Shown in pieces: positions 1-64,000 of a stretch of DNA of 64,000 bases. Each line of letters starts with the position of its first letter. Positions within the stretch are counted from its first letter, which is position 1. This DNA is from Anoxybacillus tengchongensis (GTDB taxonomy: Bacteria; Bacillota; Bacilli; Bacillales; Anoxybacillaceae). The stretch lies in the NCBI RefSeq assembly GCF_014201585.1, contig NZ_JACHES010000001.1, positions 124,001 through 188,000 on the forward strand, in the 5' to 3' direction. The position numbers were made by a program, and so were the translations under genes. The notes beneath the pieces are model-generated. The model was not told the origin of the DNA. It did not search any database and worked only from the letters and a program-made list of their open reading frames with translations.

Positions 1-525
1 TATTTCGACTACGATAGACCGCAAGCGATTGGGCGTGTGAAGCCGTTTTATGGCAACTTTGGCATTAACGTTCGCGCGTATACGTATATTCGCTCGATGG
101 GTCCAGATGGCTTAAAAGCGGTGACAGAATACGCGGTACTAAATGCCAACTACATGATGCGTCGCTTAGCGGAACATTACGACTTACCATACAACCGCCA
201 TTGCAAACACGAATTTGTGTTATCAGGAAAGCGGCAAAAGAAATTAGGGGTGCGTACGCTCGATATTGCAAAGCGTCTGCTTGATTTCGGCTACCATCCG
301 CCAACGATCTACTTCCCTTTAATCGTTGAAGAATGTATGATGATCGAGCCGACGGAAACCGAGTCAAAAGAAACGCTTGATGCGTTCATTGATGCGATGA
401 TCCAAATTGCGAAAGAAGCGGAAGAAACGCCAGAAATCGTCCAAGAAGCGCCGCATACAACGGTCGTGAGACGCTTAGATGAAACGACGGCCGCTCGCAA
501 ACCAATTTTGCGTTATCAAAAATAA
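1..525 (+). CDS. gcvPB: Glycine dehydrogenase (decarboxylating) subunit 2, C-terminal part
   Basis: This is the 3' end of a gene that begins before the window; the frame is open from base 1 and ends in TAA. The visible 174 residues match the C-terminal domain of the beta subunit of the two-subunit glycine decarboxylase (P-protein), the PLP enzyme that decarboxylates glycine and passes the aminomethyl group to GcvH. Typical stretches are [18 protein letters not shown] and the block ending [20 protein letters not shown]. The PLP lysine lies upstream, outside the window. In B. subtilis gcvPB is likewise followed by yqhL and lipM, which supports the call. A hairpin follows the stop directly. Confidence 0.95.
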
Positions 526-560
526 AGTGCCAGGCGTTTTTGCTTGGCACTTTATTTTTT
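523..560. terminator. Bidirectional rho-independent terminator after gcvPB
   Basis: The arms AAAGTGCCA (524-532) and TGGCACTTT (545-553) pair over 9 bp and are followed by a T run. The hairpin lies between the convergent gcvPB and rhodanese genes and overlaps the stop codons of both, so it can serve both strands. Confidence 0.85.
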
Positions 561-923
561 CTTCACTTTTCCTGTCCACATTTTAAATCCGCCTTTTAAG
601 TGGTATAAGTCGCGATAGCCGTTACGATACAACATTTGTGCAGCGCGACTGCTGCGCATCCCACTTTGGCAATATAAGTAAATCGGTTGATCTTTACGTA
701 ATTCTTTCATGCGCAAGCGTAATTGTGAAAGCGGAATGTTACGTGCTCCTAAAATGTGACCAGCAGCGTATTCATCGGGTTCGCGAACATCGATGAGCTG
801 TGCTTTGCGATAGCCTGCACGAAACTCTTCTTCTGTCAGCGTTTGAACGATTCGTTTCTGATAAAAGTATGTAATGACCGCGTACACAATAATTGCCCCG
901 AGAATAATAAGAGCTATTGTCAT
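552..923 (-). CDS. yqhL: Membrane-anchored rhodanese-domain protein (YqhL-like)
   Basis: A 123-residue protein with one N-terminal membrane helix (about residues 2-20) and a single rhodanese domain. The domain shows LIDVREPDEYAAGHI and the active-site loop YCQSGMRS with Cys85, so it could carry persulfide sulfur. The substrate is unknown; single-domain rhodaneses often deliver or detoxify sulfur. Length, order and position next to lipM match B. subtilis yqhL. It is transcribed leftward, convergent with gcvPB and divergent from lipM. The start has a GGAGGG ribosome site just upstream. Confidence 0.88.
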   Translation of the reverse strand: MTIALIILGAIIVYAVITYFYQKRIVQTLTEEEFRAGYRKAQLIDVREPDEYAAGHILGARNIPLSQLRLRMKELRKDQPIYLYCQSGMRSSRAAQMLYRNGYRDLYHLKGGFKMWTGKVKKK

Positions 924-996
924 GGTGTCCCTCCTTTTTTCATCGTTGCCATGTCTATTATATAAATGTTTTAGACAAGAAGCAAAGCATTTTCCA

Positions 997-1025
997 TTGA
1001 CTTATTGTGTTTTCTACACTATAAA
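997..1025 (+). promoter_or_regulatory. Candidate sigma-A promoter for lipM
   Basis: TTGACT (997-1002) and TATAAA (1020-1025) are separated by exactly 17 bp, 25 bases ahead of the lipM start. The match to the -35/-10 consensus is good; the assignment is inference from sequence only. Confidence 0.6.
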
Positions 1026-1049
1026 ATGATAGAGGAAAGGGTGGGGTAG

Positions 1050-1886
1050 ATGGAAAAAGAAGTATGGCGTTTTATTGATTCAGGCAATTGTTCCCCAGCG
1101 TTTAATATGGCACTTGATGAAGCGTTGTTAGAATGGCATAGTGAAGGAAAAATTCCACCGACGATTCGTTTTTACGGTTGGAATCCACCGACGCTTTCAA
1201 TCGGCTATTTTCAAAAAGTAGAAAAAGAAATCGATATGGAAGCGGTAAAAAAATACGGTCTTGGCTTTGTAAGACGGCCGACAGGTGGTCGTGGCGTGCT
1301 TCATGATCAAGAATTGACGTATAGCGTCATCGTGTCTGAAGCGCATCCAAACATGCCACAAACGGTGACGGAGGCGTATCGCGTCATTTCGCAAGGCATT
1401 TTAGAAGGATTTCGTTTTCTCGGACTTGATGCGTATTTTGCAGTGCCGAAAACAGAAGAAGAAAAAGCAGATTTAAAAAATCCGCGATCGGCTGTTTGTT
1501 TTGATGCACCGTCTTGGTATGAGCTTGTTGTTGAAGGGAGAAAAGTAGCAGGCAGTGCACAAACGCGGCAAAAAGGTGTCATTTTACAACACGGTTCGAT
1601 TTTATTAGACTTAGATGAAGAGATGCTTTTTAGTTTATTTAAGTATCCGAATGAACGAGTAAAAGAGCGATTGCGACAAAACTTTAAAAACAAAGCGGTC
1701 GCAATGAATGAATTAACCGATCGGAAAATTACGATCGATGAGGCGAAAGAAGCATTTTTTAAAGGATTTGAAAAAGGTTTAAACATTCAGCTTGAACGAT
1801 ATGAATTAACAGACGATGAGCTTGCTTACGTTCAGCAACTTGCGAAAAACAAATACGAGACAGATGAATGGAATTTTAAACGGTAA
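1050..1886 (+). CDS. lipM: Octanoyl-[acyl carrier protein]:protein N-octanoyltransferase
   Basis: A 278-residue BPL/LPL-fold transferase that moves octanoate from acyl carrier protein to a lipoyl-domain protein (GcvH in B. subtilis), the first step of lipoic acid synthesis. The motif [18 protein letters not shown] (about 75-92) lines the acyl pocket, KVAGSAQTR follows, and Cys150 in NPRSAVC sits at the position of the B. subtilis catalytic cysteine. The start has GAAAGGGTGGGG upstream. The location beside the glycine cleavage genes fits: GcvH needs lipoate, and so do BkdB and the other E2 proteins encoded at 42.4 kb. Confidence 0.94.
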
Positions 1887-1924
1887 ATTTTTTTCTTGAC
1901 AAGTAAAAAGTGCTTGACTTAATT

Positions 1925-1971
1925 ATCAATATGTAGTATGTGTTTTTTAAAAAATCATACTACATATTGAT
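1925..1971. promoter_or_regulatory. Pair of NrdR-like boxes in a 16-bp inverted repeat upstream of nrdJ
   Basis: The arms 1925-1940 and 1956-1971 are perfect reverse complements. Each contains a core close to the NrdR box (known consensus roughly C-w-A-t-A-T-a-T-w-G): CAATATGTAG on the left, CTACATATTG on the right. Their centres are 31 bp apart, the spacing typical of NrdR box pairs. The repeat is followed by seven T residues, so as RNA it could also terminate lipM transcription. NrdR represses ribonucleotide reductase genes, which fits the position. Confidence 0.65.
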
Positions 1972-2045
1972 TTTTTTATTGATTCTTGTTGTCGATATAT
2001 GGTAGTTTAATGTAGTAAGATTATGTTGGTAGAGGAGAGGTAAAA

Positions 2046-3482
2046 ATGACGGTTGCGTTTTCTGAAAAAATGACGGTGAATGTGGACAAGTTGAATGAAG
2101 ACATTCGCCTGTTTCCACAAGTGCACCCGATTACCCCTGAGATGCACATTACATATAAGGGTGTATCGCGTTTAGTGATGCTCGATCGCTATTCGTTTAA
2201 AGATACGGAAAAGTTGACGTTAAGCGTCGGAGATTTTGTCGTTTTAACCGTGAAGGAAGATCCGAAGTTTCCAGCGCGTGGCCTTGGATTTATCGTTGAG
2301 CTGGACTGGGAAAATAAAAAAGCACACGTGCTTGTTGAAGAAGAATATCGTCATGTGTTGGAAGGAGAGGAAGCGAAAACAGGCATTGTTGTTCGTTCCC
2401 TCGATGTCATTGAAAAGCCACTCGAAATTTTTTATGAACAAATTGCGAAGCGGAACGCAACCGGGCTAGCCGCTGTGGAGCAAACAGAAGAGAAACGACA
2501 AGAGTGGTTTGAAAAGTTTTATGAACAGCTCGTCAGCCTGAACTTTGTTCCAGCTGGACGCGTATTGTATGGCGCAGGTTCTGGGACAGAAGTGACGTAC
2601 TTTAACTGTTACGTCATGCCATTTGTTAAAGACTCGCGCGAAGGCATTTCTGAACATCGCAAACAAGTGATGGAAATTATGAGCCGCGGTGGCGGTGTAG
2701 GAACGAACGGTTCGACTCTTCGTCCACGCAATACACTTGCGCGCGGAGTGAACGGAAAATCGTCCGGATCGGTGTCATGGCTAGACGACATTGCGAAACT
2801 TACCCATCTTGTAGAACAAGGTGGCTCGCGCCGTGGCGCTCAAATGATTATGCTAGCCGATTGGCACCCGGACATTATTGAATTCATTATTTCGAAAATG
2901 CAAAATCCGCGCATTTTGCGCTATTTGCTTGAAAACACAGAAGATGAAGGCATTCAAAAAGCAGCGAGAGAAAAATTAAAGTTTACGCCACTTACTGAAC
3001 AAGAACGCGCGATGTATCAAGGGATTGTCAATTACAAAAACATACCAGGTTACGGTGGTTTCACGGAAAAAATAATTAAAGATGCAGAAGAAAAGTTGCG
3101 GACAGGCGGAACGTATAGCGTGCACAATCCGGACTTTTTAACAGGGGCGAACATTTCTGTTTGTTTAACGAAAGAGTTTATGGAAGCGGTAGAAAAAGAT
3201 GAAGAGTATGAATTGCGCTTTCCAGATGTTGAAACGTATTCAGAAGAAGAAATGCGTATTTATAACGAAAAATGGCATGAAGTTGGCGATGTGCGCGAAT
3301 GGGAGAAAATGGGCTATCGCGTTCGCGTCTATCGGAAAATTCGTGCGCGCGAGCTATGGAAGCTCATTAACATTTGTGCAACGTATTCAGCAGAACCCGG
3401 CATTTTCTTTATCGACAACGCCAACGACATGACGAACGCAAGAGCGTATGGGCAAAAAGTAGTCGCAACAAATCCGTGTGGT
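2046..3482 (+). CDS. nrdJ: Adenosylcobalamin-dependent ribonucleotide reductase (class II), exon 1
   Basis: This is the 5' exon (479 codons) of a class II ribonucleotide reductase, which makes deoxyribonucleotides using a thiyl radical generated by adenosylcobalamin. Visible features are FNCYVMPF with Cys188 (one half of the redox pair), RGGGVGTNGSTLRPRNT, EQGGSRRGAQM, and at the exon end N476-P-C478-G, where Cys478 is the expected thiyl-radical residue. The reading frame runs straight into an intron and meets TAG two codons later, so unspliced RNA would give a 480-residue dead protein. Joined to exon 2 it gives 853 residues in one frame. GAGGAGAGG precedes the ATG. Confidence 0.93.
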
Positions 3483-3738
3483 GAGTAGTTTGCCTCACGT
3501 AAAAAACTGCGGAATGAAGCAGGAACCCTGAGATGGGAACCTGAACCGAAGGCTGAGCCTAAAAACTCAGTCAGGGGCAACGCATACGGAGTGAACCTGC
3601 CTATATAAAAGGCAGAATATAATCTCCGCAAGAGGCCGCAGCACTAATGAACATTCGTTAGTGAAAACGTATGCTGAGCTAACGGGAAATGAACCGTTAG
3701 AACTATCGGATAAAAAGCCGATAGGATAACATAAGCTG
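3483..3738 (+). ncRNA. Group I intron (256 nt, ORF-less) inside nrdJ
   Basis: Exon 1 ends in U3482 and the intron ends in G3738, as group I rules require. P1: exon GTGTGGT (3476-3482) pairs with the guide GCCTCAC (3492-3498), one mismatch, with the U-G wobble at the splice site. P10: GTTT (3488-3491) pairs with exon 2 GAAC (3739-3742). P3: CTGCGG (3507-3512) with CCGCAG (3636-3641). P7: GCATAC (3582-3587) with GTATGC (3669-3674). P8: CACTAA/TTAGTG (3642-3663). P9 hairpins lie at 3679-3700 and 3703-3724. P- and Q-like elements are GCAGGAA (3519-3525) and CTGAGCC (3553-3559). The order P3-P7-P3'-P8-P7' is the group I pseudoknot. From memory the 3' end resembles the phage Twort intron (ending AACATAA..G). 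No endonuclease ORF is present. Splicing restores Glu480 and the full frame. Confidence 0.93.
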
Positions 3739-4863
3739 GAACAACCACTTGCGCCTTATTCTGTGTGCAATTTAGCTGCGATTAATTTGGCAAATATGGT
3801 CGATAAAGAAAAGAAAGTCGTTGATTATGAAAAGTTAAAACGAACGGTTGAAGTTGGCGTCCGTATGCAAGATAACGTCATTGACGCCACGCCATATTTC
3901 CTTGAGGAAAATAAAAAGCAAGCGCTTGGCGAGCGCCGCATCGGTCTTGGCGTCATGGGACTAGCTGATTTGCTCATTTATTGTGAAAAAGAGTACGGCT
4001 CCGAAGAAGGCAATCAGTTAGTGGACGAGCTGTTTCAAACGATCGCGACAACGGCGTATCGTGCGTCGATTGAACTCGCAAAAGAAAAAGGAAGCTTTCC
4101 GTTTTTAGTCGGTGAAACAGAAGAAGAAACGATGAAATTGCGTGAAGCGTTTATTCACACCGGTTATATGAAAAACATGCCAGACGATATTCGACAAGAT
4201 ATTCTAACGTACGGCATTCGCAACTCGCATTTATTAACGGTTGCTCCGACTGGATCCACAGGAACCATGATCGGCGTGTCTACAGGACTTGAGCCATATT
4301 TTTCTTTTTCTTATTATCGAAGTGGGCGTCTTGGTAAATTTATTGAAGTAAAGGCGGATATCGTTCAAGAATATTTGGACAAACATCCAGAAGCGGATCC
4401 GAATAATTTACCGCATTGGTTTGTAACCGCGATGGATTTATCGCCAGAAGCGCATGCGGATGTACAATGCATTATTCAACGTTGGGTTGACTCTAGCCTT
4501 TCGAAAACGGTGAACGCACCTCGTGGCTATACGGTCGAACAAGTGCAAAAAGTGTACGAACGATTATGGAGAGGTGGCGCAAAAGGCGGCACAGTATATG
4601 TCGATGGTAGCCGCGATGCGCAAGTATTGACATTAAAAGCGGAAGAACATGCGATCGAAGAGCAACTTGAGCTTCTTCCAGAAGAACCGAAAAAACGAGC
4701 AGTTGCAATCGTCGAAACGATTCCAGATTTACGGGCGACAGACGTTACGATCGGTTCAGAAGTCGGCAACATTTGCCCGGTATGCCGCGAAGGAACGGTC
4801 GAAGAAATCGGTGGCTGCAACACATGTACAAGCTGCGGTGCGCAATTAAAATGTGGTTTGTGA
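3739..4863 (+). CDS. nrdJ: Adenosylcobalamin-dependent ribonucleotide reductase (class II), exon 2
   Basis: The 3' exon begins with the codon for Glu480 of the N-x-C-x-E catalytic motif and continues QPLAPYSVCNLAA. Cys489, 11 residues after the radical cysteine, matches the second half of the redox pair in class II enzymes. Further on are a GERRIGLGVMGLADL-like block, APTGSTGTMIGVSTGLEP, typical of the barrel C-terminal part, and a cysteine-rich tail with CPVC, CNTC and CTSCG, like the zinc-ribbon/relay cysteines of NrdJ. Taken alone it would have no start: the first in-frame GTG is at 3763, inside the conserved block. It is therefore an exon, not a second gene. Confidence 0.92.
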   Translation, partial: EQPLAPYSVCNLAAINLANMVDKEKKVVDYEKLKRTVEVGVRMQDNVIDATPYFLEENKKQALGERRIGLGVMGLADLLIYCEKEYGSEEGNQLVDELFQTIATTAYRASIELAKEKGSFPFLVGETEEETMKLREAFIHTGYMKNMPDDIRQDILTYGIRNSHLLTVAPTGSTGTMIGVSTGLEPYFSFSYYRSGRLGKFIEVKADIVQEYLDKHPEADPNNLPHWFVTAMDLSPEAHADVQCIIQRWVDSSLSKTVNAPRGYTVEQVQKVYERLWRGGAKGGTVYVDGSRDAQVLTLKAEEHAIEEQLELLPEEPKKRAVAIVETIPDLRATDVTIGSEVGNICPVCREGTVEEIGGCNTCTSCGAQLKCGL

Positions 4864-4867
4864 TGGA

Positions 4868-4896
4868 AAAAGGAACGGGAAATCTCCGTTCCTTTT
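4868..4896 (+). terminator. Terminator after nrdJ
   Basis: AAAAGGAACGG (4868-4878) pairs with CCGTTCCTTTT (4886-4896), an 11-bp stem with a 7-nt loop ending in T residues, four bases after the nrdJ stop. Confidence 0.85.
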
Positions 4897-4969
4897 CATT
4901 ATGAATGATAACAAAAATTGTATTTCATCACCTCATGACAATCAAACATACTAACATTGAGGTGATTGT

Positions 4970-5995
4970 ATGAAGCCGTTTATTCCGCAACTCGTTTATT
5001 TTGAGCCAGAAGCGCTCCGTTATCCACTTGGCCAAGAGTTGTATGAGAAATTTAAACATATGCATATCGACATTCGCGAAACGACATCCCACAACCAAGT
5101 TCGTGGTATTCCAGGGGATAACGAACTGCAACAATACCGCAATGCAAAATCAACACTTGTTGTCGGTGTTCGCCGTACATTAAAATTTGATACGTCTAAA
5201 CCGTCAGCAGAATATGCTATTCCACTTGCGACAGGGTGCATGGGTCATTGTCATTATTGTTATTTACAAACAACACTCGGAAGCAAACCTTACATTCGTG
5301 TGTACGTCAATCTTGATGATATTTTTGCCCAAGCGAAAAAATATATTGATGAACGTGCCCCGGAAATTACGCGTTTTGAGGCCGCTTGTACGTCAGATAT
5401 TGTCGGCATCGACCATTTGACGCATGCGTTAAAAAAAGCGATTGAATTTATCGGTACAACCGAATATGGACGCCTTCGCTTTGTCACAAAGTATGAACAT
5501 GTTGATCATCTGCTTGATGCGAAACATAACGGAAAAACACGTTTTCGTTTTAGCATCAATTCACGTTATGTCATTCAAAATTTTGAACCGGGGACGTCTT
5601 CGTTTGATGGACGGTTGGAGGCGGCACGGAAAGTGGCACGCGCTGGCTATCCGCTCGGCTTTATCGTTGCACCAATTTACATGCATGACGGCTGGGAAGA
5701 AGGATATTTTGAACTATTTGAACGATTACATGCGAATTTACAAGATATCGACTTAACGGGCGTAACGTTTGAATTAATTCAACATCGCTTCACAAAACCA
5801 GCGAAAACAGTCATTCAAAAACGGTATCCGAAGACGAAACTAGATCTTGATGAAACAAAACGAAAATATAAATGGGGACGATACGGGATCGGAAAATATG
5901 TGTACCGAGATGAAGAAGCCAATCGGCTAAATGACACGATTCGTTCCTATATTGCACAATTTTTTCCCGAAGCAACAATTGAATATTTTACGTAA
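4970..5995 (+). CDS. splB: Spore photoproduct lyase
   Basis: A 341-residue radical-SAM enzyme that reverses the spore photoproduct (a methylene-bridged thymine dimer) in germinating spores. The iron-sulfur cluster motif is C90-x3-C94-x2-C97 (CMGHCHYC), and Cys140 in AACTSDIVG corresponds to the conserved catalytic cysteine (Cys141 in B. subtilis). Length matches the B. subtilis protein (342). It starts at ATG after TTGAGGTGATTG. CATACTA at 4947-4953 looks like the -10 of a forespore (sigma-G) promoter, though no clear -35 is visible. The small splA gene that precedes splB in B. subtilis is absent. Confidence 0.96.
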   Translation: MKPFIPQLVYFEPEALRYPLGQELYEKFKHMHIDIRETTSHNQVRGIPGDNELQQYRNAKSTLVVGVRRTLKFDTSKPSAEYAIPLATGCMGHCHYCYLQTTLGSKPYIRVYVNLDDIFAQAKKYIDERAPEITRFEAACTSDIVGIDHLTHALKKAIEFIGTTEYGRLRFVTKYEHVDHLLDAKHNGKTRFRFSINSRYVIQNFEPGTSSFDGRLEAARKVARAGYPLGFIVAPIYMHDGWEEGYFELFERLHANLQDIDLTGVTFELIQHRFTKPAKTVIQKRYPKTKLDLDETKRKYKWGRYGIGKYVYRDEEANRLNDTIRSYIAQFFPEATIEYFT

Positions 5996-5999
5996 ATAG

Positions 6000-6027
6000 T
6001 TGTCATGCTTGGTAAACATGTTATAAT
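6000..6027 (+). promoter_or_regulatory. Sigma-A promoter for mntR
   Basis: TTGTCA (6000-6005) and a perfect TATAAT (6022-6027) with a 16-bp spacer lie 37 bases before the mntR ATG. Confidence 0.7.
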
Positions 6028-6064
6028 CATAATGATTGCGGATGTTTGTTTAGGAGGGACATAT

Positions 6065-6493
6065 ATGCCAACACCAAGCATGGAAGATTATATTGAGCAA
6101 ATTTATATATTGATCGAAGAAAAAGGATACGCTCGCGTATCGGATATTGCTGAAGCGTTATCTGTTCATCCCTCCTCTGTGACAAAAATGGTTCAAAAGC
6201 TTGATAAAGACGAATATTTAGTATATGAAAAATACCGAGGGCTCGTACTGACTCCGAAAGGAAAAAAAATCGGTAAGCGGCTTGTGTATCGCCACGAGCT
6301 ACTGGAACAATTTATGCGCCTGATTGGCGTCAATGAAGAAAACATTTATCGCGATGTTGAGGGAATCGAACATCATTTAAGCTGGAATGCGATTGATCGT
6401 ATTGGTGACTTAGTACAGTACTTTGAAGAAGATCGGTCACGTCTTGAAGCGCTTCGCAACATTCAAAAGCAAAACGAGCAAGAACAGGCATAA
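6065..6493 (+). CDS. mntR: Manganese-responsive transcriptional regulator MntR
   Basis: A 142-residue DtxR-family repressor of manganese uptake, the same length as B. subtilis MntR. All metal ligands are at the B. subtilis positions: Asp8, Glu11, His77, Glu99, Glu102 and His103. The winged helix lies at about 20-65 ([19 protein letters not shown]). The frame extends 20 codons further upstream, but AGGAGG at 6052-6057 and homology place the start at the ATG used here. It is a single gene with its own promoter and terminator, located between splB and yqhO. Confidence 0.95.
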
Positions 6494-6509
6494 ACGCTTG
6501 TTCTTTTTT
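6480..6509 (+). terminator. Terminator after mntR
   Basis: AAGAACA (6480-6486) pairs with TGTTCTT (6499-6505), followed by T residues. The left arm lies inside the end of mntR. Confidence 0.6.
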
Positions 6510-6568
6510 GTTTTTTTATGCTCAATTTCTCCCGTTTTTCATACATATATGGCGAGGGAGGGAAGAGC

Positions 6569-7447
6569 ATGGAGATTGATGGTGTCTTTTCCGGTGGAGG
6601 TGTGAAAGGTTTCGCATTGGTTGGCGCATACGAGGCCATCGAGGAAAAAGGTTTTCGTTTTAAACGGCTTGCCGGTACGAGCGCAGGGGCGCTTATTGCT
6701 TCGTTTATTGCGTCGGGATTTACAAGCAAGGAAATTATAGACATGATGGACGATATGAATTTAATGGATTTTCTCGATGAACGACGTACGATCATTCCGT
6801 ATGCGTGGTTAAAATGGCTTTTACTTTATTGGAAAATGGGGCTGTATAAAGGAGAAAAGCTTGAACAATGGATAGCTGAACAGCTCAGTACAAAAGGAGT
6901 GCGTACATTTGCCGATTTACCTCATGAACGATTGCGCGTTATTGCTTCTGACTTAACAAATGGAACGATGCTTATTTTGCCAGACGATTTACCGAAATAC
7001 GGCATTGATCCTCTTCGCTTTTCGGTCGCAAAAGCGGTCCGAATGAGCGTCGGCATCCCTTATTTTTTTGAGCCTGTACGGCTAAAGACAGATGAAGGGA
7101 AGCATATCGTTGTTGATGGTGGGTTGTTAAGCAATTTTCCGATTTTCTTATTTGATGAAGAGCGAAAAAAAAGACCCGTTCTCGGCATAAAACTAAGCGC
7201 GAGGCAGGCACAAAAAGCAAAAAAGAGCATTCATAATGCAATTGACTTATATGAAGCGTTATTTCAAACGATGCGCGAGGCGCATGATGAACGATACATT
7301 TCACGCCGTCATGAGAAAAACATTATTTTTCTCCCAGTCAAACATATTGTTGCCACAGATTTTTCAATGACCGATGAAGAAAAAAAGAAGCTTATTTTGT
7401 TTGGAAAAGAACGGACAGAGCAATTTTTAAAAACATGGACGTATTAA
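6569..7447 (+). CDS. yqhO: Patatin-like phospholipase (YqhO-like)
   Basis: A 292-residue patatin-family serine hydrolase. The oxyanion motif SGGGVKGFALVGA (about 8-20), the nucleophile elbow GTSAG and the aspartate of the dyad in VVDGGLLSNFP are all present, so it is probably an active acyl-ester hydrolase on lipids; the substrate is unknown. The start follows GAGGGAGGGAAGAGC. Location between mntR and yqhP matches B. subtilis yqhO. It is convergent with the following gene. Confidence 0.9.
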   Translation: MEIDGVFSGGGVKGFALVGAYEAIEEKGFRFKRLAGTSAGALIASFIASGFTSKEIIDMMDDMNLMDFLDERRTIIPYAWLKWLLLYWKMGLYKGEKLEQWIAEQLSTKGVRTFADLPHERLRVIASDLTNGTMLILPDDLPKYGIDPLRFSVAKAVRMSVGIPYFFEPVRLKTDEGKHIVVDGGLLSNFPIFLFDEERKKRPVLGIKLSARQAQKAKKSIHNAIDLYEALFQTMREAHDERYISRRHEKNIIFLPVKHIVATDFSMTDEEKKKLILFGKERTEQFLKTWTY

Positions 7448-7454
7448 AAGAAGA

Positions 7455-7488
7455 AAATCGGGTTAAAAAGAAGCCCGATTTTTTTTCT
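7455..7488. terminator. Terminator between yqhO and yqhP
   Basis: AATCGGG (7456-7462) pairs with CCCGATT (7474-7480), followed by eight T residues. It lies between convergent genes and partly inside the end of yqhP; the A tract on the left arm could let it act leftward too. Confidence 0.75.
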
Positions 7489-7825
7489 TTCCTTTTTTAC
7501 CTTCAATGACTGTTAAATGTGTGGCATGTTTTTTCTTTAAAGCGGTTGGGCGCGTTTGCTTTTTCGACGTCGGCTTCGTTTTTTGGTGGTGGAGTTTTTT
7601 CGATTGTTTTACCGCTTTTTGATACGAGTGACCAAAGCGCTGCCTTTGTATCCATTTATATATACCGTAAAAGACAGCCACAATACATATGATAAAAAAT
7701 ATTTGTTTCAACAACTGAATCGGATCGTTCCATAAACGATAAGAAAACCCAAAAATAGCGAATACAATAAGCAAAGTAATAAGCGGGAATGGGCGCCGAC
7801 GCAATCGATCCACCTCCTTTATCAT
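7463..7825 (-). CDS. yqhP: Small membrane protein, YqhP-like
   Basis: A 120-residue protein with two predicted membrane helices (about 15-33 and 41-58) and a very basic, lysine-rich C-terminal tail of about 50 residues. Function is unknown. Position and layout match B. subtilis yqhP. It begins at the base where yqhQ ends (TAATGA-type overlap), so the two are almost surely co-transcribed and translationally coupled. Confidence 0.75.
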   Translation of the reverse strand: MIKEVDRLRRRPFPLITLLIVFAIFGFSYRLWNDPIQLLKQIFFIICIVAVFYGIYKWIQRQRFGHSYQKAVKQSKKLHHQKTKPTSKKQTRPTALKKKHATHLTVIEGKKGKKKNRASF

Positions 7826-8754
7826 TACACCACTTCTTCTTGCTGTTTCGTCGCTTCTCCCTCTAACTCAAGCAAACGTTGAAATGATGCGATCGCTACT
7901 TCCACTTGATCATTAGTCGGTTCTTTCGTCGTTAATAGTTGTAACCATAAGCCGGGGTAGCCAAGTGAGCGCAACACAGGAACATGTCGCAACGCGTTTG
8001 TGACTTGTAATACTTCAAAAGATAATCCTAATACAACGGGAATGAGCGCTAATCGATTTAATACGCGCACCCAAAGTGGTTCAGTTGGGACGAACATGTA
8101 AACGAATACGCCAATGATGACAGTAAATAAAATGAAGCTACTACCACAACGATAATGAAGACGAGATTGTCGTTGTACATGTTCAACCGTCAACGGTAAC
8201 CCATTTTCATAGGCATTAATTACTTTATGTTCTGCTCCATGATATTGAAACAGTCGTTTAACGAGTGGTGTGAGCGAAATAAAGTAAATATACCCTAAAA
8301 GTAAAAGAAGTTTAAAAAACCCTTCAACGAGTATTTGTGCTGTGCTCGACGGGAACATCGGTCTCGTTAATTCGGCCAAAAATACAGGAATAAGCGTAAA
8401 AATAAACTTCCCAAATAAAAACGATAACACCCCGATGAGCGCAACACCTAAAATCATTGTCCATTTGGATGGAGCCTCATTGTCCAACGCTTCATCTTCA
8501 TTTGGATCAAGATCATATCGTTCACTTGAAAACTGTAAATGTTTCGAGCCGTTCGCGCTTGCTTGAATAATTGCAAAAATGCCGCGAAGAAACGGAATTT
8601 TTTTGAATAAAGCAAGCGTTTTATTTGTTTCGCGTGGAACGTGGAAATACTCAATCGAACCGTCTTTTCGCCGAATGGCTGTGACGGAATGATTACGTCC
8701 AGCGAACATGACCCCTTCAATGACCGCCTGCCCGCCATATACGTTTTTACTCAT
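7825..8754 (-). CDS. yqhQ: DUF1385 integral membrane protein YqhQ
   Basis: A 309-residue protein starting with the diagnostic YGGQAVIEGVMFAG block of the DUF1385 family. A soluble N-terminal part (about 1-95) is followed by membrane segments near 100-125, 140-165, 205-230 and 235-250. A metal-like GAEHKVINAYENG motif sits between helices. The molecular role of the family is not established. It is the first gene of a leftward yqhQ-yqhP pair and diverges from yqhR. Confidence 0.9.
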   Translation of the reverse strand: MSKNVYGGQAVIEGVMFAGRNHSVTAIRRKDGSIEYFHVPRETNKTLALFKKIPFLRGIFAIIQASANGSKHLQFSSERYDLDPNEDEALDNEAPSKWTMILGVALIGVLSFLFGKFIFTLIPVFLAELTRPMFPSSTAQILVEGFFKLLLLLGYIYFISLTPLVKRLFQYHGAEHKVINAYENGLPLTVEHVQRQSRLHYRCGSSFILFTVIIGVFVYMFVPTEPLWVRVLNRLALIPVVLGLSFEVLQVTNALRHVPVLRSLGYPGLWLQLLTTKEPTNDQVEVAIASFQRLLELEGEATKQQEEVV

Positions 8755-8914
8755 AAGAAGACACCAACCTATTTTCTTTTTTCTTATATTCTACAAGAAA
8801 ACGCTAAAAACCTCTAGGTCGATGTATCGTTTGTATTTGTATTGTTGCCAAAAATGAGAGCTGATACACATGAGATCCAACATTTTGGACAAGATAAAAA
8901 CGGAGGTGATTGCT

Positions 8915-9433
8915 GTGCAAGCAAAAACGAAACAAGACGCACAACTTGAACAAAATAAAAGAGAAAAACCAATGCCCGTTTTAGCAAAAGTTGCATTGAT
9001 TGGTTTTATTGGAGGTGTATTTTGGAGCTTCCTCGCATACTGTGCTTATTTTTTTCATTTTACAGAAATAGCGCCAAATTTCATTTTGCAACCGTGGGCG
9101 ATCGGTGATTGGAAAGACGGCGCCCTTGGTCAGACGATTGCGATTTTGTTCATTGGGCTCGCTTCAGTTATTGCTTCGTTTCTGTACTATGCTTTTTTAA
9201 AAAATCGTCAAGGCATTTGGCCAGGCGTCGCTTTCGGCATCGGGTTATGGGTGCTTGTTTTTTACGTATTAAATCCCATTTTTCCACAGTTAAAAGCTGT
9301 TTCACAACTTGAGCGAAATACGGTTGTCACGATGGTATGCTTTTACATTTTATATGGAATGTTTATCGGTTATTCCATTTCATTTGAAGTTGCAGAGATG
9401 AGGCGACAAAAACAGGTCGATGTGGTAAAATAA
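8915..9433 (+). CDS. yqhR: Conserved membrane protein YqhR
   Basis: A 172-residue membrane protein with four predicted helices (about 24-46, 66-88, 96-116, 134-153). No enzymatic motif is seen; function unknown. The GTG start is chosen because GGAGGTGA lies 6 bases ahead of it. The frame is open to an ATG at 8870, but that has no ribosome site. Position before aroQ matches B. subtilis yqhR. The 160 bases between it and yqhQ hold no convincing promoter or structure. Confidence 0.8.
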   Translation: MQAKTKQDAQLEQNKREKPMPVLAKVALIGFIGGVFWSFLAYCAYFFHFTEIAPNFILQPWAIGDWKDGALGQTIAILFIGLASVIASFLYYAFLKNRQGIWPGVAFGIGLWVLVFYVLNPIFPQLKAVSQLERNTVVTMVCFYILYGMFIGYSISFEVAEMRRQKQVDVVK

Positions 9434-9471
9434 CCATATGTATTTTCATCAGTAAAGGGGGGAGAGGGGGA

Positions 9472-9918
9472 ATGGTTCGATTCCTCCTTTTAAACGGTCC
9501 GAACTTAAATCGTCTCGGTATGAGAGAGCCGCATATTTATGGACATACGACACTTGCTCAATTAGAAAAACAATTAACAGAATTTGCCGGTGAATATGGG
9601 GCGGAATTAACATGTTATCAAAGTAATTATGAAGGGGCGTTAATTGACCAAATTCATCGGGCGGAATCGTTGTACGATGGAATCATTTTTAATCCAGGAG
9701 CGTTTACGCATTATAGTTATGCGTTGCGTGATGCAATTGCAAGCATACAAACACCGGTTATTGAAGTACATATTTCAAATATTCACGCAAGAGAGCCGTT
9801 TCGTCATCAATCTGTTCTTGCTCCTGTGACGGCTGGACAAATTGTTGGGCTTGGTGTAAACGGATATCGATTGGCGATTTTAGCGTTGCTTGATATAGTT
9901 GAAGGGAAGGGGAAATAA
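9472..9918 (+). CDS. aroQ: 3-Dehydroquinate dehydratase, type II
   Basis: A 148-residue type II dehydroquinase, the third step of the shikimate pathway. The LLNGPNLNRLGMREPHIYG start, with the catalytic Tyr in EPHIYG, QSNYEG, NPGAFTHYSYALRDA and HISNIHAREPFR with the active-site His are all intact. Length is typical. GGGGGAGAGGGGG precedes the ATG. It lies two bases upstream of the peptidase gene, forming an aroQ-papA-efp cluster as in B. subtilis. Confidence 0.96.
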   Translation: MVRFLLLNGPNLNRLGMREPHIYGHTTLAQLEKQLTEFAGEYGAELTCYQSNYEGALIDQIHRAESLYDGIIFNPGAFTHYSYALRDAIASIQTPVIEVHISNIHAREPFRHQSVLAPVTAGQIVGLGVNGYRLAILALLDIVEGKGK

Positions 9919-9920
9919 CA

Positions 9921-10982
9921 TTGGATAAAGTACAAAAACTTCGTGCACAATTCGCCGAACATGGCATTGACGGATTTCTCATTACAAATGATTATAATCG
10001 TCGCTATATGACAAATTTTACAGGAACGGCGGGTGTTGCTTTGATTAGCGAAACGGATGCCGTATTTATTACCGATTTTCGCTACGTCGAACAAGCGACA
10101 AGACAAATTGAAGGGTATGAAATTGTTCAACATACACAAACGCTCATTGAAGAAGTAGCCAAACAAGTCGAGCGCTTAGGCATTAAAAAGCTTGGATTTG
10201 AGCAAGACGATCTTTCGTATGCAACGTTTTCAGTATATGAAAAAGCGATCAAAGCAACGCTTGTTCCAATTTCAGGCGTAGTTGAAAAGTTACGCTTGAT
10301 TAAGTCGGAAGCAGAGATTAAGATATTAAAGGAAGCAGCCGAGATTGCCGATGCCGCCTTTCGCCATATTCTTGATTTTATTCGCCCTGGTGTGCGTGAA
10401 ATTGATGTGGCGAATGAGTTAGAATTTTTTATGCGCAAACATGGGGCGACAAGTTCATCGTTTGATATCATCGTTGCATCTGGTGTGCGCTCAGCATTAC
10501 CTCATGGAGTGGCGACAGAGAAAGTCATTGAACAAGGAGAGCTCGTCACGCTTGATTTTGGCGCATATTATAAAGGATATTGCTCCGATATTACGAGAAC
10601 GGTTGCCGTTGGAGAGATAAGCGACGAATTAAAGCGCATATACGATGTTGTATTGCAAGCCCAACTTCGCGGTGTTGAACACATTCGCCCAGGGATGACA
10701 GGACGAGAGGCAGATGCGCTCACACGTGATTACATTTCTGCTTGCGGATTTGGGGAATATTTCGGACATTCCACAGGTCATGGGCTCGGCATGGAAGTGC
10801 ATGAAATGCCAGCGCTTTCGATGCGCTCGGATACAGTGCTACAACCGGGAATGGTTGTGACGGTTGAACCAGGCATTTACATAGCAGGATTAGGCGGTGT
10901 TCGCATCGAAGACGACATCGTCATTACAGAAAACGGCAATGAGCGGCTCACTCTTTCACCAAAAGATCTCATTACTTTATAG
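9921..10982 (+). CDS. papA: Xaa-Pro dipeptidase/aminopeptidase (M24 family)
   Basis: A 353-residue M24 metallopeptidase cleaving Xaa-Pro bonds. An N-terminal creatinase-like domain (about 1-125) precedes a pitta-bread catalytic domain with the metal ligands in LDFGAYYKGYCSDITRT, HSTGHGLGMEVHE, VEPGIY and GVRIEDD. The start is TTG after GGGAAGGGGAAATAACA, two bases after aroQ. Its place just before efp is shared with B. subtilis (yqhT/papA); EF-P relieves stalls at proline runs, so the pairing of a proline peptidase with efp is suggestive. Confidence 0.93.
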   Translation: MDKVQKLRAQFAEHGIDGFLITNDYNRRYMTNFTGTAGVALISETDAVFITDFRYVEQATRQIEGYEIVQHTQTLIEEVAKQVERLGIKKLGFEQDDLSYATFSVYEKAIKATLVPISGVVEKLRLIKSEAEIKILKEAAEIADAAFRHILDFIRPGVREIDVANELEFFMRKHGATSSSFDIIVASGVRSALPHGVATEKVIEQGELVTLDFGAYYKGYCSDITRTVAVGEISDELKRIYDVVLQAQLRGVEHIRPGMTGREADALTRDYISACGFGEYFGHSTGHGLGMEVHEMPALSMRSDTVLQPGMVVTVEPGIYIAGLGGVRIEDDIVITENGNERLTLSPKDLITL

Positions 10983-11000
10983 ACGTAGGAGGAAATGAAC

Positions 11001-11558
11001 ATGATTTCAGTAAACGATTTTCGTACAGGCTTAACGATTGAAGTTGACGGCGATATTTGGCGCGTCATCGAATTCCAACATGTGAAACCAGGAAAAGGTG
11101 CAGCGTTCGTTCGCTCAAAACTTCGTAACTTGCGCACAGGTGCGATTCAAGAAAAAACGTTCCGCGCCGGTGAAAAAGTAAACAAAGCGCAAATTGATAA
11201 CCGCAAAATGCAATATTTATATGCAAACGGCGATCAACATGTGTTCATGGATATGGAATCATATGAACAAATTGAACTACCTGCAAAACAAATTGAACAT
11301 GAATTAAAGTTTTTAAAAGAAAACATGGAAGTATTTATTATGATGTATCAAGGCGAAACGATTGGTGTCGAATTGCCAAATACAGTTGAGTTAAAAGTTG
11401 TTGAAACAGAGCCAGGCATTAAAGGTGATACGGCATCAGGTGGCTCCAAACCAGCAACGTTAGAAACAGGTCTTGTCGTTCAAGTACCGTTCTTCGTCAA
11501 CGAAGGCGATGTGTTAATTATTAACACAACAGACGGCACATACGTATCACGCGCGTAA
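11001..11558 (+). CDS. efp: Translation elongation factor P
   Basis: A 185-residue EF-P, which relieves ribosome stalling at polyproline. The three-domain beta layout is intact, with Lys32 in [10 protein letters not shown] at the tip of domain I (the residue modified in B. subtilis). The ATG used lies 8 bases after AGGAGG (10987-10992); a second ATG at 10995 is too close to that site, and B. subtilis EF-P starts MISVNDF as here. Confidence 0.96.
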
Positions 11559-11565
11559 TGGAAAA

Positions 11566-11602
11566 AGGCGCCCCTAAAGCAAATGGGGCACCTCTTTCTT
11601 TT
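11566..11602 (+). terminator. Terminator after efp
   Basis: AGGCGCCCC (11566-11574) pairs with GGGGCACCT (11585-11593) with one mismatch, flanked by A and T runs. Confidence 0.7.
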
Positions 11603-11619
11603 ATATGTTTTTGATGTCC

Positions 11620-12285
11620 TTAAATAATTGTGTCAAAAAGGCTAGATGATGACCAAGTGTAACCAAAACAGCAGAACTCGAATTGCGAAATATATCTTTC
11701 ACAAGGAGTTTCTAATTCAATGTTCCAGAGTCCACTTGAGAATTGTGTAGTATTTACACTAAAATAAAATGTCCTTTCAAATTTGTTGTGTGAGTCCGAT
11801 TTTTCTATCCATTCATCAAAAATATATAAGAACTGATTTTTATTATATATTTTTACCACGATAGGAAAATCGATTTTTACATTTTTTAGCCTACAAACAC
11901 AGTGTAAACGCTGATCTAAAGAGTTGAATTTTAAAGACTGTTTTAATGGATATATTGTTTTTTCCTCTTTATTTATAGAGATACTTTTTGATAAAGAAAA
12001 TTGATCAATTTTAGGTGACATACTCATATCCTGGGTCTCACTTAGAACGGATACAATAGTTTTATCCCGTATAACACATTTTTTTGTGGGATCTGGGACA
12101 AAAAATTGATCGTTAATTAGTATTTGATAGAGTTTTAGCTCTGTTTTCAAGGAGTCTGTCAACTCTAATATCCATATATCCCCTTCCGGTATCAAGGGGT
12201 ATGTCTTTCCAGTAACTATGGAATATGCACCAACGTTGTAAATCGGTAAATCCTTTGGATCATATACAACAGTTTTTATTTCCAT
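11620..12285 (-). CDS. Unknown protein, two probable beta-sandwich domains
   Basis: I do not recognise this 221-residue protein. It has no signal peptide or membrane helix. Residues about 10-65 read like an early-set/carbohydrate-binding type beta-sandwich (GDIWILELTD followed by YQILINDQFFVPDP, reminiscent of the 'Y-x-F-x-V-D-G-x-W-x-x-D-P' pattern). Residues about 125-205 look like a second sandwich of alternating strands, with two Cys near the end (FCCFGY). The start follows TGGAGAG and overlaps the end of the upstream gene by 10 bases, so it is translationally coupled. It is the last gene of an AT-rich, leftward three-gene cassette placed between efp and the spoIIIA locus, where B. subtilis has nothing. 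Horizontal origin is likely. Confidence 0.65.
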   Translation of the reverse strand: MEIKTVVYDPKDLPIYNVGAYSIVTGKTYPLIPEGDIWILELTDSLKTELKLYQILINDQFFVPDPTKKCVIRDKTIVSVLSETQDMSMSPKIDQFSLSKSISINKEEKTIYPLKQSLKFNSLDQRLHCVCRLKNVKIDFPIVVKIYNKNQFLYIFDEWIEKSDSHNKFERTFYFSVNTTQFSSGLWNIELETPCERYISQFEFCCFGYTWSSSSLFDTII

Positions 12286-12587
12286 ATATCTCTCCAGATT
12301 TGGATCATTTTTTTGGCAATGCCTCCTTTTATAGCACTAGCGATGAACAGAGTAATCAAAAGTAGAAAATAAACTTCAATTATTAAAAGATGTGTTAAAG
12401 GAAGCTTATTTGTGTGCTTAATGTAAAGAAAATACACATACAGGGCGATAGGCAAGTTGAGAAAAAGCCATATATCTATAGTTTTTGAACGTATATTCGA
12501 ATTACTCACCTTTTCTAAAATAAGACGGATAATTGGAATTGATAAGATAACACATGATATTATTATAAGTAAATATGTCCATTTCAA
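12276..12587 (-). CDS. Unknown small membrane protein
   Basis: A 103-residue protein with three predicted helices (about 4-23, 40-57, 67-88) and a basic C-terminus. No family recognised. The start is TTG, preceded at 8 bases by TAGGTG, which overlaps the stop of the upstream gene; it overlaps the downstream gene by 10 bases. Tight coupling to a soluble partner on one side and a small glycine-rich protein on the other suggests one functional unit, for example a toxin with immunity, but this is only inference from layout. Confidence 0.6.
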   Translation of the reverse strand: MKWTYLLIIISCVILSIPIIRLILEKVSNSNIRSKTIDIWLFLNLPIALYVYFLYIKHTNKLPLTHLLIIEVYFLLLITLFIASAIKGGIAKKMIQIWRDIWK

Positions 12588-12596
12588 TTGCTACAC

Positions 12597-12902
12597 CTAC
12601 TTGTAACCTCGGATAATATCTTTGTTGGCATTATATAAGTTGTTAACACTTCTTACCCCTATCTCCATTAATGCTGATATTACTCCTCCACCAACTGTAG
12701 ATTTTACTGCGACTTTTGTAGATGCTTTTTGAATATATTTACTGTAAACATAACTTCCACCTGCACCAGTAGCTGTAGGAATTCCAAAAGAGTCTTTAAT
12801 AGCATTAGAAATAGGAGTTGTTATTCGTCTGTCAATTTCATGATAAAGGCTATTTGCCTTTTCAGTGATACCTAGTTTGTATGAAATTTGGTTTAAAGAC
12901 AT
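12597..12902 (-). CDS. Unknown small protein with glycine-rich segment
   Basis: A 101-residue protein, first gene of the cassette. Residues 1-40 are probably helical; residues about 43-80 carry two glycine clusters (ATGAGGSY and STVGGGVISALMEIG) that resemble the small-residue hydrophobic segments of pore-forming or bacteriocin-like proteins. No family was recognised. The ATG follows GGATCCTGGAGGTGC, a strong ribosome site, and the probable promoter contains a 19-nt poly-A tract (see 12945-12975). Confidence 0.6.
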   Translation of the reverse strand: MSLNQISYKLGITEKANSLYHEIDRRITTPISNAIKDSFGIPTATGAGGSYVYSKYIQKASTKVAVKSTVGGGVISALMEIGVRSVNNLYNANKDIIRGYK

Positions 12903-12944
12903 ATAAGCACCTCCAGGATCCTTAAATTTTAAATTTCAATTAAC

Positions 12945-12975
12945 ATTTTACTTTTTTTTTTTTTTTTTTTGTAAA
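12945..12975 (-). promoter_or_regulatory. Candidate promoter with 19-nt homopolymer spacer
   Basis: Read leftward, TTTACA (12975-12970) and TAAAAT (12950-12945) are separated by 19 bases: 18 A residues and one G. The T run on the plus strand is 12952-12970. A 19-bp spacer is two longer than optimal, so a change in homopolymer length would alter promoter strength. The downstream leader is about 36 bases to the ATG at 12902. The promoter call rests on consensus match only. Confidence 0.45.
12952..12970. repeat. Homopolymer tract of 19 T (plus strand)
   Basis: Nineteen consecutive T residues, the longest single-base run in the window. Such tracts are prone to slipped-strand mispairing. The flanking 12903-13080 is otherwise AT-rich without an ORF. 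Confidence 0.95.
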
Positions 12976-13097
12976 TATTTTTAGAAAATTAATTTTTCGG
13001 GATAGGTTTCATTTTTTATAAATTCCCTCCTTCTGTACTTCTGAATTGTCCCATTTTCGCATACGTTGTACTAGCACCGTTGTACAAGGAGGATGCG

Positions 13098-13370
13098 ATG
13101 AAAATTGATGCAACTGTTTGGACGATGGCGGGTTTACGGTTTTTATCTGCGGCGATTGAATTAAGCGCAGCAATTGTCATGTTGTCGCTGAATGATGTAA
13201 AAAAGGCGATTGCGATCAATACATTGCTTGCTGTTGTCGGTCCGACGATTTTTTTCGTTGTTATGATGATTGGGCTTGTTGCGGTGGCGAATGAACTATC
13301 ATTGTTTAAGCTCGTATGGATCGGTGCGGGAGTTATATGTATATTGATCGGCATTTATGTCGTGAAATGA
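13098..13370 (+). CDS. yqhV: Small membrane protein YqhV
   Basis: A 90-residue protein with three predicted membrane helices (about 10-30, 36-60, 66-88). It is the conserved DUF2619-like neighbour of spoIIIAA; its function is unknown. The ATG follows AAGGAGGATGCG. It lies 13 bases before spoIIIAA and is probably read with the sporulation operon. Confidence 0.82.
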   Translation: MKIDATVWTMAGLRFLSAAIELSAAIVMLSLNDVKKAIAINTLLAVVGPTIFFVVMMIGLVAVANELSLFKLVWIGAGVICILIGIYVVK

Positions 13371-13383
13371 AGGAGGGAAGAAG

Positions 13384-14307
13384 ATGCAAGCGGTGTTTGA
13401 TATGTTGCCTAAAACGCTCGTGCATGCCATTCAATCGTTTTCTACTCGTTCCCATTCTACGATCGAAGAAATTCGCATTCGCATTCATCGCCCGTTGGAA
13501 GTCATTGCTGGGGGGAGGTCGTACATATGTCCACATGTTGTACAAATGGAAGAAGGCATCGAACTATTAAATAAACTAAGCCAATATTCCCTTTATACGA
13601 TCGAAGAAGAGTTGAAAAAAGGTTACATCACGATTCAAGGTGGGCATCGAGTCGGTTTAGCCGGAAAAGTAATTACAGAAGACGGAAAAGTAAAAGCGAT
13701 CCGACATATTACATCATTTAACATTCGGATGGCTCGGCAACAAATCGGCATGGCTGAGCCACTTCTTCCTTACTTATACGACAAACGATGGCTTAATACG
13801 ATGATTATCGGAGCGCCTCAAACAGGAAAAACAACGATTCTTCGCGATATTGCACGCATCGTAAGCATTGGAGTGAAAGAGAGGCAGATTGCACCTCAAA
13901 AAGTGGGCATCGTCGATGAACGTTCAGAAATTGCTGGTTGTGTGAAAGGCATTCCGCAATTTACATTCGGCTATCGTGTCGATGTGCTCGATGCGTGCCC
14001 GAAAGCAGAAGGAATGATGATGATGATTCGTTCGATGAGCCCAAATGTATTGATCGTTGATGAAATCGGAAGTGAGGCAGATTGCACTGCGATTTTAGAA
14101 GCGGTTCATGCGGGAGTGGGCTTATTTATGACAGCGCATGGACACCATTTCGACGATATAATCAAGCGCCCATCGCTGCGCCCAATTATAGAACAAGCTG
14201 TATTTGAACGATTTGTTGAATTGACGAATATCGGACGTCCTGGAACGATTCAAGCCGTTCGAGATGCAAACGGTCGCGATATATATCGAAAGATGAGCGT
14301 GATGTAA
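13384..14307 (+). CDS. spoIIIAA: Stage III sporulation protein AA (ATPase)
   Basis: A 307-residue ATPase related to type II/IV secretion ATPases. Walker A is GAPQTGKTT (about 142-150) and Walker B is NVLIVDEIG (about 222-230). It powers or assembles the SpoIIIA-SpoIIQ channel in the mother-cell membrane facing the forespore. First of eight tightly packed genes (AA-AH). The ATG follows GAAGGAGGGAAG. The stop (TAA) is followed at once by the spoIIIAB ATG. Confidence 0.95.
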   Translation: MQAVFDMLPKTLVHAIQSFSTRSHSTIEEIRIRIHRPLEVIAGGRSYICPHVVQMEEGIELLNKLSQYSLYTIEEELKKGYITIQGGHRVGLAGKVITEDGKVKAIRHITSFNIRMARQQIGMAEPLLPYLYDKRWLNTMIIGAPQTGKTTILRDIARIVSIGVKERQIAPQKVGIVDERSEIAGCVKGIPQFTFGYRVDVLDACPKAEGMMMMIRSMSPNVLIVDEIGSEADCTAILEAVHAGVGLFMTAHGHHFDDIIKRPSLRPIIEQAVFERFVELTNIGRPGTIQAVRDANGRDIYRKMSVM

Positions 14308-14820
14308 ATGAAATGGATTGGAGCAATATGCATTATATTGGCGACAACATGGTCAGGTTTTGAAGCGTCGCGACTTTTACGCGAGCGCACAAGACAATTG
14401 CGCCAGTTAAAAATGGCATTGCAGTCACTTGAAGCAGAAATTATGTACGGGCATACGCCGTTAATGGACGCTGCGTTTCGATTATCTCAACAGCTATCAA
14501 AACCGTTATCATGGTTGTTTGAATCGTTTGCGCAAAAGTTGCAAAAAGGAACGATGAATGCTCGTCAAGCATGGGAAGAAAGTTTGCATGAAGTGTGGAA
14601 AATGACTGCCTTCAAAGAAGGTGAATTGGAGATTATGAAACAGTTTGGCGAGACGCTTGGACAATACGATCATGAAATTCAACAAAATTATATTCGTTTA
14701 ACGATGGTGCATTTAGAGAGAGAAGAAGGGGATGCCATCGAAAAACAACAACGTTATGAAAAAATGATGAAAAGTTTAGGTGTATTAACGGGCATTCTCA
14801 TCGTGCTTTTACTCATATAG
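14308..14820 (+). CDS. spoIIIAB: Stage III sporulation protein AB
   Basis: A 170-residue protein with an N-terminal hydrophobic segment (about 1-20) and a C-terminal one (about 153-170), with a helical middle resembling type II secretion GspF domains. Length equals the family's usual size (about 171). Starts directly after the spoIIIAA stop, so translation is coupled. Confidence 0.93.
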   Translation: MKWIGAICIILATTWSGFEASRLLRERTRQLRQLKMALQSLEAEIMYGHTPLMDAAFRLSQQLSKPLSWLFESFAQKLQKGTMNARQAWEESLHEVWKMTAFKEGELEIMKQFGETLGQYDHEIQQNYIRLTMVHLEREEGDAIEKQQRYEKMMKSLGVLTGILIVLLLI

Positions 14821-14835
14821 AGGAGGACATTTAAA

Positions 14836-15042
14836 ATGGGCGTTGACGTAGATTTAATTTTTCGTATTGCTGGTGTAGGCATTGTCGTTGCTTTTTTGCA
14901 CGCTGTATTAGAAGGGATTGGAAAAAAAGAATATGCACAATGGGTTACATTATTAGGGTTTATTTATATTTTATTTTTAGTCATTTCGATCGTTCAAGAC
15001 TTATTCCAAAAAATTAAATCTGTTTTTTTGTTTCAAAGTTAG
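14836..15042 (+). CDS. spoIIIAC: Stage III sporulation protein AC
   Basis: A 68-residue protein of two membrane helices (about 8-28 and 35-58), the usual length for SpoIIIAC. AGGAGG lies upstream (14820s). A component of the feeding-tube channel between mother cell and forespore. Confidence 0.93.
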   Translation: MGVDVDLIFRIAGVGIVVAFLHAVLEGIGKKEYAQWVTLLGFIYILFLVISIVQDLFQKIKSVFLFQS

Positions 15043-15048
15043 GAGGGA

Positions 15049-15450
15049 ATGCTCATTGATATTTTGCAAATTGTTGGACTCGGACTTATTGCAACGTTTT
15101 TAGTGACGATTTTAAACGAACATAAGTCGAATATCTCACTTTTGTTAACCGTTTTTGTTGGAACAGTTATTTTTTTATTTTTAATTGATCGCATTCAAGA
15201 CATTTTTCGCATGGTTCAAACGCTAGCGAACGAAGCACACGTTCAAACGGTGTATGTCGAAACGATTTTGAAAATTATCGGCATTGCTTATATTGCGGAG
15301 TTTGGTGCACAAATTTCAAAAGATGCCGGCCAAGGAGCGATCGCTGGAAAAATTGAACTAGGTGGAAAAATTTTAATTTTAGCAATGGCGATTCCGATTT
15401 TAACAGCTTTAATTGAAACGATTTTAAGCTTTCTTCCGATGAAGGGGTGA
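15049..15450 (+). CDS. spoIIIAD: Stage III sporulation protein AD
   Basis: A 133-residue membrane protein homologous to SpoIIIAC at its start and extended by further helices. The ATG aligns with the B. subtilis N-terminus (M-x-I-D-I), but AGGAGGG (15041-15047) ends only one base before it. An in-frame ATT at 15055 has the better spacing and would remove just two residues. The start is therefore slightly uncertain. Confidence 0.92.
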   Translation: MLIDILQIVGLGLIATFLVTILNEHKSNISLLLTVFVGTVIFLFLIDRIQDIFRMVQTLANEAHVQTVYVETILKIIGIAYIAEFGAQISKDAGQGAIAGKIELGGKILILAMAIPILTALIETILSFLPMKG

Positions 15451-15454
15451 TGAC

Positions 15455-16615
15455 ATGAAGCGCGCTCCCATCTTATTTTTCTTTCTTCTTTTTTTCTTGC
15501 CTTCTATTGTACAAGCTTCACCAACAACGAATGAACTAGTGAAACAACAGGCGGAACAAGTTGGAGTTGAGTCGATGAAACAATATTGGGATCATATTGT
15601 TCAACAGTATGGTGGTCTATTGCCAGAAAGTCAAAAAGGTTCCTTTTGGCAGTTTATTCATGGCGAAAAAGAACTATCGCTCAGTGAATGGTTGCGGGCG
15701 TTTATAAAATTTTTATTGTACGAGCTGATGGCGAATGGAAAATTGCTTGGGACACTTATTTTATTAACGATATTTAGCTTATTTTTACAATCGTTACAAA
15801 ACGCTTTTTCACATCATGCTGTCAGTAAAGTCGCACATGCAGTTGTTTATATGGTGTTAATGATTATTGCGCTAAATAGTTTTCATGTTGCGGTGACGTA
15901 TGCGAAAGAAGCCATTCAAACGATGACGAGTTTTATGATTGCCCTTTTACCCATTTTACTTGCGCTGATGGCGTCGTCTGGTGGTGTTGTATCCGTAGCT
16001 TTTTTTCACCCAATTGTGTTGTTTTTTATGAATATAACAGGAACGATCGTTGAACATTTTTCATTACCACTTTTGTTTTTAGCGACAATTTTAAGCATCG
16101 TTAGTTTATTAAGCGAACATTATAAAGTAACCAAATTGGCGGATTTGTTGCGCAACATTAGTGTCGGTTCACTTGGTGTAATGCTGACGATTTTTTTCGG
16201 TGTATTGTCGGTCAAGGGAGCGACAACCGCAATTGCGGATGGAGTGGCGATACGAGCAGCTAAATTTGTGGCAGGAAATTTTATCCCGATTATCGGGAGG
16301 ATGTTTACGGATGCGGCAGATACCGTTGTCACCGCGTCTGTCTTATTAAAAAATACAGTCGGTTTATTTGGGGTCGCTTTATTACTTCTTATTGCGGCAT
16401 TTCCAGCGATCAAAATTTTAGTGATTGCTCTTATTTATCAAATAGCCGCTGCGATGTTACAGCCGATGGGAGGAGGCATCGTCATTTCCTGTTTGAGCAT
16501 AATGAGCAAAAGTATCATGTATGTGCTCGTTGCTCTAATGATCGTATCGCTTATGTTTTTTTTAAGTATGACCGTCATTATCGCAGCAGGAAATTTAACG
16601 ATGATGGTTCGCTGA
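15455..16615 (+). CDS. spoIIIAE: Stage III sporulation protein AE
   Basis: A 386-residue polytopic protein with an N-terminal signal-like helix (about 4-21), an outside segment to about 85, and then some seven to eight membrane segments ending at residue 385. Matches SpoIIIAE, the largest membrane part of the mother-cell channel. Starts four bases after spoIIIAD with AAGGGGTGATGAC as ribosome site. Confidence 0.94.
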   Translation: MKRAPILFFFLLFFLPSIVQASPTTNELVKQQAEQVGVESMKQYWDHIVQQYGGLLPESQKGSFWQFIHGEKELSLSEWLRAFIKFLLYELMANGKLLGTLILLTIFSLFLQSLQNAFSHHAVSKVAHAVVYMVLMIIALNSFHVAVTYAKEAIQTMTSFMIALLPILLALMASSGGVVSVAFFHPIVLFFMNITGTIVEHFSLPLLFLATILSIVSLLSEHYKVTKLADLLRNISVGSLGVMLTIFFGVLSVKGATTAIADGVAIRAAKFVAGNFIPIIGRMFTDAADTVVTASVLLKNTVGLFGVALLLLIAAFPAIKILVIALIYQIAAAMLQPMGGGIVISCLSIMSKSIMYVLVALMIVSLMFFLSMTVIIAAGNLTMMVR

Positions 16616-16631
16616 AAGGAGAATAGAAGCT

Positions 16632-17201
16632 GTGGGACTATTGACCGAATGGATTTCCCATCTCATTACGTTCATCTTGCTAGCCGTTATCATTGATCTC
16701 ATTTTGCCAAACGGATCATTCCAAAAATATGTAAAGATAGTTGTCGGTTTACTGTTTATTTTCATTTTATTTTCACCGCTTCTTCGTTTATTTCATGGAA
16801 ATGTAGATACGTGGTTCGCTTCGATTCAACACCAACAAAATGAAACGCTTGAAAATGACATTGAAAGAAAGAAAAAAGAAATACAAGCCTCACAACGTGC
16901 ATATATTTTAGAACAAATGGCTGTCCAGCTAAAGAACACAGCGGCTGAGGAGTTGATGCGCACATATGGTTTAACGGTGACGGATATTTCATTAACGATC
17001 GGGGAGACGGAAAAAACCCCCCCTCCGATTGAGGCGATTACGGTTGAATTAGCAGAAGAAACAAGTTCTGTTGTCAAACCGATTCGCATTGAGTCATCGC
17101 CACAAATAACAAATGAACATGATGACCTCGCTCGCTTTTTAGCAAACATGTGGGGAGTAGACCCACAAACGATCACGATTCACCTAGAAAGGAGGGAGTA
17201 G
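16632..17201 (+). CDS. spoIIIAF: Stage III sporulation protein AF
   Basis: A 189-residue protein with two N-terminal helices (about 10-27 and 34-52) and a soluble alpha/beta ring-building domain at the C-terminus (about 80-189). GTG start after AAAGGAGAATAGAAGCT. Position and length are as expected for SpoIIIAF. Confidence 0.92.
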   Translation: MGLLTEWISHLITFILLAVIIDLILPNGSFQKYVKIVVGLLFIFILFSPLLRLFHGNVDTWFASIQHQQNETLENDIERKKKEIQASQRAYILEQMAVQLKNTAAEELMRTYGLTVTDISLTIGETEKTPPPIEAITVELAEETSSVVKPIRIESSPQITNEHDDLARFLANMWGVDPQTITIHLERRE

Positions 17202-17207
17202 GGAGGG

Positions 17208-17774
17208 GTGAAACAATGGATTGAAAAAAACGGACTAATCGCAATCCTTTTGGCTTTCGGTTTGTCATTTATGATCTTTAGCAATGTATTTAACTCCTCT
17301 TCTTCAAAACAAGTTCAGCAAGAAACAACTCAAGCTGTATTTCGTCAAACAGATGAAGAGAAAAAATTAAAACAAATTTCCGACTATGAAAAACGATACG
17401 AACAACAACTAAAAGAAGCGCTTGAGGCGATTGTTGGCGTTGGTGAAGTAAAAGTAATCGTAAATGTCGATGCCACAGAACAAAACGTACTTGAAAAAAA
17501 TGCAATCATTCAAAAAAAACGAACGATGGAAGAAGATAAAGAAGGTGGAAAACGTCAAATTGAAGATGAATCAACAGACGAAAAAATTGTCATCGTCCGC
17601 AAAGGAGACGAAGAAACACCTCTCGTTTTGCAAACGAAAAAACCAGAAATTCGAGGTGTGCTTGTTGTTGCTAAAGGGGCTGATCAAGTGCAAGTGAAAA
17701 AATGGATTGTCGAAGCTGTGACGCGAACGTTGAACGTTCCGAGTCATCGCGTTGCTGTTTTACCAAAAAAGTAA
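17208..17774 (+). CDS. spoIIIAG: Stage III sporulation protein AG
   Basis: A 188-residue protein with one N-terminal membrane helix (about 10-27), a charged linker and a ring-building motif domain (GVGEVKVIVNVDA and EIRGVLVVAKGAD). SpoIIIAG forms the large ring of the channel in B. subtilis. GTG start after GGAGTAGGGAGGG, seven bases after spoIIIAF. Confidence 0.93.
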   Translation: MKQWIEKNGLIAILLAFGLSFMIFSNVFNSSSSKQVQQETTQAVFRQTDEEKKLKQISDYEKRYEQQLKEALEAIVGVGEVKVIVNVDATEQNVLEKNAIIQKKRTMEEDKEGGKRQIEDESTDEKIVIVRKGDEETPLVLQTKKPEIRGVLVVAKGADQVQVKKWIVEAVTRTLNVPSHRVAVLPKK

Positions 17775-17786
17775 GGGGGAGAACAT

Positions 17787-18350
17787 ATGTTGAAAAAGCA
17801 AACAGTTTGGTTGTTAACAATGTTTAGTTTAGTTGTCGTCTTATCGGTGTATTATGTAACAAGTCCTCAGCTTACAGAGCAAGTAGCGTTTGACCAAGAG
17901 GAAGAGGCAAACAATGAAAAAGGCTTAAAACCGACAGATGAAGCGATGAAAGAAGAAATCGTAAATGAGCAAGATGTGACTGTCGAACAAACGAATACTG
18001 GAAGTGACGATTTATTTACAGCACTTCGACTCGAAATTGAAGATGAGCGAAGCAAATTGCGTCAAGAGTTGAATGCCATTGTCGCTTCCAATAACGTATC
18101 TGCCGAAGAGAAAAGCAAAGCGATTGACCAGTTGCAACAGCTTTCCCATATTGCAGAAAAAGAAGCGGTGTTAGAAACGTTAATTAAATCGAAAGGATAT
18201 GACGATGCTCTTGTTCGCGTTCACGAAAATCAAGTGCATATTACAGTGAAAGCAAAAGAACATTCGAAAAAAGCAGCGAATGAAATTATCCAACTCGTTC
18301 AAAGTGAACTTGGCCGCGTGCAAGATGTAGCTGTTCGTTTCCAAAAATAA
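17787..18350 (+). CDS. spoIIIAH: Stage III sporulation protein AH
   Basis: A 187-residue bitopic protein with an N-terminal helix (about 8-25), an acidic linker and a C-terminal YscJ-like domain (about 85-187) that binds forespore SpoIIQ in B. subtilis. Last gene of the operon; a strong terminator follows. AAGGGGGAG precedes the ATG. Confidence 0.94.
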   Translation: MLKKQTVWLLTMFSLVVVLSVYYVTSPQLTEQVAFDQEEEANNEKGLKPTDEAMKEEIVNEQDVTVEQTNTGSDDLFTALRLEIEDERSKLRQELNAIVASNNVSAEEKSKAIDQLQQLSHIAEKEAVLETLIKSKGYDDALVRVHENQVHITVKAKEHSKKAANEIIQLVQSELGRVQDVAVRFQK

Positions 18351-18373
18351 CCGGTAAGCCGGTTATTTTTTTT
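18344..18373 (+). terminator. Terminator of the spoIIIA operon
   Basis: AAATAACCGG pairs with CCGGTTATTT around a TAAG loop, followed by eight T residues. The left arm overlaps the spoIIIAH stop. Confidence 0.9.
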
Positions 18374-18540
18374 CGGTTGAAAATAAATTTTATAATACTA
18401 TATAATAATAATTGTTTTTATGACCAGATATAAATTTTCTAACATTTTCTTATCATTTTATTGAATAATGGAAAAGGTGTGTCGTATCATGGTATTGTAT
18501 AATCTTTTTCTACAAATGATGGGGCGAGGGGTGTAAGTCA

Positions 18541-19041
18541 ATGTTGAAAATCCAAGAAATTCGCGAATTAATCCGATTAGTGAACGAATCAAACATTGTC
18601 GAGTTTGTGTATGAACACGACGGATCAAAAATTAAAATGAAAAAAGCTGGAGCAGCTGAACAGGTTGTTGTTGCTTCACCAAAAGTGGACGTGCCGCAAA
18701 TAGCTGTCGCTCAACAACAAACACCGGTGGCACCAGTTGTGGAGAAGGTGGAAGTGAAAGAAGAAGTGAAGCTGGAAAAACAAGCTATGGCAGCAGAAAA
18801 CTTACATACGATTACATCGCCGATGGTCGGTACATTTTATGCAGCGCCATCACCAGATGCTGCACCGTACGTAAAAGTTGGCGATAAAGTGAAAAAAGAT
18901 ACGATTGTATGTATTGTTGAAGCAATGAAATTATTTAACGAAATTGAAGCGGAAGTTGATGGGGAAATCGTAGAAGTGCTCGTGAAAAACGGTCAGCTCG
19001 TTGAATATGGACAACCTTTATTCCTTGTGAAGCCTGAATAA
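18541..19041 (+). CDS. accB: Acetyl-CoA carboxylase biotin carboxyl carrier protein
   Basis: A 166-residue BCCP. The N-terminal helix-strand part (1-38) and a Pro/Val/Glu-rich linker (about 40-85) lead to the biotinyl domain with VEAMKL, where Lys130 is the biotinylated residue. It carries CO2 from AccC to the carboxyltransferase for malonyl-CoA. The gene lies 13 bases ahead of accC. The 167 bases upstream, after the spoIIIA terminator, contain TATAAT at 18498-18503 but no convincing -35. Confidence 0.96.
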
Positions 19042-19054
19042 AGGAGCGATCGTG

Positions 19055-20407
19055 ATGATAAAAAAATTGTTAATTGCCAATCGTGGGGAAATTGCTGTTC
19101 GGATTATTCGGGCGTGCAAAGAGCTTGGTATCGAGACGGTTGCTGTATTTTCTGAGGCGGATCGCGAAGCGCTTCATGTTCAATTAGCAGACGAATCATA
19201 TTGTATCGGTCCAAAAACGTCTAAAGACAGCTACTTAAATTTTACAAATATTATGAGCGTAGCGACGTTAACTCAATGTGATGCTATTCATCCGGGCTAC
19301 GGGTTTTTAGCTGAAAACGCTGATTTTGCCGAACTATGTCGGGAATGTAACGTTACGTTTGTCGGACCAAGTCCGGAAGCGATTACAAAAATGGGTACAA
19401 AAGATGTTGCGCGTGAGACGATGAGACAAGCTGGGGTTCCGATTGTTCCTGGTTCACAAGGAATTATTGAAAGCATCGATGAAGCAATTGCGCTATCGAA
19501 CGAAATCGGGTATCCTGTAATTATTAAGGCAACTGCAGGTGGCGGTGGAAAAGGCATTCGTGTCGCTCGAAATGAGCAAGAGCTCATTAAAGGAATTACG
19601 ATCACGCAACAAGAAGCTGCAACAGCGTTTGGAAATCCAGGGGTATATATTGAAAAATACATCGAAGATTTCCGTCATGTAGAAATTCAAGTGCTAGCAG
19701 ACTCATATGGAAACGTCATTCACCTTGGAGAGCGCGATTGTACCATTCAACGTCGTTTACAAAAACTGTTAGAAGAAACGCCATCTCCTGTACTTGATGA
19801 AGAAATGCGTAAAAAAATGGGAGAAGCAGCTGTCAAAGCAGCGCAAGCAGTTCAATATACGGGGGCAGGAACGGTAGAATTTATTTACGACTACCGCAAC
19901 CGTCAGTTTTATTTTATGGAGATGAACACGCGCATTCAAGTTGAACATCCGGTGACGGAAATGGTAACAGGTGTCGATTTAATTAAAGAGCAAATTCGCG
20001 TAGCATCTGGTGAGAAATTAACGTTGAAACAAGAAGATGTGACGTTCAACGGCTGGTCTATTGAATGCCGAATTAATGCGGAAAATCCTGCGAAAAACTT
20101 TATGCCATCGGCTGGGAAAATACAAATGTATTTGCCGCCAGGAGGATTTGGTGTGCGAGTGGACTCTGCCGCTTACTCAGGCTATACGATTCCGCCGTAT
20201 TACGATTCGATGATTGCTAAACTGATCGTTCATGCACCGACGCGTGAAGAAGCGATTGCGCGTATGAAACGCGCCTTAAGTGAATTTGTCATTGAAGGAG
20301 TTCATACGACAATTCCGTTTCATTTAAAATTACTTGAGCACGAAAAATTTGTCGAAGGAAACTTTAATACAAAGTTTTTAGAAACATACGATGTAATGAA
20401 CTCTTAA
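19055..20407 (+). CDS. accC: Acetyl-CoA carboxylase biotin carboxylase subunit
   Basis: A 450-residue ATP-grasp biotin carboxylase. [18 protein letters not shown] at the start, the glycine-rich loop [13 protein letters not shown], the RDCTIQRR block and the catalytic [14 protein letters not shown] are all present. It carboxylates biotin on AccB. ATG chosen at 8 bases from AGGAG (19042-19046); a GTG one codon earlier is possible. It overlaps the upstream-most possible start of yqhY. Confidence 0.96.
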
Positions 20408-20427
20408 TGATAAAGGAGGGGATTTGT

Positions 20428-20823
20428 TTGTCTGAACACGTATTAGAAATGGAAAATGGCCATAACAGTTTAGGTAAAGTAGAAATTGCGCCGGAAGTCA
20501 TTGAAGTGATCGCAGGCATTGCCGCTTCTGAAATTGAAGGAGTAGCGCAAATGCGCGGTAATTTTGCGGCTGGTGTCGTTGAGCGATTAGGTAAAAAAAA
20601 TCACGGCAAAGGCGTAAAAGTCGATTTAACAGATCGTGGCATTGTCATTGATATTTATTGTGTGATGAACTTTGGTGTATCTATTCCAACTGTTTCGCAA
20701 AAAATTCAAGAAAATGTTCGGCAGGCATTGTTGACGATGACAGGATTAGAAACAGCTGAAGTGAACGTCCATATTGTTGGCGTTCAATTTGAAACACCGA
20801 AAGTAGAGACGGAAGTCGAGTAA
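20428..20823 (+). CDS. yqhY: Asp23/Gls24-family protein YqhY
   Basis: A 131-residue Asp23 family protein (LGKVEIAPEVIEVIAGIAASEIEGV). The B. subtilis homologue is genetically linked with acetyl-CoA carboxylase and its loss upsets malonyl-CoA control, in keeping with the accBC-yqhY order here. The TTG at 20428 is chosen because AAAGGAGGGG (20412-20421) lies 6 bases ahead. An ATG at 20407 in the same frame overlaps accC but has no ribosome site. Confidence 0.88.
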   Translation: MSEHVLEMENGHNSLGKVEIAPEVIEVIAGIAASEIEGVAQMRGNFAAGVVERLGKKNHGKGVKVDLTDRGIVIDIYCVMNFGVSIPTVSQKIQENVRQALLTMTGLETAEVNVHIVGVQFETPKVETEVE

Positions 20824-20825
20824 AG

Positions 20826-20861
20826 AAAAAGGGCCATCTCGTTTATGAGATCGCCCTTTTT
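20826..20861 (+). terminator. Terminator after accBC-yqhY
   Basis: AAAAAGGGC (20826-20834) pairs with GCCCTTTTT (20853-20861); ATCTC pairs with GAGAT inside. A strong stem with a T-run end. Confidence 0.88.
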
Positions 20862-20943
20862 CAATGTGTGAGTGTTTTCTTTCGTCGAAATATGGTATGA
20901 TCATGATATAATTTTCGACAATATGATAGAAAGGGTTTTGGTC

Positions 20944-21330
20944 ATGAAACGGCATACAGCAAGGGAAAAAGCGTTACAAGCGTTGTTTCAAATTGACGTA
21001 GGAGGCATTGAACCACACGAAGCGGTTGCTAACGTCATTGAAGAAGAAACAGATCCGTTTATGGAGATGCTTGTTTTTGGCGTAGTTAAGCACCAGAAAG
21101 AAATCGATGATTTATTGCGCCAACATTTAGAAAAATGGACGTTAGAGCGTGTCGCAAATGTCGATCGTTCCATTTTGCGCATGGCTGTATTCGAAATGAA
21201 ATATATGGATGATATTCCGTTGAGTGTAAGTATGGACGAAGCTATTGAATTAGCCAAAGTATTCGGTGACGAAAAATCAAGTCGCTTTATTAACGGCGTA
21301 CTTGCAAAAATAAAAGAAACATTGTCTTAA
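20944..21330 (+). CDS. nusB: Transcription antitermination factor NusB
   Basis: A 128-residue all-helical protein starting [16 protein letters not shown], the family signature, and ending in [12 protein letters not shown]. With NusE (S10) it binds boxA RNA for rRNA antitermination. The frame is open further up to 20872, but homology sets the start at this ATG; the ribosome site AGAAAGGG is moderate. It is followed by folD at 23 bases. Confidence 0.95.
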
Positions 21331-21353
21331 AAGAATAAGGGGGAGAAGGGTTT

Positions 21354-22205
21354 ATGACAGCGCAAATCATTAACGGTTTTGAATTAGCAAAAGAAAAACG
21401 AGCACAATTAGCGAAAGAAGTCGAGCAGTTAAAACGAGAAGGTATTGTTCCATCACTAGCGGTTATTCTCGTTGGAGATCATCCTGCTTCACAATCGTAC
21501 GTGAAAGCGAAGCAAAAAGCATGTGAAGAAATTGGGGTTCGTTCAGTTTTACTGACTTTTCCAAGCGACATATCCGAGTCGTTTTTGTTAGAGCAAATTG
21601 CTCGTCTAAATGAAGACGGCTCAGTACATGGCATTTTAGTTCAATTGCCGCTACCGCCACAAATTAATGAATTACATGTGATTGAAGCGATCGCACCAGA
21701 AAAAGATGTCGATGGTTTCCATCCGCTCAATATTGGACGAATGATGACGGGACAACAAACATTTTTACCTTGTACACCGTATGGTATTTTATATATGGTG
21801 CAATCTTTGCAAGTTGATATTGCAGGAAAACATGTCGTTGTCGTTGGACGTAGTAACATTGTCGGTAAACCTGTCGGCCAACTGTTTTTACGTGAACATG
21901 CGACGGTAACGTATTGTCATTCACGCACAAACGATTTAGAAGCGATCACACGCCAAGCAGATATTTTAATTGTTGCGGTCGGCAAACCGAAGCTGATCAC
22001 GTCTTCATATGTGAAAAAAGGAGCAATTGTGATCGACGTCGGCGTTAATCGATTAGAAGATGGAAAGTTGTGTGGGGATGTCGATTTTGATGATGTAAAA
22101 CAAATAGCAAGCTACATTACCCCTGTGCCAAAAGGTGTCGGACCGATGACGATTACGATGTTGTTGCACAATACTGTACAAGCAGCACGTGAGCAACATA
22201 AATAA
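21354..22205 (+). CDS. folD: Bifunctional methylenetetrahydrofolate dehydrogenase/cyclohydrolase
   Basis: A 283-residue FolD, interconverting 5,10-methylene-, methenyl- and 10-formyl-tetrahydrofolate with NADP. The catalytic Lys lies in [14 protein letters not shown], followed by [21 protein letters not shown] and the NADP motif GRSNIVGKP; the tail [16 protein letters not shown] is intact. AAGGGGGAGAAGGG precedes the ATG. Confidence 0.96.
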
Positions 22206-22219
22206 GCGAGGTTATTTTT

Positions 22220-23569
22220 GTGACAGACATGAGGTATGTAACTGTTGCGGCGTTAACGAAGTACATTAAGCGAAAATTTGAAGTCGATCCCCATTTACAA
22301 GATTTATGGATTAAAGGAGAAATTTCGAATTTTACATATCATTCGCGCGGACATATGTATTTTACTTTAAAAGATGAACAAGCCCGCATTCAAGCGGTTA
22401 TGTTTGCAGGATATAATCGTCAGCTTACATTTAAGCCCGAAAATGGAATGACTGTACTTGTACGCGGCGAAATTTCCGTATACGAGCCGAGTGGAACGTA
22501 TCAAGTATATGTCAAAGAGATGCAGCCGGATGGGATCGGTGCCCTTTACTTAGCGTATGAGCAATTAAAAAAGAAACTGGAACAAGAAGGACTATTTGCA
22601 AAAGAGCATAAAAAGCCAATCCCAAAATTTCCACAACATATCGGGGTTGTGACATCGCCAACCGGGGCAGCGATTCGCGATATTTTAACGACGATTCGTC
22701 GCCGCTATCCGCTAGCAAAAGTCATTTTATTTCCGACGCTCGTTCAAGGGGAACAAGCTTCGTTATCGATCGTTCAATCGATTCAAAAAGCGAATGACAT
22801 GGGATATATTGATGTGCTCATCGTCGGACGCGGTGGTGGCTCGATTGAAGAACTTTGGGCGTTTAATGAAGAAATTGTGGCGCGGGCGATTTTTGCCTCG
22901 CGCGTTCCGATTATTTCTGCTGTCGGGCATGAAACGGACTACACGATTGCTGACTTTGTTGCCGACTTGCGTGCACCGACGCCAACTGGAGCAGCGGAGC
23001 TTGCAGTGCCACATGTTGCAGATTTGCTTTCCCGTGTGTCTGATCAACAGGCGCGTCTCATTCGAGCAATGAAAGAACGAATGAATATGGAACAAAAACG
23101 GCTTCAATCGTTACGTTCATCATATGCTTTTCGCTATCCAAAGCGACTTTATGAACAAAAAGAGCAGCAACTAGATATGCTTGTTGATCGATTGCAACGG
23201 CAAATGAACGATATGTTAAAACAACAAAAAAACAAACTTCAGCAACTACAGCTGACGTTATTGGCCCAGCATCCGCAATCACGAATCGAAAAAGCGACTG
23301 ACCGTGTTCGTACGTTAGAACAAACAATCGTTCGCAACATGAGCGATGTGATTAAACAAAAGAAGTGGTCGCTTGCAACAACGATGGCGAAGCTCGACGC
23401 GCTTAGCCCATTAAAAATTATGGAACGAGGATATAGTCTTGCATACGATGAACAAAACAAACTCATTAAGACAGTGACACAACTGGAAACAGGAGCTCGA
23501 GTTCATATCCGTTTTCAAGACGGGCGCGCGCATTGTATTGTTTCTGACATTGAGGAGGAGAACGTATGA
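22220..23569 (+). CDS. xseA: Exodeoxyribonuclease VII large subunit
   Basis: A 449-residue XseA. An OB-fold N-terminal domain (about 1-100, [14 protein letters not shown]) precedes the catalytic domain with [14 protein letters not shown] and [14 protein letters not shown], then long coiled coils (about 265-400). With XseB it degrades single-stranded DNA. GTG start; an ATG three codons in is an alternative. Its end overlaps xseB by four bases (ATGA), a coupling typical of this pair. Confidence 0.95.
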
Positions 23570-23778
23570 CGTTTGAAGAAGCGATGAGCAAACTTGAAGA
23601 CATTGTGCAAAAGTTAGAAGAGGGGGACGTTCCCCTTGAGGAAGCGATTCACTTTTTCCAAGAGGGCATGAAATTATCGAAGTTTTGTCACGACAAATTA
23701 CAGCAAGTTGAAAAACAAATGGAATTTATTTTACGAGAAGATGGGCAGCTTGAACCGTTTACGGTGCAGGAGGAATAG
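23566..23778 (+). CDS. xseB: Exodeoxyribonuclease VII small subunit
   Basis: A 70-residue helical hairpin protein with the family core [20 protein letters not shown]. It binds several-fold to the XseA coiled coil. GAGGAGGAGAACGT upstream and a 4-base overlap with xseA show coupling; ispA follows after three bases. Confidence 0.95.
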
Positions 23779-23781
23779 ACG

Positions 23782-24660
23782 TTGAATACGGAATTAGTAT
23801 TGCGACAATATAAAGAACAAATTGAACAGCAGCTCCCCGTATACATTGAATCGTTGCGGGCACCTGAGACGATTAAAGAAGCGATGTTATATTCGTTGCA
23901 AGCAGGTGGCAAACGCATTCGTCCTCTTTTATTGCTTGCAACGTTACATGCGTTTCGTAAACACATTGACATTGGCATGTCTGTTGCCTGTGCGCTTGAA
24001 ATGATTCATACGTATTCACTTATTCATGATGATTTGCCAAGTATGGATAACGATGATTTACGGCGTGGTAAACCGACAAATCATAAAGTATTTGGTGAAG
24101 CCAATGCTATTTTAGCAGGCGACGCGTTACTGACATACGCTTTTCAAGTCGTTGCCGATGCTGAAGCTATTTCACCTGACGTAAAAGTCCGTCTCATTTC
24201 TGAATTAGCGAAAGCGGCTGGACCTGAAGGAATGGTTGGCGGACAAGTAGCCGACCTTGAAGGAGAAGGAAAAACGATTCATTTGCAACAATTAGAATAC
24301 ATTCACCGTCATAAAACAGGAAAGTTGTTACAATACAGCGTTCGAGCGGGTGCCATATTAGGTGAAGCAACAGAAAAACAATTAACGCTGTTAACAACAT
24401 TTGCCGACCATCTCGGCTTAGCGTTTCAAATTCGCGATGACATTTTAGATATTGAAGGAGACGAACAAAAAATCGGAAAAAAAGTAGGAAGCGACATCGA
24501 AAATCATAAATCGACTTATCCTGCCCTTTTGACGCCTGATGGGGCAAAAAGGAAACTTCTCGATCATATGAAAGAGGCGCGTACACTTCTTCATGAAGTC
24601 GGGGTGGACGTATCGCTACTACATTATATTTGTGATATCGTCGAAACGCGCGATCATTAA
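23782..24660 (+). CDS. ispA: Farnesyl diphosphate synthase
   Basis: A 292-residue trans-prenyltransferase making the C15 diphosphate from IPP and DMAPP. The first aspartate-rich motif is HDDLPSMDNDDLRRG and the second is IRDDILDI; GGKRIRPLL binds IPP. TTG start after GGAGGAATAGACG, coupled to xseB. Together with dxs downstream it marks the isoprenoid (MEP) block. Confidence 0.95.
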   Translation: MNTELVLRQYKEQIEQQLPVYIESLRAPETIKEAMLYSLQAGGKRIRPLLLLATLHAFRKHIDIGMSVACALEMIHTYSLIHDDLPSMDNDDLRRGKPTNHKVFGEANAILAGDALLTYAFQVVADAEAISPDVKVRLISELAKAAGPEGMVGGQVADLEGEGKTIHLQQLEYIHRHKTGKLLQYSVRAGAILGEATEKQLTLLTTFADHLGLAFQIRDDILDIEGDEQKIGKKVGSDIENHKSTYPALLTPDGAKRKLLDHMKEARTLLHEVGVDVSLLHYICDIVETRDH

Positions 24661-24708
24661 TAGCATTGAGGAAATAAGCAACATGTGGTATAGTGGAAAA
24701 GAAATGTT

Positions 24709-24743
24709 AGCCGTTCACACGTTCGTGTAAGCGGCTCTTTTTT
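24709..24743 (+). terminator. Terminator after ispA
   Basis: AGCCG (24709-24713) and CGGCT (24732-24736) pair, with ACACG/CGTGT stacked inside, followed by a T run. It separates ispA from dxs. Confidence 0.8.
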
Positions 24744-24832
24744 GCGTACAAGCATGTTTATCTGTATAATTGAAAATACATAAAACTGTATGATATCGAT
24801 TGTTTTAGCTTACATGAAAGAGAGTGATCGCG

Positions 24833-26725
24833 TTGGATGTTACAGCGATTCAAAACCCGAAATTTTTAAAACAAATGTCAAATGAACAGCTCGTTCAATT
24901 GAGCGAGCAAATTCGACAATTTTTAATTGAAAAACTATCGAAAACAGGCGGACATATTGGCCCGAATCTCGGAGTCGTTGAATTGACAATCGCCCTTCAT
25001 AAAGTATTTGACAGTCCAAAAGATAAACTCATTTGGGATGTTGGCCATCAGTCGTACGTGCATAAAATTTTAACCGGTCGTGCCAGTCAGTTTGATACGT
25101 TGCGACAATATAAAGGATTGTGTGGTTTTCCAAAACGGAGTGAAAGTGAACATGACGTATGGGAAACGGGGCATAGTTCGACGTCGTTATCTGCCGCAAT
25201 GGGCATGGCGATTGCGCGCGACTTAAAGGGAACGGACGAATATATTGTTCCGATTATTGGAGACGGCGCACTCACCGGCGGAATGGCGCTAGAAGCATTA
25301 AATCATATCGGACATGAGAAAAAAGATATTATCGTCATTTTAAACGATAACGAAATGTCGATTGCTCCAAACGTTGGAGCGTTGCACAATGTGCTCGGGC
25401 GACTACGGACAGCAGGAAAATATCATTGGGTAAAAGATGAATTAGAAATGTTGTTGAAGAAAATTCCAGCTGTCGGTGGAAAGCTTGCTACAACAGCGGA
25501 ACGTGTCAAAGATAGCATCAAATATTTACTCGTTTCAGGCGTATTTTTTGAAGAGTTGGGCTTTACGTATTTTGGTCCGGTAGATGGCCATAACTTTGAA
25601 GATTTATTTGAAAACTTACATTATGCAAAAAAGACGAAAGGACCGGTTCTTGTTCACGTCATAACGAAAAAAGGAAAAGGATACCATCCTGCAGAAAGCG
25701 ATAAAGTCGGAACGTGGCACGGAACAGGACCATATAAAATTGAAACGGGTGATTTCATTCAAACGAAGCAATCTGCTCCTTCTTGGAGTGCGCTTGTGAG
25801 TGAAACGGTACGTAAATTAGCACGGGAAGATCGTCGCATTGTTGCTATTACGCCAGCGATGCCTGTTGGATCGAAATTGGAGGGATTTGCAAACGAATTT
25901 CCTGAGCGTATGTATGATGTTGGTATCGCTGAACAACATGCTGCAACGATGGCAGCTGGCTTAGCAACGCAAGGGATGAAACCGTTTTTAGCAATTTATT
26001 CAACCTTTTTACAACGGGCGTACGACCAAGTGGTTCATGATATTTGTCGCCAAAACTTAAACGTGTTTTTTGGCATTGACCGCGCAGGTCTCGTTGGTGC
26101 GGACGGTGAAACACATCAAGGGGTGTTTGATATCGCCTTCTTACGCCACATTCCAAACATGGTATTAATGATGCCAAAAGATGAAAATGAAGGGCAACAT
26201 ATGGTATATACAGCTATTCAATACGATGACGGCCCGATTGCGATGCGTTTTCCGCGCGGCAACGGTCTCGGTGTGCCGATGGATAAAGAATTGAAAAAAA
26301 TCCCGATCGGTACGTGGGAAGTGTTACGTGAAGGAACAGATGTTGCAATTTTAACGTTCGGTACGACGATTCCGATGGCGCTTCAAGCAGCTGAACGTCT
26401 TGCAAATGAAGGGATTTCTGTACAAGTTGTCAACGCTCGTTTTATTAAGCCACTTGATGAAGCGATGTTGCATACGTTACTACAACAAAACATGCCGTTA
26501 CTTACGATTGAAGAAGCGGTGCTTCAAGGTGGATTTGGTAGCGCAGTACTTGAATTTGCTCATGATCATGGGTACTATGGAGCGATGATCGACCGAATGG
26601 GCATACCGGATCGTTTTATCGAACATGGCGGTGTGTCGCAACTTCTTGAAGAAATTGGTTTGACAACAGAACATGTGATGGAACGGATTTATTTATTAAC
26701 TCCGAAAAAAAGAAAAAGGGCATGA
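24833..26725 (+). CDS. dxs: 1-Deoxy-D-xylulose-5-phosphate synthase
   Basis: A 630-residue thiamine-diphosphate enzyme condensing pyruvate and glyceraldehyde 3-phosphate, the entry step of the MEP isoprenoid pathway. [15 protein letters not shown]-like start (here [15 protein letters not shown]), the TPP/Mg motif [30 protein letters not shown] and the C-terminal transketolase domain are present. The TTG at 24833 is used because it aligns with B. subtilis and follows AAAGAGAGTGATC; a GTG at 24824 is in frame. The last residues are basic (KKRKRA). Confidence 0.95.
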
Positions 26726-26728
26726 GAG

Positions 26729-27571
26729 ATGAAAGGGAAGAAAGAACGTTTAGATGTATTGCTTGTTGAACGTGGGTTGGCGGAAACGCGCGAAAAGGCG
26801 AAACGGACGATCATGGCTGGCCTTGTTTATTCAAACGAAATGCGGCTTGACAAGCCGGGGGAAAAAGTGCCGATTGACATTCCGCTTACGGTGAAAGGAA
26901 ATGCATTACCGTATGTAAGTCGCGGAGGACTTAAACTTGAAAAAGCGTTGCAAGCATTCTCGCTTGAAGTAAAAGATAAGATTATGGTTGATATTGGTGC
27001 ATCAACGGGCGGATTTACAGACTGTGCGTTGCAAAACGGGGTGAAGTTGTCATACGCTCTCGATGTGGGCTATAACCAATTAGCATGGAAACTGCGCCAA
27101 GATGAGCGTGTTGTAGTCATGGAGCGGACAAACTTTCGTTATGTGACACCGAGTGATTTTCAGCACGGTTTGCCGAATTTTGCAACAATCGACGTGTCGT
27201 TTATTTCATTAAAGTTAATTTTCCCTGTCTTAAAGATGATTTTAGTTCCGCATAGCGATGTCGTTGCTTTAGTCAAACCACAGTTCGAAGCGGGAAAAGA
27301 GCTTGTTGGAAAAAAAGGAATCGTTCGTGATGCACGCGTTCACGTACATGTGCTTGAAACGATTACAGCATTTGCTCAACAAGAAGGGTACGATATTATT
27401 GGGCTAACTCACTCGCCGATTACAGGCGGTGATGGAAATATTGAATTTTTACTTCATTTACGTTGGGAAGGGAAAGAAATCGGGGAAAATCGTTTGACCA
27501 TTTCCCCGATAGAAGTAGTTGCTAGGGCACATGACGAATTGAAGGAAAATAAGGAACATGTGGGGGAATAA
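26729..27571 (+). CDS. yqxC: TlyA-family rRNA 2'-O-methyltransferase (YqxC)
   Basis: A 280-residue protein with an S4 RNA-binding domain (about 5-65, ERLDVLLVERGLAETREKAK) and an FtsJ-like methyltransferase domain (SAM motif DIGASTGGFTDCAL near 86-99, then KPQFEAGKE). Probably a 2'-O-methyltransferase acting on ribosomal RNA, by analogy with TlyA. Four bases after dxs, so co-transcribed, and followed by argR as in B. subtilis. Confidence 0.9.
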   Translation: MKGKKERLDVLLVERGLAETREKAKRTIMAGLVYSNEMRLDKPGEKVPIDIPLTVKGNALPYVSRGGLKLEKALQAFSLEVKDKIMVDIGASTGGFTDCALQNGVKLSYALDVGYNQLAWKLRQDERVVVMERTNFRYVTPSDFQHGLPNFATIDVSFISLKLIFPVLKMILVPHSDVVALVKPQFEAGKELVGKKGIVRDARVHVHVLETITAFAQQEGYDIIGLTHSPITGGDGNIEFLLHLRWEGKEIGENRLTISPIEVVARAHDELKENKEHVGE

Positions 27572-27664
27572 CGGTCGGTTATTCCCTCTTGTTTGCCTGT
27601 CAATCGTTCGGTAACATAGAAGTATAAATATGCATATGTTATACACACGAAAGAGGTGTTTTCG

Positions 27665-28114
27665 TTGAATAAAGGACAACGTCATATTAAAATTCGTGAA
27701 ATTATTTCAAACCATGATATTGAAACACAAGATGAACTTGTTGATATGTTGCGCAAAGAAGGGTTTAACGTCACACAAGCAACGGTGTCTCGCGACATTA
27801 AAGAACTACATTTAGTGAAAGTGCCAATGATCGATGGGCGATATAAATATAGCTTACCTGCGGACCAACGATTTAATCCACTCCAAAAGTTAAAACGAGC
27901 ACTCGTGGATGCGTTTGTGAAAATTGATGGCGCTGGCCATTTACTTGTCATGAAGACGTTGCCAGGAAATGCACATGCCATCGGTGTACTGCTTGATCAT
28001 TTAGAATGGGATGAAATTGTTGGAACGATTTGTGGGGATGATACGTGTTTAATTATTTGCCGCACGCCTGAAGATACAGAAGTTATTTCAAAACGATTGC
28101 TGGACATGCTGTAA
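27665..28114 (+). CDS. argR: Arginine repressor/activator ArgR (AhrC)
   Basis: A 149-residue ArgR, the same length as B. subtilis AhrC. The N-terminal winged helix has [18 protein letters not shown]; the C-terminal hexamerization and arginine-binding domain has [17 protein letters not shown] start ([13 protein letters not shown]) after AAAGAGGTG. It controls arginine synthesis and breakdown with L-arginine as ligand. No clear ARG box was seen just upstream. Confidence 0.95.
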
Positions 28115-28132
28115 TAAAGGTGTGAGTGAAAC

Positions 28133-29863
28133 ATGTTAGCGGAGTTATCTATTAAAAATTTTGCTATTATTGAGTCCCTTTCGCTTTCGTTTGAGAAAGG
28201 GTTAACCGTTTTAACTGGAGAAACGGGGGCGGGAAAGTCAATTATTATTGACGCCATTCATTTATTAATTGGTGGACGCGGTTCGGCAGAATTTGTTCGG
28301 TACGGGGAAGCAAAAGCTGAAATTGAAGGTCTTTTTTTGCTTGAACAAGACGATCACCCATGTTACAGCAAATGTGCTGAACTCGGCATCGATATAAGCG
28401 ATGGTATGATCGTGCTTCGGCGAGAACTAACGATAAACGGCAAAAGCGTCTGTCGTGTGAACGGAAAATTAGTCACGATTGCAGCATTGCGTGAAATTGG
28501 CGCTACGCTCGTTGATATTCACGGACAACATGAGCATCAAGAGTTGCTCGATGAGAGTAAACACTTACACTTATTAGACGAATATGGGGGGGACCGTATT
28601 CGCGATGCATTGGAAGAATACGGAGCGTTATATGCCACATATGAACGTGTCAAACGTCAACTGCAAAAGCTAAATGAAAACGAGCAGCAAATGGCACATC
28701 GTTTAGATTTGTTAACTTTTCAGCTTGATGAAATTCAAAAAGCAGAGTTACAAATAGATGAAGATGAACGATTAATGGAAGAGCGCCGAAAAATCGTCAA
28801 CTTTCAAAAAGTATACGAGGCGTTACAAAGTAGCTATGAGGCACTTTACGGGGAACAACGTGGACTTGATTGGATTGGACTGGCAATGAATCATTTAGAT
28901 CATGTTAGCGAGATTGATTCATCCGTTAAACAAGCTCAAGAGATCGTATCGAACTGTTACTACTTGTTAGAAGAAGTTGCTCACCAGCTACGTGAACAGT
29001 TAGATCAGTTAGAATATGATCCGCTTCGGCTTGATGAAATTGAAAGTCGCTTAAATGAAATTAATCATTTAAAACGGAAATACGGTCAAACAGTACGCGA
29101 CATTTTAGAATATGCGGCGAAAGTGGAAGAAGAAATTGAAACGATTCAACACCGCGATGATCATATTCATAAATTGCAGACGGAGCTTCAGTCCATTACT
29201 GCCGATTTGTTAGTCGAAGCGAAACATATAAGCGAATTACGTATGCAATATGCGAAACAATTGATCGATGACATTCATCAAGAACTAAAAGATTTATACA
29301 TGGAAAAAACGACGTTTGATGTCGTCTTTCGAAAACGGAAAGGAACGTATGATGACCCGCTGCTTGATGGAGCACCTGTCAAGTTGCAAGCAAACGGAAT
29401 GGATGAAGTCGAATTTTTCATTTCGACAAACCCCGGGGAGCCGTTAAAACCGCTGGCCAAAGTTGCATCAGGTGGAGAATTGTCGCGCATGATGCTTGCT
29501 TTAAAAAGCATTTTCTCTAAACATCAAGGCGTCACTTCCATCATTTTTGATGAGGTCGATACCGGTGTAAGCGGTCGCGTCGCTCAAGCGATTGCAGAAA
29601 AAATTTATCGTGTCGCTCGTCACTCGCAAGTATTATGCATTTCGCATTTACCACAAGTGGCGGCGATGGCGGATACGCATTTATTTATTGCAAAAGAAAC
29701 GAAGGATGGACGGACAAAAACAACGGTGGAAGCGTTAAATGAACAAGAAAAAATTAACGAAATTAGCCGTATGATTTCTGGCGTGGAAATCACAGATTTG
29801 ACGAAACAGCATGCGCGTGAATTATTACAATTAGCGAAAAAGATCAAAAATGAAACAACATAA
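28133..29863 (+). CDS. recN: DNA repair protein RecN
   Basis: A 576-residue SMC-like ATPase. Walker A is GETGAGKS (about 29-36); two coiled-coil arms lie at about 155-225 and 290-390; the signature [16 protein letters not shown] and Walker [14 protein letters not shown] follow. It acts early in double-strand break repair. AAGGTGTGAG precedes the ATG, 18 bases after argR. Confidence 0.95.
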
Positions 29864-29976
29864 ATACCAACATTGGCATTGTTTTTTCATTTTATTCTGT
29901 TATATTTCACTCGTTTCAGGCAACATTAAATAGTGTAGGATTCGGTGTGTACGTAGGAACGAGGAGAGTGAAGACT

Positions 29977-31254
29977 TTGGATTTTGACAAATTAAGAAAA
30001 GGAATAGGTGCATTTCTCCTTGTTTCTTTTATCGTTCTAAGTATGGCAACACCATTTCAAAAATATGTAAACATTCCGAAACAAATTGTGTTATTTCAAG
30101 GACAAACGGCTCATATACCTGTATTTGGTTCTGCTCACGCGATAACGACGAACGCCGTTTCTGTTCATCAAAAGGAAAAGTTGGCAATTACCGGAGAACA
30201 TATTGGGGAAAGTGATGTCATTTTACAAATGGCGGGATTTCCGATGAAACAAGTAAACGTAAAAGTATTACCAGATTTTAAAGTTGTTCCTGGCGGCCAA
30301 TCGATTGGAGTCAAATTAAATACGGTTGGAGTTCTTGTTGTCGGTCACCATTTAGTGGAGACAGAACAAGGAAAACAATCTCCAGGTGAAACGGCCGGCA
30401 TCCAAGTGGGGGATGCGATTACTCACATTAATGGACAAAAAATCGAAAAAATGACAGATGTTTCCCCATTCATTGAAGAGGCGGGAAAAAAGGGTAAACC
30501 TTTACGATTAACCGTTGCCCGTGATCATCATACATTTGAGACGACACTTACTCCGTTGAAAGATAAACACGATCAGGCGTATCGTATCGGATTATACATT
30601 CGTGATTCAGCAGCAGGAATTGGAACAATGACGTTTTTTGACCCGAAATCAAACATATATGGGGCACTTGGACACGTCATTTCTGATATGGATACGAGAA
30701 AGCCGATTGTTGTTCGTGATGGGACGATTGTTAAATCAACGGTGACGGCGATTGATAAAGGAAGAAACGGTAGTCCAGGTGAAAAACTAGCAAGATTTTC
30801 GAGCGACAAACAAATTATTGGTAACATTAAAACGAATAGTCCGTTCGGTATTTTTGGTAAGCTTTCACAACCGATTCAAAATGGCATTTTCGACAAGCCG
30901 ATGCCAATTGCTCTATCGACAGATGTAAAAAAAGGAAAGGCAAAAATATTGACGGTTGTCGAACAAGATCGGGTAGAAGCGTTTGATGTTGAAATTGTTA
31001 GTGTCATACCACAAAAATTCCCAGCTACTAAAGGGATGGTAATTAAAGTCACCGATCCACGATTGTTAGAAAAAACAGGTGGAATTGTACAAGGAATGAG
31101 CGGAAGCCCAATTATTCAAGATGGAAAACTTGTCGGAGCTGTCACACACGTATTTGTTAACGATCCGACATCTGGTTACGGTGTACACATTGAATGGATG
31201 CTGCATGAAGCGGGAATTAACATTTATGACCGAAGCGTACAAAAAGCGAGCTAA
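29977..31254 (+). CDS. spoIVB: SpoIVB serine peptidase
   Basis: A 425-residue sporulation protease (B. subtilis: 426), secreted from the forespore to cleave SpoIVFA and trigger pro-sigma-K processing. One N-terminal membrane helix (about 9-27), a PDZ domain (about 100-190, with [17 protein letters not shown]), and an S55 catalytic domain with the serine in [12 protein letters not shown] and a histidine in GALGHVI. TTG start at 9 bases from AGGAGA (29962-29967); upstream GTG codons are in frame but badly placed. Confidence 0.94.
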
Positions 31255-31270
31255 TATTAGCTTGCTTTTT
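31241..31270 (+). terminator. Terminator overlapping the end of spoIVB
   Basis: AAAAAGC (31241-31247) pairs with GCTTTTT (31264-31270) and AGCTAAT with ATTAGCT inside. The spoIVB stop codon lies within the hairpin. Confidence 0.82.
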
Positions 31271-31398
31271 GTTTTCTCACACAATTTGTCATATTTTATC
31301 ATGACATGACATAAAAATGTAGTGTAAAATGAAAGAAACAGCATGTACGAATGTTTTATGAAAAATATAAATTATTTGACTAATTTTGTGAAAGAAAA

Positions 31399-31423
31399 AG
31401 GATTTTTGTCCGTTGTGGCGAAT
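31399..31423 (+). promoter_or_regulatory. Sigma-H promoter of spo0A
   Basis: AGGATTT (31399-31405) and GGCGAAT (31417-31423) with an 11-base gap match the sigma-H consensus (RnAGGAwWW and RnnGAAT). It lies 49 bases before the GTG. In B. subtilis spo0A is driven from a sigma-H promoter at initiation of sporulation. Confidence 0.8.
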
Positions 31424-31471
31424 TAAGCACGTATGTGACAAAAGATCATTGCTTTAGGGAGGAAGGATTTC

Positions 31472-32251
31472 GTGAGTACAATAAAAGTTTGTATTGTAGA
31501 TGATAATCGAGAACTAGTGCATTTGCTTGAAGAATACATTACAAGCCAAGAAGATATGGAAGTCATTGGCGTTGCATATAATGGGCAAGATTGCTTGCAA
31601 TTATTGCGCGATCGCGATCCTGACGTTCTCATTCTTGACATTATTATGCCACATTTAGATGGCTTAGCTGTGTTAGAAAAGTTGCGTATGTTCAAACAAC
31701 CGTTGCCAAACGTCATTATGTTAACAGCATTTGGACAAGAAGATGTGACGAAAAAAGCAGTTGAACTCGGAGCTTCTTACTTCATTTTAAAACCGTTTGA
31801 CATTGACCATTTAGTGAATCAAATTCGTCAAGTATGTGGCAAAAAGCCAGCCGTATTAAAGCGGCCGCTTCTTGCGCCAATTCGTGATGGAAAACCAAAA
31901 AATTTAGATGCAAGCATTACGAACATTATTCACGAAATCGGTGTTCCTGCACACATTAAAGGATATTTATATTTGCGTGAGGCCATTGCGATGGTATACA
32001 ACGACGTCGAGCTGCTCGGATCAATTACGAAGGTGCTATACCCAGATATCGCCAAAAAGTATAATACGACAGCTAGTCGCGTTGAGCGAGCGATTCGTCA
32101 TGCGATTGAAGTGGCATGGAGTCGCGGTAATTTAGAATCCATCTCATCTTTATTTGGCCATACGGTCAGCATGTCAAAAGCAAAGCCGACAAACTCAGAA
32201 TTTATCGCGATGGTTGCTGATCGGCTAAGACTTGAGCATAAAGCAAGCTAA
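31472..32251 (+). CDS. spo0A: Sporulation master regulator Spo0A
   Basis: A 259-residue response regulator. Receiver domain 1-125 has the acidic pair Asp10-Asp11, the phosphorylation site Asp56 in LILDIIMP, Thr in MLTAFG and Lys in ILKPFD. The effector domain (about 150-259) carries the HTH with [21 protein letters not shown] start after TTAGGGAGGAAGG. It lies downstream of spoIVB, as in all Bacillaceae. Confidence 0.97.
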
Positions 32252-32256
32252 TAAAG

Positions 32257-32284
32257 AAGGTAGTCCATAAGACTACCTTTTTTG
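32257..32284. terminator. Terminator after spo0A
   Basis: AAGGTAGTC (32257-32265) pairs with GACTACCTT (32271-32279), followed by T residues. It overlaps the 3' end of the convergent YycC-like gene and may act on both strands. Confidence 0.88.
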
Positions 32285-32419
32285 GTGTTCATTTTTCTCA
32301 ATCTCAAGCAACTTTTGGATTAATATGTGCTGAGGCATGTGCATAATTTGTTCTAGTGGCATGTTCAATGCTTTCGCTAGCTTTTGGGCTGTTTCTAACG
32401 AAATGTTTAGTGGTCGCAT
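32273..32419 (-). CDS. YycC-like small protein (48 residues)
   Basis: A short gene on the minus strand: ATG at 32419, stop TAG at 32275-32273. The product begins MRPLNISLETAQKLAKALNM and continues PLEQIMHMPQHILIQKLLE, with a charged tail. AAAGGAG (plus 32428-32434) sits 8 bases ahead. From memory it resembles the YycC family of 45-50 residue Bacillus proteins (M-R-P-L start and MHMPQHIL). The function is unknown. It is convergent with spo0A and diverges from the phosphodiesterase gene. Confidence 0.75.
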   Translation of the reverse strand: MRPLNISLETAQKLAKALNMPLEQIMHMPQHILIQKLLEIEKNEHQKR

Positions 32420-32474
32420 ACATTCAACTCCTTTCATATGTTAAGTATAAAATGTTTTTGAAGGTGGGAAAAGG

Positions 32475-33209
32475 ATGACACATATTTTTGCTCATCGTGG
32501 TTCAGCAGGAACACATCCAGAAAATACAATGGCTTCGTTTATAGAAGCGGTACGTGTGCAAGCGGACGGAATTGAACTTGACGTACAGCTTTCGAGAGAT
32601 GGGGTTGTCGTCGTGATTCATGATGAAACCGTAAATCGAACGACAGATGGAACAGGATGGGTAGGACAAATGACGTATCGGCAATTACGGAAATTAAACG
32701 CCAATTATAAATTTAAACAATACGGTTTTTGTCCTATTCCATCGCTACAAGAAGTATTGGAGTGGGCGCAAAATACGTCGTTACTCATCAATATTGAATT
32801 AAAAAACAATCTTGTACCTTATGAACGGCTAGAAGCAAAAACGATTGAGCTTGTTGAACGATACGGTTTAGCATCGCGTGTCGTTTTTTCATCGTTTAAC
32901 CACGAAAGTATGGCAACATGTCACAAATTGGCTCCCGATATTGAGACAGCGCTACTATACATGGAAAAGTTACACCGACCGTGGAGCTATGCCCACGCTT
33001 TACAGGCATTAGCGCTTCATCCGTATCATCCGACGGTCGATCAATCGTTTGTCGAAGCGGCTCATGCTCATCACTTGCTCGTCCGCCCTTTTACAATCAA
33101 TAAAGAAGAACAGATGAAAACGATGTTTAGATATGAAGTGGATGGGATTTTTACGGATTTCCCTGAAAAAGCAAAAAACATACGTGAAAAAACGCTTCGA
33201 TCATTTTGA
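32475..33209 (+). CDS. yqiK: Glycerophosphodiester phosphodiesterase
   Basis: A 244-residue GDPD-family TIM barrel, hydrolysing glycerophosphodiesters to glycerol 3-phosphate and an alcohol. HRGSAGTHPENTMASF with the catalytic His, ELDVQLSRDGVVVVIHDETVNRTT and NIELKNN are intact. No signal peptide, so cytosolic. AAGGTGGGAAAAGG precedes the ATG. Its 3' end overlaps the convergent yqzF by 9 bases. Confidence 0.92.
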   Translation: MTHIFAHRGSAGTHPENTMASFIEAVRVQADGIELDVQLSRDGVVVVIHDETVNRTTDGTGWVGQMTYRQLRKLNANYKFKQYGFCPIPSLQEVLEWAQNTSLLINIELKNNLVPYERLEAKTIELVERYGLASRVVFSSFNHESMATCHKLAPDIETALLYMEKLHRPWSYAHALQALALHPYHPTVDQSFVEAAHAHHLLVRPFTINKEEQMKTMFRYEVDGIFTDFPEKAKNIREKTLRSF

Positions 33210-33226
33210 ATCGAAGCGTTTTTTTT
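33187..33226. terminator. Bidirectional terminator shared by yqiK and yqzF
   Basis: AAAACGCTTCGAT pairs with ATCGAAGCGTTTT over at least 11 bp with A and T runs on the outside. It is built from the overlapping 3' ends of the two convergent genes. Confidence 0.88.
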
Positions 33227-33452
33227 GAAAGCGAGGTTGTACTTTATTTCGCTTTCGATCGCGATGAAAAATAAATCCTGCGATAAAGCCGAGACCGACG
33301 AGAAAACAAAATAAACCGAGTAAAAACTGAATGGCAAGTGAAGGAATTGGTGCATGCAAAATGCCAAATACGGTATCTCTCATCCATTTAATTCCTAACG
33401 CTGCAATAAATCCGGGAATAAGTAAGATGAGTAGGGCGATCATTCGTTGCAT
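33201..33452 (-). CDS. yqzF: DUF2627 membrane protein YqzF
   Basis: An 83-residue protein with two membrane helices (about 3-21 and 40-62) and a highly basic tail (HRDRKRNKVQPRFQKKR). It matches the DUF2627/YqzF family, conserved at this place between spo0A and the bkd regulon. Function unknown. The start follows AAAGGG on the minus strand. Confidence 0.82.
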   Translation of the reverse strand: MQRMIALLILLIPGFIAALGIKWMRDTVFGILHAPIPSLAIQFLLGLFCFLVGLGFIAGFIFHRDRKRNKVQPRFQKKRFDSK

Positions 33453-33543
33453 AAAACAAAACCCTTTCCATTTGTTCTGTTTTCATCATAAATGTTTTTG
33501 TTTGTTTGTCAAGAAGAGAAAAAAACGGTATGATGAAAGCGTC

Positions 33544-33561
33544 TGCAAAAAATTGCAAACG
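33544..33561. promoter_or_regulatory. Repeat motif, copy 1, upstream of bkdR
   Basis: TGCAAAAAATTGCAAACG lies 16 bases before the bkdR ATG. A near copy lies upstream of the ptb-bkd sigma-54 promoter (35655-35671). The imperfect dyad TGCAA-n-TTGCA suits a dimeric activator site, so it may be a BkdR operator used for self-control; no experiment is implied. Confidence 0.45.
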
Positions 33562-33576
33562 AATAGGTGATGGGAA

Positions 33577-35643
33577 ATGAAAAAAGTATTAATTGTTGGG
33601 GCAGGCAAAGGTGGAAGTGCGCTATTAAAAATGTTCCATGAAACAAAACTAATGGATGTTGTAGCGATCGTGGATCGAAACGACGATGCACCAGGGATAA
33701 AGGCTGCACGTGACATGGGTATTCAAACGAGCAACCATTGGCAAGATGTGTTAACGAACGATATTGACGTCATTGTTGAAGTAACGGGAGACGATGAAGT
33801 GTTTGCTACGTTGCGTAAAGCAAGTGCTGTGCATACGGTTGTCATTCCTGGTGATATCGCTTATATTATGGCACAACTTGTTGAAGAAAAAGAACAACTC
33901 ATTGCTACGTTAAAAACAGCGACAACCAAACACGATTTAATTTTCAACTCTACGCATGACGGAATGATTGTTATTGATGAACGTGGTTTCGTGACACATA
34001 TGAATCCGAGTGCAGAGAAGATGATTGGGAAAAAAAGAAAGGAAGTAATAGGATCACACATTTTACATGTTATTCCAACCAGCGGATTGCCGCGCGTATT
34101 ACATACAAGAGAAGTTGAATTAAACCAAGAATTGTTATTAGAAAACGGGAAAAAAATGATTACGACACGTATTCCGTTGATAGACGAAAACGGAAAATTG
34201 TTTGGTGCTTTTGCGGTATTCAAAGATATTACAGAGGTTGTTCATTTGGCGGAAGAAGTAACAAATCTGAAAGAAATTCGCACGATGTTAGAAGCTATTA
34301 TTCATTCTTCCGAAGAAGCGATCTCCGTTGTTGATGAATATGGCAACGGCATTTTAATTAACCCAGCGTATACAAAGCTAACAGGCTTATCTGAAGAAGA
34401 AGTGATCGGAAAACCGGCAACAGCGGATATTTCAGAAGGGGAAAGCATGCATATGAAAGTGTTAAAAACACGCCGACCAGTCAGAGGTGTGCGCATGAAA
34501 GTTGGCCCGAAAAAGCGGGATGTTGTCGTGAATGTTGCCCCGATTATCGTTGATGGGGTGTTAAAAGGAAGTGTTGGTGTCATTCATGATGTTTCCGAAA
34601 TTGAACAATTAACTTCTGAGTTGCAACGTGCTCGTCAAATTATTCGCACATTAGAGGCGAAATATTCCTTTGACGACATTGTCGGCACGTCAGAAGAGAT
34701 GATGTTAGCGATTGAACAGGCGAAATTGGCAGCTAAAACCCCAGCAACTATTTTGCTTCGTGGTGAATCAGGAACAGGGAAAGAATTGTTTGCCCACGCT
34801 ATTCATAATGCGAGTGATCGAAAATACCATAAATTCGTTCGTGTCAATTGCGCTGCCATTTCCGAGTCGCTACTTGAAAGTGAATTATTTGGTTATGAAG
34901 AAGGGGCGTTTTCTGGTGCAAGACGCGGAGGGAAAAAAGGATTATTTGAAGAAGCGAACAACGGAAGTATTTTTCTCGATGAGATTGGGGAGTTATCAGC
35001 CAATATGCAAGCAAAACTTTTGCGAGTGTTGCAAGAAAAAGAAATTGTGCGCGTCGGTGGCACAAAGCCGATTCCGATTAATGTACGTGTCATTGCTGCA
35101 ACAAACGTTCACCTCGAAAAAGCGATTGCCGAAGGGACATTTCGTGAAGACTTATATTATCGGTTAAATCGCATGCCAATTTACATTCCGCCGTTACGTG
35201 CTCGAAAACAAGATATTCCAGCCTTATGTGAACGACTGATACAAAAACTAAATCAAGACTATGGGCGCAATGTCGAAGGTATTACAGATGATGCGCTAAC
35301 TTATTTACTCTCGTACGATTGGCCTGGGAACGTACGAGAGCTAGAAAATGTGTTAGGAAGAGCAATGATTTTTATGAAATATAATGAAGTGATCATTGAG
35401 CGTAAACATATTTCGCTATTACACAAACCGAAAGAACAAGAACATCTTTCATCTTCTGAATCATCCCATGTTCATCAACCGTTGGCGGTGCTTGTAGAAC
35501 AATATGAAGCCAAAGTGATTGCGAGCGTTTTACAATCGTGTCAAGGGAATAAAACGGCAGCTGCCAAAAAGCTTGGCATTTCTATTCGAAATTTATATTA
35601 CAAGCTTGAAAAGTATGGACTTGATAAAAAAAGCATGCAATAA
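33577..35643 (+). CDS. bkdR: Sigma-54-dependent activator of the bkd operon, BkdR
   Basis: A 688-residue enhancer-binding protein. An N-terminal Rossmann-like segment (about 1-95, [17 protein letters not shown]) is followed by two PAS domains (about 120-215 and 235-335), the AAA+ domain (Walker A GESGTGKE near 396; [10 protein letters not shown], the sigma-54-contacting GAFTGA loop with Ser for Thr), and a Fis-type HTH ([20 protein letters not shown]). It is expected to activate the adjacent ptb-bkd operon from the -24/-12 promoter at 35712. B. subtilis BkdR is about the same length. Confidence 0.94.
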
Positions 35644-35654
35644 TGTTCATAATG

Positions 35655-35671
35655 TGCAAAAAGTTGCAACG
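35655..35671. promoter_or_regulatory. Repeat motif, copy 2, upstream of the sigma-54 promoter
   Basis: TGCAAAAAGTTGCAACG nearly repeats the motif at 33544-33561. It lies 41 bases upstream of the -24 element. Candidate BkdR binding site. Confidence 0.45.
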
Positions 35672-35684
35672 AAAACAAATAGAA

Positions 35685-35698
35685 GTAAAGCGTTTTCA
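35685..35698. promoter_or_regulatory. Candidate CcpA site (cre) at the bkd promoter
   Basis: GTAAAGCGTTTTCA matches 12 of 14 positions of the cre consensus TGWAANCGNTNWCA; the mismatches are the first two bases. It lies just upstream of the -24 element, where CcpA could block activation during growth on sugar. Confidence 0.4.
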
Positions 35699-35711
35699 TC
35701 ATAAAAGAAAT

Positions 35712-35727
35712 TGGCACACTTTTTGCA
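35712..35727 (+). promoter_or_regulatory. Sigma-54 (SigL) promoter of the ptb-bkd operon
   Basis: TGGCAC (35712-35717), five bases, then TTGCA (35723-35727) fit the -24/-12 consensus exactly. It lies 44 bases before ptb and directly after the gene for its presumed activator BkdR. Confidence 0.9.
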
Positions 35728-35770
35728 AGAATAAAAAGTGACGAAAAAACAAAGGGGTTGAGCAGATGAG

Positions 35771-36673
35771 ATGAAGCTACAATCGTTGATCACCAAAGCA
35801 ACCCAATTTCCTGAGGCAACTGTAGCTGTTGCAGCGGCCGAAGATGAAGAAGTATTAAAAGCGGTCGCACAAGCATTACAAGCGGGATTCGGGCGATTTA
35901 TTTTATACGGCGATGAATCCGTTTTGTCAAACCTCGTTGCTGAATATGTTCAGGAAGCAAGTGACGATGTGATTCGTATCGTTCATGTTGCGACAAACGA
36001 AGAAGCAGCCCACATGGCTGTGAAAGCGGTGCACGAAAAAGAAGCCAGCGTCTTAATGAAGGGGAACGTGCCGACAGCAACCATTTTAAAAGCGGTGTTA
36101 AATAAAGAATACGGGCTGCGCACAGGTCGTGTTTTATCGCATGTTGCTGTATTTGATGTACCACATTATGAACGGCCAATTCTCGTCACTGACGCAGCGA
36201 TGAACATAGCACCTGATTTGCAACAAAAAACAGAAATTATTATGAATGCGGTACAAGTGGCTAAAGCCATCGGAATAGAAAAGCCAAAAGTTGCACCACT
36301 TGCCGCTGTCGAAGTCGTCAATCCAGCGATGCCAGCAACGATTGATGCAGCAGCGTTGTCGCTTATGAATCAACGCGGTCAGTTGAAAGATTGCATCGTT
36401 GATGGGCCGCTCGCTTTAGATAACGCCATTTCCGTTGAATCTGCCGAACATAAAGGCATTCAAAGCTCGGTAGCAGGACATGCTGACATTTTAGTTGTAC
36501 CGAACATTGAAACGGGAAATGTGTTATATAAATCGCTCGTATACTTTGCCCGTGCGCAAGTAGGGGCGATAATTGCCGGAGCGAGAGCACCAATTGTATT
36601 AACATCTCGCGCAGATTCTGCAGAAAGCAAATTATATTCACTAGCACTAGCCATTTGTGCAACGAACAAATAA
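35771..36673 (+). CDS. ptb: Phosphate butyryltransferase
   Basis: A 300-residue member of the phosphate acetyl/butyryl transferase family, converting branched-chain or butyryl-CoA and phosphate to the acyl phosphate. [34 protein letters not shown] and [12 protein letters not shown] are typical. With Buk it yields ATP from the CoA thioesters made by the BKD complex. First gene of the sigma-54 operon; AAGGGGTTGAGCAGATG precedes the ATG. Confidence 0.93.
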
Positions 36674-36689
36674 CAAGGGGGAACGAAAG

Positions 36690-37793
36690 ATGGAGATTTT
36701 CAAATATATGGAGCAATACGACTATGAGCAATTAGTATTTTGCCAAGATAAAGAATCAGGATTAAAAGCAATCATTGCTATTCATGATACAACACTTGGA
36801 CCAGCGTTAGGTGGCACGCGTATGTGGATGTACGAATCAGAAGATGCAGCCATTGAAGATGCGCTTCGTTTAGCGCGTGGCATGACATATAAAAACGCTG
36901 CAGCCGGATTAAATCTTGGCGGTGGAAAAGCGGTCATCATTGGGGATCCACGAAAAGATAAAAATGAAGCGATGTTTAGAGCGTTTGGTCGCTTTATTCA
37001 AGGATTAAACGGTCGCTACATTACAGCAGAGGACGTCGGTACAACGGTTGCGGATATGGACATTATTTATGAAGAAACAGATTATGTCACAGGTATTTCA
37101 CCAGCGTTCGGTTCATCTGGAAATCCTTCTCCCGTTACTGCGTACGGTGTGTATCGTGGCATGAAAGCAGCAGCAAAAGAGGCGTTTGGCAGCGATTCAC
37201 TTGAGGGAAAAGTCATTGCGGTGCAAGGTGTCGGTAACGTGGCGTACAATTTATGCCGTCATCTTCATGAAGAAGGTGCAAAGCTCATTGTTACAGATAT
37301 CAATAAAGAAGCGGTACAACGCGTTGTCGAAGAGTTTGGCGCAAAAGCAGTTGATCCGAACGATATTTACGGTGTGGATTGCGATATTTTCGCTCCGTGT
37401 GCGCTCGGGGGCATTATTAATGACCAAACGATTCCGCAGTTAAAAGCAAAAGTCATTGCTGGCGCTGCCAACAACCAATTGCGCGAAGCAAGACATGGAG
37501 ACATCATTCATGAAATGGGTATCGTTTATGCGCCAGACTATGTCATTAATGCCGGAGGCGTTATTAACGTAGCCGATGAGCTATATGGATATAATCGTGA
37601 ACGTGCGATGAAAAAAGTTGAGCAAATTTACAACAATATTGAAAAAGTCATCGAAATTGCGAAGCGTGATGGCATTCCGACATACCAAGCAGCAGACCGT
37701 TTAGCTGAAGAACGTATTGCAAAAATGCGTCAATCACGTAGCCAATTTTTACAAAACGGTCAGCACATTTTAAGCCGTCGTCGCACGCGCTAA
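36690..37793 (+). CDS. bcd: Leucine (branched-chain amino acid) dehydrogenase
   Basis: A 367-residue NAD-dependent Glu/Leu/Phe/Val dehydrogenase, deaminating leucine, valine and isoleucine to keto acids for the BKD complex. [30 protein letters not shown] with the active Lys, and the NAD fold [14 protein letters not shown] are present. The ATG follows AAGGGGGAACGAAAG. It sits between ptb and buk. Confidence 0.95.
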
Positions 37794-37798
37794 ATAAA

Positions 37799-37829
37799 AG
37801 AAGCGAGGACGGTCGTTCTCGCTTCGTCG
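37799..37829 (+). other. Hairpin between bcd and buk without a T tract
   Basis: GAAGCGAG (37800-37807) pairs with CTCGCTTC (37818-37825) around a 10-base loop. No T run follows, so it is more likely an RNA-processing or mRNA-stability element within the operon than a terminator. Confidence 0.5.
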
Positions 37830-37853
37830 ATGATAAAAATGGAGGGTTACACA

Positions 37854-38954
37854 TTGCAAGAACATTCATTTCGCATCTTAGTCATTAATCCGGGATCGAC
37901 GTCAACGAAAATTGGCGTTTTTGATAATGAGCGCTCCATTTTAGAAAAAACGATTCGTCATGATGCAGAAGCGTTACAAGTGTATAAAAAAATTATTGAT
38001 CAATACGAATTTCGTAAGCAAACGATTTTGGAAACGCTTGATCATGAAGGTATCAATATTTCTAAGCTCGATGCAGTATGCGGCCGTGGAGGCTTACTCC
38101 GTCCAATTGAAGGTGGCACATATGCTGTTAATGAGGCGATGTTGCAAGATTTAAGACGTGGGTACTCTGGTCAACATGCTTCAAATCTTGGAGGCATTTT
38201 AGCACATGAAATTGCTTCAGCATTAAATATTCCAGCCTTTATTGTCGACCCAGTCGTTGTAGATGAACTTGATCCGATTGCTCGCGTTTCTGGATTTTCA
38301 TTAATTGAGCGTCGTAGCATTTTCCATGCATTGAATCAGAAAGCTGTTGCACGTCGTGTAGCTAAACAAATGGGTAAAACGTATGAAGATGTCAATTTCA
38401 TTGTCGCGCATATGGGCGGAGGTATTACAGTCGGTGCACATAAATGCGGGCGTGTCATTGATGTCAACAACGGATTGGACGGAGAAGGTCCGTTTAGCCC
38501 AGAACGTGCTGGAACTGTGCCAGCCGGTGATCTTGTCTCCCTTTGTTTTTCAGGCGAATATTATCGCGAAGAAGTGATGCGCATGCTCGTTGGGGGCGGA
38601 GGTCTCGTTGGCTATTTAGGGACGAACGATGCGGTGAAAGTCGAGAAAATGATCGAAAATGGTGATGAGAAGGCAAAACTCATTTATAGCGCGATGGCAT
38701 ACCAAGTAGCGAAAGAAATAGGAGCAGCAAGTGCCGTTTTAGCCGGAAAAGTCGATGCCATCATCTTAACGGGCGGTTTAGCGTATGGAAAACAATTTGT
38801 GAAAGAAATTGCTGATCGGGTACAATGGATTGCCGACGTCATCGTGCAACCAGGGGAAAATGAATTGCAGGCGCTTGCTGAAGGTGCGCTTCGCGTATTG
38901 CGTGGAGAAGAAAAAGCAAAACAATATCCACAAGCGGTCAAAACAACGGTTTAA
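37854..38954 (+). CDS. buk: Butyrate/branched-chain fatty acid kinase
   Basis: A 366-residue acetokinase-family enzyme making ATP from acyl phosphate. [20 protein letters not shown] binds phosphate at the N-terminus, [14 protein letters not shown] and [10 protein letters not shown] form the ATP site. The TTG start is preceded at 8 bases by GGAGGG (37841-37846); an ATG at 37833 in frame lacks such a site. Confidence 0.94.
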
Positions 38955-38966
38955 GGGGATGAAATG

Positions 38967-40388
38967 ATGGCTAAAGAGTACGATGTAGTCATACTTGGGG
39001 GCGGAACAGGCGGATATGTCGCTGCGATTCGCGCTGCCCAGCTCGGTTTAAAAACAGCAATTGTTGAAAAAGGAAAGCTCGGGGGAACGTGTCTACATGC
39101 AGGATGCATTCCGAGTAAAGCGTTATTGCGCAGCGCAGAAGTGTACGCTCAAACAAAAGAAAGTGAAACGTTTGGTGTAGTTGCTAGCGAGGTGCGATTA
39201 GATTTTGCGAAAGTACAAGCGCGCAAACAAGCGATTATTGACCAACTGCATAAAGGCATCCACATGTTGATGAAAAAAGGAAAAATTGATGTGTATGAAG
39301 GAACGGGACGTATTTTAGGTCCATCCATTTTTTCACCGATGCCGGGAACGATTTCTGTTGAGATGAACGATGGAACGGAAAATGAAATGCTTGTACCAAA
39401 ATACGTTGTCGTCGCAACAGGATCTCGCCCACGTACGTTACCTGGCCTAACAATTGACGGTCAATTTGTCATGACATCAGACGAAGCATTACGCATGGAG
39501 ACGTTGCCATCTTCTATCATCATTGTTGGCGGTGGTGTCATCGGAATCGAATGGGCATCGATGTTAAACGATTTTGGGGTAGATGTTACAGTCATTGAGT
39601 ATGCAGATCGCATTTTGCCGACAGAAGACCGAGATGTCTCAAAAGAAATTGAAAAAATATTAAAACAGCGTGGTGTACGCATTGTTACAAAAGCGAAAGT
39701 GTTACCAGAAACGCTCGTTGTTGGAAATGGTGTACGCATTCAAGCAGAGATTAATGGACAAAACGAAACGTTTACAGCTGAAAAAATGCTCGTTTCCGTC
39801 GGACGTCAAGCAAACGTTGAAGGCATCGGATTAGAAAATACCGATATTGTCGTCGAAAAAGGGTTTATTCAAACGAACGAGTATTATCAAACGAAAGAAA
39901 AACACATTTATGCGATTGGTGATGTGATCGGTGGTTTACAGCTTGCTCATGTTGCTTCACATGAGGGGATCATTGCAATTGAACATCTCGCTGGAAAAGA
40001 AGTTCACCCACTTGATTATGCGATGGTGCCAAAATGCATTTACAGTCGTCCTGAGGCTGCGAGCGTTGGCTTAACAGAAGAAGAAGCGAAGGCAAAAGGA
40101 TACGAAGTGAAAGTCGGCAAATTCCCGTTTAAAGCGATTGGAAAAGCGCTCGTGTACGGAGAGGCGGAAGGATTTGTAAAAATTGTCGCTGATGCAAAGA
40201 CAGATGATTTGCTCGGTGTGCACATGGTTGGTCCGCACGTCACAGATATGATTTCTGAAGCTGGATTAGCACGCGTGCTTGATGCGACACCGTGGGAAAT
40301 TGCGCATACGATTCATCCGCATCCGACGCTGTCAGAAGCGATGATGGAAGCAGCGCTTGCTGTTGACGGAAAAGCGATTCATTTTTAA
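38967..40388 (+). CDS. lpdV: Dihydrolipoamide dehydrogenase of the BKD complex (E3)
   Basis: A 473-residue flavoprotein reoxidising the lipoyl groups of BkdB. FAD motif GGGTGGYVAAIRAAQLG, redox disulfide GGTCLHAGC, NAD motif GGGVIGIEW, and the interface HPHPTLSEA are intact. The second of two adjacent ATGs is used because it aligns with B. subtilis LpdV and gives better spacing to AAGGGG. Confidence 0.95.
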   Translation: MAKEYDVVILGGGTGGYVAAIRAAQLGLKTAIVEKGKLGGTCLHAGCIPSKALLRSAEVYAQTKESETFGVVASEVRLDFAKVQARKQAIIDQLHKGIHMLMKKGKIDVYEGTGRILGPSIFSPMPGTISVEMNDGTENEMLVPKYVVVATGSRPRTLPGLTIDGQFVMTSDEALRMETLPSSIIIVGGGVIGIEWASMLNDFGVDVTVIEYADRILPTEDRDVSKEIEKILKQRGVRIVTKAKVLPETLVVGNGVRIQAEINGQNETFTAEKMLVSVGRQANVEGIGLENTDIVVEKGFIQTNEYYQTKEKHIYAIGDVIGGLQLAHVASHEGIIAIEHLAGKEVHPLDYAMVPKCIYSRPEAASVGLTEEEAKAKGYEVKVGKFPFKAIGKALVYGEAEGFVKIVADAKTDDLLGVHMVGPHVTDMISEAGLARVLDATPWEIAHTIHPHPTLSEAMMEAALAVDGKAIHF

Positions 40389-40399
40389 AGGAGGAATGC

Positions 40400-41392
40400 A
40401 TGATGCGTCATAAACAACTCGGTTTAAGCGATGAAACCGTTTTACAAATGTATGAAACAATGGTGTTAGCGCGCAAAATTGACGAGCGGATGTGGCTACT
40501 CAACCGCGCGGGTAAAATTCCGTTCGTCATTTCTTGTCAAGGGCAAGAAGCAGCGCAAGTGGGAGCTGCATTCGCTTTAGATCGCACGAAAGATTATGTA
40601 TTACCATATTATCGTGACATGGGTGTCGTATTAACGTTCGGTATGACACCGACAGAACTCATGCTTTCAGCATTTGCGAAAGCTGAAGATCCAAACTCTG
40701 GCGGTCGTCAAATGCCAGGCCATTTCGGGAAAAAGAAAAATCGAATCGTCACGGGCTCTTCGCCAGTTACAACGCAAGTGCCACATGCTGTTGGTATCGC
40801 ACTAGCAGCGAAAATGGAGAAAAAAGATTTCGTATCGTTCGTTACATTTGGAGAAGGGTCTTCTAACCAAGGTGACTTCCACGAAGGAGCAAACTTTGCT
40901 GGTGTTCACAAGTTGCCGGTCATTTTTATGTGCGAAAACAATAAATATGCGATTTCAGTTCCAATTGAAAAGCAGTTAGCTTGCGAAAAAGTATCCGATC
41001 GTGCCATCGGCTACGGCATGCCAGGATACACTGTTGACGGTACAGATCCGCTTGAAGTATATCGCGTCGTCAAAGAAGCAGCAGACCGTGCGCGCCGCGG
41101 TGAAGGCCCAACGTTAATTGAAACGGTTGCTTATCGTTTAACGGCGCATTCATCAGACGATGATGACCGCGCATATCGTACGCCAGAAGAAATTGCAGAA
41201 GCAAAATCAAAAGATCCAATTTACTTGTTTGCAAACTACTTAAAAGAAGTAGGCGTATTAACAGACGAGCTAGAGAAAGAAATTCTCGATCGCGTCATGA
41301 AACAAGTCAATGAAGCAACAGATTATGCGGAAAAAGCACCATATGCAGAACCAGAACATGCGTTGAAATACGTATACGCAGAGGAGGAATAA
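40400..41392 (+). CDS. bkdAA: Branched-chain 2-oxoacid dehydrogenase E1 alpha
   Basis: A 330-residue thiamine-diphosphate subunit decarboxylating branched keto acids. ARKIDERMWLLNRAGKIPF, SCQGQEAAQVGAAFAL and the TPP motif GEGSSNQGDFHEGANFA are present, with the YRLTAHSSDDDDRAYR loop that B. subtilis also has. AAAGGAGG precedes two consecutive ATGs (40400 and 40403). It pairs with bkdAB two bases downstream. Confidence 0.95.
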   Translation: MMRHKQLGLSDETVLQMYETMVLARKIDERMWLLNRAGKIPFVISCQGQEAAQVGAAFALDRTKDYVLPYYRDMGVVLTFGMTPTELMLSAFAKAEDPNSGGRQMPGHFGKKKNRIVTGSSPVTTQVPHAVGIALAAKMEKKDFVSFVTFGEGSSNQGDFHEGANFAGVHKLPVIFMCENNKYAISVPIEKQLACEKVSDRAIGYGMPGYTVDGTDPLEVYRVVKEAADRARRGEGPTLIETVAYRLTAHSSDDDDRAYRTPEEIAEAKSKDPIYLFANYLKEVGVLTDELEKEILDRVMKQVNEATDYAEKAPYAEPEHALKYVYAEEE

Positions 41393-41394
41393 AT

Positions 41395-42378
41395 ATGCCT
41401 GTCATTTCATATATCGATGCCGTTACGATGGCGATTCGCGAAGAAATGGAACGTGACCCGCGCGTATTCGTACTTGGGGAAGATGTCGGAAAAAAAGGGG
41501 GCGTATTTAAAGCAACACAAGGGCTATATGATCAATTTGGCGAAGAGCGCGTCATTGATACGCCGCTTGCGGAATCTGCGATCGTAGGCGTGGGCATTGG
41601 CGCCGCGATGTACGGATTGCGTCCCATTGCTGAAATTCAATTTGCTGATTTCATTATGCCTGCTGTAAACCAAATTATTTCCGAAGCAGCGCGTATTCGT
41701 TATCGTTCAAATAATGATTGGAACTGTCCAATTGTCATTCGTGCTCCTTATGGTGGCGGTGTTCACGGGGCGCTATATCATTCGCAATCCGTTGAAGCGA
41801 TTTTTGCGAATCAGCCGGGATTAAAAATTGTCATGCCATCTACACCATACGATGTGAAAGGGTTATTAAAAGCGGCGATTCGCGATGAAGATCCGGTACT
41901 GTTTTTTGAGCATAAACGAGCATATCGCCTCATTAAAGGGGAAGTGCCAACAGATGATTATGTGCTACCAATTGGTAAAGCAGACGTTAAACGTGAAGGG
42001 GAAGATATTACAGTTATCACGTACGGTTTATGCGTTCATTTCGCGCTACAAGCTGCTGAAAAATTGGCACAAGAAGGCATTTCTGCTCACATTTTAGACT
42101 TGCGTACCGTATATCCGCTCGATAAAGAAGCGATTATTGAAGCGGCAAGCAAAACAGGAAAAGTGTTGCTTGTGACAGAAGACAACAAAGAAGGAAGCGT
42201 CATGAGTGAAGTGGCGGCAATTATTGCCGAGCATTGCTTATTTGACTTAGACGCGCCAATTATGCGTCTTGCTGGTCCAGACGTTCCAGCCATGCCATAT
42301 GCGCCAACGATGGAAAAATTCTTTATGGTTAACCCAGATAAAGTTGAAAAGGCGATGCGCGAATTGGCGCAGTTTTAA
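41395..42378 (+). CDS. bkdAB: Branched-chain 2-oxoacid dehydrogenase E1 beta
   Basis: A 327-residue transketolase-like beta subunit. LGEDVGKKGGVFKATQGL, PLAESAIVGVGIGAAMYG and RAPYGGGVHGALYHSQS, with the active-site His, are intact. Forms the E1 tetramer with BkdAA. GAGGAGGAATAAAT precedes the ATG. Confidence 0.95.
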   Translation: MPVISYIDAVTMAIREEMERDPRVFVLGEDVGKKGGVFKATQGLYDQFGEERVIDTPLAESAIVGVGIGAAMYGLRPIAEIQFADFIMPAVNQIISEAARIRYRSNNDWNCPIVIRAPYGGGVHGALYHSQSVEAIFANQPGLKIVMPSTPYDVKGLLKAAIRDEDPVLFFEHKRAYRLIKGEVPTDDYVLPIGKADVKREGEDITVITYGLCVHFALQAAEKLAQEGISAHILDLRTVYPLDKEAIIEAASKTGKVLLVTEDNKEGSVMSEVAAIIAEHCLFDLDAPIMRLAGPDVPAMPYAPTMEKFFMVNPDKVEKAMRELAQF

Positions 42379-42390
42379 GGAGGAGTCACG

Positions 42391-43689
42391 ATGGCGATAG
42401 AGAAAATTACGATGCCACAGCTTGGCGAAAGTGTAACGGAAGGAACGATTAGTCAATGGCTTGTGTCTGTTGGCGATCGCGTCAATAAATACGATCCGCT
42501 TGCCGAAGTGATGACAGATAAAGTCAATGCGGAAATTCCATCTTCATTTGCTGGTGTGATTAAAGAAATTATTGCAAAAGAAGGAGAAACATTGCCTGTT
42601 GGCGCTGTCATTTGTACGATTGAAGTCGAAGGAGAAGGACAAGTAGAAGAAAAGCAAACGAGCGTGGAAAACGAATTACCGCCGACGAATGAACAAACGA
42701 ATAAACAACCGGTGAAAAAGCAAGCCGGTGAGCGTGGACGTTACTCGCCAGCTGTTCTTCGTCTCGCGCAAGAACATCACATCGATTTAACACAAGTGAC
42801 AGGAACAGGGATGGGCGGTCGCATTACGCGCAAAGATTTACTTAAACTCATTGAGTCTGGTAACGTGCCAAAAGCGGATGCACCAAAACAAGTCGCTGAG
42901 CAAGTCCAACAAGTAGAAGTACCGAAACAGGATATCGCACCAAAAATAGAGGCGTCAAAACAACAAGCGCCAAGTGTTCCTGTGCAAGCGGGTGACATCG
43001 AAATCCCTGTCACACCAGTCCGAAAAGCAATCGCAACAAATATGCTTCGCAGTAAACATGAAGCACCGCATGCGTGGACGATGGTCGAAGTCGATGTGAC
43101 CAACTTAGTCGCTTATCGCGATTCGATTAAAGATGAATTTAAAAAGCGCGAAGGCTTCAACCTAACATACTTTGCGTTCTTTGTGAAAGCGGTAGCTCAA
43201 GCGTTGAAAGAATTCCCACAAATGAACTCGATGTGGGCAGGCGATAAAATTGTTCAAAAGAAAGATATTAACATTTCGATTGCGGTAGCGACAGACGATG
43301 CCTTATTCGTTCCGGTCATTAAACATGCCGACGAAAAATCGATTAAAGGCATTGCGCGTGAAATTGCGGAATTAGCAGCAAAAGTACGCGCAGGAAAACT
43401 CCGTCCAGAAGATATGCAAGGTGGGACATTCACCGTCAACAACACCGGCTCTTTCGGTTCAGTGCAATCGATGGGCATTATTAACTATCCACAAGCAGCG
43501 ATTTTACAAGTCGAATCAATCGTCAAACGTCCTGTGGTTAAAGATGGTATGATCGCGATTCGCGACATGGTCAATTTATGTTTGTCGCTTGACCATCGCG
43601 TCCTCGACGGCTTAATTTGCGGTCGCTTCTTAGCACGCGTGAAACAAATCTTAGAAAACATGAATAAAGACAATACGCCAATTTATTAA
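42391..43689 (+). CDS. bkdB: Branched-chain 2-oxoacid dehydrogenase E2 (dihydrolipoyl transacylase)
   Basis: A 432-residue E2. Lipoyl domain (1-80) with Lys44 in EVMTDKVNAEIPS; peripheral-subunit binding domain (about 112-150, YSPAVLRLAQEHHIDLTQV); Glu/Gln/Pro-rich linkers; acyltransferase domain (about 205-432) with the catalytic SLDHRVLDGLICGRFL. Last gene of the operon; a terminator follows. Confidence 0.95.
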   Translation: MAIEKITMPQLGESVTEGTISQWLVSVGDRVNKYDPLAEVMTDKVNAEIPSSFAGVIKEIIAKEGETLPVGAVICTIEVEGEGQVEEKQTSVENELPPTNEQTNKQPVKKQAGERGRYSPAVLRLAQEHHIDLTQVTGTGMGGRITRKDLLKLIESGNVPKADAPKQVAEQVQQVEVPKQDIAPKIEASKQQAPSVPVQAGDIEIPVTPVRKAIATNMLRSKHEAPHAWTMVEVDVTNLVAYRDSIKDEFKKREGFNLTYFAFFVKAVAQALKEFPQMNSMWAGDKIVQKKDINISIAVATDDALFVPVIKHADEKSIKGIAREIAELAAKVRAGKLRPEDMQGGTFTVNNTGSFGSVQSMGIINYPQAAILQVESIVKRPVVKDGMIAIRDMVNLCLSLDHRVLDGLICGRFLARVKQILENMNKDNTPIY

Positions 43690-43693
43690 ACGA

Positions 43694-43723
43694 AAAGAGG
43701 GTGTCCACATAGGACCCCTCTTT
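43694..43723 (+). terminator. Terminator of the bkd operon
   Basis: AAAGAGGG (43694-43701) pairs with CCCTCTTT (43716-43723), with GTCC/GGAC inside. Confidence 0.82.
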
Positions 43724-43754
43724 CATTATATTATCCATTAATTACAATTGTTCG

Positions 43755-43783
43755 TTGCCCAAGCTGTCTATATATACTACAAT
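43755..43783 (+). promoter_or_regulatory. Candidate sigma-A promoter of the mutAB operon
   Basis: TTGCCC (43755-43760) and TACAAT (43778-43783) with a 17-bp spacer, 65 bases before the mutA ATG and just after the bkd terminator. Confidence 0.5.
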
Positions 43784-43809
43784 AAATATGAATGTTTCAA
43801 AAATTAAAA

Positions 43810-43823
43810 AGAAAGCGCTTTAA
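43810..43823. promoter_or_regulatory. Candidate CcpA site (cre) downstream of the mutA promoter
   Basis: AGAAAGCGCTTTAA matches 12 of 14 positions of the cre consensus TGWAANCGNTNWCA, with the symmetric core AAAGCGCTTT. At about +20 of the predicted transcript it is placed for roadblock repression. Confidence 0.45.
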
Positions 43824-43848
43824 AGGTCTTCAAAGGGGAGGGATTGTA

Positions 43849-45870
43849 ATGGCGGATTTTTTAACGATGAAAAACGTCTCGTTTCCTATTCCGACATATG
43901 ACGAGTGGAAACAGGAAGTAGAAACATCGCTTAAAGGAAAAACATTTGAAAAGTTAGTGACAACAACGTATGAACAACTGCAAGTAAAACCGATCTATGT
44001 ACGAAGCGATATAGAGGCAACTCCTGAGCAATATCCGGGGTTCCCTGGCTATGTGCGAGGGACGGAGCCAGATGGGTATATGAAAAAAACATGGGCAGTC
44101 AGTCAAGCCATTTCTGCCAAAAATCCTAAGGAATGGAACGAAATCGCAACATACGATATTGCAAGAGGACAGACAGAAATTCATCTTATTTTAGACGAGC
44201 TCGGATTTTCGATCACGTCGCTAGAGGATATCGAAACGATGTTTTCTGGCATTTCGCTTTCCGATTATTCGATTCGTCTCGATGCAGGGGCATGTTCGTT
44301 GTCAGCTTTGGCTCTGTTTGTCGCTTATTTTCATAAACAACAACTTTCGTTCGATTCATTGCGCGGAATAATCGGTATGGACCCGCTTGCGGCATTAGCG
44401 ATAAAAGGGGGACTTCCTACGTCGCTTTCGACGCTGTATGACGTGATGGCGGATGTGACGAAATGGACGAAAGAACAAATGCCTCATATAAAGACGATCA
44501 TCGTTCACGGAGAGCCGTATCATCACGGTGGGGCGAATGCGGTGCAAGAGTTAGCGTTTTCGGTTGCGACCGCTGTCGAATATATGAACGAATGTTTAAA
44601 GCGTGGGTTGACGGTCGATGAGGTGGCCGAACGAATGAGTTTTTCGTTTGCGATTGGCGCCGACTTTTTTATGGAAATTGCAAAACTACGCGCGGCTCGT
44701 GCGATGTGGTCGAATATTGTTCAAGCGTTTGGTGGTAGCGAACGAGCACAAAAAATGTCGCTTCATGCGCGAACGTCGTATTTCACAAAAACGGTGTATG
44801 ACCCATATGTGAACATGCTTCGGGCATCAGCAGAAGCGTTTGCCGCGATTGTCGGTGGTGCAAATAGTTTACACGTTTCCCCGTTTGACGAAGCGATTGG
44901 ACCAGCGAATGAGTTTTCCCGAAGAATTGCCCGTAATACACAATTGATTTTACGAGAAGAAGCGCACATCGGGAAGGTCATCGACCCGGCTGGTGGTTCG
45001 TATTACGTTGAAACGTTAACGGAACAAATCGCAGAAGCTGCATGGAAGCTATTTCAACAAATCGAAGCGAAAGGCGGCATGACAAAAGCGCTGGAAGCGG
45101 GAGTGGTGCAAGCAGAAATCGAAAAAATCGCGAAACTCCGCGAGCAAAACGTCAAGGCGCGCAAAGAACGAATCATCGGCACAAACGTTTACGCCAATTT
45201 AGCAGAGCCAAAACCGAATATCCAATCCGTATCGCCGTCAAAAGATGAATCGTATGATGGCGAAACGATGGAACAAAGCGGAAATTGGGTAGATAGCGCC
45301 ATTGCTTTCGTTCATCGTCGAGCGACCGCTCGAGGAATCGATGCTGCGCTCACCATGACTGGTCCATCGATTGCCATTTCCCCAGTTCGCCAATGGCGGC
45401 TATCCGAGCCGTTTGAGCAGCTGCGTCAAGCAGCGGAGCGGCATTTAGAAACGCACGGAAAGCGTCCGACCGTTCATCTCATCAATCTCGGTGCTATCGC
45501 CCATCATAAGGCGCGCGCTGATTTTATGACCGGCTTTTTTGAAGCGGGTGGATTTGCTGTCGTAAAAAATGACGGCTATATGTCGATTGACGAGGCGATA
45601 AAAGAAGCGTTAGAAGCAGGCGGAACACACTACATCATTTGCGGAACGGACGAAAGCTATCTGGAAGCGGTCCCAGCGATCGCAAAAGCATTAAAGGTCG
45701 TGAATCCGCCACGAAACGTCTACGTCGCTGGAAAACAATCGCCGGAAATCGAAACTGCTTTTATAGAAGCAGGGGTGGACGGATTTATTCATATCGGTTC
45801 TAATTGCTACGAAACGCTTGTGACGTTTATGAAGGACATGGGGGTGGCTTTAGATGGAGCGGAAAGTTGA
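43849..45870 (+). CDS. mutA: Methylmalonyl-CoA mutase small (non-catalytic) subunit
   Basis: A 673-residue paralogue of MutB. It keeps the barrel domain and a C-terminal flavodoxin-like region, but the cobalamin motif D-x-H-x-x-G is missing (the matching place reads [14 protein letters not shown]), as in known small subunits of the heterodimeric enzyme. It forms the MutA-MutB pair that turns (R)-methylmalonyl-CoA into succinyl-CoA. The ATG follows AAAGGGGAGGGATTGTA; an ATG 19 codons earlier lacks a ribosome site. It overlaps mutB by 17 bases. Confidence 0.93.
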
Positions 45871-48049
45871 TTTTACGAATATTTCTTTCCACCGAACGGG
45901 AGATACGGTGAGCGAACAACAATGGAAACAGGCTATCGAAGAAAAGCTGAAAACATGTATTGATGACCTTTTCTTCCAAACAAATGAACAAATTGCGCTT
46001 AAACCGCTATATACAAAAAAAGATATCGAAGGATTTGATTTTCTCGATTATATGCCAGGCATTCCGCCATATTTGCGCGGACCGTACCCGACAATGTACG
46101 TCGTTCGACCTTGGACGATTCGCCAATATGCAGGTTTTTCCACGGCAGAAGAAAGCAACGCCTTTTACCGCCGCAATTTAGCGATGGGGCAAAAAGGGTT
46201 GTCGGTTGCGTTTGACCTTGCCACTCACCGCGGCTATGATTCTGACCATCCGCGCGTCGTCGGCGATGTTGGTAAAGCAGGGGTCGCCATCGATTCGGTG
46301 CTCGATATGAAAATTTTATTCGATGGCATTCCGCTTGACCAAATGTCCGTATCGATGACGATGAACGGGGCTGTGCTCCCGATCATGGCGTTTTACATTG
46401 TCACCGCCGAAGAGCAAGGAGTGACGCGAGACAAACTGTCCGGCACGATCCAAAACGACATTTTAAAAGAATATATGGTGCGCAATACGTACATTTATCC
46501 GCCAGAAACGTCGATGCGCATTATCGCTGACATTTTCGCCTATACTGCAAAATATATGCCAAAATTCAATAGCATTAGCATTTCCGGCTATCATATGCAG
46601 GAAGCGGGTGCACCGGCGGATATTGAGCTTGCCTATACGCTTGCCGATGGGCTTGAGTATGTGCGTACCGGCTTAAAAGCAGGTATTGACATCGACTCGT
46701 TCGCCCCGCGCTTATCGTTTTTCTGGGCAATCGGCATGAACTATTTTATGGAAGTGGCAAAAATGCGGGCAGCGCGCGTGATTTGGGCGAAAATGATGAA
46801 AACATTTAACCCGAAAAATCCGAAGTCGTTGGCGTTGCGAACGCATTCACAAACATCAGGTTGGAGTTTAACCGAACAAGACCCGTTCAACAACGTTGTC
46901 CGCACGCTCATTGAAGCGCATGCAGCGGCGATGGGGCATACGCAGTCGCTCCATACGAACGCGCTGGATGAAGCGATAGCGTTACCGACTGATTTTTCTG
47001 CGCGTATTGCTCGCAATACGCAGCTTTATTTGCAAGAAGAAACGGGCATTTGCCGCGTCATTGACCCATGGGCAGGCTCATATTATGTTGAAACGTTGAC
47101 GAACGAGCTAATGGAGCGAGCATGGAAGCATATTGAGGAAATCGAAAATCTCGGTGGGATGGCGAAAGCGATTGAAACAGGATTGCCAAAAATGCGCATT
47201 GAAGAAGCAGCGGCAAGACGACAGGCGAAAATTGATTCTGGAGCGGAAACGATTATTGGCGTGAACAAATATCGTCCAGAAAAAGAAGTACCAATTGACA
47301 TTTTAGAAGTCGATAATACCGCTGTCAGAGAGCGGCAAATTGAAAAATTAAAACAGTTGCGTGCTTCTCGGGATGAAGAGCGCGTACAACAGGCATTAAA
47401 TGCCATCACAAAAGCGACGGAAACAGGGGAAGGAAACTTATTAGAATTGGCGGTAGAAGCCGCTCGTGCTCGTGCGACGTTGGGTGAAATTTCGTATGCG
47501 ATTGAAAAAGTAGCAGGTAGGCATAAAGCGGTCATTCGTTCTGTTAGCGGGGTATATAGCGCCGAGTTTACGAACGAAGAAGAAATTGCGCGCGTGAAAA
47601 AAATGACGGATGAATTTTATGAGCTAGAAGGAAGAAGACCGCGCATTTTAATCGCAAAAATGGGGCAAGATGGGCACGACCGTGGAGCAAAAGTCATTGC
47701 CACGGCATTTGCTGATTTAGGGTTTGATGTCGATATCGGCCCGCTCTTTCAAACGCCAGAAGAGACAGCGCGACAAGCGGTTGAAAACGATGTGCACGTC
47801 GTTGGAATGAGCTCGCTTGCTGCAGGGCATAAAACGTTATTACCACAGCTTGTTGAAGAGTTGCGAAAATTAGGTCGGGAAGATATTATCGTCGTTGTTG
47901 GTGGGGTCATTCCACCGCAAGACTATGAATTTTTATATGAACATGGAGCGGCTGCCATTTTCGGACCAGGTACAATTATCCCGGTCGCAGCACAAAAAGT
48001 ATTGCATGAAATTTATCGTCGACTCGGTTATGAGGAAGTGAGCGAATGA
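45854..48049 (+). CDS. mutB: Methylmalonyl-CoA mutase large (catalytic) subunit
   Basis: A 731-residue adenosylcobalamin enzyme. The substrate barrel has [20 protein letters not shown] and [17 protein letters not shown]; the cobalamin domain has [11 protein letters not shown] (D-x-H-x-x-G, near residue 605), then GLFDVD-type strands and [16 protein letters not shown]. Translational coupling to mutA (overlap) and to meaB (4-base ATGA overlap) is plain. Source of propionyl units is probably valine and isoleucine from the preceding bkd operon. Confidence 0.96.
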
Positions 48050-49146
48050 ACGATGAGCGAACATCTCGGCCAGAATGGGCTGATGAAGGAAATATGTTTG
48101 CCACATCATACGTCAAAGGAAGCGACGGTGTTTATGCATCAAAAGAAAGACGGTGGGTGAAAAGAAAAGAACGTTCAGTTGAGGAATACGTCGCTGGGAT
48201 ATTAAATAACGAACGTACCATTTTAGCGCAAGCGATTACGCTCATTGAAAGCAATGCGGCAAAACATACAGAAAAGGCCCAACGCATATTGCATGAGCTC
48301 CTCCCCTATGTGGGACGTTCCATTCGCATCGGCATTACCGGTGTACCGGGAGCGGGAAAAAGTACGTTTATTGAAGCATTTGGGCAATTTTTATGCGACA
48401 AAGGTCATCGTGTTGCCGTGTTAGCTGTTGATCCGAGTAGTTCTGTTACAGGTGGAAGCATTCTTGGCGATAAAACGCGCATGGAAAATTTAGCTCGAAA
48501 CCCACGTGCGTTTATTCGCCCATCGCCATCGGGTGGCACGCTCGGTGGCGTGCATCGAAAAACGCGTGAGACGATATTGCTTTGTGAAGCAGCAGGATAT
48601 GATATTATTCTTGTTGAAACGGTTGGTGTTGGTCAAAGCGAAGTGGCAGTGCGCGGCATGGTTGATTTCTTCTTATTGCTCGCCTTAACGGGCGCCGGTG
48701 ACGAACTACAAGGAATGAAAAAAGGAATGATGGAGCTCGTCGATGCGATCGTCATTAATAAAGCAGATGGGGATAATAAAAAGAAGGCCGAGCTTGCGAA
48801 AGAAGAATATAATCAAATTTTACATTACTTACGTCATGCGACGAAAGGTTGGGAGACGAAAGCATATACATGTTCTTCTCTCTACGGAGAAGGAATTGAA
48901 CAAATTTGGGAAGTAATCGAACGGTTTGTCCAAACAACAAAACAATCTGGCGTATTTGAAGAAAGAAGAAGAGAACAGATGAAAGATTGGTTGCACGCGA
49001 TGATTAAAGATTATTTGCATATCCGCTTTTTTCAGCATCCGGCTGTACAGCAACAGTTGCCGACGATTGAACGAGATGTGATGGAAGGAAAACAACCGGT
49101 CACGATGGCCGCTCAGCAATTAATTCGTTTATATGAGCAAACGTAA
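48046..49146 (+). CDS. meaB: Methylmalonyl-CoA mutase chaperone GTPase MeaB
   Basis: A 366-residue SIMIBI G-protein that guards cofactor loading of the mutase. Walker [10 protein letters not shown] (about 100-108), [28 protein letters not shown] (switch) and the guanine-specific NKAD are present. Often misnamed ArgK. Its ATG overlaps the mutB stop, so the three genes form one coupled operon; a terminator follows at once. Confidence 0.95.
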
Positions 49147-49171
49147 AAGGTGTCCGTTATGGGCACCTTTT
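49145..49171 (+). terminator. Terminator of the mutAB-meaB operon
   Basis: AAAAGGTG (49145-49152) pairs with CACCTTTT (49164-49171), CC/GG inside. Confidence 0.85.
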
Positions 49172-49211
49172 ATATTGGAATGTGTTATAATGAGGGCGGA
49201 GTGTGATATTT

Positions 49212-50150
49212 GTGTTAAAAATTGGTTATCGGACAGTAAAAACAGCGATTGGAACGGCGAGTGCCATTGCGCTTGCCCAATGGTTACATCTTGAAAATTT
49301 CGCTTCTGCCGGCATTATTACAATACTTTGTATTCAAGTGACGAAAAAAAAGTCGTTGCAGACGGCACGCGCCCGATTTGTTGCCGGGCTGGTCGGCTTA
49401 TTGTTTTCGTTTCTCTTTTTTGAAGGGCTTCATTATCATCCGCTCTCGATTGGGTTATTGTTGTTGTTTTTTATTCCAACGACCGTTTCGTTAAAAGTAA
49501 CTGAAGGGATTGCAACAAGTACGGTTATTATTTTGCACGTATATATGGCAAAAACGATGACGTGGCACCTCGTATATAATGAAGTGATGTTAATGATTAT
49601 TGGAATCGGTATCGCTTTACTTGTCAATATGTACATGCCGAGCGTTGAAAAAGACTTAAAAGAGTATCAACGTATTGTAGAAGATTTATTTCGTATTATT
49701 TTTAAAGAAATTGTTCATTATTTACGTACGAACGAAAGTTTATGGGACGGAAAAGAAATTGCGTTAGCAAGTGATACGTTAAAGCAAGCGAAGGCGCTTG
49801 CGTTACAAAACATTGAAAACCATTTTTTACGCAATGAAGATTATTATTATCGATATTTTCGTATGCGTGAACGGCAATTTGAAATTATTGAGCGCATGTT
49901 GCCGCTCATTAGTTCAATGACATATACGGTCGAGCAACGCAATATGATTGCCGATTTTATCGACGAATTAAGCGATGCCATTCACCCAGGAAATACAGCG
50001 GATCGTTTTATTCGCCAGCTTGAAGCGATGAAAAAGCAGTTTCAACAAATGCCGTTACCAAAAACGCGCGAGGAGTTTGAACAACGTGCTGCTCTTTTGC
50101 ATTTTGTGAAAGAGATGGAGCAATATTTAATCATTAAAAGCCAATTATAA
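49212..50150 (+). CDS. yqjA: Aromatic acid exporter-like membrane protein (YqjA)
   Basis: A 312-residue protein with six predicted membrane helices in the N-terminal half (to about residue 140) and a cytoplasmic helical domain after that. It fits the ArAE/DUF939 group of putative exporters; substrate unknown. Homologous to B. subtilis yqjA by position and layout. The GTG at 49212 is preferred to the one at 49203, which overlaps the ribosome site. Confidence 0.82.
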   Translation: MLKIGYRTVKTAIGTASAIALAQWLHLENFASAGIITILCIQVTKKKSLQTARARFVAGLVGLLFSFLFFEGLHYHPLSIGLLLLFFIPTTVSLKVTEGIATSTVIILHVYMAKTMTWHLVYNEVMLMIIGIGIALLVNMYMPSVEKDLKEYQRIVEDLFRIIFKEIVHYLRTNESLWDGKEIALASDTLKQAKALALQNIENHFLRNEDYYYRYFRMRERQFEIIERMLPLISSMTYTVEQRNMIADFIDELSDAIHPGNTADRFIRQLEAMKKQFQQMPLPKTREEFEQRAALLHFVKEMEQYLIIKSQL

Positions 50151-50200
50151 CGGTATGGTCGCTCTTTTTTGATGCACAATAATTGAAAAAGGGTGAGATC

Positions 50201-50704
50201 ATGTCGCTTTTGTTTGCTTTTTTTCTTTTTATTTCGCCGCTTTGGCCACTTGGAGACAATCCGCGCGTTGGCGATCCAATGATCGTTGTCAACAAACAGA
50301 CGAATCAACTTGCTTTTATTCGTAACGGGAAAATTGAACGCATATATCGTGTAGCAACAGGAAAAACGAATGCGCTCACACCAGAAGGATTATTTACGGT
50401 TACGGTGAAGGCGGTGAACCCGTATTATCGGAAAAAAAACATTCCGGGAGGCGCACCGAATAACCCACTTGGCACGCGCTGGATTGGATTTGATGCCCGC
50501 GGGACAGACGGTCGAACGTACGGCATTCACGGAACGAATCGCCCGTCATCAATTGGACGGTATATTACTGAAGGATGCGTACGTATGCATAATCGGGATG
50601 TTGAGGCGTTATACCCAAACGTGCCGCTTGGAACGAAAGTAGCGATCGTGAAAACAAGTCAATCATTTCAACAGCTCGGGAAAAAGTACGGAGCGCTCAA
50701 ATAG
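50201..50704 (+). CDS. L,D-transpeptidase (YkuD domain)
   Basis: A 167-residue secreted cell-wall enzyme. An N-terminal signal-like segment (about 1-16) precedes the YkuD catalytic domain, with YGIHGTN and the active-site motif ITEGCVRMHNRD (Cys nucleophile, preceding His). Such enzymes make 3-3 crosslinks in peptidoglycan, in Bacillus often in spores. No LysM repeat. ATG at 4 bases from AAGGGTGAG; an earlier TTG (50183) is unlikely. Confidence 0.9.
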   Translation: MSLLFAFFLFISPLWPLGDNPRVGDPMIVVNKQTNQLAFIRNGKIERIYRVATGKTNALTPEGLFTVTVKAVNPYYRKKNIPGGAPNNPLGTRWIGFDARGTDGRTYGIHGTNRPSSIGRYITEGCVRMHNRDVEALYPNVPLGTKVAIVKTSQSFQQLGKKYGALK

Positions 50705-50738
50705 AACAAGCTGGCCGAATGCGGTCAGCTTGTTCTAT
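50701..50738. terminator. Long inverted repeat between convergent genes
   Basis: ATAGAACAAGCTG (50701-50713) and CAGCTTGTTCTAT (50726-50738) pair perfectly over 13 bp with CC/GG inside. It spans the stop codons of the transpeptidase and prli42 genes. The T run is poor, so it may protect mRNA ends rather than terminate by itself. Confidence 0.65.
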
Positions 50739-50830
50739 ATCCACATGCTTAATCCAGCAAGCAACGATGTTAAAAGCATTGAACCGAGCATTAAATAGAC
50801 GACGATTTTTTGCACTTTTTTTGAATGCAT
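50735..50830 (-). CDS. prli42: Stressosome-associated miniprotein Prli42
   Basis: A 31-residue gene: ATG at 50830, TAG at 50737-50735. The product is a basic N-terminus (MHSKKVQKIV) followed by one membrane helix (VYLMLGSMLLTSLLAGLSMW). This pattern matches Prli42, the Listeria miniprotein that tethers the stressosome to the membrane and is conserved in Bacillales. AGGTG lies 8 bases upstream on the minus strand. The match is by memory of the family pattern. Confidence 0.75.
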   Translation of the reverse strand: MHSKKVQKIVVYLMLGSMLLTSLLAGLSMWI

Positions 50831-50972
50831 TTTTTTCACCTCTTGTTACCTATTGTACAAACATGCTGATCGACAAACAAGTATGAAAAAATGCAAAAAA
50901 GAAGGAAAAAAGAAAAAAGATGTCGAAATGCATAGGTGGTTTGCAACCGAGAACAACAAAGGGGTTGGGGTT

Positions 50973-51386
50973 ATGGAAATGAAAAAAGTCGATCATATTG
51001 GCATCGCTGTCAAATCATTAGAAGAGGCGCTCCCGTTTTATACGGATACGCTCGGCTTATCGTGCGTTGGCATTGAAACGGTTGAATCCGAGCAAGTTCG
51101 GGTAGCGTTTTTAAAAGTCGGCGATGTCAAGCTCGAACTGCTTGAGCCGCTTTCTGAACATAGTCCAATTGCTTCTTTTATTGAAAAAAGAGGTGAAGGT
51201 ATTCATCATGTCGCGCTTGGCGTGGATGATATTGAACTGCGCATTCAGGAGTTAAAAAATAACGGCATTCGTATGATTCACGAACAGCCGAAGCGTGGTG
51301 CAGGTGGCGCACGCATCGCTTTTATGCATCCGAAATCAGCCCACGGCGTGCTGTATGAACTTTGTGAAAGGGGCGGTGGGCGATAA
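50973..51386 (+). CDS. mce: Methylmalonyl-CoA epimerase
   Basis: A 137-residue vicinal-oxygen-chelate enzyme converting (S)- to (R)-methylmalonyl-CoA. It begins MEMKKVDHIGIAVKSLEEAL with the metal His, and contains GEGIHHVALGVDDIE and the final metal Glu in GVLYELCE. The frame is open far upstream, but homology and AAAGGGGTTGGGG set this ATG. It links the carboxylase downstream with the mutase at 44-48 kb. Equivalent to B. subtilis yqjC. Confidence 0.92.
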   Translation: MEMKKVDHIGIAVKSLEEALPFYTDTLGLSCVGIETVESEQVRVAFLKVGDVKLELLEPLSEHSPIASFIEKRGEGIHHVALGVDDIELRIQELKNNGIRMIHEQPKRGAGGARIAFMHPKSAHGVLYELCERGGGR

Positions 51387-52933
51387 TGGATATGTATGAT
51401 AAAATTAACGAGCTATATGACCGTCGCCGCGAAATTGAGCTAGGCGGTGGCGACGATAAAATTGCCAAGCAACATGAAAAGGGAAAATTAACGGCAAGAG
51501 AGCGAATCGATCTCTTATTAGATGAAGGGACATTCGTTGAGTTAAATCCGTTTATTGAACATCGTTGCACCGACTTTGGATTAGCAGAGAAAAAAGGTCC
51601 AGGTGATGGAGTTGTCACAGGATACGGTAAAATCGATGGACGAACAGTATTTGTCTTTTCGCAAGACTTTACTGTATTCGGTGGCGCCCTCGGGGAAATG
51701 CACGCGAAAAAAATTACAAATATTATGGATTTAGCTGCAAAAACAGGGGCCCCAATCATTGGATTAAACGATTCTGGTGGCGCGCGCATTCAAGAAGGCG
51801 TGTTGTCGCTTGATGGATACGGTCATATTTTTTATCGAAACTCGATTTATTCAGGCGTCGTTCCACAAATTTCTGTCATCATGGGGCCATGTGCAGGAGG
51901 GGCTGTCTATTCACCAGCCATTACCGATTTTGTTTTTATGGTCGAGAAAACGAGTCAAATGTTTATTACCGGACCGAAAGTCATCGAAACAGTGACAGGA
52001 GAAAAAATTAGCGCGGAGGATTTAGGTGGTGCGCGTGTTCATAATACGATTAGCGGAAATGCCCACTTTTCAGGCGCGACAGAAGAAGAGGTGCTTGCCC
52101 AAGTACGACGGCTATTAAGCTATCTTCCACAAAATTGTCAAGAAAAGCCGCCTGTTGCACCTGCACAAAAGGAAAGCGATTACCGTCCCGATTTAGCGGA
52201 TGCTATTCCTATTGATGCGGTACGTCCATACGATGTGCGAAACGTCGTGTTGCAAGTCGTTGACGAAGGATCATTTATGGAAGTGCAAAAAGATTTTGCG
52301 AAAAATATTGTCATCGGTTTTGCCCGCATAAAAGGGGAAGTTATCGGACTTGTATGCAACCAGCCGAAGTTTATGGCGGGAGGACTAGATATTGACTCAT
52401 CGGATAAAGCGGCGCGCTTTATTCGCTTTTGCGACTCGTTTAATATTCCGATTATTACATTTGAAGATGTGACGGGCTTTTTCCCAGGAGTCAAACAAGA
52501 GCATGGGGGAATTATTCGCCACGGAGCAAAAATTTTATATGCCTACTCTGAAGCGACAGTGCCGAAAATTACGGTTATTTTACGGAAAGCATATGGCGGA
52601 GCATACGTTGCATTAAACAGTAAATCGATCGGAGCGGATGTCGTATACGCATGGCCAAATGCAGAAATTGCCGTTATGGGACCACAAGGGGCAGCGAACA
52701 TTATTTTCGCAAGCGACATCGAAAATAGTCCGAACCCAGAAGAAACGCGAGCGCAAAAAATTGAAGAATATCGCGACAAGTTTGCGAATCCATATGTCGC
52801 AGCAAAATACGGCATGGTCGATGACGTCATCGACCCACGCGACACGAGAATCAAACTCATTCAAGCACTCGATATGCTTCGTCATAAACAGGAAGAACGT
52901 CCGAAAAAGAAACATGGGAATATTCCGTTATAA
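51386..52933 (+). CDS. yqjD: Propionyl-CoA carboxylase beta (carboxyltransferase) subunit
   Basis: A 515-residue acyl-CoA carboxyltransferase. The N-domain oxyanion site GGARIQEGVLSL with GPCAGGAVYSPA and the C-domain MGPQGAANIIF with RKAYGGAYVALNSK are typical. Methylmalonyl-CoA decarboxylase alpha is a close alternative. No matching biotin carboxylase is adjacent; AccC (19 kb) or another subunit elsewhere must serve. The ATG overlaps the epimerase stop by one base. Confidence 0.9.
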   Translation: MDMYDKINELYDRRREIELGGGDDKIAKQHEKGKLTARERIDLLLDEGTFVELNPFIEHRCTDFGLAEKKGPGDGVVTGYGKIDGRTVFVFSQDFTVFGGALGEMHAKKITNIMDLAAKTGAPIIGLNDSGGARIQEGVLSLDGYGHIFYRNSIYSGVVPQISVIMGPCAGGAVYSPAITDFVFMVEKTSQMFITGPKVIETVTGEKISAEDLGGARVHNTISGNAHFSGATEEEVLAQVRRLLSYLPQNCQEKPPVAPAQKESDYRPDLADAIPIDAVRPYDVRNVVLQVVDEGSFMEVQKDFAKNIVIGFARIKGEVIGLVCNQPKFMAGGLDIDSSDKAARFIRFCDSFNIPIITFEDVTGFFPGVKQEHGGIIRHGAKILYAYSEATVPKITVILRKAYGGAYVALNSKSIGADVVYAWPNAEIAVMGPQGAANIIFASDIENSPNPEETRAQKIEEYRDKFANPYVAAKYGMVDDVIDPRDTRIKLIQALDMLRHKQEERPKKKHGNIPL

Positions 52934-52943
52934 ATTGTTCAAT

Positions 52944-52979
52944 GAAAAAGCGAACAGTACATGTACTGCTCGCTTTTTC
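52944..52979. terminator. Bidirectional terminator between yqjD and the PepSY gene
   Basis: GAAAAAGCGA (52944-52953) pairs with TCGCTTTTTC (52970-52979), CAGTAC/GTACTG inside. A and T runs flank it, suiting the two convergent genes. Confidence 0.88.
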
Positions 52980-54317
52980 TTATGAGAACCATGTTTGTAA
53001 TTTTGGAATGCGACGAATAACAATCCAATCGAGAACAAAAGCGATGGCCAATGAAAGAGCGACTAAAGGCATCATAAGCCCTAATACGATGATGATGAGT
53101 GTGACGATTTGCATCGCTTTTTTGTTTTGTGGAGCAGATGGGACACCTAACGATCCTTTTGGGCGTCGCTTCCACCATATCACAACACCGCTATACGAAA
53201 TGAATATGAGACCGAGGCAAGTGATAAGGCCGATCATTTGATTAAATAAGCCGAAATATCGACCTTCGTGAAGGGCAATACCAATTTCGATTACTTTAGC
53301 TAGCCAACCATAATCTTTAAAGCGTAAATCGGCTAACACTTTGCCGCTATATTGATCAATATGCAATGTAGCTTGATCTTGCGGCAAGTTTGGAAAGACC
53401 GAAACGGTATACACTCCTTTTTCTCCTTCAGGGAAGTAAATAGAAAACCCTGGATGAACATGTCGCTCTTTTGCAATTTGAATAACTGATTCAACTGGAA
53501 TGGTCATTGTTCCGTTTTGATTCGATTCAGGTACAGGCATATTTTCCGCCGCCCATGGCACGTCTGCTACTGATTTCGTTGGAATAACGGATTCTGGAAT
53601 TTGACCGTCCCATAAGCCAGGTGGGTAGCCGGTGTGTGTTGCCGTGGCAATGCGATTAATTTTATCGCCCATAAACCCAGCCCAAGGTAAACCAGTCAAA
53701 ATAAGTAATAAAATAAAGACAGACAGCCAAATGGCAATCACGGAATGAATGTCTTTCCACATGACGCGCTTTCCTTCATTAAAGCGAATTTTCACAATGC
53801 CATATAAAGAACGATTTCTTGGCCACCATAAATATAATCCTGTTATTAATAAAATGACAGCCCAACATGCAGCAAGTTCAACAATTCTGTCGCCAATTGT
53901 TCCTACCATTAATTCACCATGCAGCTTGACAATGATATTCATGAGTTTATCTTCTTTTGCGATTTTACCAAGAATATCGCCGGTATATGGGTTAACAAAA
54001 ACGATATATGTTTCACCATCTAAAACGACGCCAACTTCAGTCGAACGGTGTGGAGCATCGCTTGGCCGATAGCTGACGACCGTAGCATGTTCATACGTAT
54101 TTGTAACTTTTTCAATGAGGGTACTCGGTGCCAACTCATGTTCCCCTTCTTCAATATAATAGTATTCTTTGTATAAAAACGATTCAATTTGTGGTTTAAA
54201 TAAGTAGATAGCTCCGGTGATGGAAAGAATAATTAAAAAAGGTGCGAAAATAATTCCGGCATAAAAGTGCCAACGCCATATAGCTTTGTATAAATCTTTG
54301 TTTGATAATGAATTCAT
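52980..54317 (-). CDS. PepSY-associated membrane protein
   Basis: A 445-residue protein of the PepSY-TM group. Predicted helices at about 15-38 (with WRWHFYAGIIFAPFLIILSITG), 140-162, 190-212, 350-375 and 405-430; two PepSY regions lie outside the membrane between them. Conserved His in the helices suggest heme or metal binding, and related proteins are tied to iron or copper handling. Role here unknown. ATG follows AGGAGGT on the minus strand; an upstream ATG at 54380 lacks one. Confidence 0.85.
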   Translation of the reverse strand: MNSLSNKDLYKAIWRWHFYAGIIFAPFLIILSITGAIYLFKPQIESFLYKEYYYIEEGEHELAPSTLIEKVTNTYEHATVVSYRPSDAPHRSTEVGVVLDGETYIVFVNPYTGDILGKIAKEDKLMNIIVKLHGELMVGTIGDRIVELAACWAVILLITGLYLWWPRNRSLYGIVKIRFNEGKRVMWKDIHSVIAIWLSVFILLLILTGLPWAGFMGDKINRIATATHTGYPPGLWDGQIPESVIPTKSVADVPWAAENMPVPESNQNGTMTIPVESVIQIAKERHVHPGFSIYFPEGEKGVYTVSVFPNLPQDQATLHIDQYSGKVLADLRFKDYGWLAKVIEIGIALHEGRYFGLFNQMIGLITCLGLIFISYSGVVIWWKRRPKGSLGVPSAPQNKKAMQIVTLIIIVLGLMMPLVALSLAIAFVLDWIVIRRIPKLQTWFS

Positions 54318-54482
54318 AAAAACCTCCTGTTTTACTATGAAATGAAATTCAATGTGAATGATATAACGAAATTGTGACAAATGTGTGAAGCGGAAGAAAA
54401 AAAATTATGTGCATGTGTTCATCGCCATATGAAGGAAAATTCGTTATACTTAAAGATGAGTACATACATAGGAGGATGGATG

Positions 54483-55607
54483 ATGGTAAACGAACAGCGT
54501 TTAGTCGAAGAATTTTTAGAGCTTGTGCAAATTGATTCGGAAACGAAATATGAGCGCGACATTGCGGATGTGTTGAAGGCGAAGTTTGAAGCGCTCGGTT
54601 TACATGTCATTGAAGATGATACGACTGCGCAAACAGGGCATGGAGCAGGAAATTTAATTTGCACTTTGCCAGCGACAAAAGAAGGAGTTGATCCGATTTA
54701 CTTTACATCTCATATGGATACCGTTGTGCCAGGAAAAGGGGTCAAGCCGTCGATTCAAGATGGATATATTGTGACAGATGGTACGACGATTTTAGGAGCG
54801 GACGATAAAGCAGGACTTGCTGCGATGTTTGAAGCGATTCGAGTATTAAAAGAAAAACAAATTGCGCACGGCACAATTCAATTTATTATTACTGTTGGTG
54901 AAGAGTCGGGGCTTGTTGGGGCGAAAGCGCTTGATCCGTCGCTCATTCAAGCGAAATTTGGATATGCACTAGATAGCGATGGAAAAGTTGGACAAATTAT
55001 CGTTGCTGCTCCAACGCAAGCAAAGTTGAAAGTGACTATTCACGGAAAGACGGCTCATGCGGGTGTTGCACCAGAGCGTGGCGTATCGGCAATTACAATC
55101 GCTGCCAAAGCGATTGCGCAAATGCCGCTCGGTCGCATTGACGAAGAAACAACCGCAAACATCGGCCGTTTTGAAGGTGGAACACAAACAAATATCGTTT
55201 GCGATCGCGTGGACATTTTAGCAGAGGCGCGTTCGCTCGTTCCAGAAAAAATGGAAGCGCAAGTCGCGAGAATGAAAGAAGCGTTTGAACGAGTAGCGGA
55301 AGAAATGGGGGGGCGTGCAGATGTTCATGTGGAAGTGATGTATCCAGGATTTAAATTTGGCGACGGCGATCATGTTGTTGAAATCGCAAAACGAGCAGCC
55401 GAAAAAATTGGTCGTCCGCACGAGCTGTTGCGTAGCGGTGGCGGTAGCGATGCGAACGTCATTGCCGGATTTGGCATTCCAACGGTCAATTTAGCGATCG
55501 GTTATGAAGAGATCCATACAACAAATGAACGTATGCCAATTGAAGAACTTGTGAAAGCAACCGAAATGGTCATCGCTATTATTGAGGAAGTGGCTGCGAG
55601 GGGGTGA
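54483..55607 (+). CDS. yqjE: M20 family tripeptidase-like peptidase (YqjE)
   Basis: A 374-residue PepT-like metallopeptidase. Metal ligands appear in FTSHMDTVVPG, GADDKAG, ITVGEESGLVGA and ALDSDG; the dimerisation domain lies at about 180-290. Cytosolic. The second of two adjacent ATGs is used at 7 bases from AGGAGG (54470-54475). Matches B. subtilis yqjE (371 residues) in length and position. GAGGGGGTGA at its end serves the next gene. Confidence 0.9.
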   Translation: MVNEQRLVEEFLELVQIDSETKYERDIADVLKAKFEALGLHVIEDDTTAQTGHGAGNLICTLPATKEGVDPIYFTSHMDTVVPGKGVKPSIQDGYIVTDGTTILGADDKAGLAAMFEAIRVLKEKQIAHGTIQFIITVGEESGLVGAKALDPSLIQAKFGYALDSDGKVGQIIVAAPTQAKLKVTIHGKTAHAGVAPERGVSAITIAAKAIAQMPLGRIDEETTANIGRFEGGTQTNIVCDRVDILAEARSLVPEKMEAQVARMKEAFERVAEEMGGRADVHVEVMYPGFKFGDGDHVVEIAKRAAEKIGRPHELLRSGGGSDANVIAGFGIPTVNLAIGYEEIHTTNERMPIEELVKATEMVIAIIEEVAARG

Positions 55608-55611
55608 AACG

Positions 55612-56079
55612 ATGAATAAAGTCGTCGTTTTTCAACTTGCGAACGAACAATACGCCATTCCGGTTGAACATGTCGTTTCCATTGAAAAGATGGGCCATCC
55701 GACGCTCATTCCAAGCATGCCTTCGTATATGCTTGGTGTTGTTCGCATTCGCGGTGAGCTTGTTCCCGTGCTTGATACATCGCAAATTTTATATCGCCGT
55801 CCGTATACGGAAGCAGAGAAAACGCGGCTTGTCGTTGTGCATACGGGCGATTTACACGTAGCATTTATCGTAGACGATGCAAAGGAAATTATTGATATTC
55901 CATCACATATGATGAAGCAAGTGAATATGCTTGCCTATCAACAGACGCCATACTTTATCGGCATTGCGAATTTACCTGATCGGCTCATTACTGTAATTGA
56001 TCCAACGATATTGTTTGACAATTTAGAAGGAGCAAGCACCATTAAAGAACATATTAGGAATGAGAAACAGAACACTTGA
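55612..56079 (+). CDS. CheW-like chemotaxis coupling protein
   Basis: A 155-residue single CheW domain (KVVVFQLANEQYAIPVEHVVSIE, VRIRGELVPVLD, and a final VIDPTILF strand). CheW couples chemoreceptors to CheA. It stands alone here, far from any visible che or fla genes, 4 bases after yqjE. Whether it works with the main chemotaxis system or as a separate adaptor cannot be told. Confidence 0.88.
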   Translation: MNKVVVFQLANEQYAIPVEHVVSIEKMGHPTLIPSMPSYMLGVVRIRGELVPVLDTSQILYRRPYTEAEKTRLVVVHTGDLHVAFIVDDAKEIIDIPSHMMKQVNMLAYQQTPYFIGIANLPDRLITVIDPTILFDNLEGASTIKEHIRNEKQNT

Positions 56080-56143
56080 ACGAGAAAAGACGATTATGGT
56101 ATGTTCTTTTTTGAACAATCAAAAATAGAAAGGAACGTTTGCT

Positions 56144-57553
56144 ATGGCGAAACAACAAATTGGTGTGATCGGTTTAGCGGTCATGGGAAAAAACTTGGCG
56201 CTCAACATTGAAAGCCGCGGTTATTCCGTTGCCGTATATAACCGTTCACGCGAAAAAACAGACGAATTTTTACAAGAAGCGGAAGGGAAAAACATCGTTG
56301 GTACATACAGCATCGAACAGTTTGTCAACGCGCTTGAGAAGCCGCGCAAAATTTTATTAATGGTGAAAGCAGGCGCGGCGACAGACGCAACAATTGAGCA
56401 ATTAAAGCCGTATTTAGAAAAAGGCGATATCGTTATCGACGGCGGCAATACGTATTTTAAAGATACACAACGCCGCAATAAAGAGCTTGCCGAGTTAGGC
56501 ATTCATTTTATCGGTACAGGCGTCTCAGGTGGAGAAGAAGGGGCGTTAAAAGGACCTTCGATTATGCCAGGCGGACAAAAAGAGGCGCACGAACTCGTTC
56601 GTCCGATTTTTGAAGCAATTGCGGCAAAAGTCGATGGCGAACCGTGTACGACATATATCGGTCCAGACGGTGCAGGCCATTACGTAAAAATGGTGCATAA
56701 CGGTATTGAATATGGCGATATGCAGTTAATTGCCGAAGCATACTTTTTATTGAAGCATGTGCTCGGCTTAAACGCCCAAGAGCTTCATGAAGTATTTGCC
56801 GAGTGGAATAAAGGAGAATTAGACAGCTATTTAATCGAAATTACGGCAGACATTTTTACAAAAATCGATGAAGAAACGGGCAAGCCGCTTGTTGATGTCA
56901 TTTTAGACAAAGCAGGGCAAAAAGGAACAGGAAAATGGACGAGCCAAAACGCGCTCGATTTAGGCGTTCCACTTCCGATCATTACTGAATCGGTATTTGC
57001 TCGCTTTATTTCCGCGATGAAAGAAGAACGTGTGAAAGCAAGCAAGCTATTAGCTGGACCAGCAGTGAAGCCGTATGAAGGCGATCGTGCGCATTTCATC
57101 GAAGCTGTTCGCCGTGCGCTTTACATGAGCAAAATTTGCTCCTACGCCCAAGGCTTTGCGCAAATGAAAGCCGCATCAGAAGAATACAATTGGAATTTAC
57201 AATACGGCAATATCGCGATGATTTTCCGCGGCGGCTGCATTATTCGTGCACAATTTTTACAAAAAATTAAAGAAGCGTATGACCGCGACCCAGCGCTTCC
57301 AAACTTATTGCTTGACCCATACTTTAAAGAAATCGTCGAAAACTATCAACAATCGCTTCGCGAAATCGTCGCAACGGCAGCGATGCGCGGCATTCCAACA
57401 CCAGCGTTCGCAAGCGCTCTTGCATACTACGACAGCTACCGAATGGAAACATTGCCAGCAAACTTGATCCAAGCGCAACGCGACTACTTCGGCGCCCACA
57501 CATACGAGCGCATCGACAAAGAAGGCATTTTCCATACCGAATGGTTGAAATAA
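56144..57553 (+). CDS. gndA: 6-Phosphogluconate dehydrogenase, NADP-dependent
   Basis: A 469-residue enzyme of the oxidative pentose phosphate pathway. NADP motif [17 protein letters not shown] with NRS following, catalytic block [16 protein letters not shown], Lys in [17 protein letters not shown], and the tail [15 protein letters not shown] are complete. AAAGGAACG precedes the ATG. Zwf, the enzyme two steps earlier, lies 0.7 kb downstream on the other strand. Confidence 0.96.
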
Positions 57554-57554
57554 A

Positions 57555-57592
57555 CAAACCCCCCCTAGGGCAAGTGGCTCTAGGGGGTTTTT
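57555..57592 (+). terminator. Terminator after gndA
   Basis: A C-rich left arm ending CCTAG pairs with CTAGGGGG, followed by TTTTT. Confidence 0.85.
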
Positions 57593-57602
57593 AAGAGAAT
57601 TT

Positions 57603-57636
57603 ATAAAATCCCCCTCACCATGCGATGAGGGGGATT
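57603..57636 (-). terminator. Terminator after the cyclase-family gene (leftward)
   Basis: AATCCCCCTCA (57607-57617) and TGAGGGGGATT (57626-57636) pair over 11 bp; on the minus strand the stem is followed by TTTAT. Placed directly after the stop of the leftward gene. Confidence 0.8.
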
Positions 57637-57638
57637 GT

Positions 57639-58250
57639 TTATTGTTCAAACAACAATACGCGCGCTGGGGCGGCGTCGGTGCCGACGAGTTTAAGCGGGG
57701 CGGCAACCATCCAATATTCGCCCGCTGGTACGTCTTTTAATCGAAGCCCTTCGATGATAATAATGTGATGATTAAACAATGTTTTATGCGTTGGGTGTCC
57801 TGCTTGGTTACGTTCAACGCCGAGCGCGTCAATGCCGACGCCGCGAATGCGTTTTTCGGCTAAGTATGTTGCCGCATCTTCAGCAACGTAAATAAATTCA
57901 AAGTTAAAGGCGTCGTCGAATGAGTTTTTTGTTTTAAATAAAATAAAATCGTTCTCTTGAATATCAAAATGAATGAGATCTTCTTTTGTAATGCGATCGT
58001 TCACATGTGTGACGTCCAATACTTTGCAGTAGCCGACAAGTTTTTCAAGCGGAATCGTTTCGAACGTTTCTCCGTCTTTTACCATATGGAGCGGCGCGTC
58101 AATGTGTGTGCCTGTATGCACATCCATATCGATGCGCGATTCGGTGACGTAATCGTTCGTGATGGTCATTAGTTTCGGTTGTTTTTCCGGTTTATTTTTA
58201 TACACAGGCATCCCTTCGAAAATAGGAGCGGTGACATCGTACATTTTCAT
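57639..58250 (-). CDS. Cyclase family (KynB-like) metal-dependent hydrolase
   Basis: A 203-residue protein with the family motif HTGTHIDAPLH (metal-binding) near residue 45 and the C-terminal GLRLKDVPAGEYWMVAAPLKL. Related enzymes include arylformamidase, isatin hydrolase and others, so the substrate cannot be named; no kynurenine genes are near. TTTCCTCC-type site (GGAGGAAAC on the minus strand) precedes the ATG. It lies 13 bases downstream of zwf and is probably co-transcribed with it. Confidence 0.85.
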   Translation of the reverse strand: MKMYDVTAPIFEGMPVYKNKPEKQPKLMTITNDYVTESRIDMDVHTGTHIDAPLHMVKDGETFETIPLEKLVGYCKVLDVTHVNDRITKEDLIHFDIQENDFILFKTKNSFDDAFNFEFIYVAEDAATYLAEKRIRGVGIDALGVERNQAGHPTHKTLFNHHIIIIEGLRLKDVPAGEYWMVAAPLKLVGTDAAPARVLLFEQ

Positions 58251-58263
58251 AGGTGTTTCCTCC

Positions 58264-59751
58264 TTACATTGTTCCGTTTAGTGGCCACCAATGGAAGCCG
58301 TCTTTTTGCAATAGTTCGTCTGCTTTTTTTGGTCCCATCGAGCCAGCTTCGTAGTTCGGAAAGTCCGCGGCTTTCGTGTTTGCCCACACTTCCGAAATTG
58401 TGTCGACAAAGCTCCATGAAGCAGCGACCTCATCCCAATGTGTAAAGTTTGTCGCATCGCCGCGCATGCAGTCATATAACAATTTTTCATACGCTTCCGG
58501 TGTATTAATGCCGTCGATGCAGTTGTTGCAGTAGTCGAGCTTAATTGGCGTCGTTTTCATGCTTTCGCCGCTTTTTTTCGCATTTAAATGAAGGGTAATG
58601 CCTTCATCGGGCTGAATATGGATGACGAGCAAGTTCGGATGAACGTGTTCGCTTGTGCGATAATATAAATTCATCGGTACATCTTTAAATTGCACAACGA
58701 TTTTCGTTGATTTTTCCGTCATTCGTTTTCCAGTTCGTATGTAAAATGGCACGCCTGCCCAGCGGAAGTTGTCGATCATTAATTTCCCTGCAACAAACGT
58801 TTCTGTATTGGAGTTTGGATCGACGCTATGTTCTTCACGATATCCGACGACTTGTTGCCCGCGCACGATGCCGCGTCCGTATTGCCCACGCACGAAATAT
58901 GTCTCGACGTCATCATGCGTCATCGGACGAAGCGCCCGCAACACTTTCACTTTTTCGCTACGAATATCGTCAGTCGTCAGCTTAATCGGAGGCTCCATCG
59001 CTAAAAGCGCAACCATTTGCAGCATATGGTTTTGCACCATATCGCGCAGTGCACCGGAGTGGTCGTAATAGCGCCCACGGTCTTCTACACCGAGCGTTTC
59101 GCTTGATGTAATTTGAATATTAGCAATAAATCGGTTGTTCCAAAGCGGTTCAAAAATAGCGTTTGCAAAGCGAATAACTTCGATGTTTTGCACCATTTCT
59201 TTTCCAAGATAATGGTCAATTCGAAAAATTTGTTCCTCCGAAAACGATTGACGAATTGCTTCATTTAATTTTTGCGCGCTTTGTAAATCATGACCGAACG
59301 GTTTTTCAATCACTAATCGCGTCCAGCCGTTCGTTGTCGTCAGTCCTTCTGATTTTAAATGCGATGTAATCGTTCCAAAAAATTCAGGTGCCATTGCTAA
59401 GTAAAAAATGCGATGACCTGGAATGTGAAACTGCTCTTCAACGTGTGTTAATAATTCGTTCAGTTGTTTGTATGATTGCGTATTTGTCGCATCTAGTGAA
59501 TGATAGTAAAAATGAGAAATAAATTTCTCATGTATCAACTCTTGTTTCGTTGCTTCTTCAATTGTTTCTTTTACATAGTGGCGAAACGATTCGTCTGTAT
59601 GCGGGCGACGGGCAACGCCAACAACCGCAAACTGTTCATCAAGCTTTCCTTTTTGATAAAGTTTATAAATAGATGGGAATAGTTTACGTTTTGCTAAGTC
59701 CCCAGTCGCACCAAAAATTACAATTGTCGCTTTTGGTTGTACGTCATTCAC
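58264..59751 (-). CDS. zwf: Glucose-6-phosphate 1-dehydrogenase
   Basis: A 495-residue enzyme, first step of the oxidative pentose phosphate pathway. GATGDLAKRKLFPSIYKL binds NADP; the active-site block RIDHYLGKEMVQN and VIEKPFGHDLQSA are intact. Leftward, divergent from rnz. Together with gndA it makes this region the NADPH supply for the cell. Confidence 0.96.
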   Translation of the reverse strand: MNDVQPKATIVIFGATGDLAKRKLFPSIYKLYQKGKLDEQFAVVGVARRPHTDESFRHYVKETIEEATKQELIHEKFISHFYYHSLDATNTQSYKQLNELLTHVEEQFHIPGHRIFYLAMAPEFFGTITSHLKSEGLTTTNGWTRLVIEKPFGHDLQSAQKLNEAIRQSFSEEQIFRIDHYLGKEMVQNIEVIRFANAIFEPLWNNRFIANIQITSSETLGVEDRGRYYDHSGALRDMVQNHMLQMVALLAMEPPIKLTTDDIRSEKVKVLRALRPMTHDDVETYFVRGQYGRGIVRGQQVVGYREEHSVDPNSNTETFVAGKLMIDNFRWAGVPFYIRTGKRMTEKSTKIVVQFKDVPMNLYYRTSEHVHPNLLVIHIQPDEGITLHLNAKKSGESMKTTPIKLDYCNNCIDGINTPEAYEKLLYDCMRGDATNFTHWDEVAASWSFVDTISEVWANTKAADFPNYEAGSMGPKKADELLQKDGFHWWPLNGTM

Positions 59752-59870
59752 GGATCACATACCTCGCTTTTATTCATTTTTTGAAAGGTTCATGATAATG
59801 TAATTTTAGAGGTTTATTGTGGTAAACGCAAATGTTTTATCTAATTAAAGAAAAGAGAGGAGATCGTAGT

Positions 59871-60806
59871 GTGGAGTTATTGTTTTTAGGGACAGGCTCT
59901 GGCGTCCCATCAAAAGGTAGAAACGTATCAGCCATTGCCCTTCAGTTGTTAGAAGAAAGAGGGGCGACATGGCTATTCGATTGCGGAGAAGCAACGCAAC
60001 ATCAAATTTTACATACGTCTATTCGCCCACGGCGCATTGAACGTATTTTTATTACGCACTTACATGGCGATCACATTTTTGGTTTACCCGGATTGCTTGG
60101 TAGCCGTTCGTTTCAAGGGGGGGAAACACCTCTTTTTGTTTACGGTCCAGCAGGTATTCGTTCGTTTATCGAAACCGCATTAACGGTCAGTGGCACGCGA
60201 CTCAAATATGAGCTACATATTGAAGAGTTTACAGAAGGTGTCGTATTTGAAGACGAACAGTTTGTTGTTACAGCAAAATTGCTTGATCACGGGTTGCCTT
60301 CGTACGGTTTTCGAATTGTCGAAAAAGATTTGCCGGGTACGTTGCTCGTTGATGAGTTGCGTGCACTTGGTGTGAAGCCCGGTCCGATTTATCAACAAAT
60401 TAAAAGGGGAGAGCTCGTTACGTTAGATAACGGAACAGTTATTGATGGGCGTAAATTTGTTGCCCCACCGAAAAAAGGGCGCGTTGTGGTCATGATGGGA
60501 GATACACGTTATTGTGAGGCAAGTGTTGAACTAGCAAAACAAGCGGATGTGCTTGTCCATGAAGCGACATTTAGCGCAGAGGAAGCTCATTTAGCGCACG
60601 ATTACTATCATTCAACGACGTTGCAAGCAGCGGAAGTGGCGAAAAGAGCGGAAGTGAAGCAACTCATTTTGACACATATTAGTTCTCGCTATCAAGGGGA
60701 TATGTGTGAGCGACTCGTGGAAGAAGCAAAAACCATTTTTCCGAATGTCGCACTTGCCTTTGATTTTTCATCATTTCCGATTATAAGAAAAGGGAATGAT
60801 GAGTGA
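59871..60806 (+). CDS. rnz: Ribonuclease Z
   Basis: A 311-residue metallo-beta-lactamase-fold endonuclease maturing tRNA 3' ends. [19 protein letters not shown] at the start, the zinc motif [13 protein letters not shown], the [15 protein letters not shown] flexible-arm region and HISSRYQG are present. GTG start after AGAGAGGAGATCGTA; an ATG 13 codons earlier is in frame but unlikely. Overlaps the next gene by one base. Confidence 0.95.
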
Positions 60807-61123
60807 TGATCGAAGTCAAAGGAAACGTCATCGACAAACAAACGAGATGTGTACATTATTATAGTGAACGCGATGTCATCGCGATTAAGTTTTATTGTTG
60901 TCAAACGTATTTCCCGTGTGTGCACTGTCATGAAGAACATGGTTGTGGCAAGCATGCGGTATGGCCGAAAGAACGTTTTTATGAAAAAGCTGTCTTATGC
61001 GGCGTTTGTCAAACGGAGCTGACGATTGAACAATATATGACGAGCAATTACCGTTGTCCACATTGCGATGCCGCGTTTAATCCGGGGTGTCAACTTCACG
61101 CCCACTATTATTTTGACATATAA
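60806..61123 (+). CDS. CHY zinc finger protein
   Basis: A 105-residue protein with the CHY zinc-finger set: CVHYYS, CCQTYFPCVHCHEEHGC, CGVCQTELT, then CPHCDAAFNPGCQLHAHYYF, 11 cysteines and several histidines for about three zinc ions. In bacteria its role is unknown. The ATG overlaps the rnz stop (ATGA-type), so it is coupled. A terminator follows. Confidence 0.87.
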   Translation: MIEVKGNVIDKQTRCVHYYSERDVIAIKFYCCQTYFPCVHCHEEHGCGKHAVWPKERFYEKAVLCGVCQTELTIEQYMTSNYRCPHCDAAFNPGCQLHAHYYFDI

Positions 61124-61152
61124 AAGGATGTCCGTTGCATTGGACATCCTTT
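61123..61152. terminator. Terminator between the CHY gene and namA
   Basis: AAAGGATGTCC (61123-61133) pairs with GGACATCCTTT (61142-61152) over 11 bp. Lies between convergent genes. Confidence 0.88.
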
Positions 61153-61160
61153 GTTGTGTT

Positions 61161-62162
61161 TTACCATCCTCTGACATATGGTTTTGGCGCTTCAAGAGAT
61201 ATACCAAGTTCGGTTGCGGCTGCTCTTGGCCAATATGGGTTGCGAAGGAGCTCGCGACCGATAAAAATGAGATCAGCGCGTCCGTTACGTAAAATTTCTT
61301 CTGCCTGTAAGCCTGACGTAATAAGCCCGACGGCCCCTGTCGGCACATTCGCTTCACGGCGAATTGTTTCAGCAAACGGCACTTGATAGCCTGGATATAC
61401 TTGAATTTTTGCTGGAACGACAGCGCCAGAGCTCACATCGATCAAATCAACACCTTGTGCTTTCATTCGTTTTGCATATTCGATGTAGTCGTCCACCTTT
61501 AAGCCGTCCGGATGGTAGTCAGAAGCAGAAATGCGGACAAACAACGGTCCGTCCCATACCTCTTTTACCGCTTCAATCACTTCGCTTAAAAAGCGGTAGC
61601 GATTTTTCCCGCCATATTCATCTGTTCGTTTGTTTGTAAGTGGCGATAAAAACTCGTTAATGAGATAGCCGTGAGCAGCGTGAATTTCGATGACATCAAA
61701 TCCAGCTTCCTTGGCGCGACGCGCACCTTGTTGAAACGCATGAATCGTTTCTTCAATATCGGCTTTCGTCATCTCTTTTGGTGTACGCATCGTGTCATCG
61801 AACGGAATAGGGGATGGAGCGAAGATTTCTCCAGCAACCGTCGCTTTTCGTCCAGCATGAGCAAGCTGAATGCCGATTTTGGCGCCTTGCTCATGAACGA
61901 GCGAGGTAAGTGTGCGCAATCCATCGATATGGGCATCATCCCAAATCCCTAAATCGCGAGCTGAAATTCTTCCTTGTGGTGTTACGGCTGTTGCTTCAAC
62001 AATAATAAGTCCGACTTGCCCAACAGCGCGCGTTGCATAATGAATAAGATGCCAGTTGTGAACCGTTCCGTCTTCACGATCGCATGCATACATGCACATC
62101 GGCGACATGACGATACGGTTTTTTAATGTGATGTCCCGAATCGTATATGGTGAAAAGAGCAT
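61161..62162 (-). CDS. namA: NADPH dehydrogenase, Old Yellow Enzyme family
   Basis: A 333-residue FMN barrel of the YqjM class, reducing activated C=C bonds and nitro compounds. It begins [20 protein letters not shown] and has the class-specific PMCMYAC, with its Cys, then LAHAGRKA and [14 protein letters not shown] with the His-x-x-His pair. AAGGAAT precedes the ATG on the minus strand. The intact upstream region is bordered by the TnpB element. Confidence 0.95.
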
Positions 62163-62229
62163 ATTCCTTCCCGTTACAGAAAACTTACAAAACTTTATAA
62201 ATCATCTATTCATTATTTATAAAGTCTAC

Positions 62230-62345
62230 GTTTCCTTCCTTGTTCATCGCGCCCGATTTCGCAAAAAAGCTACTCTCGTTTTCTTGGCACTCCGAAGGCT
62301 TCACTTCCCCACTAACGTATGGGTACATAGTCATGTCACATCATG
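62230..62345 (-). ncRNA. Probable omega RNA region at the right end of the TnpB element
   Basis: Known TnpB elements encode their guide RNA across the 3' end of tnpB and the right end of the element. Here, after the tnpB stop, the leftward strand shows a hairpin CCCA-TACGTTAG-TGGG and a GAAG/CTTC structure, followed by unrelated AT-rich sequence before namA. The exact right end, and so the guide, cannot be fixed from one copy. Confidence 0.35.
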
Positions 62346-63520
62346 GATTCGGCATATTGTTTCAAGTTGATGCTCGCGTTGAGATCGCGATCCATTTGTA
62401 ACCCACACACTTCGCAACGGTACGTCCGTTCCGATAAAGAAAGGTGGTCTTTCACATGACCGCAACGGCTACACTTTTTGCTTGACGGATAAAAGCGATC
62501 TACGACGATCAACTCGATACCATGCCATGCACATTTGTACGTCATTTGCCGCTTGAACGCGTGGAATGTTTGTTGTTGAATCGCTTTCGATAGCTTGCGA
62601 TTTTTTAACATGCCACTTGTGTTCAAGTCTTCCATCACGACATACGCTGGCTTGGCTTTCACCAACGTCGTTGTGATGTGGTGGGTATGATTAAGCTGTA
62701 TGTTTTTCAGCCTTCGGCGTTTTTTTAAAACAAGGAACTCCAGTTTCTTGATGTTTTCCGTTTTTCTGTAACGGAATTCACCTCCTTCTGTTTTTGTTTT
62801 ATTCATTTCGTACTTTCGTGATATTTGTCTTTGCATGCGCCTAATTGACTTTTCCAGCTTTTTTACTTTCGGTGTTTGGTTAATGTTTGGAAACATCATG
62901 CCATTGCTGACGGTAGCGAACGACTTTACCCCTAAATCAATGCCGATGCCCTCGTTGTACGTTTCATGTTTTACTTCCGCTTCTTCTACACCGACCGTTA
63001 AAAACCAATGTATTCCGTCAAACACGATGCGTGGATTGACGTATGTTACATGTTTTCCGTGCGGAATACGTCCTCGCTCCGCCAAACGAATCCAATTGAG
63101 CTTCTGTCTATTTTTCTTTTTGGAAGGCGTCAGTTTCTCTAGTTTCACATGCGTGTCGGTGATTTTAATTTTCGATGTATCTTGATAAAAACTTGGGCGT
63201 GTTCGTTTCTTCGTTTTAAATTTCGGAAACTTCGCCCGTCCTGCAAAAAAGTTTTTGTAGGCTTGACACGCATCTTTGATCGCTTGTTTTGTAATGTTGT
63301 TGGAATAATTGTTGAGCCAACTGTACTCTTTCGTTTGTTTGAGCCGCGTTAATCTTTTTCTTAATTCACCATCATTTAAAAATTTACCGCCTTGTTTATG
63401 ATTTTCTTGTTGTTGTGCTAAGGCAAAATTATACGCCCACCTTGCTACACCAGCGCACTCAAATAATCTTGTTTGTTGTTTATGATTAGGAAGTAGCATA
63501 ACTTTAAATGTTTTAATCAT
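62336..63520 (-). CDS. tnpB: RNA-guided endonuclease TnpB (IS200/IS605 OrfB family)
   Basis: A 394-residue TnpB. RuvC residues are Asp195 (GIDLGVKS), Glu297 (VMEDLN) and Asp379 (MDRDLNAS); a zinc ribbon has Cys350, Cys353, Cys369 and Cys372. The N-terminus MIKTFKVMLLPNHKQQ is typical of the family. All catalytic residues are intact, so it is probably active as a nuclease. No tnpA transposase is beside it: a TnpB-only element. Its ATG overlaps the stop of a 33-codon upstream ORF (ATGATTAA), implying coupled translation. Confidence 0.93.
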   Translation of the reverse strand: MIKTFKVMLLPNHKQQTRLFECAGVARWAYNFALAQQQENHKQGGKFLNDGELRKRLTRLKQTKEYSWLNNYSNNITKQAIKDACQAYKNFFAGRAKFPKFKTKKRTRPSFYQDTSKIKITDTHVKLEKLTPSKKKNRQKLNWIRLAERGRIPHGKHVTYVNPRIVFDGIHWFLTVGVEEAEVKHETYNEGIGIDLGVKSFATVSNGMMFPNINQTPKVKKLEKSIRRMQRQISRKYEMNKTKTEGGEFRYRKTENIKKLEFLVLKKRRRLKNIQLNHTHHITTTLVKAKPAYVVMEDLNTSGMLKNRKLSKAIQQQTFHAFKRQMTYKCAWHGIELIVVDRFYPSSKKCSRCGHVKDHLSLSERTYRCEVCGLQMDRDLNASINLKQYAESMM

Positions 63521-63614
63521 TTTCAGTTAGCTCCTTAATCATCTTCTTGGCTTTATTTGCTCTTTTGCCTTGTAATTTTTTATAAATTGTATATAGAGTT
63601 TTATGGATTTTCAC
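63513..63614 (-). CDS. Small ORF coupled to tnpB (33 residues)
   Basis: GTG at 63614, TAA at 63515-63513. The peptide is very basic: KTLYTIYKKLQGKRANKAKK in the middle, then MIKELTEND. Helix is likely through most of it. No standard ribosome site is obvious before the GTG, but its stop overlaps the tnpB start by 8 bases. I have a weak recollection of similar short peptides before tnpB in related elements, which cannot be checked here. It might be a leader peptide or a DNA/RNA-binding accessory. Confidence 0.5.
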   Translation of the reverse strand: MKIHKTLYTIYKKLQGKRANKAKKMIKELTEND

Positions 63615-63702
63615 AAAAATATTTTAACAGTTACTAACCCTCCCATCGTATCTTTCATTACGAATGATACCACGTTCGTTTGGAAAAGAAAAACAATTTG
63701 CC

Positions 63703-64000
63703 TTATTGAACGGAAGAAAGAAGTGCCTCACCGAGCTCTTTCGAACGTTCGGTCGCTCGTTTAATGCAAGCAATCATCGCCTCTTGATAGCGATAGCGCT
63801 CAAGCACGCCGATGCCTGCTTCTGTCGTTCCGCCTGGGCTTGTGACTTCTTTACGCAAAACAGACGGATGTTTGTTTGTTGCTTTTAACATATGAGCAGC
63901 GCCGATAATCGTCTGTAAAATAAGCTCTTTTGCAATATCGCGATCGAGCCCGATTTCATCGGCTGCTTTTTCCATCGCTTCAACTAAATAATAAACGTAA
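63703..64000 (-). CDS. proI: Pyrroline-5-carboxylate reductase, C-terminal part
   Basis: The 3' part of a leftward gene that continues beyond base 64000. The 99 visible residues (YVYYLVEAMEKAADEIGLDR at the start, LRKEVTSPGGTTEAGIGVLE further on) are the helical dimer domain of the enzyme that reduces pyrroline-5-carboxylate to proline with NADPH. proI is chosen over proC because B. subtilis has proI (yqjO) near yqjM (namA); the sequence alone does not decide. Confidence 0.88.
   Translation of the reverse strand, partial: YVYYLVEAMEKAADEIGLDRDIAKELILQTIIGAAHMLKATNKHPSVLRKEVTSPGGTTEAGIGVLERYRYQEAMIACIKRATERSKELGEALLSSVQ

Follow-up and report, generated by a model that had tools for sequence, protein, structure and literature searches.

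A probable phage-type group I intron in the bacterial ribonucleotide reductase gene nrdJ of Anoxybacillus tengchongensis and its relatives in bacilli and phages

Two self-splicing introns were reportedly described by Landthaler et al. (2002) in the nrdE gene of the Staphylococcus phage Twort. Like the intron of this study, these are group I introns located at conserved positions in a gene for the large reductase subunit; unlike it, they reside in the phage nrdE instead of nrdJ, and their insertion points match, by eye, the nrdJ sites A and C. They are also called self-splicing in PMC3653736. For the Bacillus cereus group, group I introns were described in nrdE, nrdF, and recA, and for thermophilic bacilli in flagellin genes (PMC3984707). 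These introns resemble the one presented here in occupying chromosomal protein genes of bacilli and, for some of them, in being described as phage-like, but differ in their host gene, the comparison being made by description only (PMC3984707). A further set of relatives is formed by introns in or beside phage genes annotated as terminase, DNA polymerase, and RecD-like helicase, as well as by introns on viral contigs, which possess the same core (model R1, see below) but other host genes and other guides; among the phage relatives, R1 matched weakly in two cases (L114, 34 bits; L116, 18 bits). For reductase genes, the RNRdb reports a curated set of over 100 group I introns, and it may therefore already list nrdJ introns of this kind. 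In the available portions of the mostly open-access literature on introns of nrdJ or class II reductases and of Anoxybacillus, Geobacillus, and Parageobacillus, no description of this intron was found (for further background, see PMC4853749, PMC2795772, and PMC2814812). A 2014 review states that there is little evidence for the horizontal movement of group I introns among bacterial species (PMC3984707).

The intron analyzed here is located in a stretch of 64,000 nucleotides of the A. tengchongensis genome, referred to as the window. With high confidence, it is interpreted as a phage-type group I intron that would splice itself out of nrdJ and that belongs to a mobile lineage residing at the NPCG/E point of this gene. 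Judged by its sequence and that of its relatives, the intron appears to be real and is very probably active; it would be of an ordinary kind, in surroundings that display the mobility of bacterial introns with unusual clarity. The analysis itself provided the anatomy of the intron, the covariation of its helices, the constraint on the exon codons, and sequence evidence of horizontal movement.

Host gene and anatomy of the intron

The gene nrdJ spans positions 2046 to 4863 on the plus strand and is split by a 256-nt insert (3483–3738) that starts with GAGTAG and ends with AAGCTG. Based on its motif and its single-gene layout, we take the host gene to be of class II (NrdJ). The last codons of exon 1 are AAT CCG TGT GGT, and exon 2 begins with GAA CAA CCA at position 3739. 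Joining 2046–3482 to 3739–4863 resulted in one open frame of 853 amino acids containing the motif NPCGEQPLAPY and featuring a single, terminal stop; the statement of the sequence-only reading that splicing connects both halves in frame and restores a conserved motif was thus confirmed. In the Pfam search, the ribonucleotide reductase barrel (PF02867) was assigned to both halves, and the nearest named relatives of the NrdJ segments were of the Anoxybacillus type (99%). Among 80 named homologous loci, representing the best 80 of 562 confirmed stretches, 68 read straight through the NPCG/E point (site B), whereas 12 are interrupted there. The following features, all on the plus strand, were assigned:

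2046–3482, plus: nrdJ exon 1, codons 1–479, ending in NPCG (ORF list, Pfam PF02867 and PF00317, spliced frame)
3475–3482, plus: exon strand of P1, CGUGUGGU; U3482 pairs with G3492
3483–3738, plus: group I intron without ORF, 256 nt (spliced frame, covariation, core model R1, P1 comparison)
3486–3488, plus: in-frame TAG, intron codon 2 in the frame of exon 1
3488–3491, plus: intron strand of P10, GUUU; partner GAAC at 3739–3742
3492–3499, plus: internal guide sequence GCCUCACG, the 3' strand of P1 (P1 comparison over 49 rows)
3507–3512, plus: 5' strand of P3; partner 3636–3641; both sides change in 2 of 6 pairs
3520–3543, plus: P4 (3520–3523/3540–3543) and P5 (3526–3528/3535–3537); 3 of 7 pairs change on both sides
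3551–3572, plus: P6 hairpin (3551–3557/3566–3572); 3 of 7 pairs change on both sides
3580–3586, plus: 5' strand of P7; partner 3670–3675; 6 of 6 pairs in all 12 rows, invariant
3587–3628, plus: P7.1 (3587–3591/3624–3628) around P7.2 (3597–3601/3611–3615); both-side changes in 5 of 5 and 2 of 5 pairs, respectively
3636–3641, plus: 3' strand of P3 (covariation alignment)
3642–3663, plus: P8 hairpin, the place of the ORF in relatives
3670–3675, plus: 3' strand of P7 (covariation alignment)
3677–3678, plus: 5' strand of P9.0, AG; partner CU at 3736–3737; both sides change in 1 of 2 pairs
3679–3700, plus: P9 hairpin (3679–3685/3694–3700); both-side changes in 2 of 7 pairs, pairing in 91.7% of cells
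3703–3724, plus: P9.2 hairpin (3703–3709/3718–3724); both-side changes in 3 of 7 pairs, pairing in every cell
3738, plus: terminal guanosine (omega G); a 3'-end G in 20 of 20 site-B introns displayed
3739–4863, plus: nrdJ exon 2, codons 480–853, beginning with EQPLAPY (ORF list, spliced frame, Pfam)

By eye, the helices are arranged in the group I order P1, P10, P3, P4, P5, P6, P7, P7.1, P7.2, P8, P9.0, P9, and P9.2. All elements previously placed from the letters alone (P1 with its U.G pair, P10, P3, P7, P8, and two P9 hairpins) were recovered, and P4, P5, P6, P7.1, P7.2, and P9.0 were located in addition. The characteristic features of a group I intron were found, namely the U.G pair in P1, P3 and P7 interlocked around P4–P6 and P8, an omega G with P9.0 and P10, and a restored reading frame.

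The strand 3463–3760 folds 6.1 standard deviations below dinucleotide shuffles, none of 200 being as low. Covariation was evaluated for 12 site-B introns, seven of which had their ORFs trimmed, in a MAFFT alignment made without structure. Pairing was observed in 96.8% of 821 cells, and 26 of 70 pairs (99 cells) change on both sides; since the tested structure was drawn with the letters of these 12 relatives in view, these values lean towards the aligned sequences. No column shuffle out of 500 reached the number of paired cells, the both-side changes counted by pairs or by cells, or the covariation score, and for three of the five change-counting covariation measures none of the 500 was as high; one measure, further pair types, did not exceed the shuffles (329/500). 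Sliding the partner strand by one to three columns reduced pairing to between 31% and 39%. Both P3 and P7 are paired throughout the 12 rows, with covariation seen in P3; the catalytic helix P7 is invariant and therefore carries no covariation evidence. P1 is also invariant in this set. On the MAFFT alignment, the loop-side pairs of P8 fail (38.9% of cells), and two rows have a misaligned P9. P10 is composed of only two pairs in L041, L008, and L012–L015, and of three in L086 and L034–L036.

According to the proposed mechanism, the exon end CGUGUGGU would pair after transcription with the guide GCCUCACG to form P1, and a guanosine held in P7 would attack after U3482. In the second step, with P10 and P9.0 providing the alignment, the released exon end would attack after omega G3738, yielding an uninterrupted nrdJ mRNA. 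The stop at intron codon 2 may halt the ribosome ahead of the ribozyme core. Catalysis of this kind is presumed to take place in vivo as well as in vitro.

Guide sequence, exon codons, and class assignment

The pairing across the exon–intron border was compared over 49 rows, some of which repeat genomes present in two collections. These rows include a set of 44 (23 distinct intron heads) selected by a pattern that demanded the guide GCCTCACG, and the hand-chosen loci L111, L115, and L282; two loci out of 46 (L133 and L141) failed the pattern and, read by eye, show a compensated guide. Every one of the 49 rows retains seven P1 pairs and has the U.G pair, together with a U.U mismatch at exon position -4. 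The G-C pair at exon position -7 is replaced by A-U in three rows (L133, L141, and L282) and the one at -2 by C-G in a single row (L282).

The exon 1 end CCGTGTGGT occurs in 12 of 12 occupied nrdJ genes versus 6 of 67 typed empty ones (Fisher 3.6e-10, not corrected for relatedness); 68 genes, including L088, are empty at site B, L088 being left out of the typing. The search pattern for this exon end admits synonymous variants only, and the remaining empty genes differ at synonymous positions. Because of this distribution, the guide appears to dictate the codon choice, unless it is the intron that is confined to sites with suitable codons. In Geobacillus, the loci L037–L039 end in CCGTGCGGG and L040 in CCATGTGGG, both lacking the U at -1. 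Together with the spliced frame, the covariation, and the P1 pairs, this codon constraint upholds the originally proposed ORF-less group I intron and its splice sites.

Of 44 introns, 42 have an in-frame stop within their first six codons; counted by distinct heads, these are 21 of 23, as against 8 and 4 of the 23 in the other two frames. The letters of this stop vary (TAG, TAA, or TGA), and it is absent in two introns, L086 and L132, which stop at codons 11 and 9, respectively. According to PMC3984707, such stops are viewed as evidence that a stalled ribosome aids folding and splicing.

It had also been predicted that the Rfam model Intron_gpI (RF00028; 50-bit bar) would match the intron. This did not hold, as no match was obtained in 3380–3840 even at E 10. 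The published Twort nrdE introns are likewise missed by RF00028 at E 0.1, and its silence is thus uninformative regarding group I status. In ten scanned nrdJ loci, the model did not respond to any of six site-B introns, although nine introns at other nrdJ sites were recognized; four interruptions of more than 1 kb at other sites of these loci were missed as well. In 20 R1-positive loci, RF00028 gave no match at the place of R1 (20/20), resulting in 26 of 26 further introns of this class without an RF00028 match at their place. Annotation relying on RF00028, which misses the lineage, would therefore perceive nrdJ as broken frames. Other Rfam families yielded two sub-threshold matches in 3380–3840 at E up to 10 (E 4.8 and 8.1), which were rejected as chance.

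Regarding the subgroup, P9.0 and two P9 hairpins are present, and P7.2 is nested inside P7.1, not beside it, an arrangement that we assume to be closer to IA1. Subgroup IA2 is marked by the hairpins P7.1 and P7.2 plus P9.0, P9.1, and P9.2 (PMC4227781 and PMC3428280). The likeness to the Twort introns suggested by the sequence-only reading was not supported for the core: R1 detected nothing at E 0.1 in positions 1–80,000 of the 130,706 bases of Twort, and an origin from Twort-type introns was discarded on this result.

Distribution of the intron and its movement between genomes

To follow the lineage, R1, a covariance model of the intron core only, was built from 10 sequences. At E 0.001, it matched in 59 of 397 genomes of the order (61 matches), 50 of these genomes at E 3.3e-20 or better and nine at E 2e-7 to 2e-4, so the claim that such introns are uncommon in bacterial chromosomes stands in relative terms only. 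All 30 loci looked at among the 61 matches lie at site B of nrdJ. In the A. tengchongensis genome, R1 matched once, in nrdJ. By means of blastn, 16 of 41 genomes of the family matched, 15 of them in nrdJ and one (G064) elsewhere; the latter carries two R1-class introns (L022 and L023) 18 kb apart, and the 3.2 kb retrieved there showed no match to nrdJ.

Two megaplasmid nrdJ genes (L111 and L115) also harbor an R1-class intron. On a 722-kb Aneurinibacillus plasmid (L282, 2044–5756), a different reductase gene encoding PF17975 (RNR_Alpha) and PF21995 (B12-dependent insertion domain) is interrupted at the matching NPCA/E point by an intron with an R1 core of 35 bits, whose P8 ORF is 36% identical.

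The suspected connection of the RNA to phages was corroborated. In total, 17 phage records matched parts of the intron in blastn searches, none over 80% of its length, and at least two pairs of them are duplicates of one phage. On viral contigs, R1 matched in 80 of 80 tested loci, out of at least 120 retrieved with an 18-nt word of the core, matched exactly, that is itself part of R1; none of the 80 showed an nrdJ match. From the viral loci, 16 upstream frames were drawn, ten of which were scanned with PHROGs. Five were assigned to the terminase large subunit (L230, L176, L174, L185, and L216), two to a DNA repair exonuclease (L181 and L165), and two to an endonuclease family (L182 and L222), while L161 matched only two unnamed families common to four of the five terminase frames. 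On one viral contig (L232, 3932–5213), a stretch of 1.3 kb contains a single R1-class match together with three to RF00028.

Further introns and RNAs were noticed in the course of these searches. In the nrdJ genes of L029–L108, intron-like interruptions occur at two neighboring points near GGSR/RGAQ (codons 262 and 264; 11 and 10 of 80 loci) and at APTG/STG (codon 651; 6 of 80), with three interruptions per gene in L042, L055, and L091. The nine RF00028-confirmed introns of the ten scanned loci belong to these sites, and ORFs of the LAGLIDADG (L030) and HNH (L042) types were seen in introns at such sites. In the A. tengchongensis genome, two tandem RF00028 introns (L121 and L122; G000:C12:17732–18533) directly follow a flagellin-like frame, with a minus-strand LAGLIDADG-like ORF downstream (by eye), and a sub-threshold RF00028 match of 38.5 bits (L123; G000:C18:7950–8320) is located near an HNH-like ORF and a queF-like frame (by eye). 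A RAGATH-18 RNA was identified in the window at 62236–62298 on the minus strand (62.9 bits, E 4.1e-10).

Movement is most evident for relatives that carry an ORF of 311 amino acids in P8 (e.g., L013:1697–2629). The introns of L013, which belongs to the genus of the window (g1), and L014, which belongs to g6, the genus of P. caldoxylosilyticus (contig L007/L041), share 1194 matches with six mismatches and one gap. In three comparisons of L012/L013 (g1) with L014/L015 (g6), dS was between 0.011 and 0.017 for the ORF and between 1.48 and 1.80 for the exon (last 600 nt of exon 1), without correction for relatedness, as for all dS values given here. The reverse was observed for L013 compared to L042/L006 (exon dS 0.18, ORF dS 2.5). 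Because near-identical ORFs thus reside in distant exons, and the opposite applies to L013 and L042/L006, the sequences make a clear case that the ORF-bearing allele moved horizontally across genera. Long co-conversion tracts around the moved introns were not seen, L013 and L014 sharing nine and eight adjoining exon bases.

The intron of the window is 255/256 identical to those of L002, L031 (A. voinovskiensis), and L055 (a MAG); the sole difference is intron base 175 (position 3657, in P8), which is G in the window and A in the other three. Whole-gene exon dS from the window amounts to 0.37 (L002), 0.55 (L031), and 0.57 (L055). Within genus g1, the intron is present in four of nine genomes in two different alleles. 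These data favor movement over vertical retention, between which the sequence-only reading had left the choice open (kept vertically or moved by a partner). For the ORF-less form, movement is likely but not proven, since slow evolution of the RNA may explain part of the near-identity.

That the near-identity of the ORF-less copies (window, L002, L031, and L055) reflects vertical descent of a slowly evolving ribozyme is considered rather unlikely. A slow core is indeed seen elsewhere, L131 and L138 being 97.5% identical in the core at an exon dS of 0.73, and the window and L005 98.8% at 0.80 (four mismatches between their introns in a gapped alignment). However, L002, L031, and L055 share the same 256 bases, loops included, at exon dS values of 0.36–0.38 among them (last 600 nt of exon 1; scored as L002 versus L003/L004), and the patchy presence with two alleles in g1 speaks against this explanation, which, moreover, leaves the ORF-bearing allele with its clear movement untouched. 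Less probable still, and in our view unlikely, is that the ORF-less copies traveled, without any homing, as passengers of nrdJ segments exchanged by homologous recombination (natural transformation). No endonuclease would be required in that case, and the P8 ORF was not found in the A. tengchongensis genome (G000), G003, G020, and G033; however, the shared flanks are short, the nearest mismatches lying at -31/+39 (L002–L031), -22/+30 (L002–L055), and -43/+12 (window–L002). A third explanation, according to which a group I intron by descent now splices poorly in a decaying nrdJ that is read only to NPCGE*, is very improbable: the in-frame TAG and the class I reductase also encoded in this genome, owing to which nrdJ need not be essential, would fit it, but the exons are by codon comparison under strong purifying selection (dN 0.008–0.017 and dS 0.37–0.57 between the window and L002, L031, and L055; dN/dS about 0.02–0.03), the spliced frame holds a terminal stop only, all core helices are intact, P1 and the exon codons are retained, and the intron is 255/256 identical to copies in three other genomes.

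The preferred reading is that the RNA represents a phage-type lineage that would have settled at the NPCG/E point of nrdJ in Bacillaceae. Full versions encoding the 311-residue, endonuclease-like P8 ORF would move between genera, and ORF-less versions, that of the window included, would be stages after loss or replacement of the ORF. More tentatively, and somewhat short of an even chance, the ORF-less form may itself be mobile, having recently spread to at least four genomes of two genera while neither encoding the P8 endonuclease of its sister introns nor residing in one genome with it, and with little flank conversion; the two genera are groupings of the genome collection, and the two carriers with named records are both called Anoxybacillus.

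The ORF of related introns and significance of the lineage

Related introns differ in the state and place of their ORF. Thirteen P8 ORFs were aligned, the others being between 59% and 88% identical to the first, and their last codons overlap the 3' strand of P8, J8/7, and the 3' strand of P7. In L035 and L036, the ORF is located in P7.2 instead (inserts of 588 and 903 nt, respectively); that of L036 encodes helix-turn-helix repeats and matches the group I intron endonuclease family TIGR01453 below threshold (38.5 of 56.05 bits). Apart from one 941-nt deletion that takes out the ORF, L008 matches the ORF-bearing L013 at 258 of 259 bases, and on account of this single deletion and single mismatch, it is read from the alignment as a case of ORF loss. 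The allele of the window is close to the ORF-bearing L005 and L042 outside P8, whereas the P8 hairpin differs; it would have arisen by ORF loss through replacement or represent an ancestral ORF-less state, the former direction being the one we infer.

No Pfam or NCBIfam family matched the P8 ORF above the cut-off, and tblastn detected nothing at E 0.001 in 50,697 phage records. Relatives elsewhere were confined to one weak piece in viral contigs and one plasmid. In PHROGs, phrog_21138 (function unknown) matched residues 8–90 (1.8e-9), and HNH families matched weakly further on (2e-6 and 3e-6; domain level only). Comparison to PDB sequences gave no convincing match (best E 0.24 and 0.34). The structural model (pLDDT 79.5, pTM 0.43) obtained nothing at E 0.001 or better in Foldseek (best E 0.015); in VIA-align, its N-terminal part reached a Z of 8.2 to TnsA (3.1 Å, 114 residues), the best among the folds listed, 6.5 to I-Bth0305I, and 6.3 to Vsr. 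The likeness to I-Bth0305I/Vsr-like and TnsA-like nucleases thus concerns the predicted fold, without a convincing sequence match. The residues E19, D50, E65, and K67 as well as four cysteines are invariant in 13 of 13 P8 ORFs. The product is accordingly predicted to be endonuclease-like, with an N-terminal part resembling the restriction-endonuclease-like fold, and would act as a nuclease; the family is possibly a new homing endonuclease of the PD-(D/E)XK type with a zinc-finger-like middle.

A P8-ORF query matched in G006 and G031 and, in two pieces, in G027. A P8 endonuclease acting in trans within the A. tengchongensis genome was rejected as a candidate, since this query found nothing there; as two endonucleases of other families were seen by eye beside other introns of this genome, a trans partner of another family is possible. 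If the ORF-less form is itself mobile, its spread in bacterial chromosomes would rely either on reverse splicing or on an endonuclease that a donor cell, phage, or plasmid supplies in trans.

The P8 ORF may represent a homing endonuclease family not described so far, for which the NPCG/E point would be a ready target. Since alleles with and without the ORF occur at one site, thermophiles that can be cultured would lend themselves to tests of homing, trans-homing, and reverse splicing. With the same ORF-bearing allele occurring at exon dS values of 1.5–1.8 beside ORF-less versions, gain, loss, and spread would be displayed within one gene, and the finding bears on a poorly documented point, namely the movement of group I introns between bacterial species.
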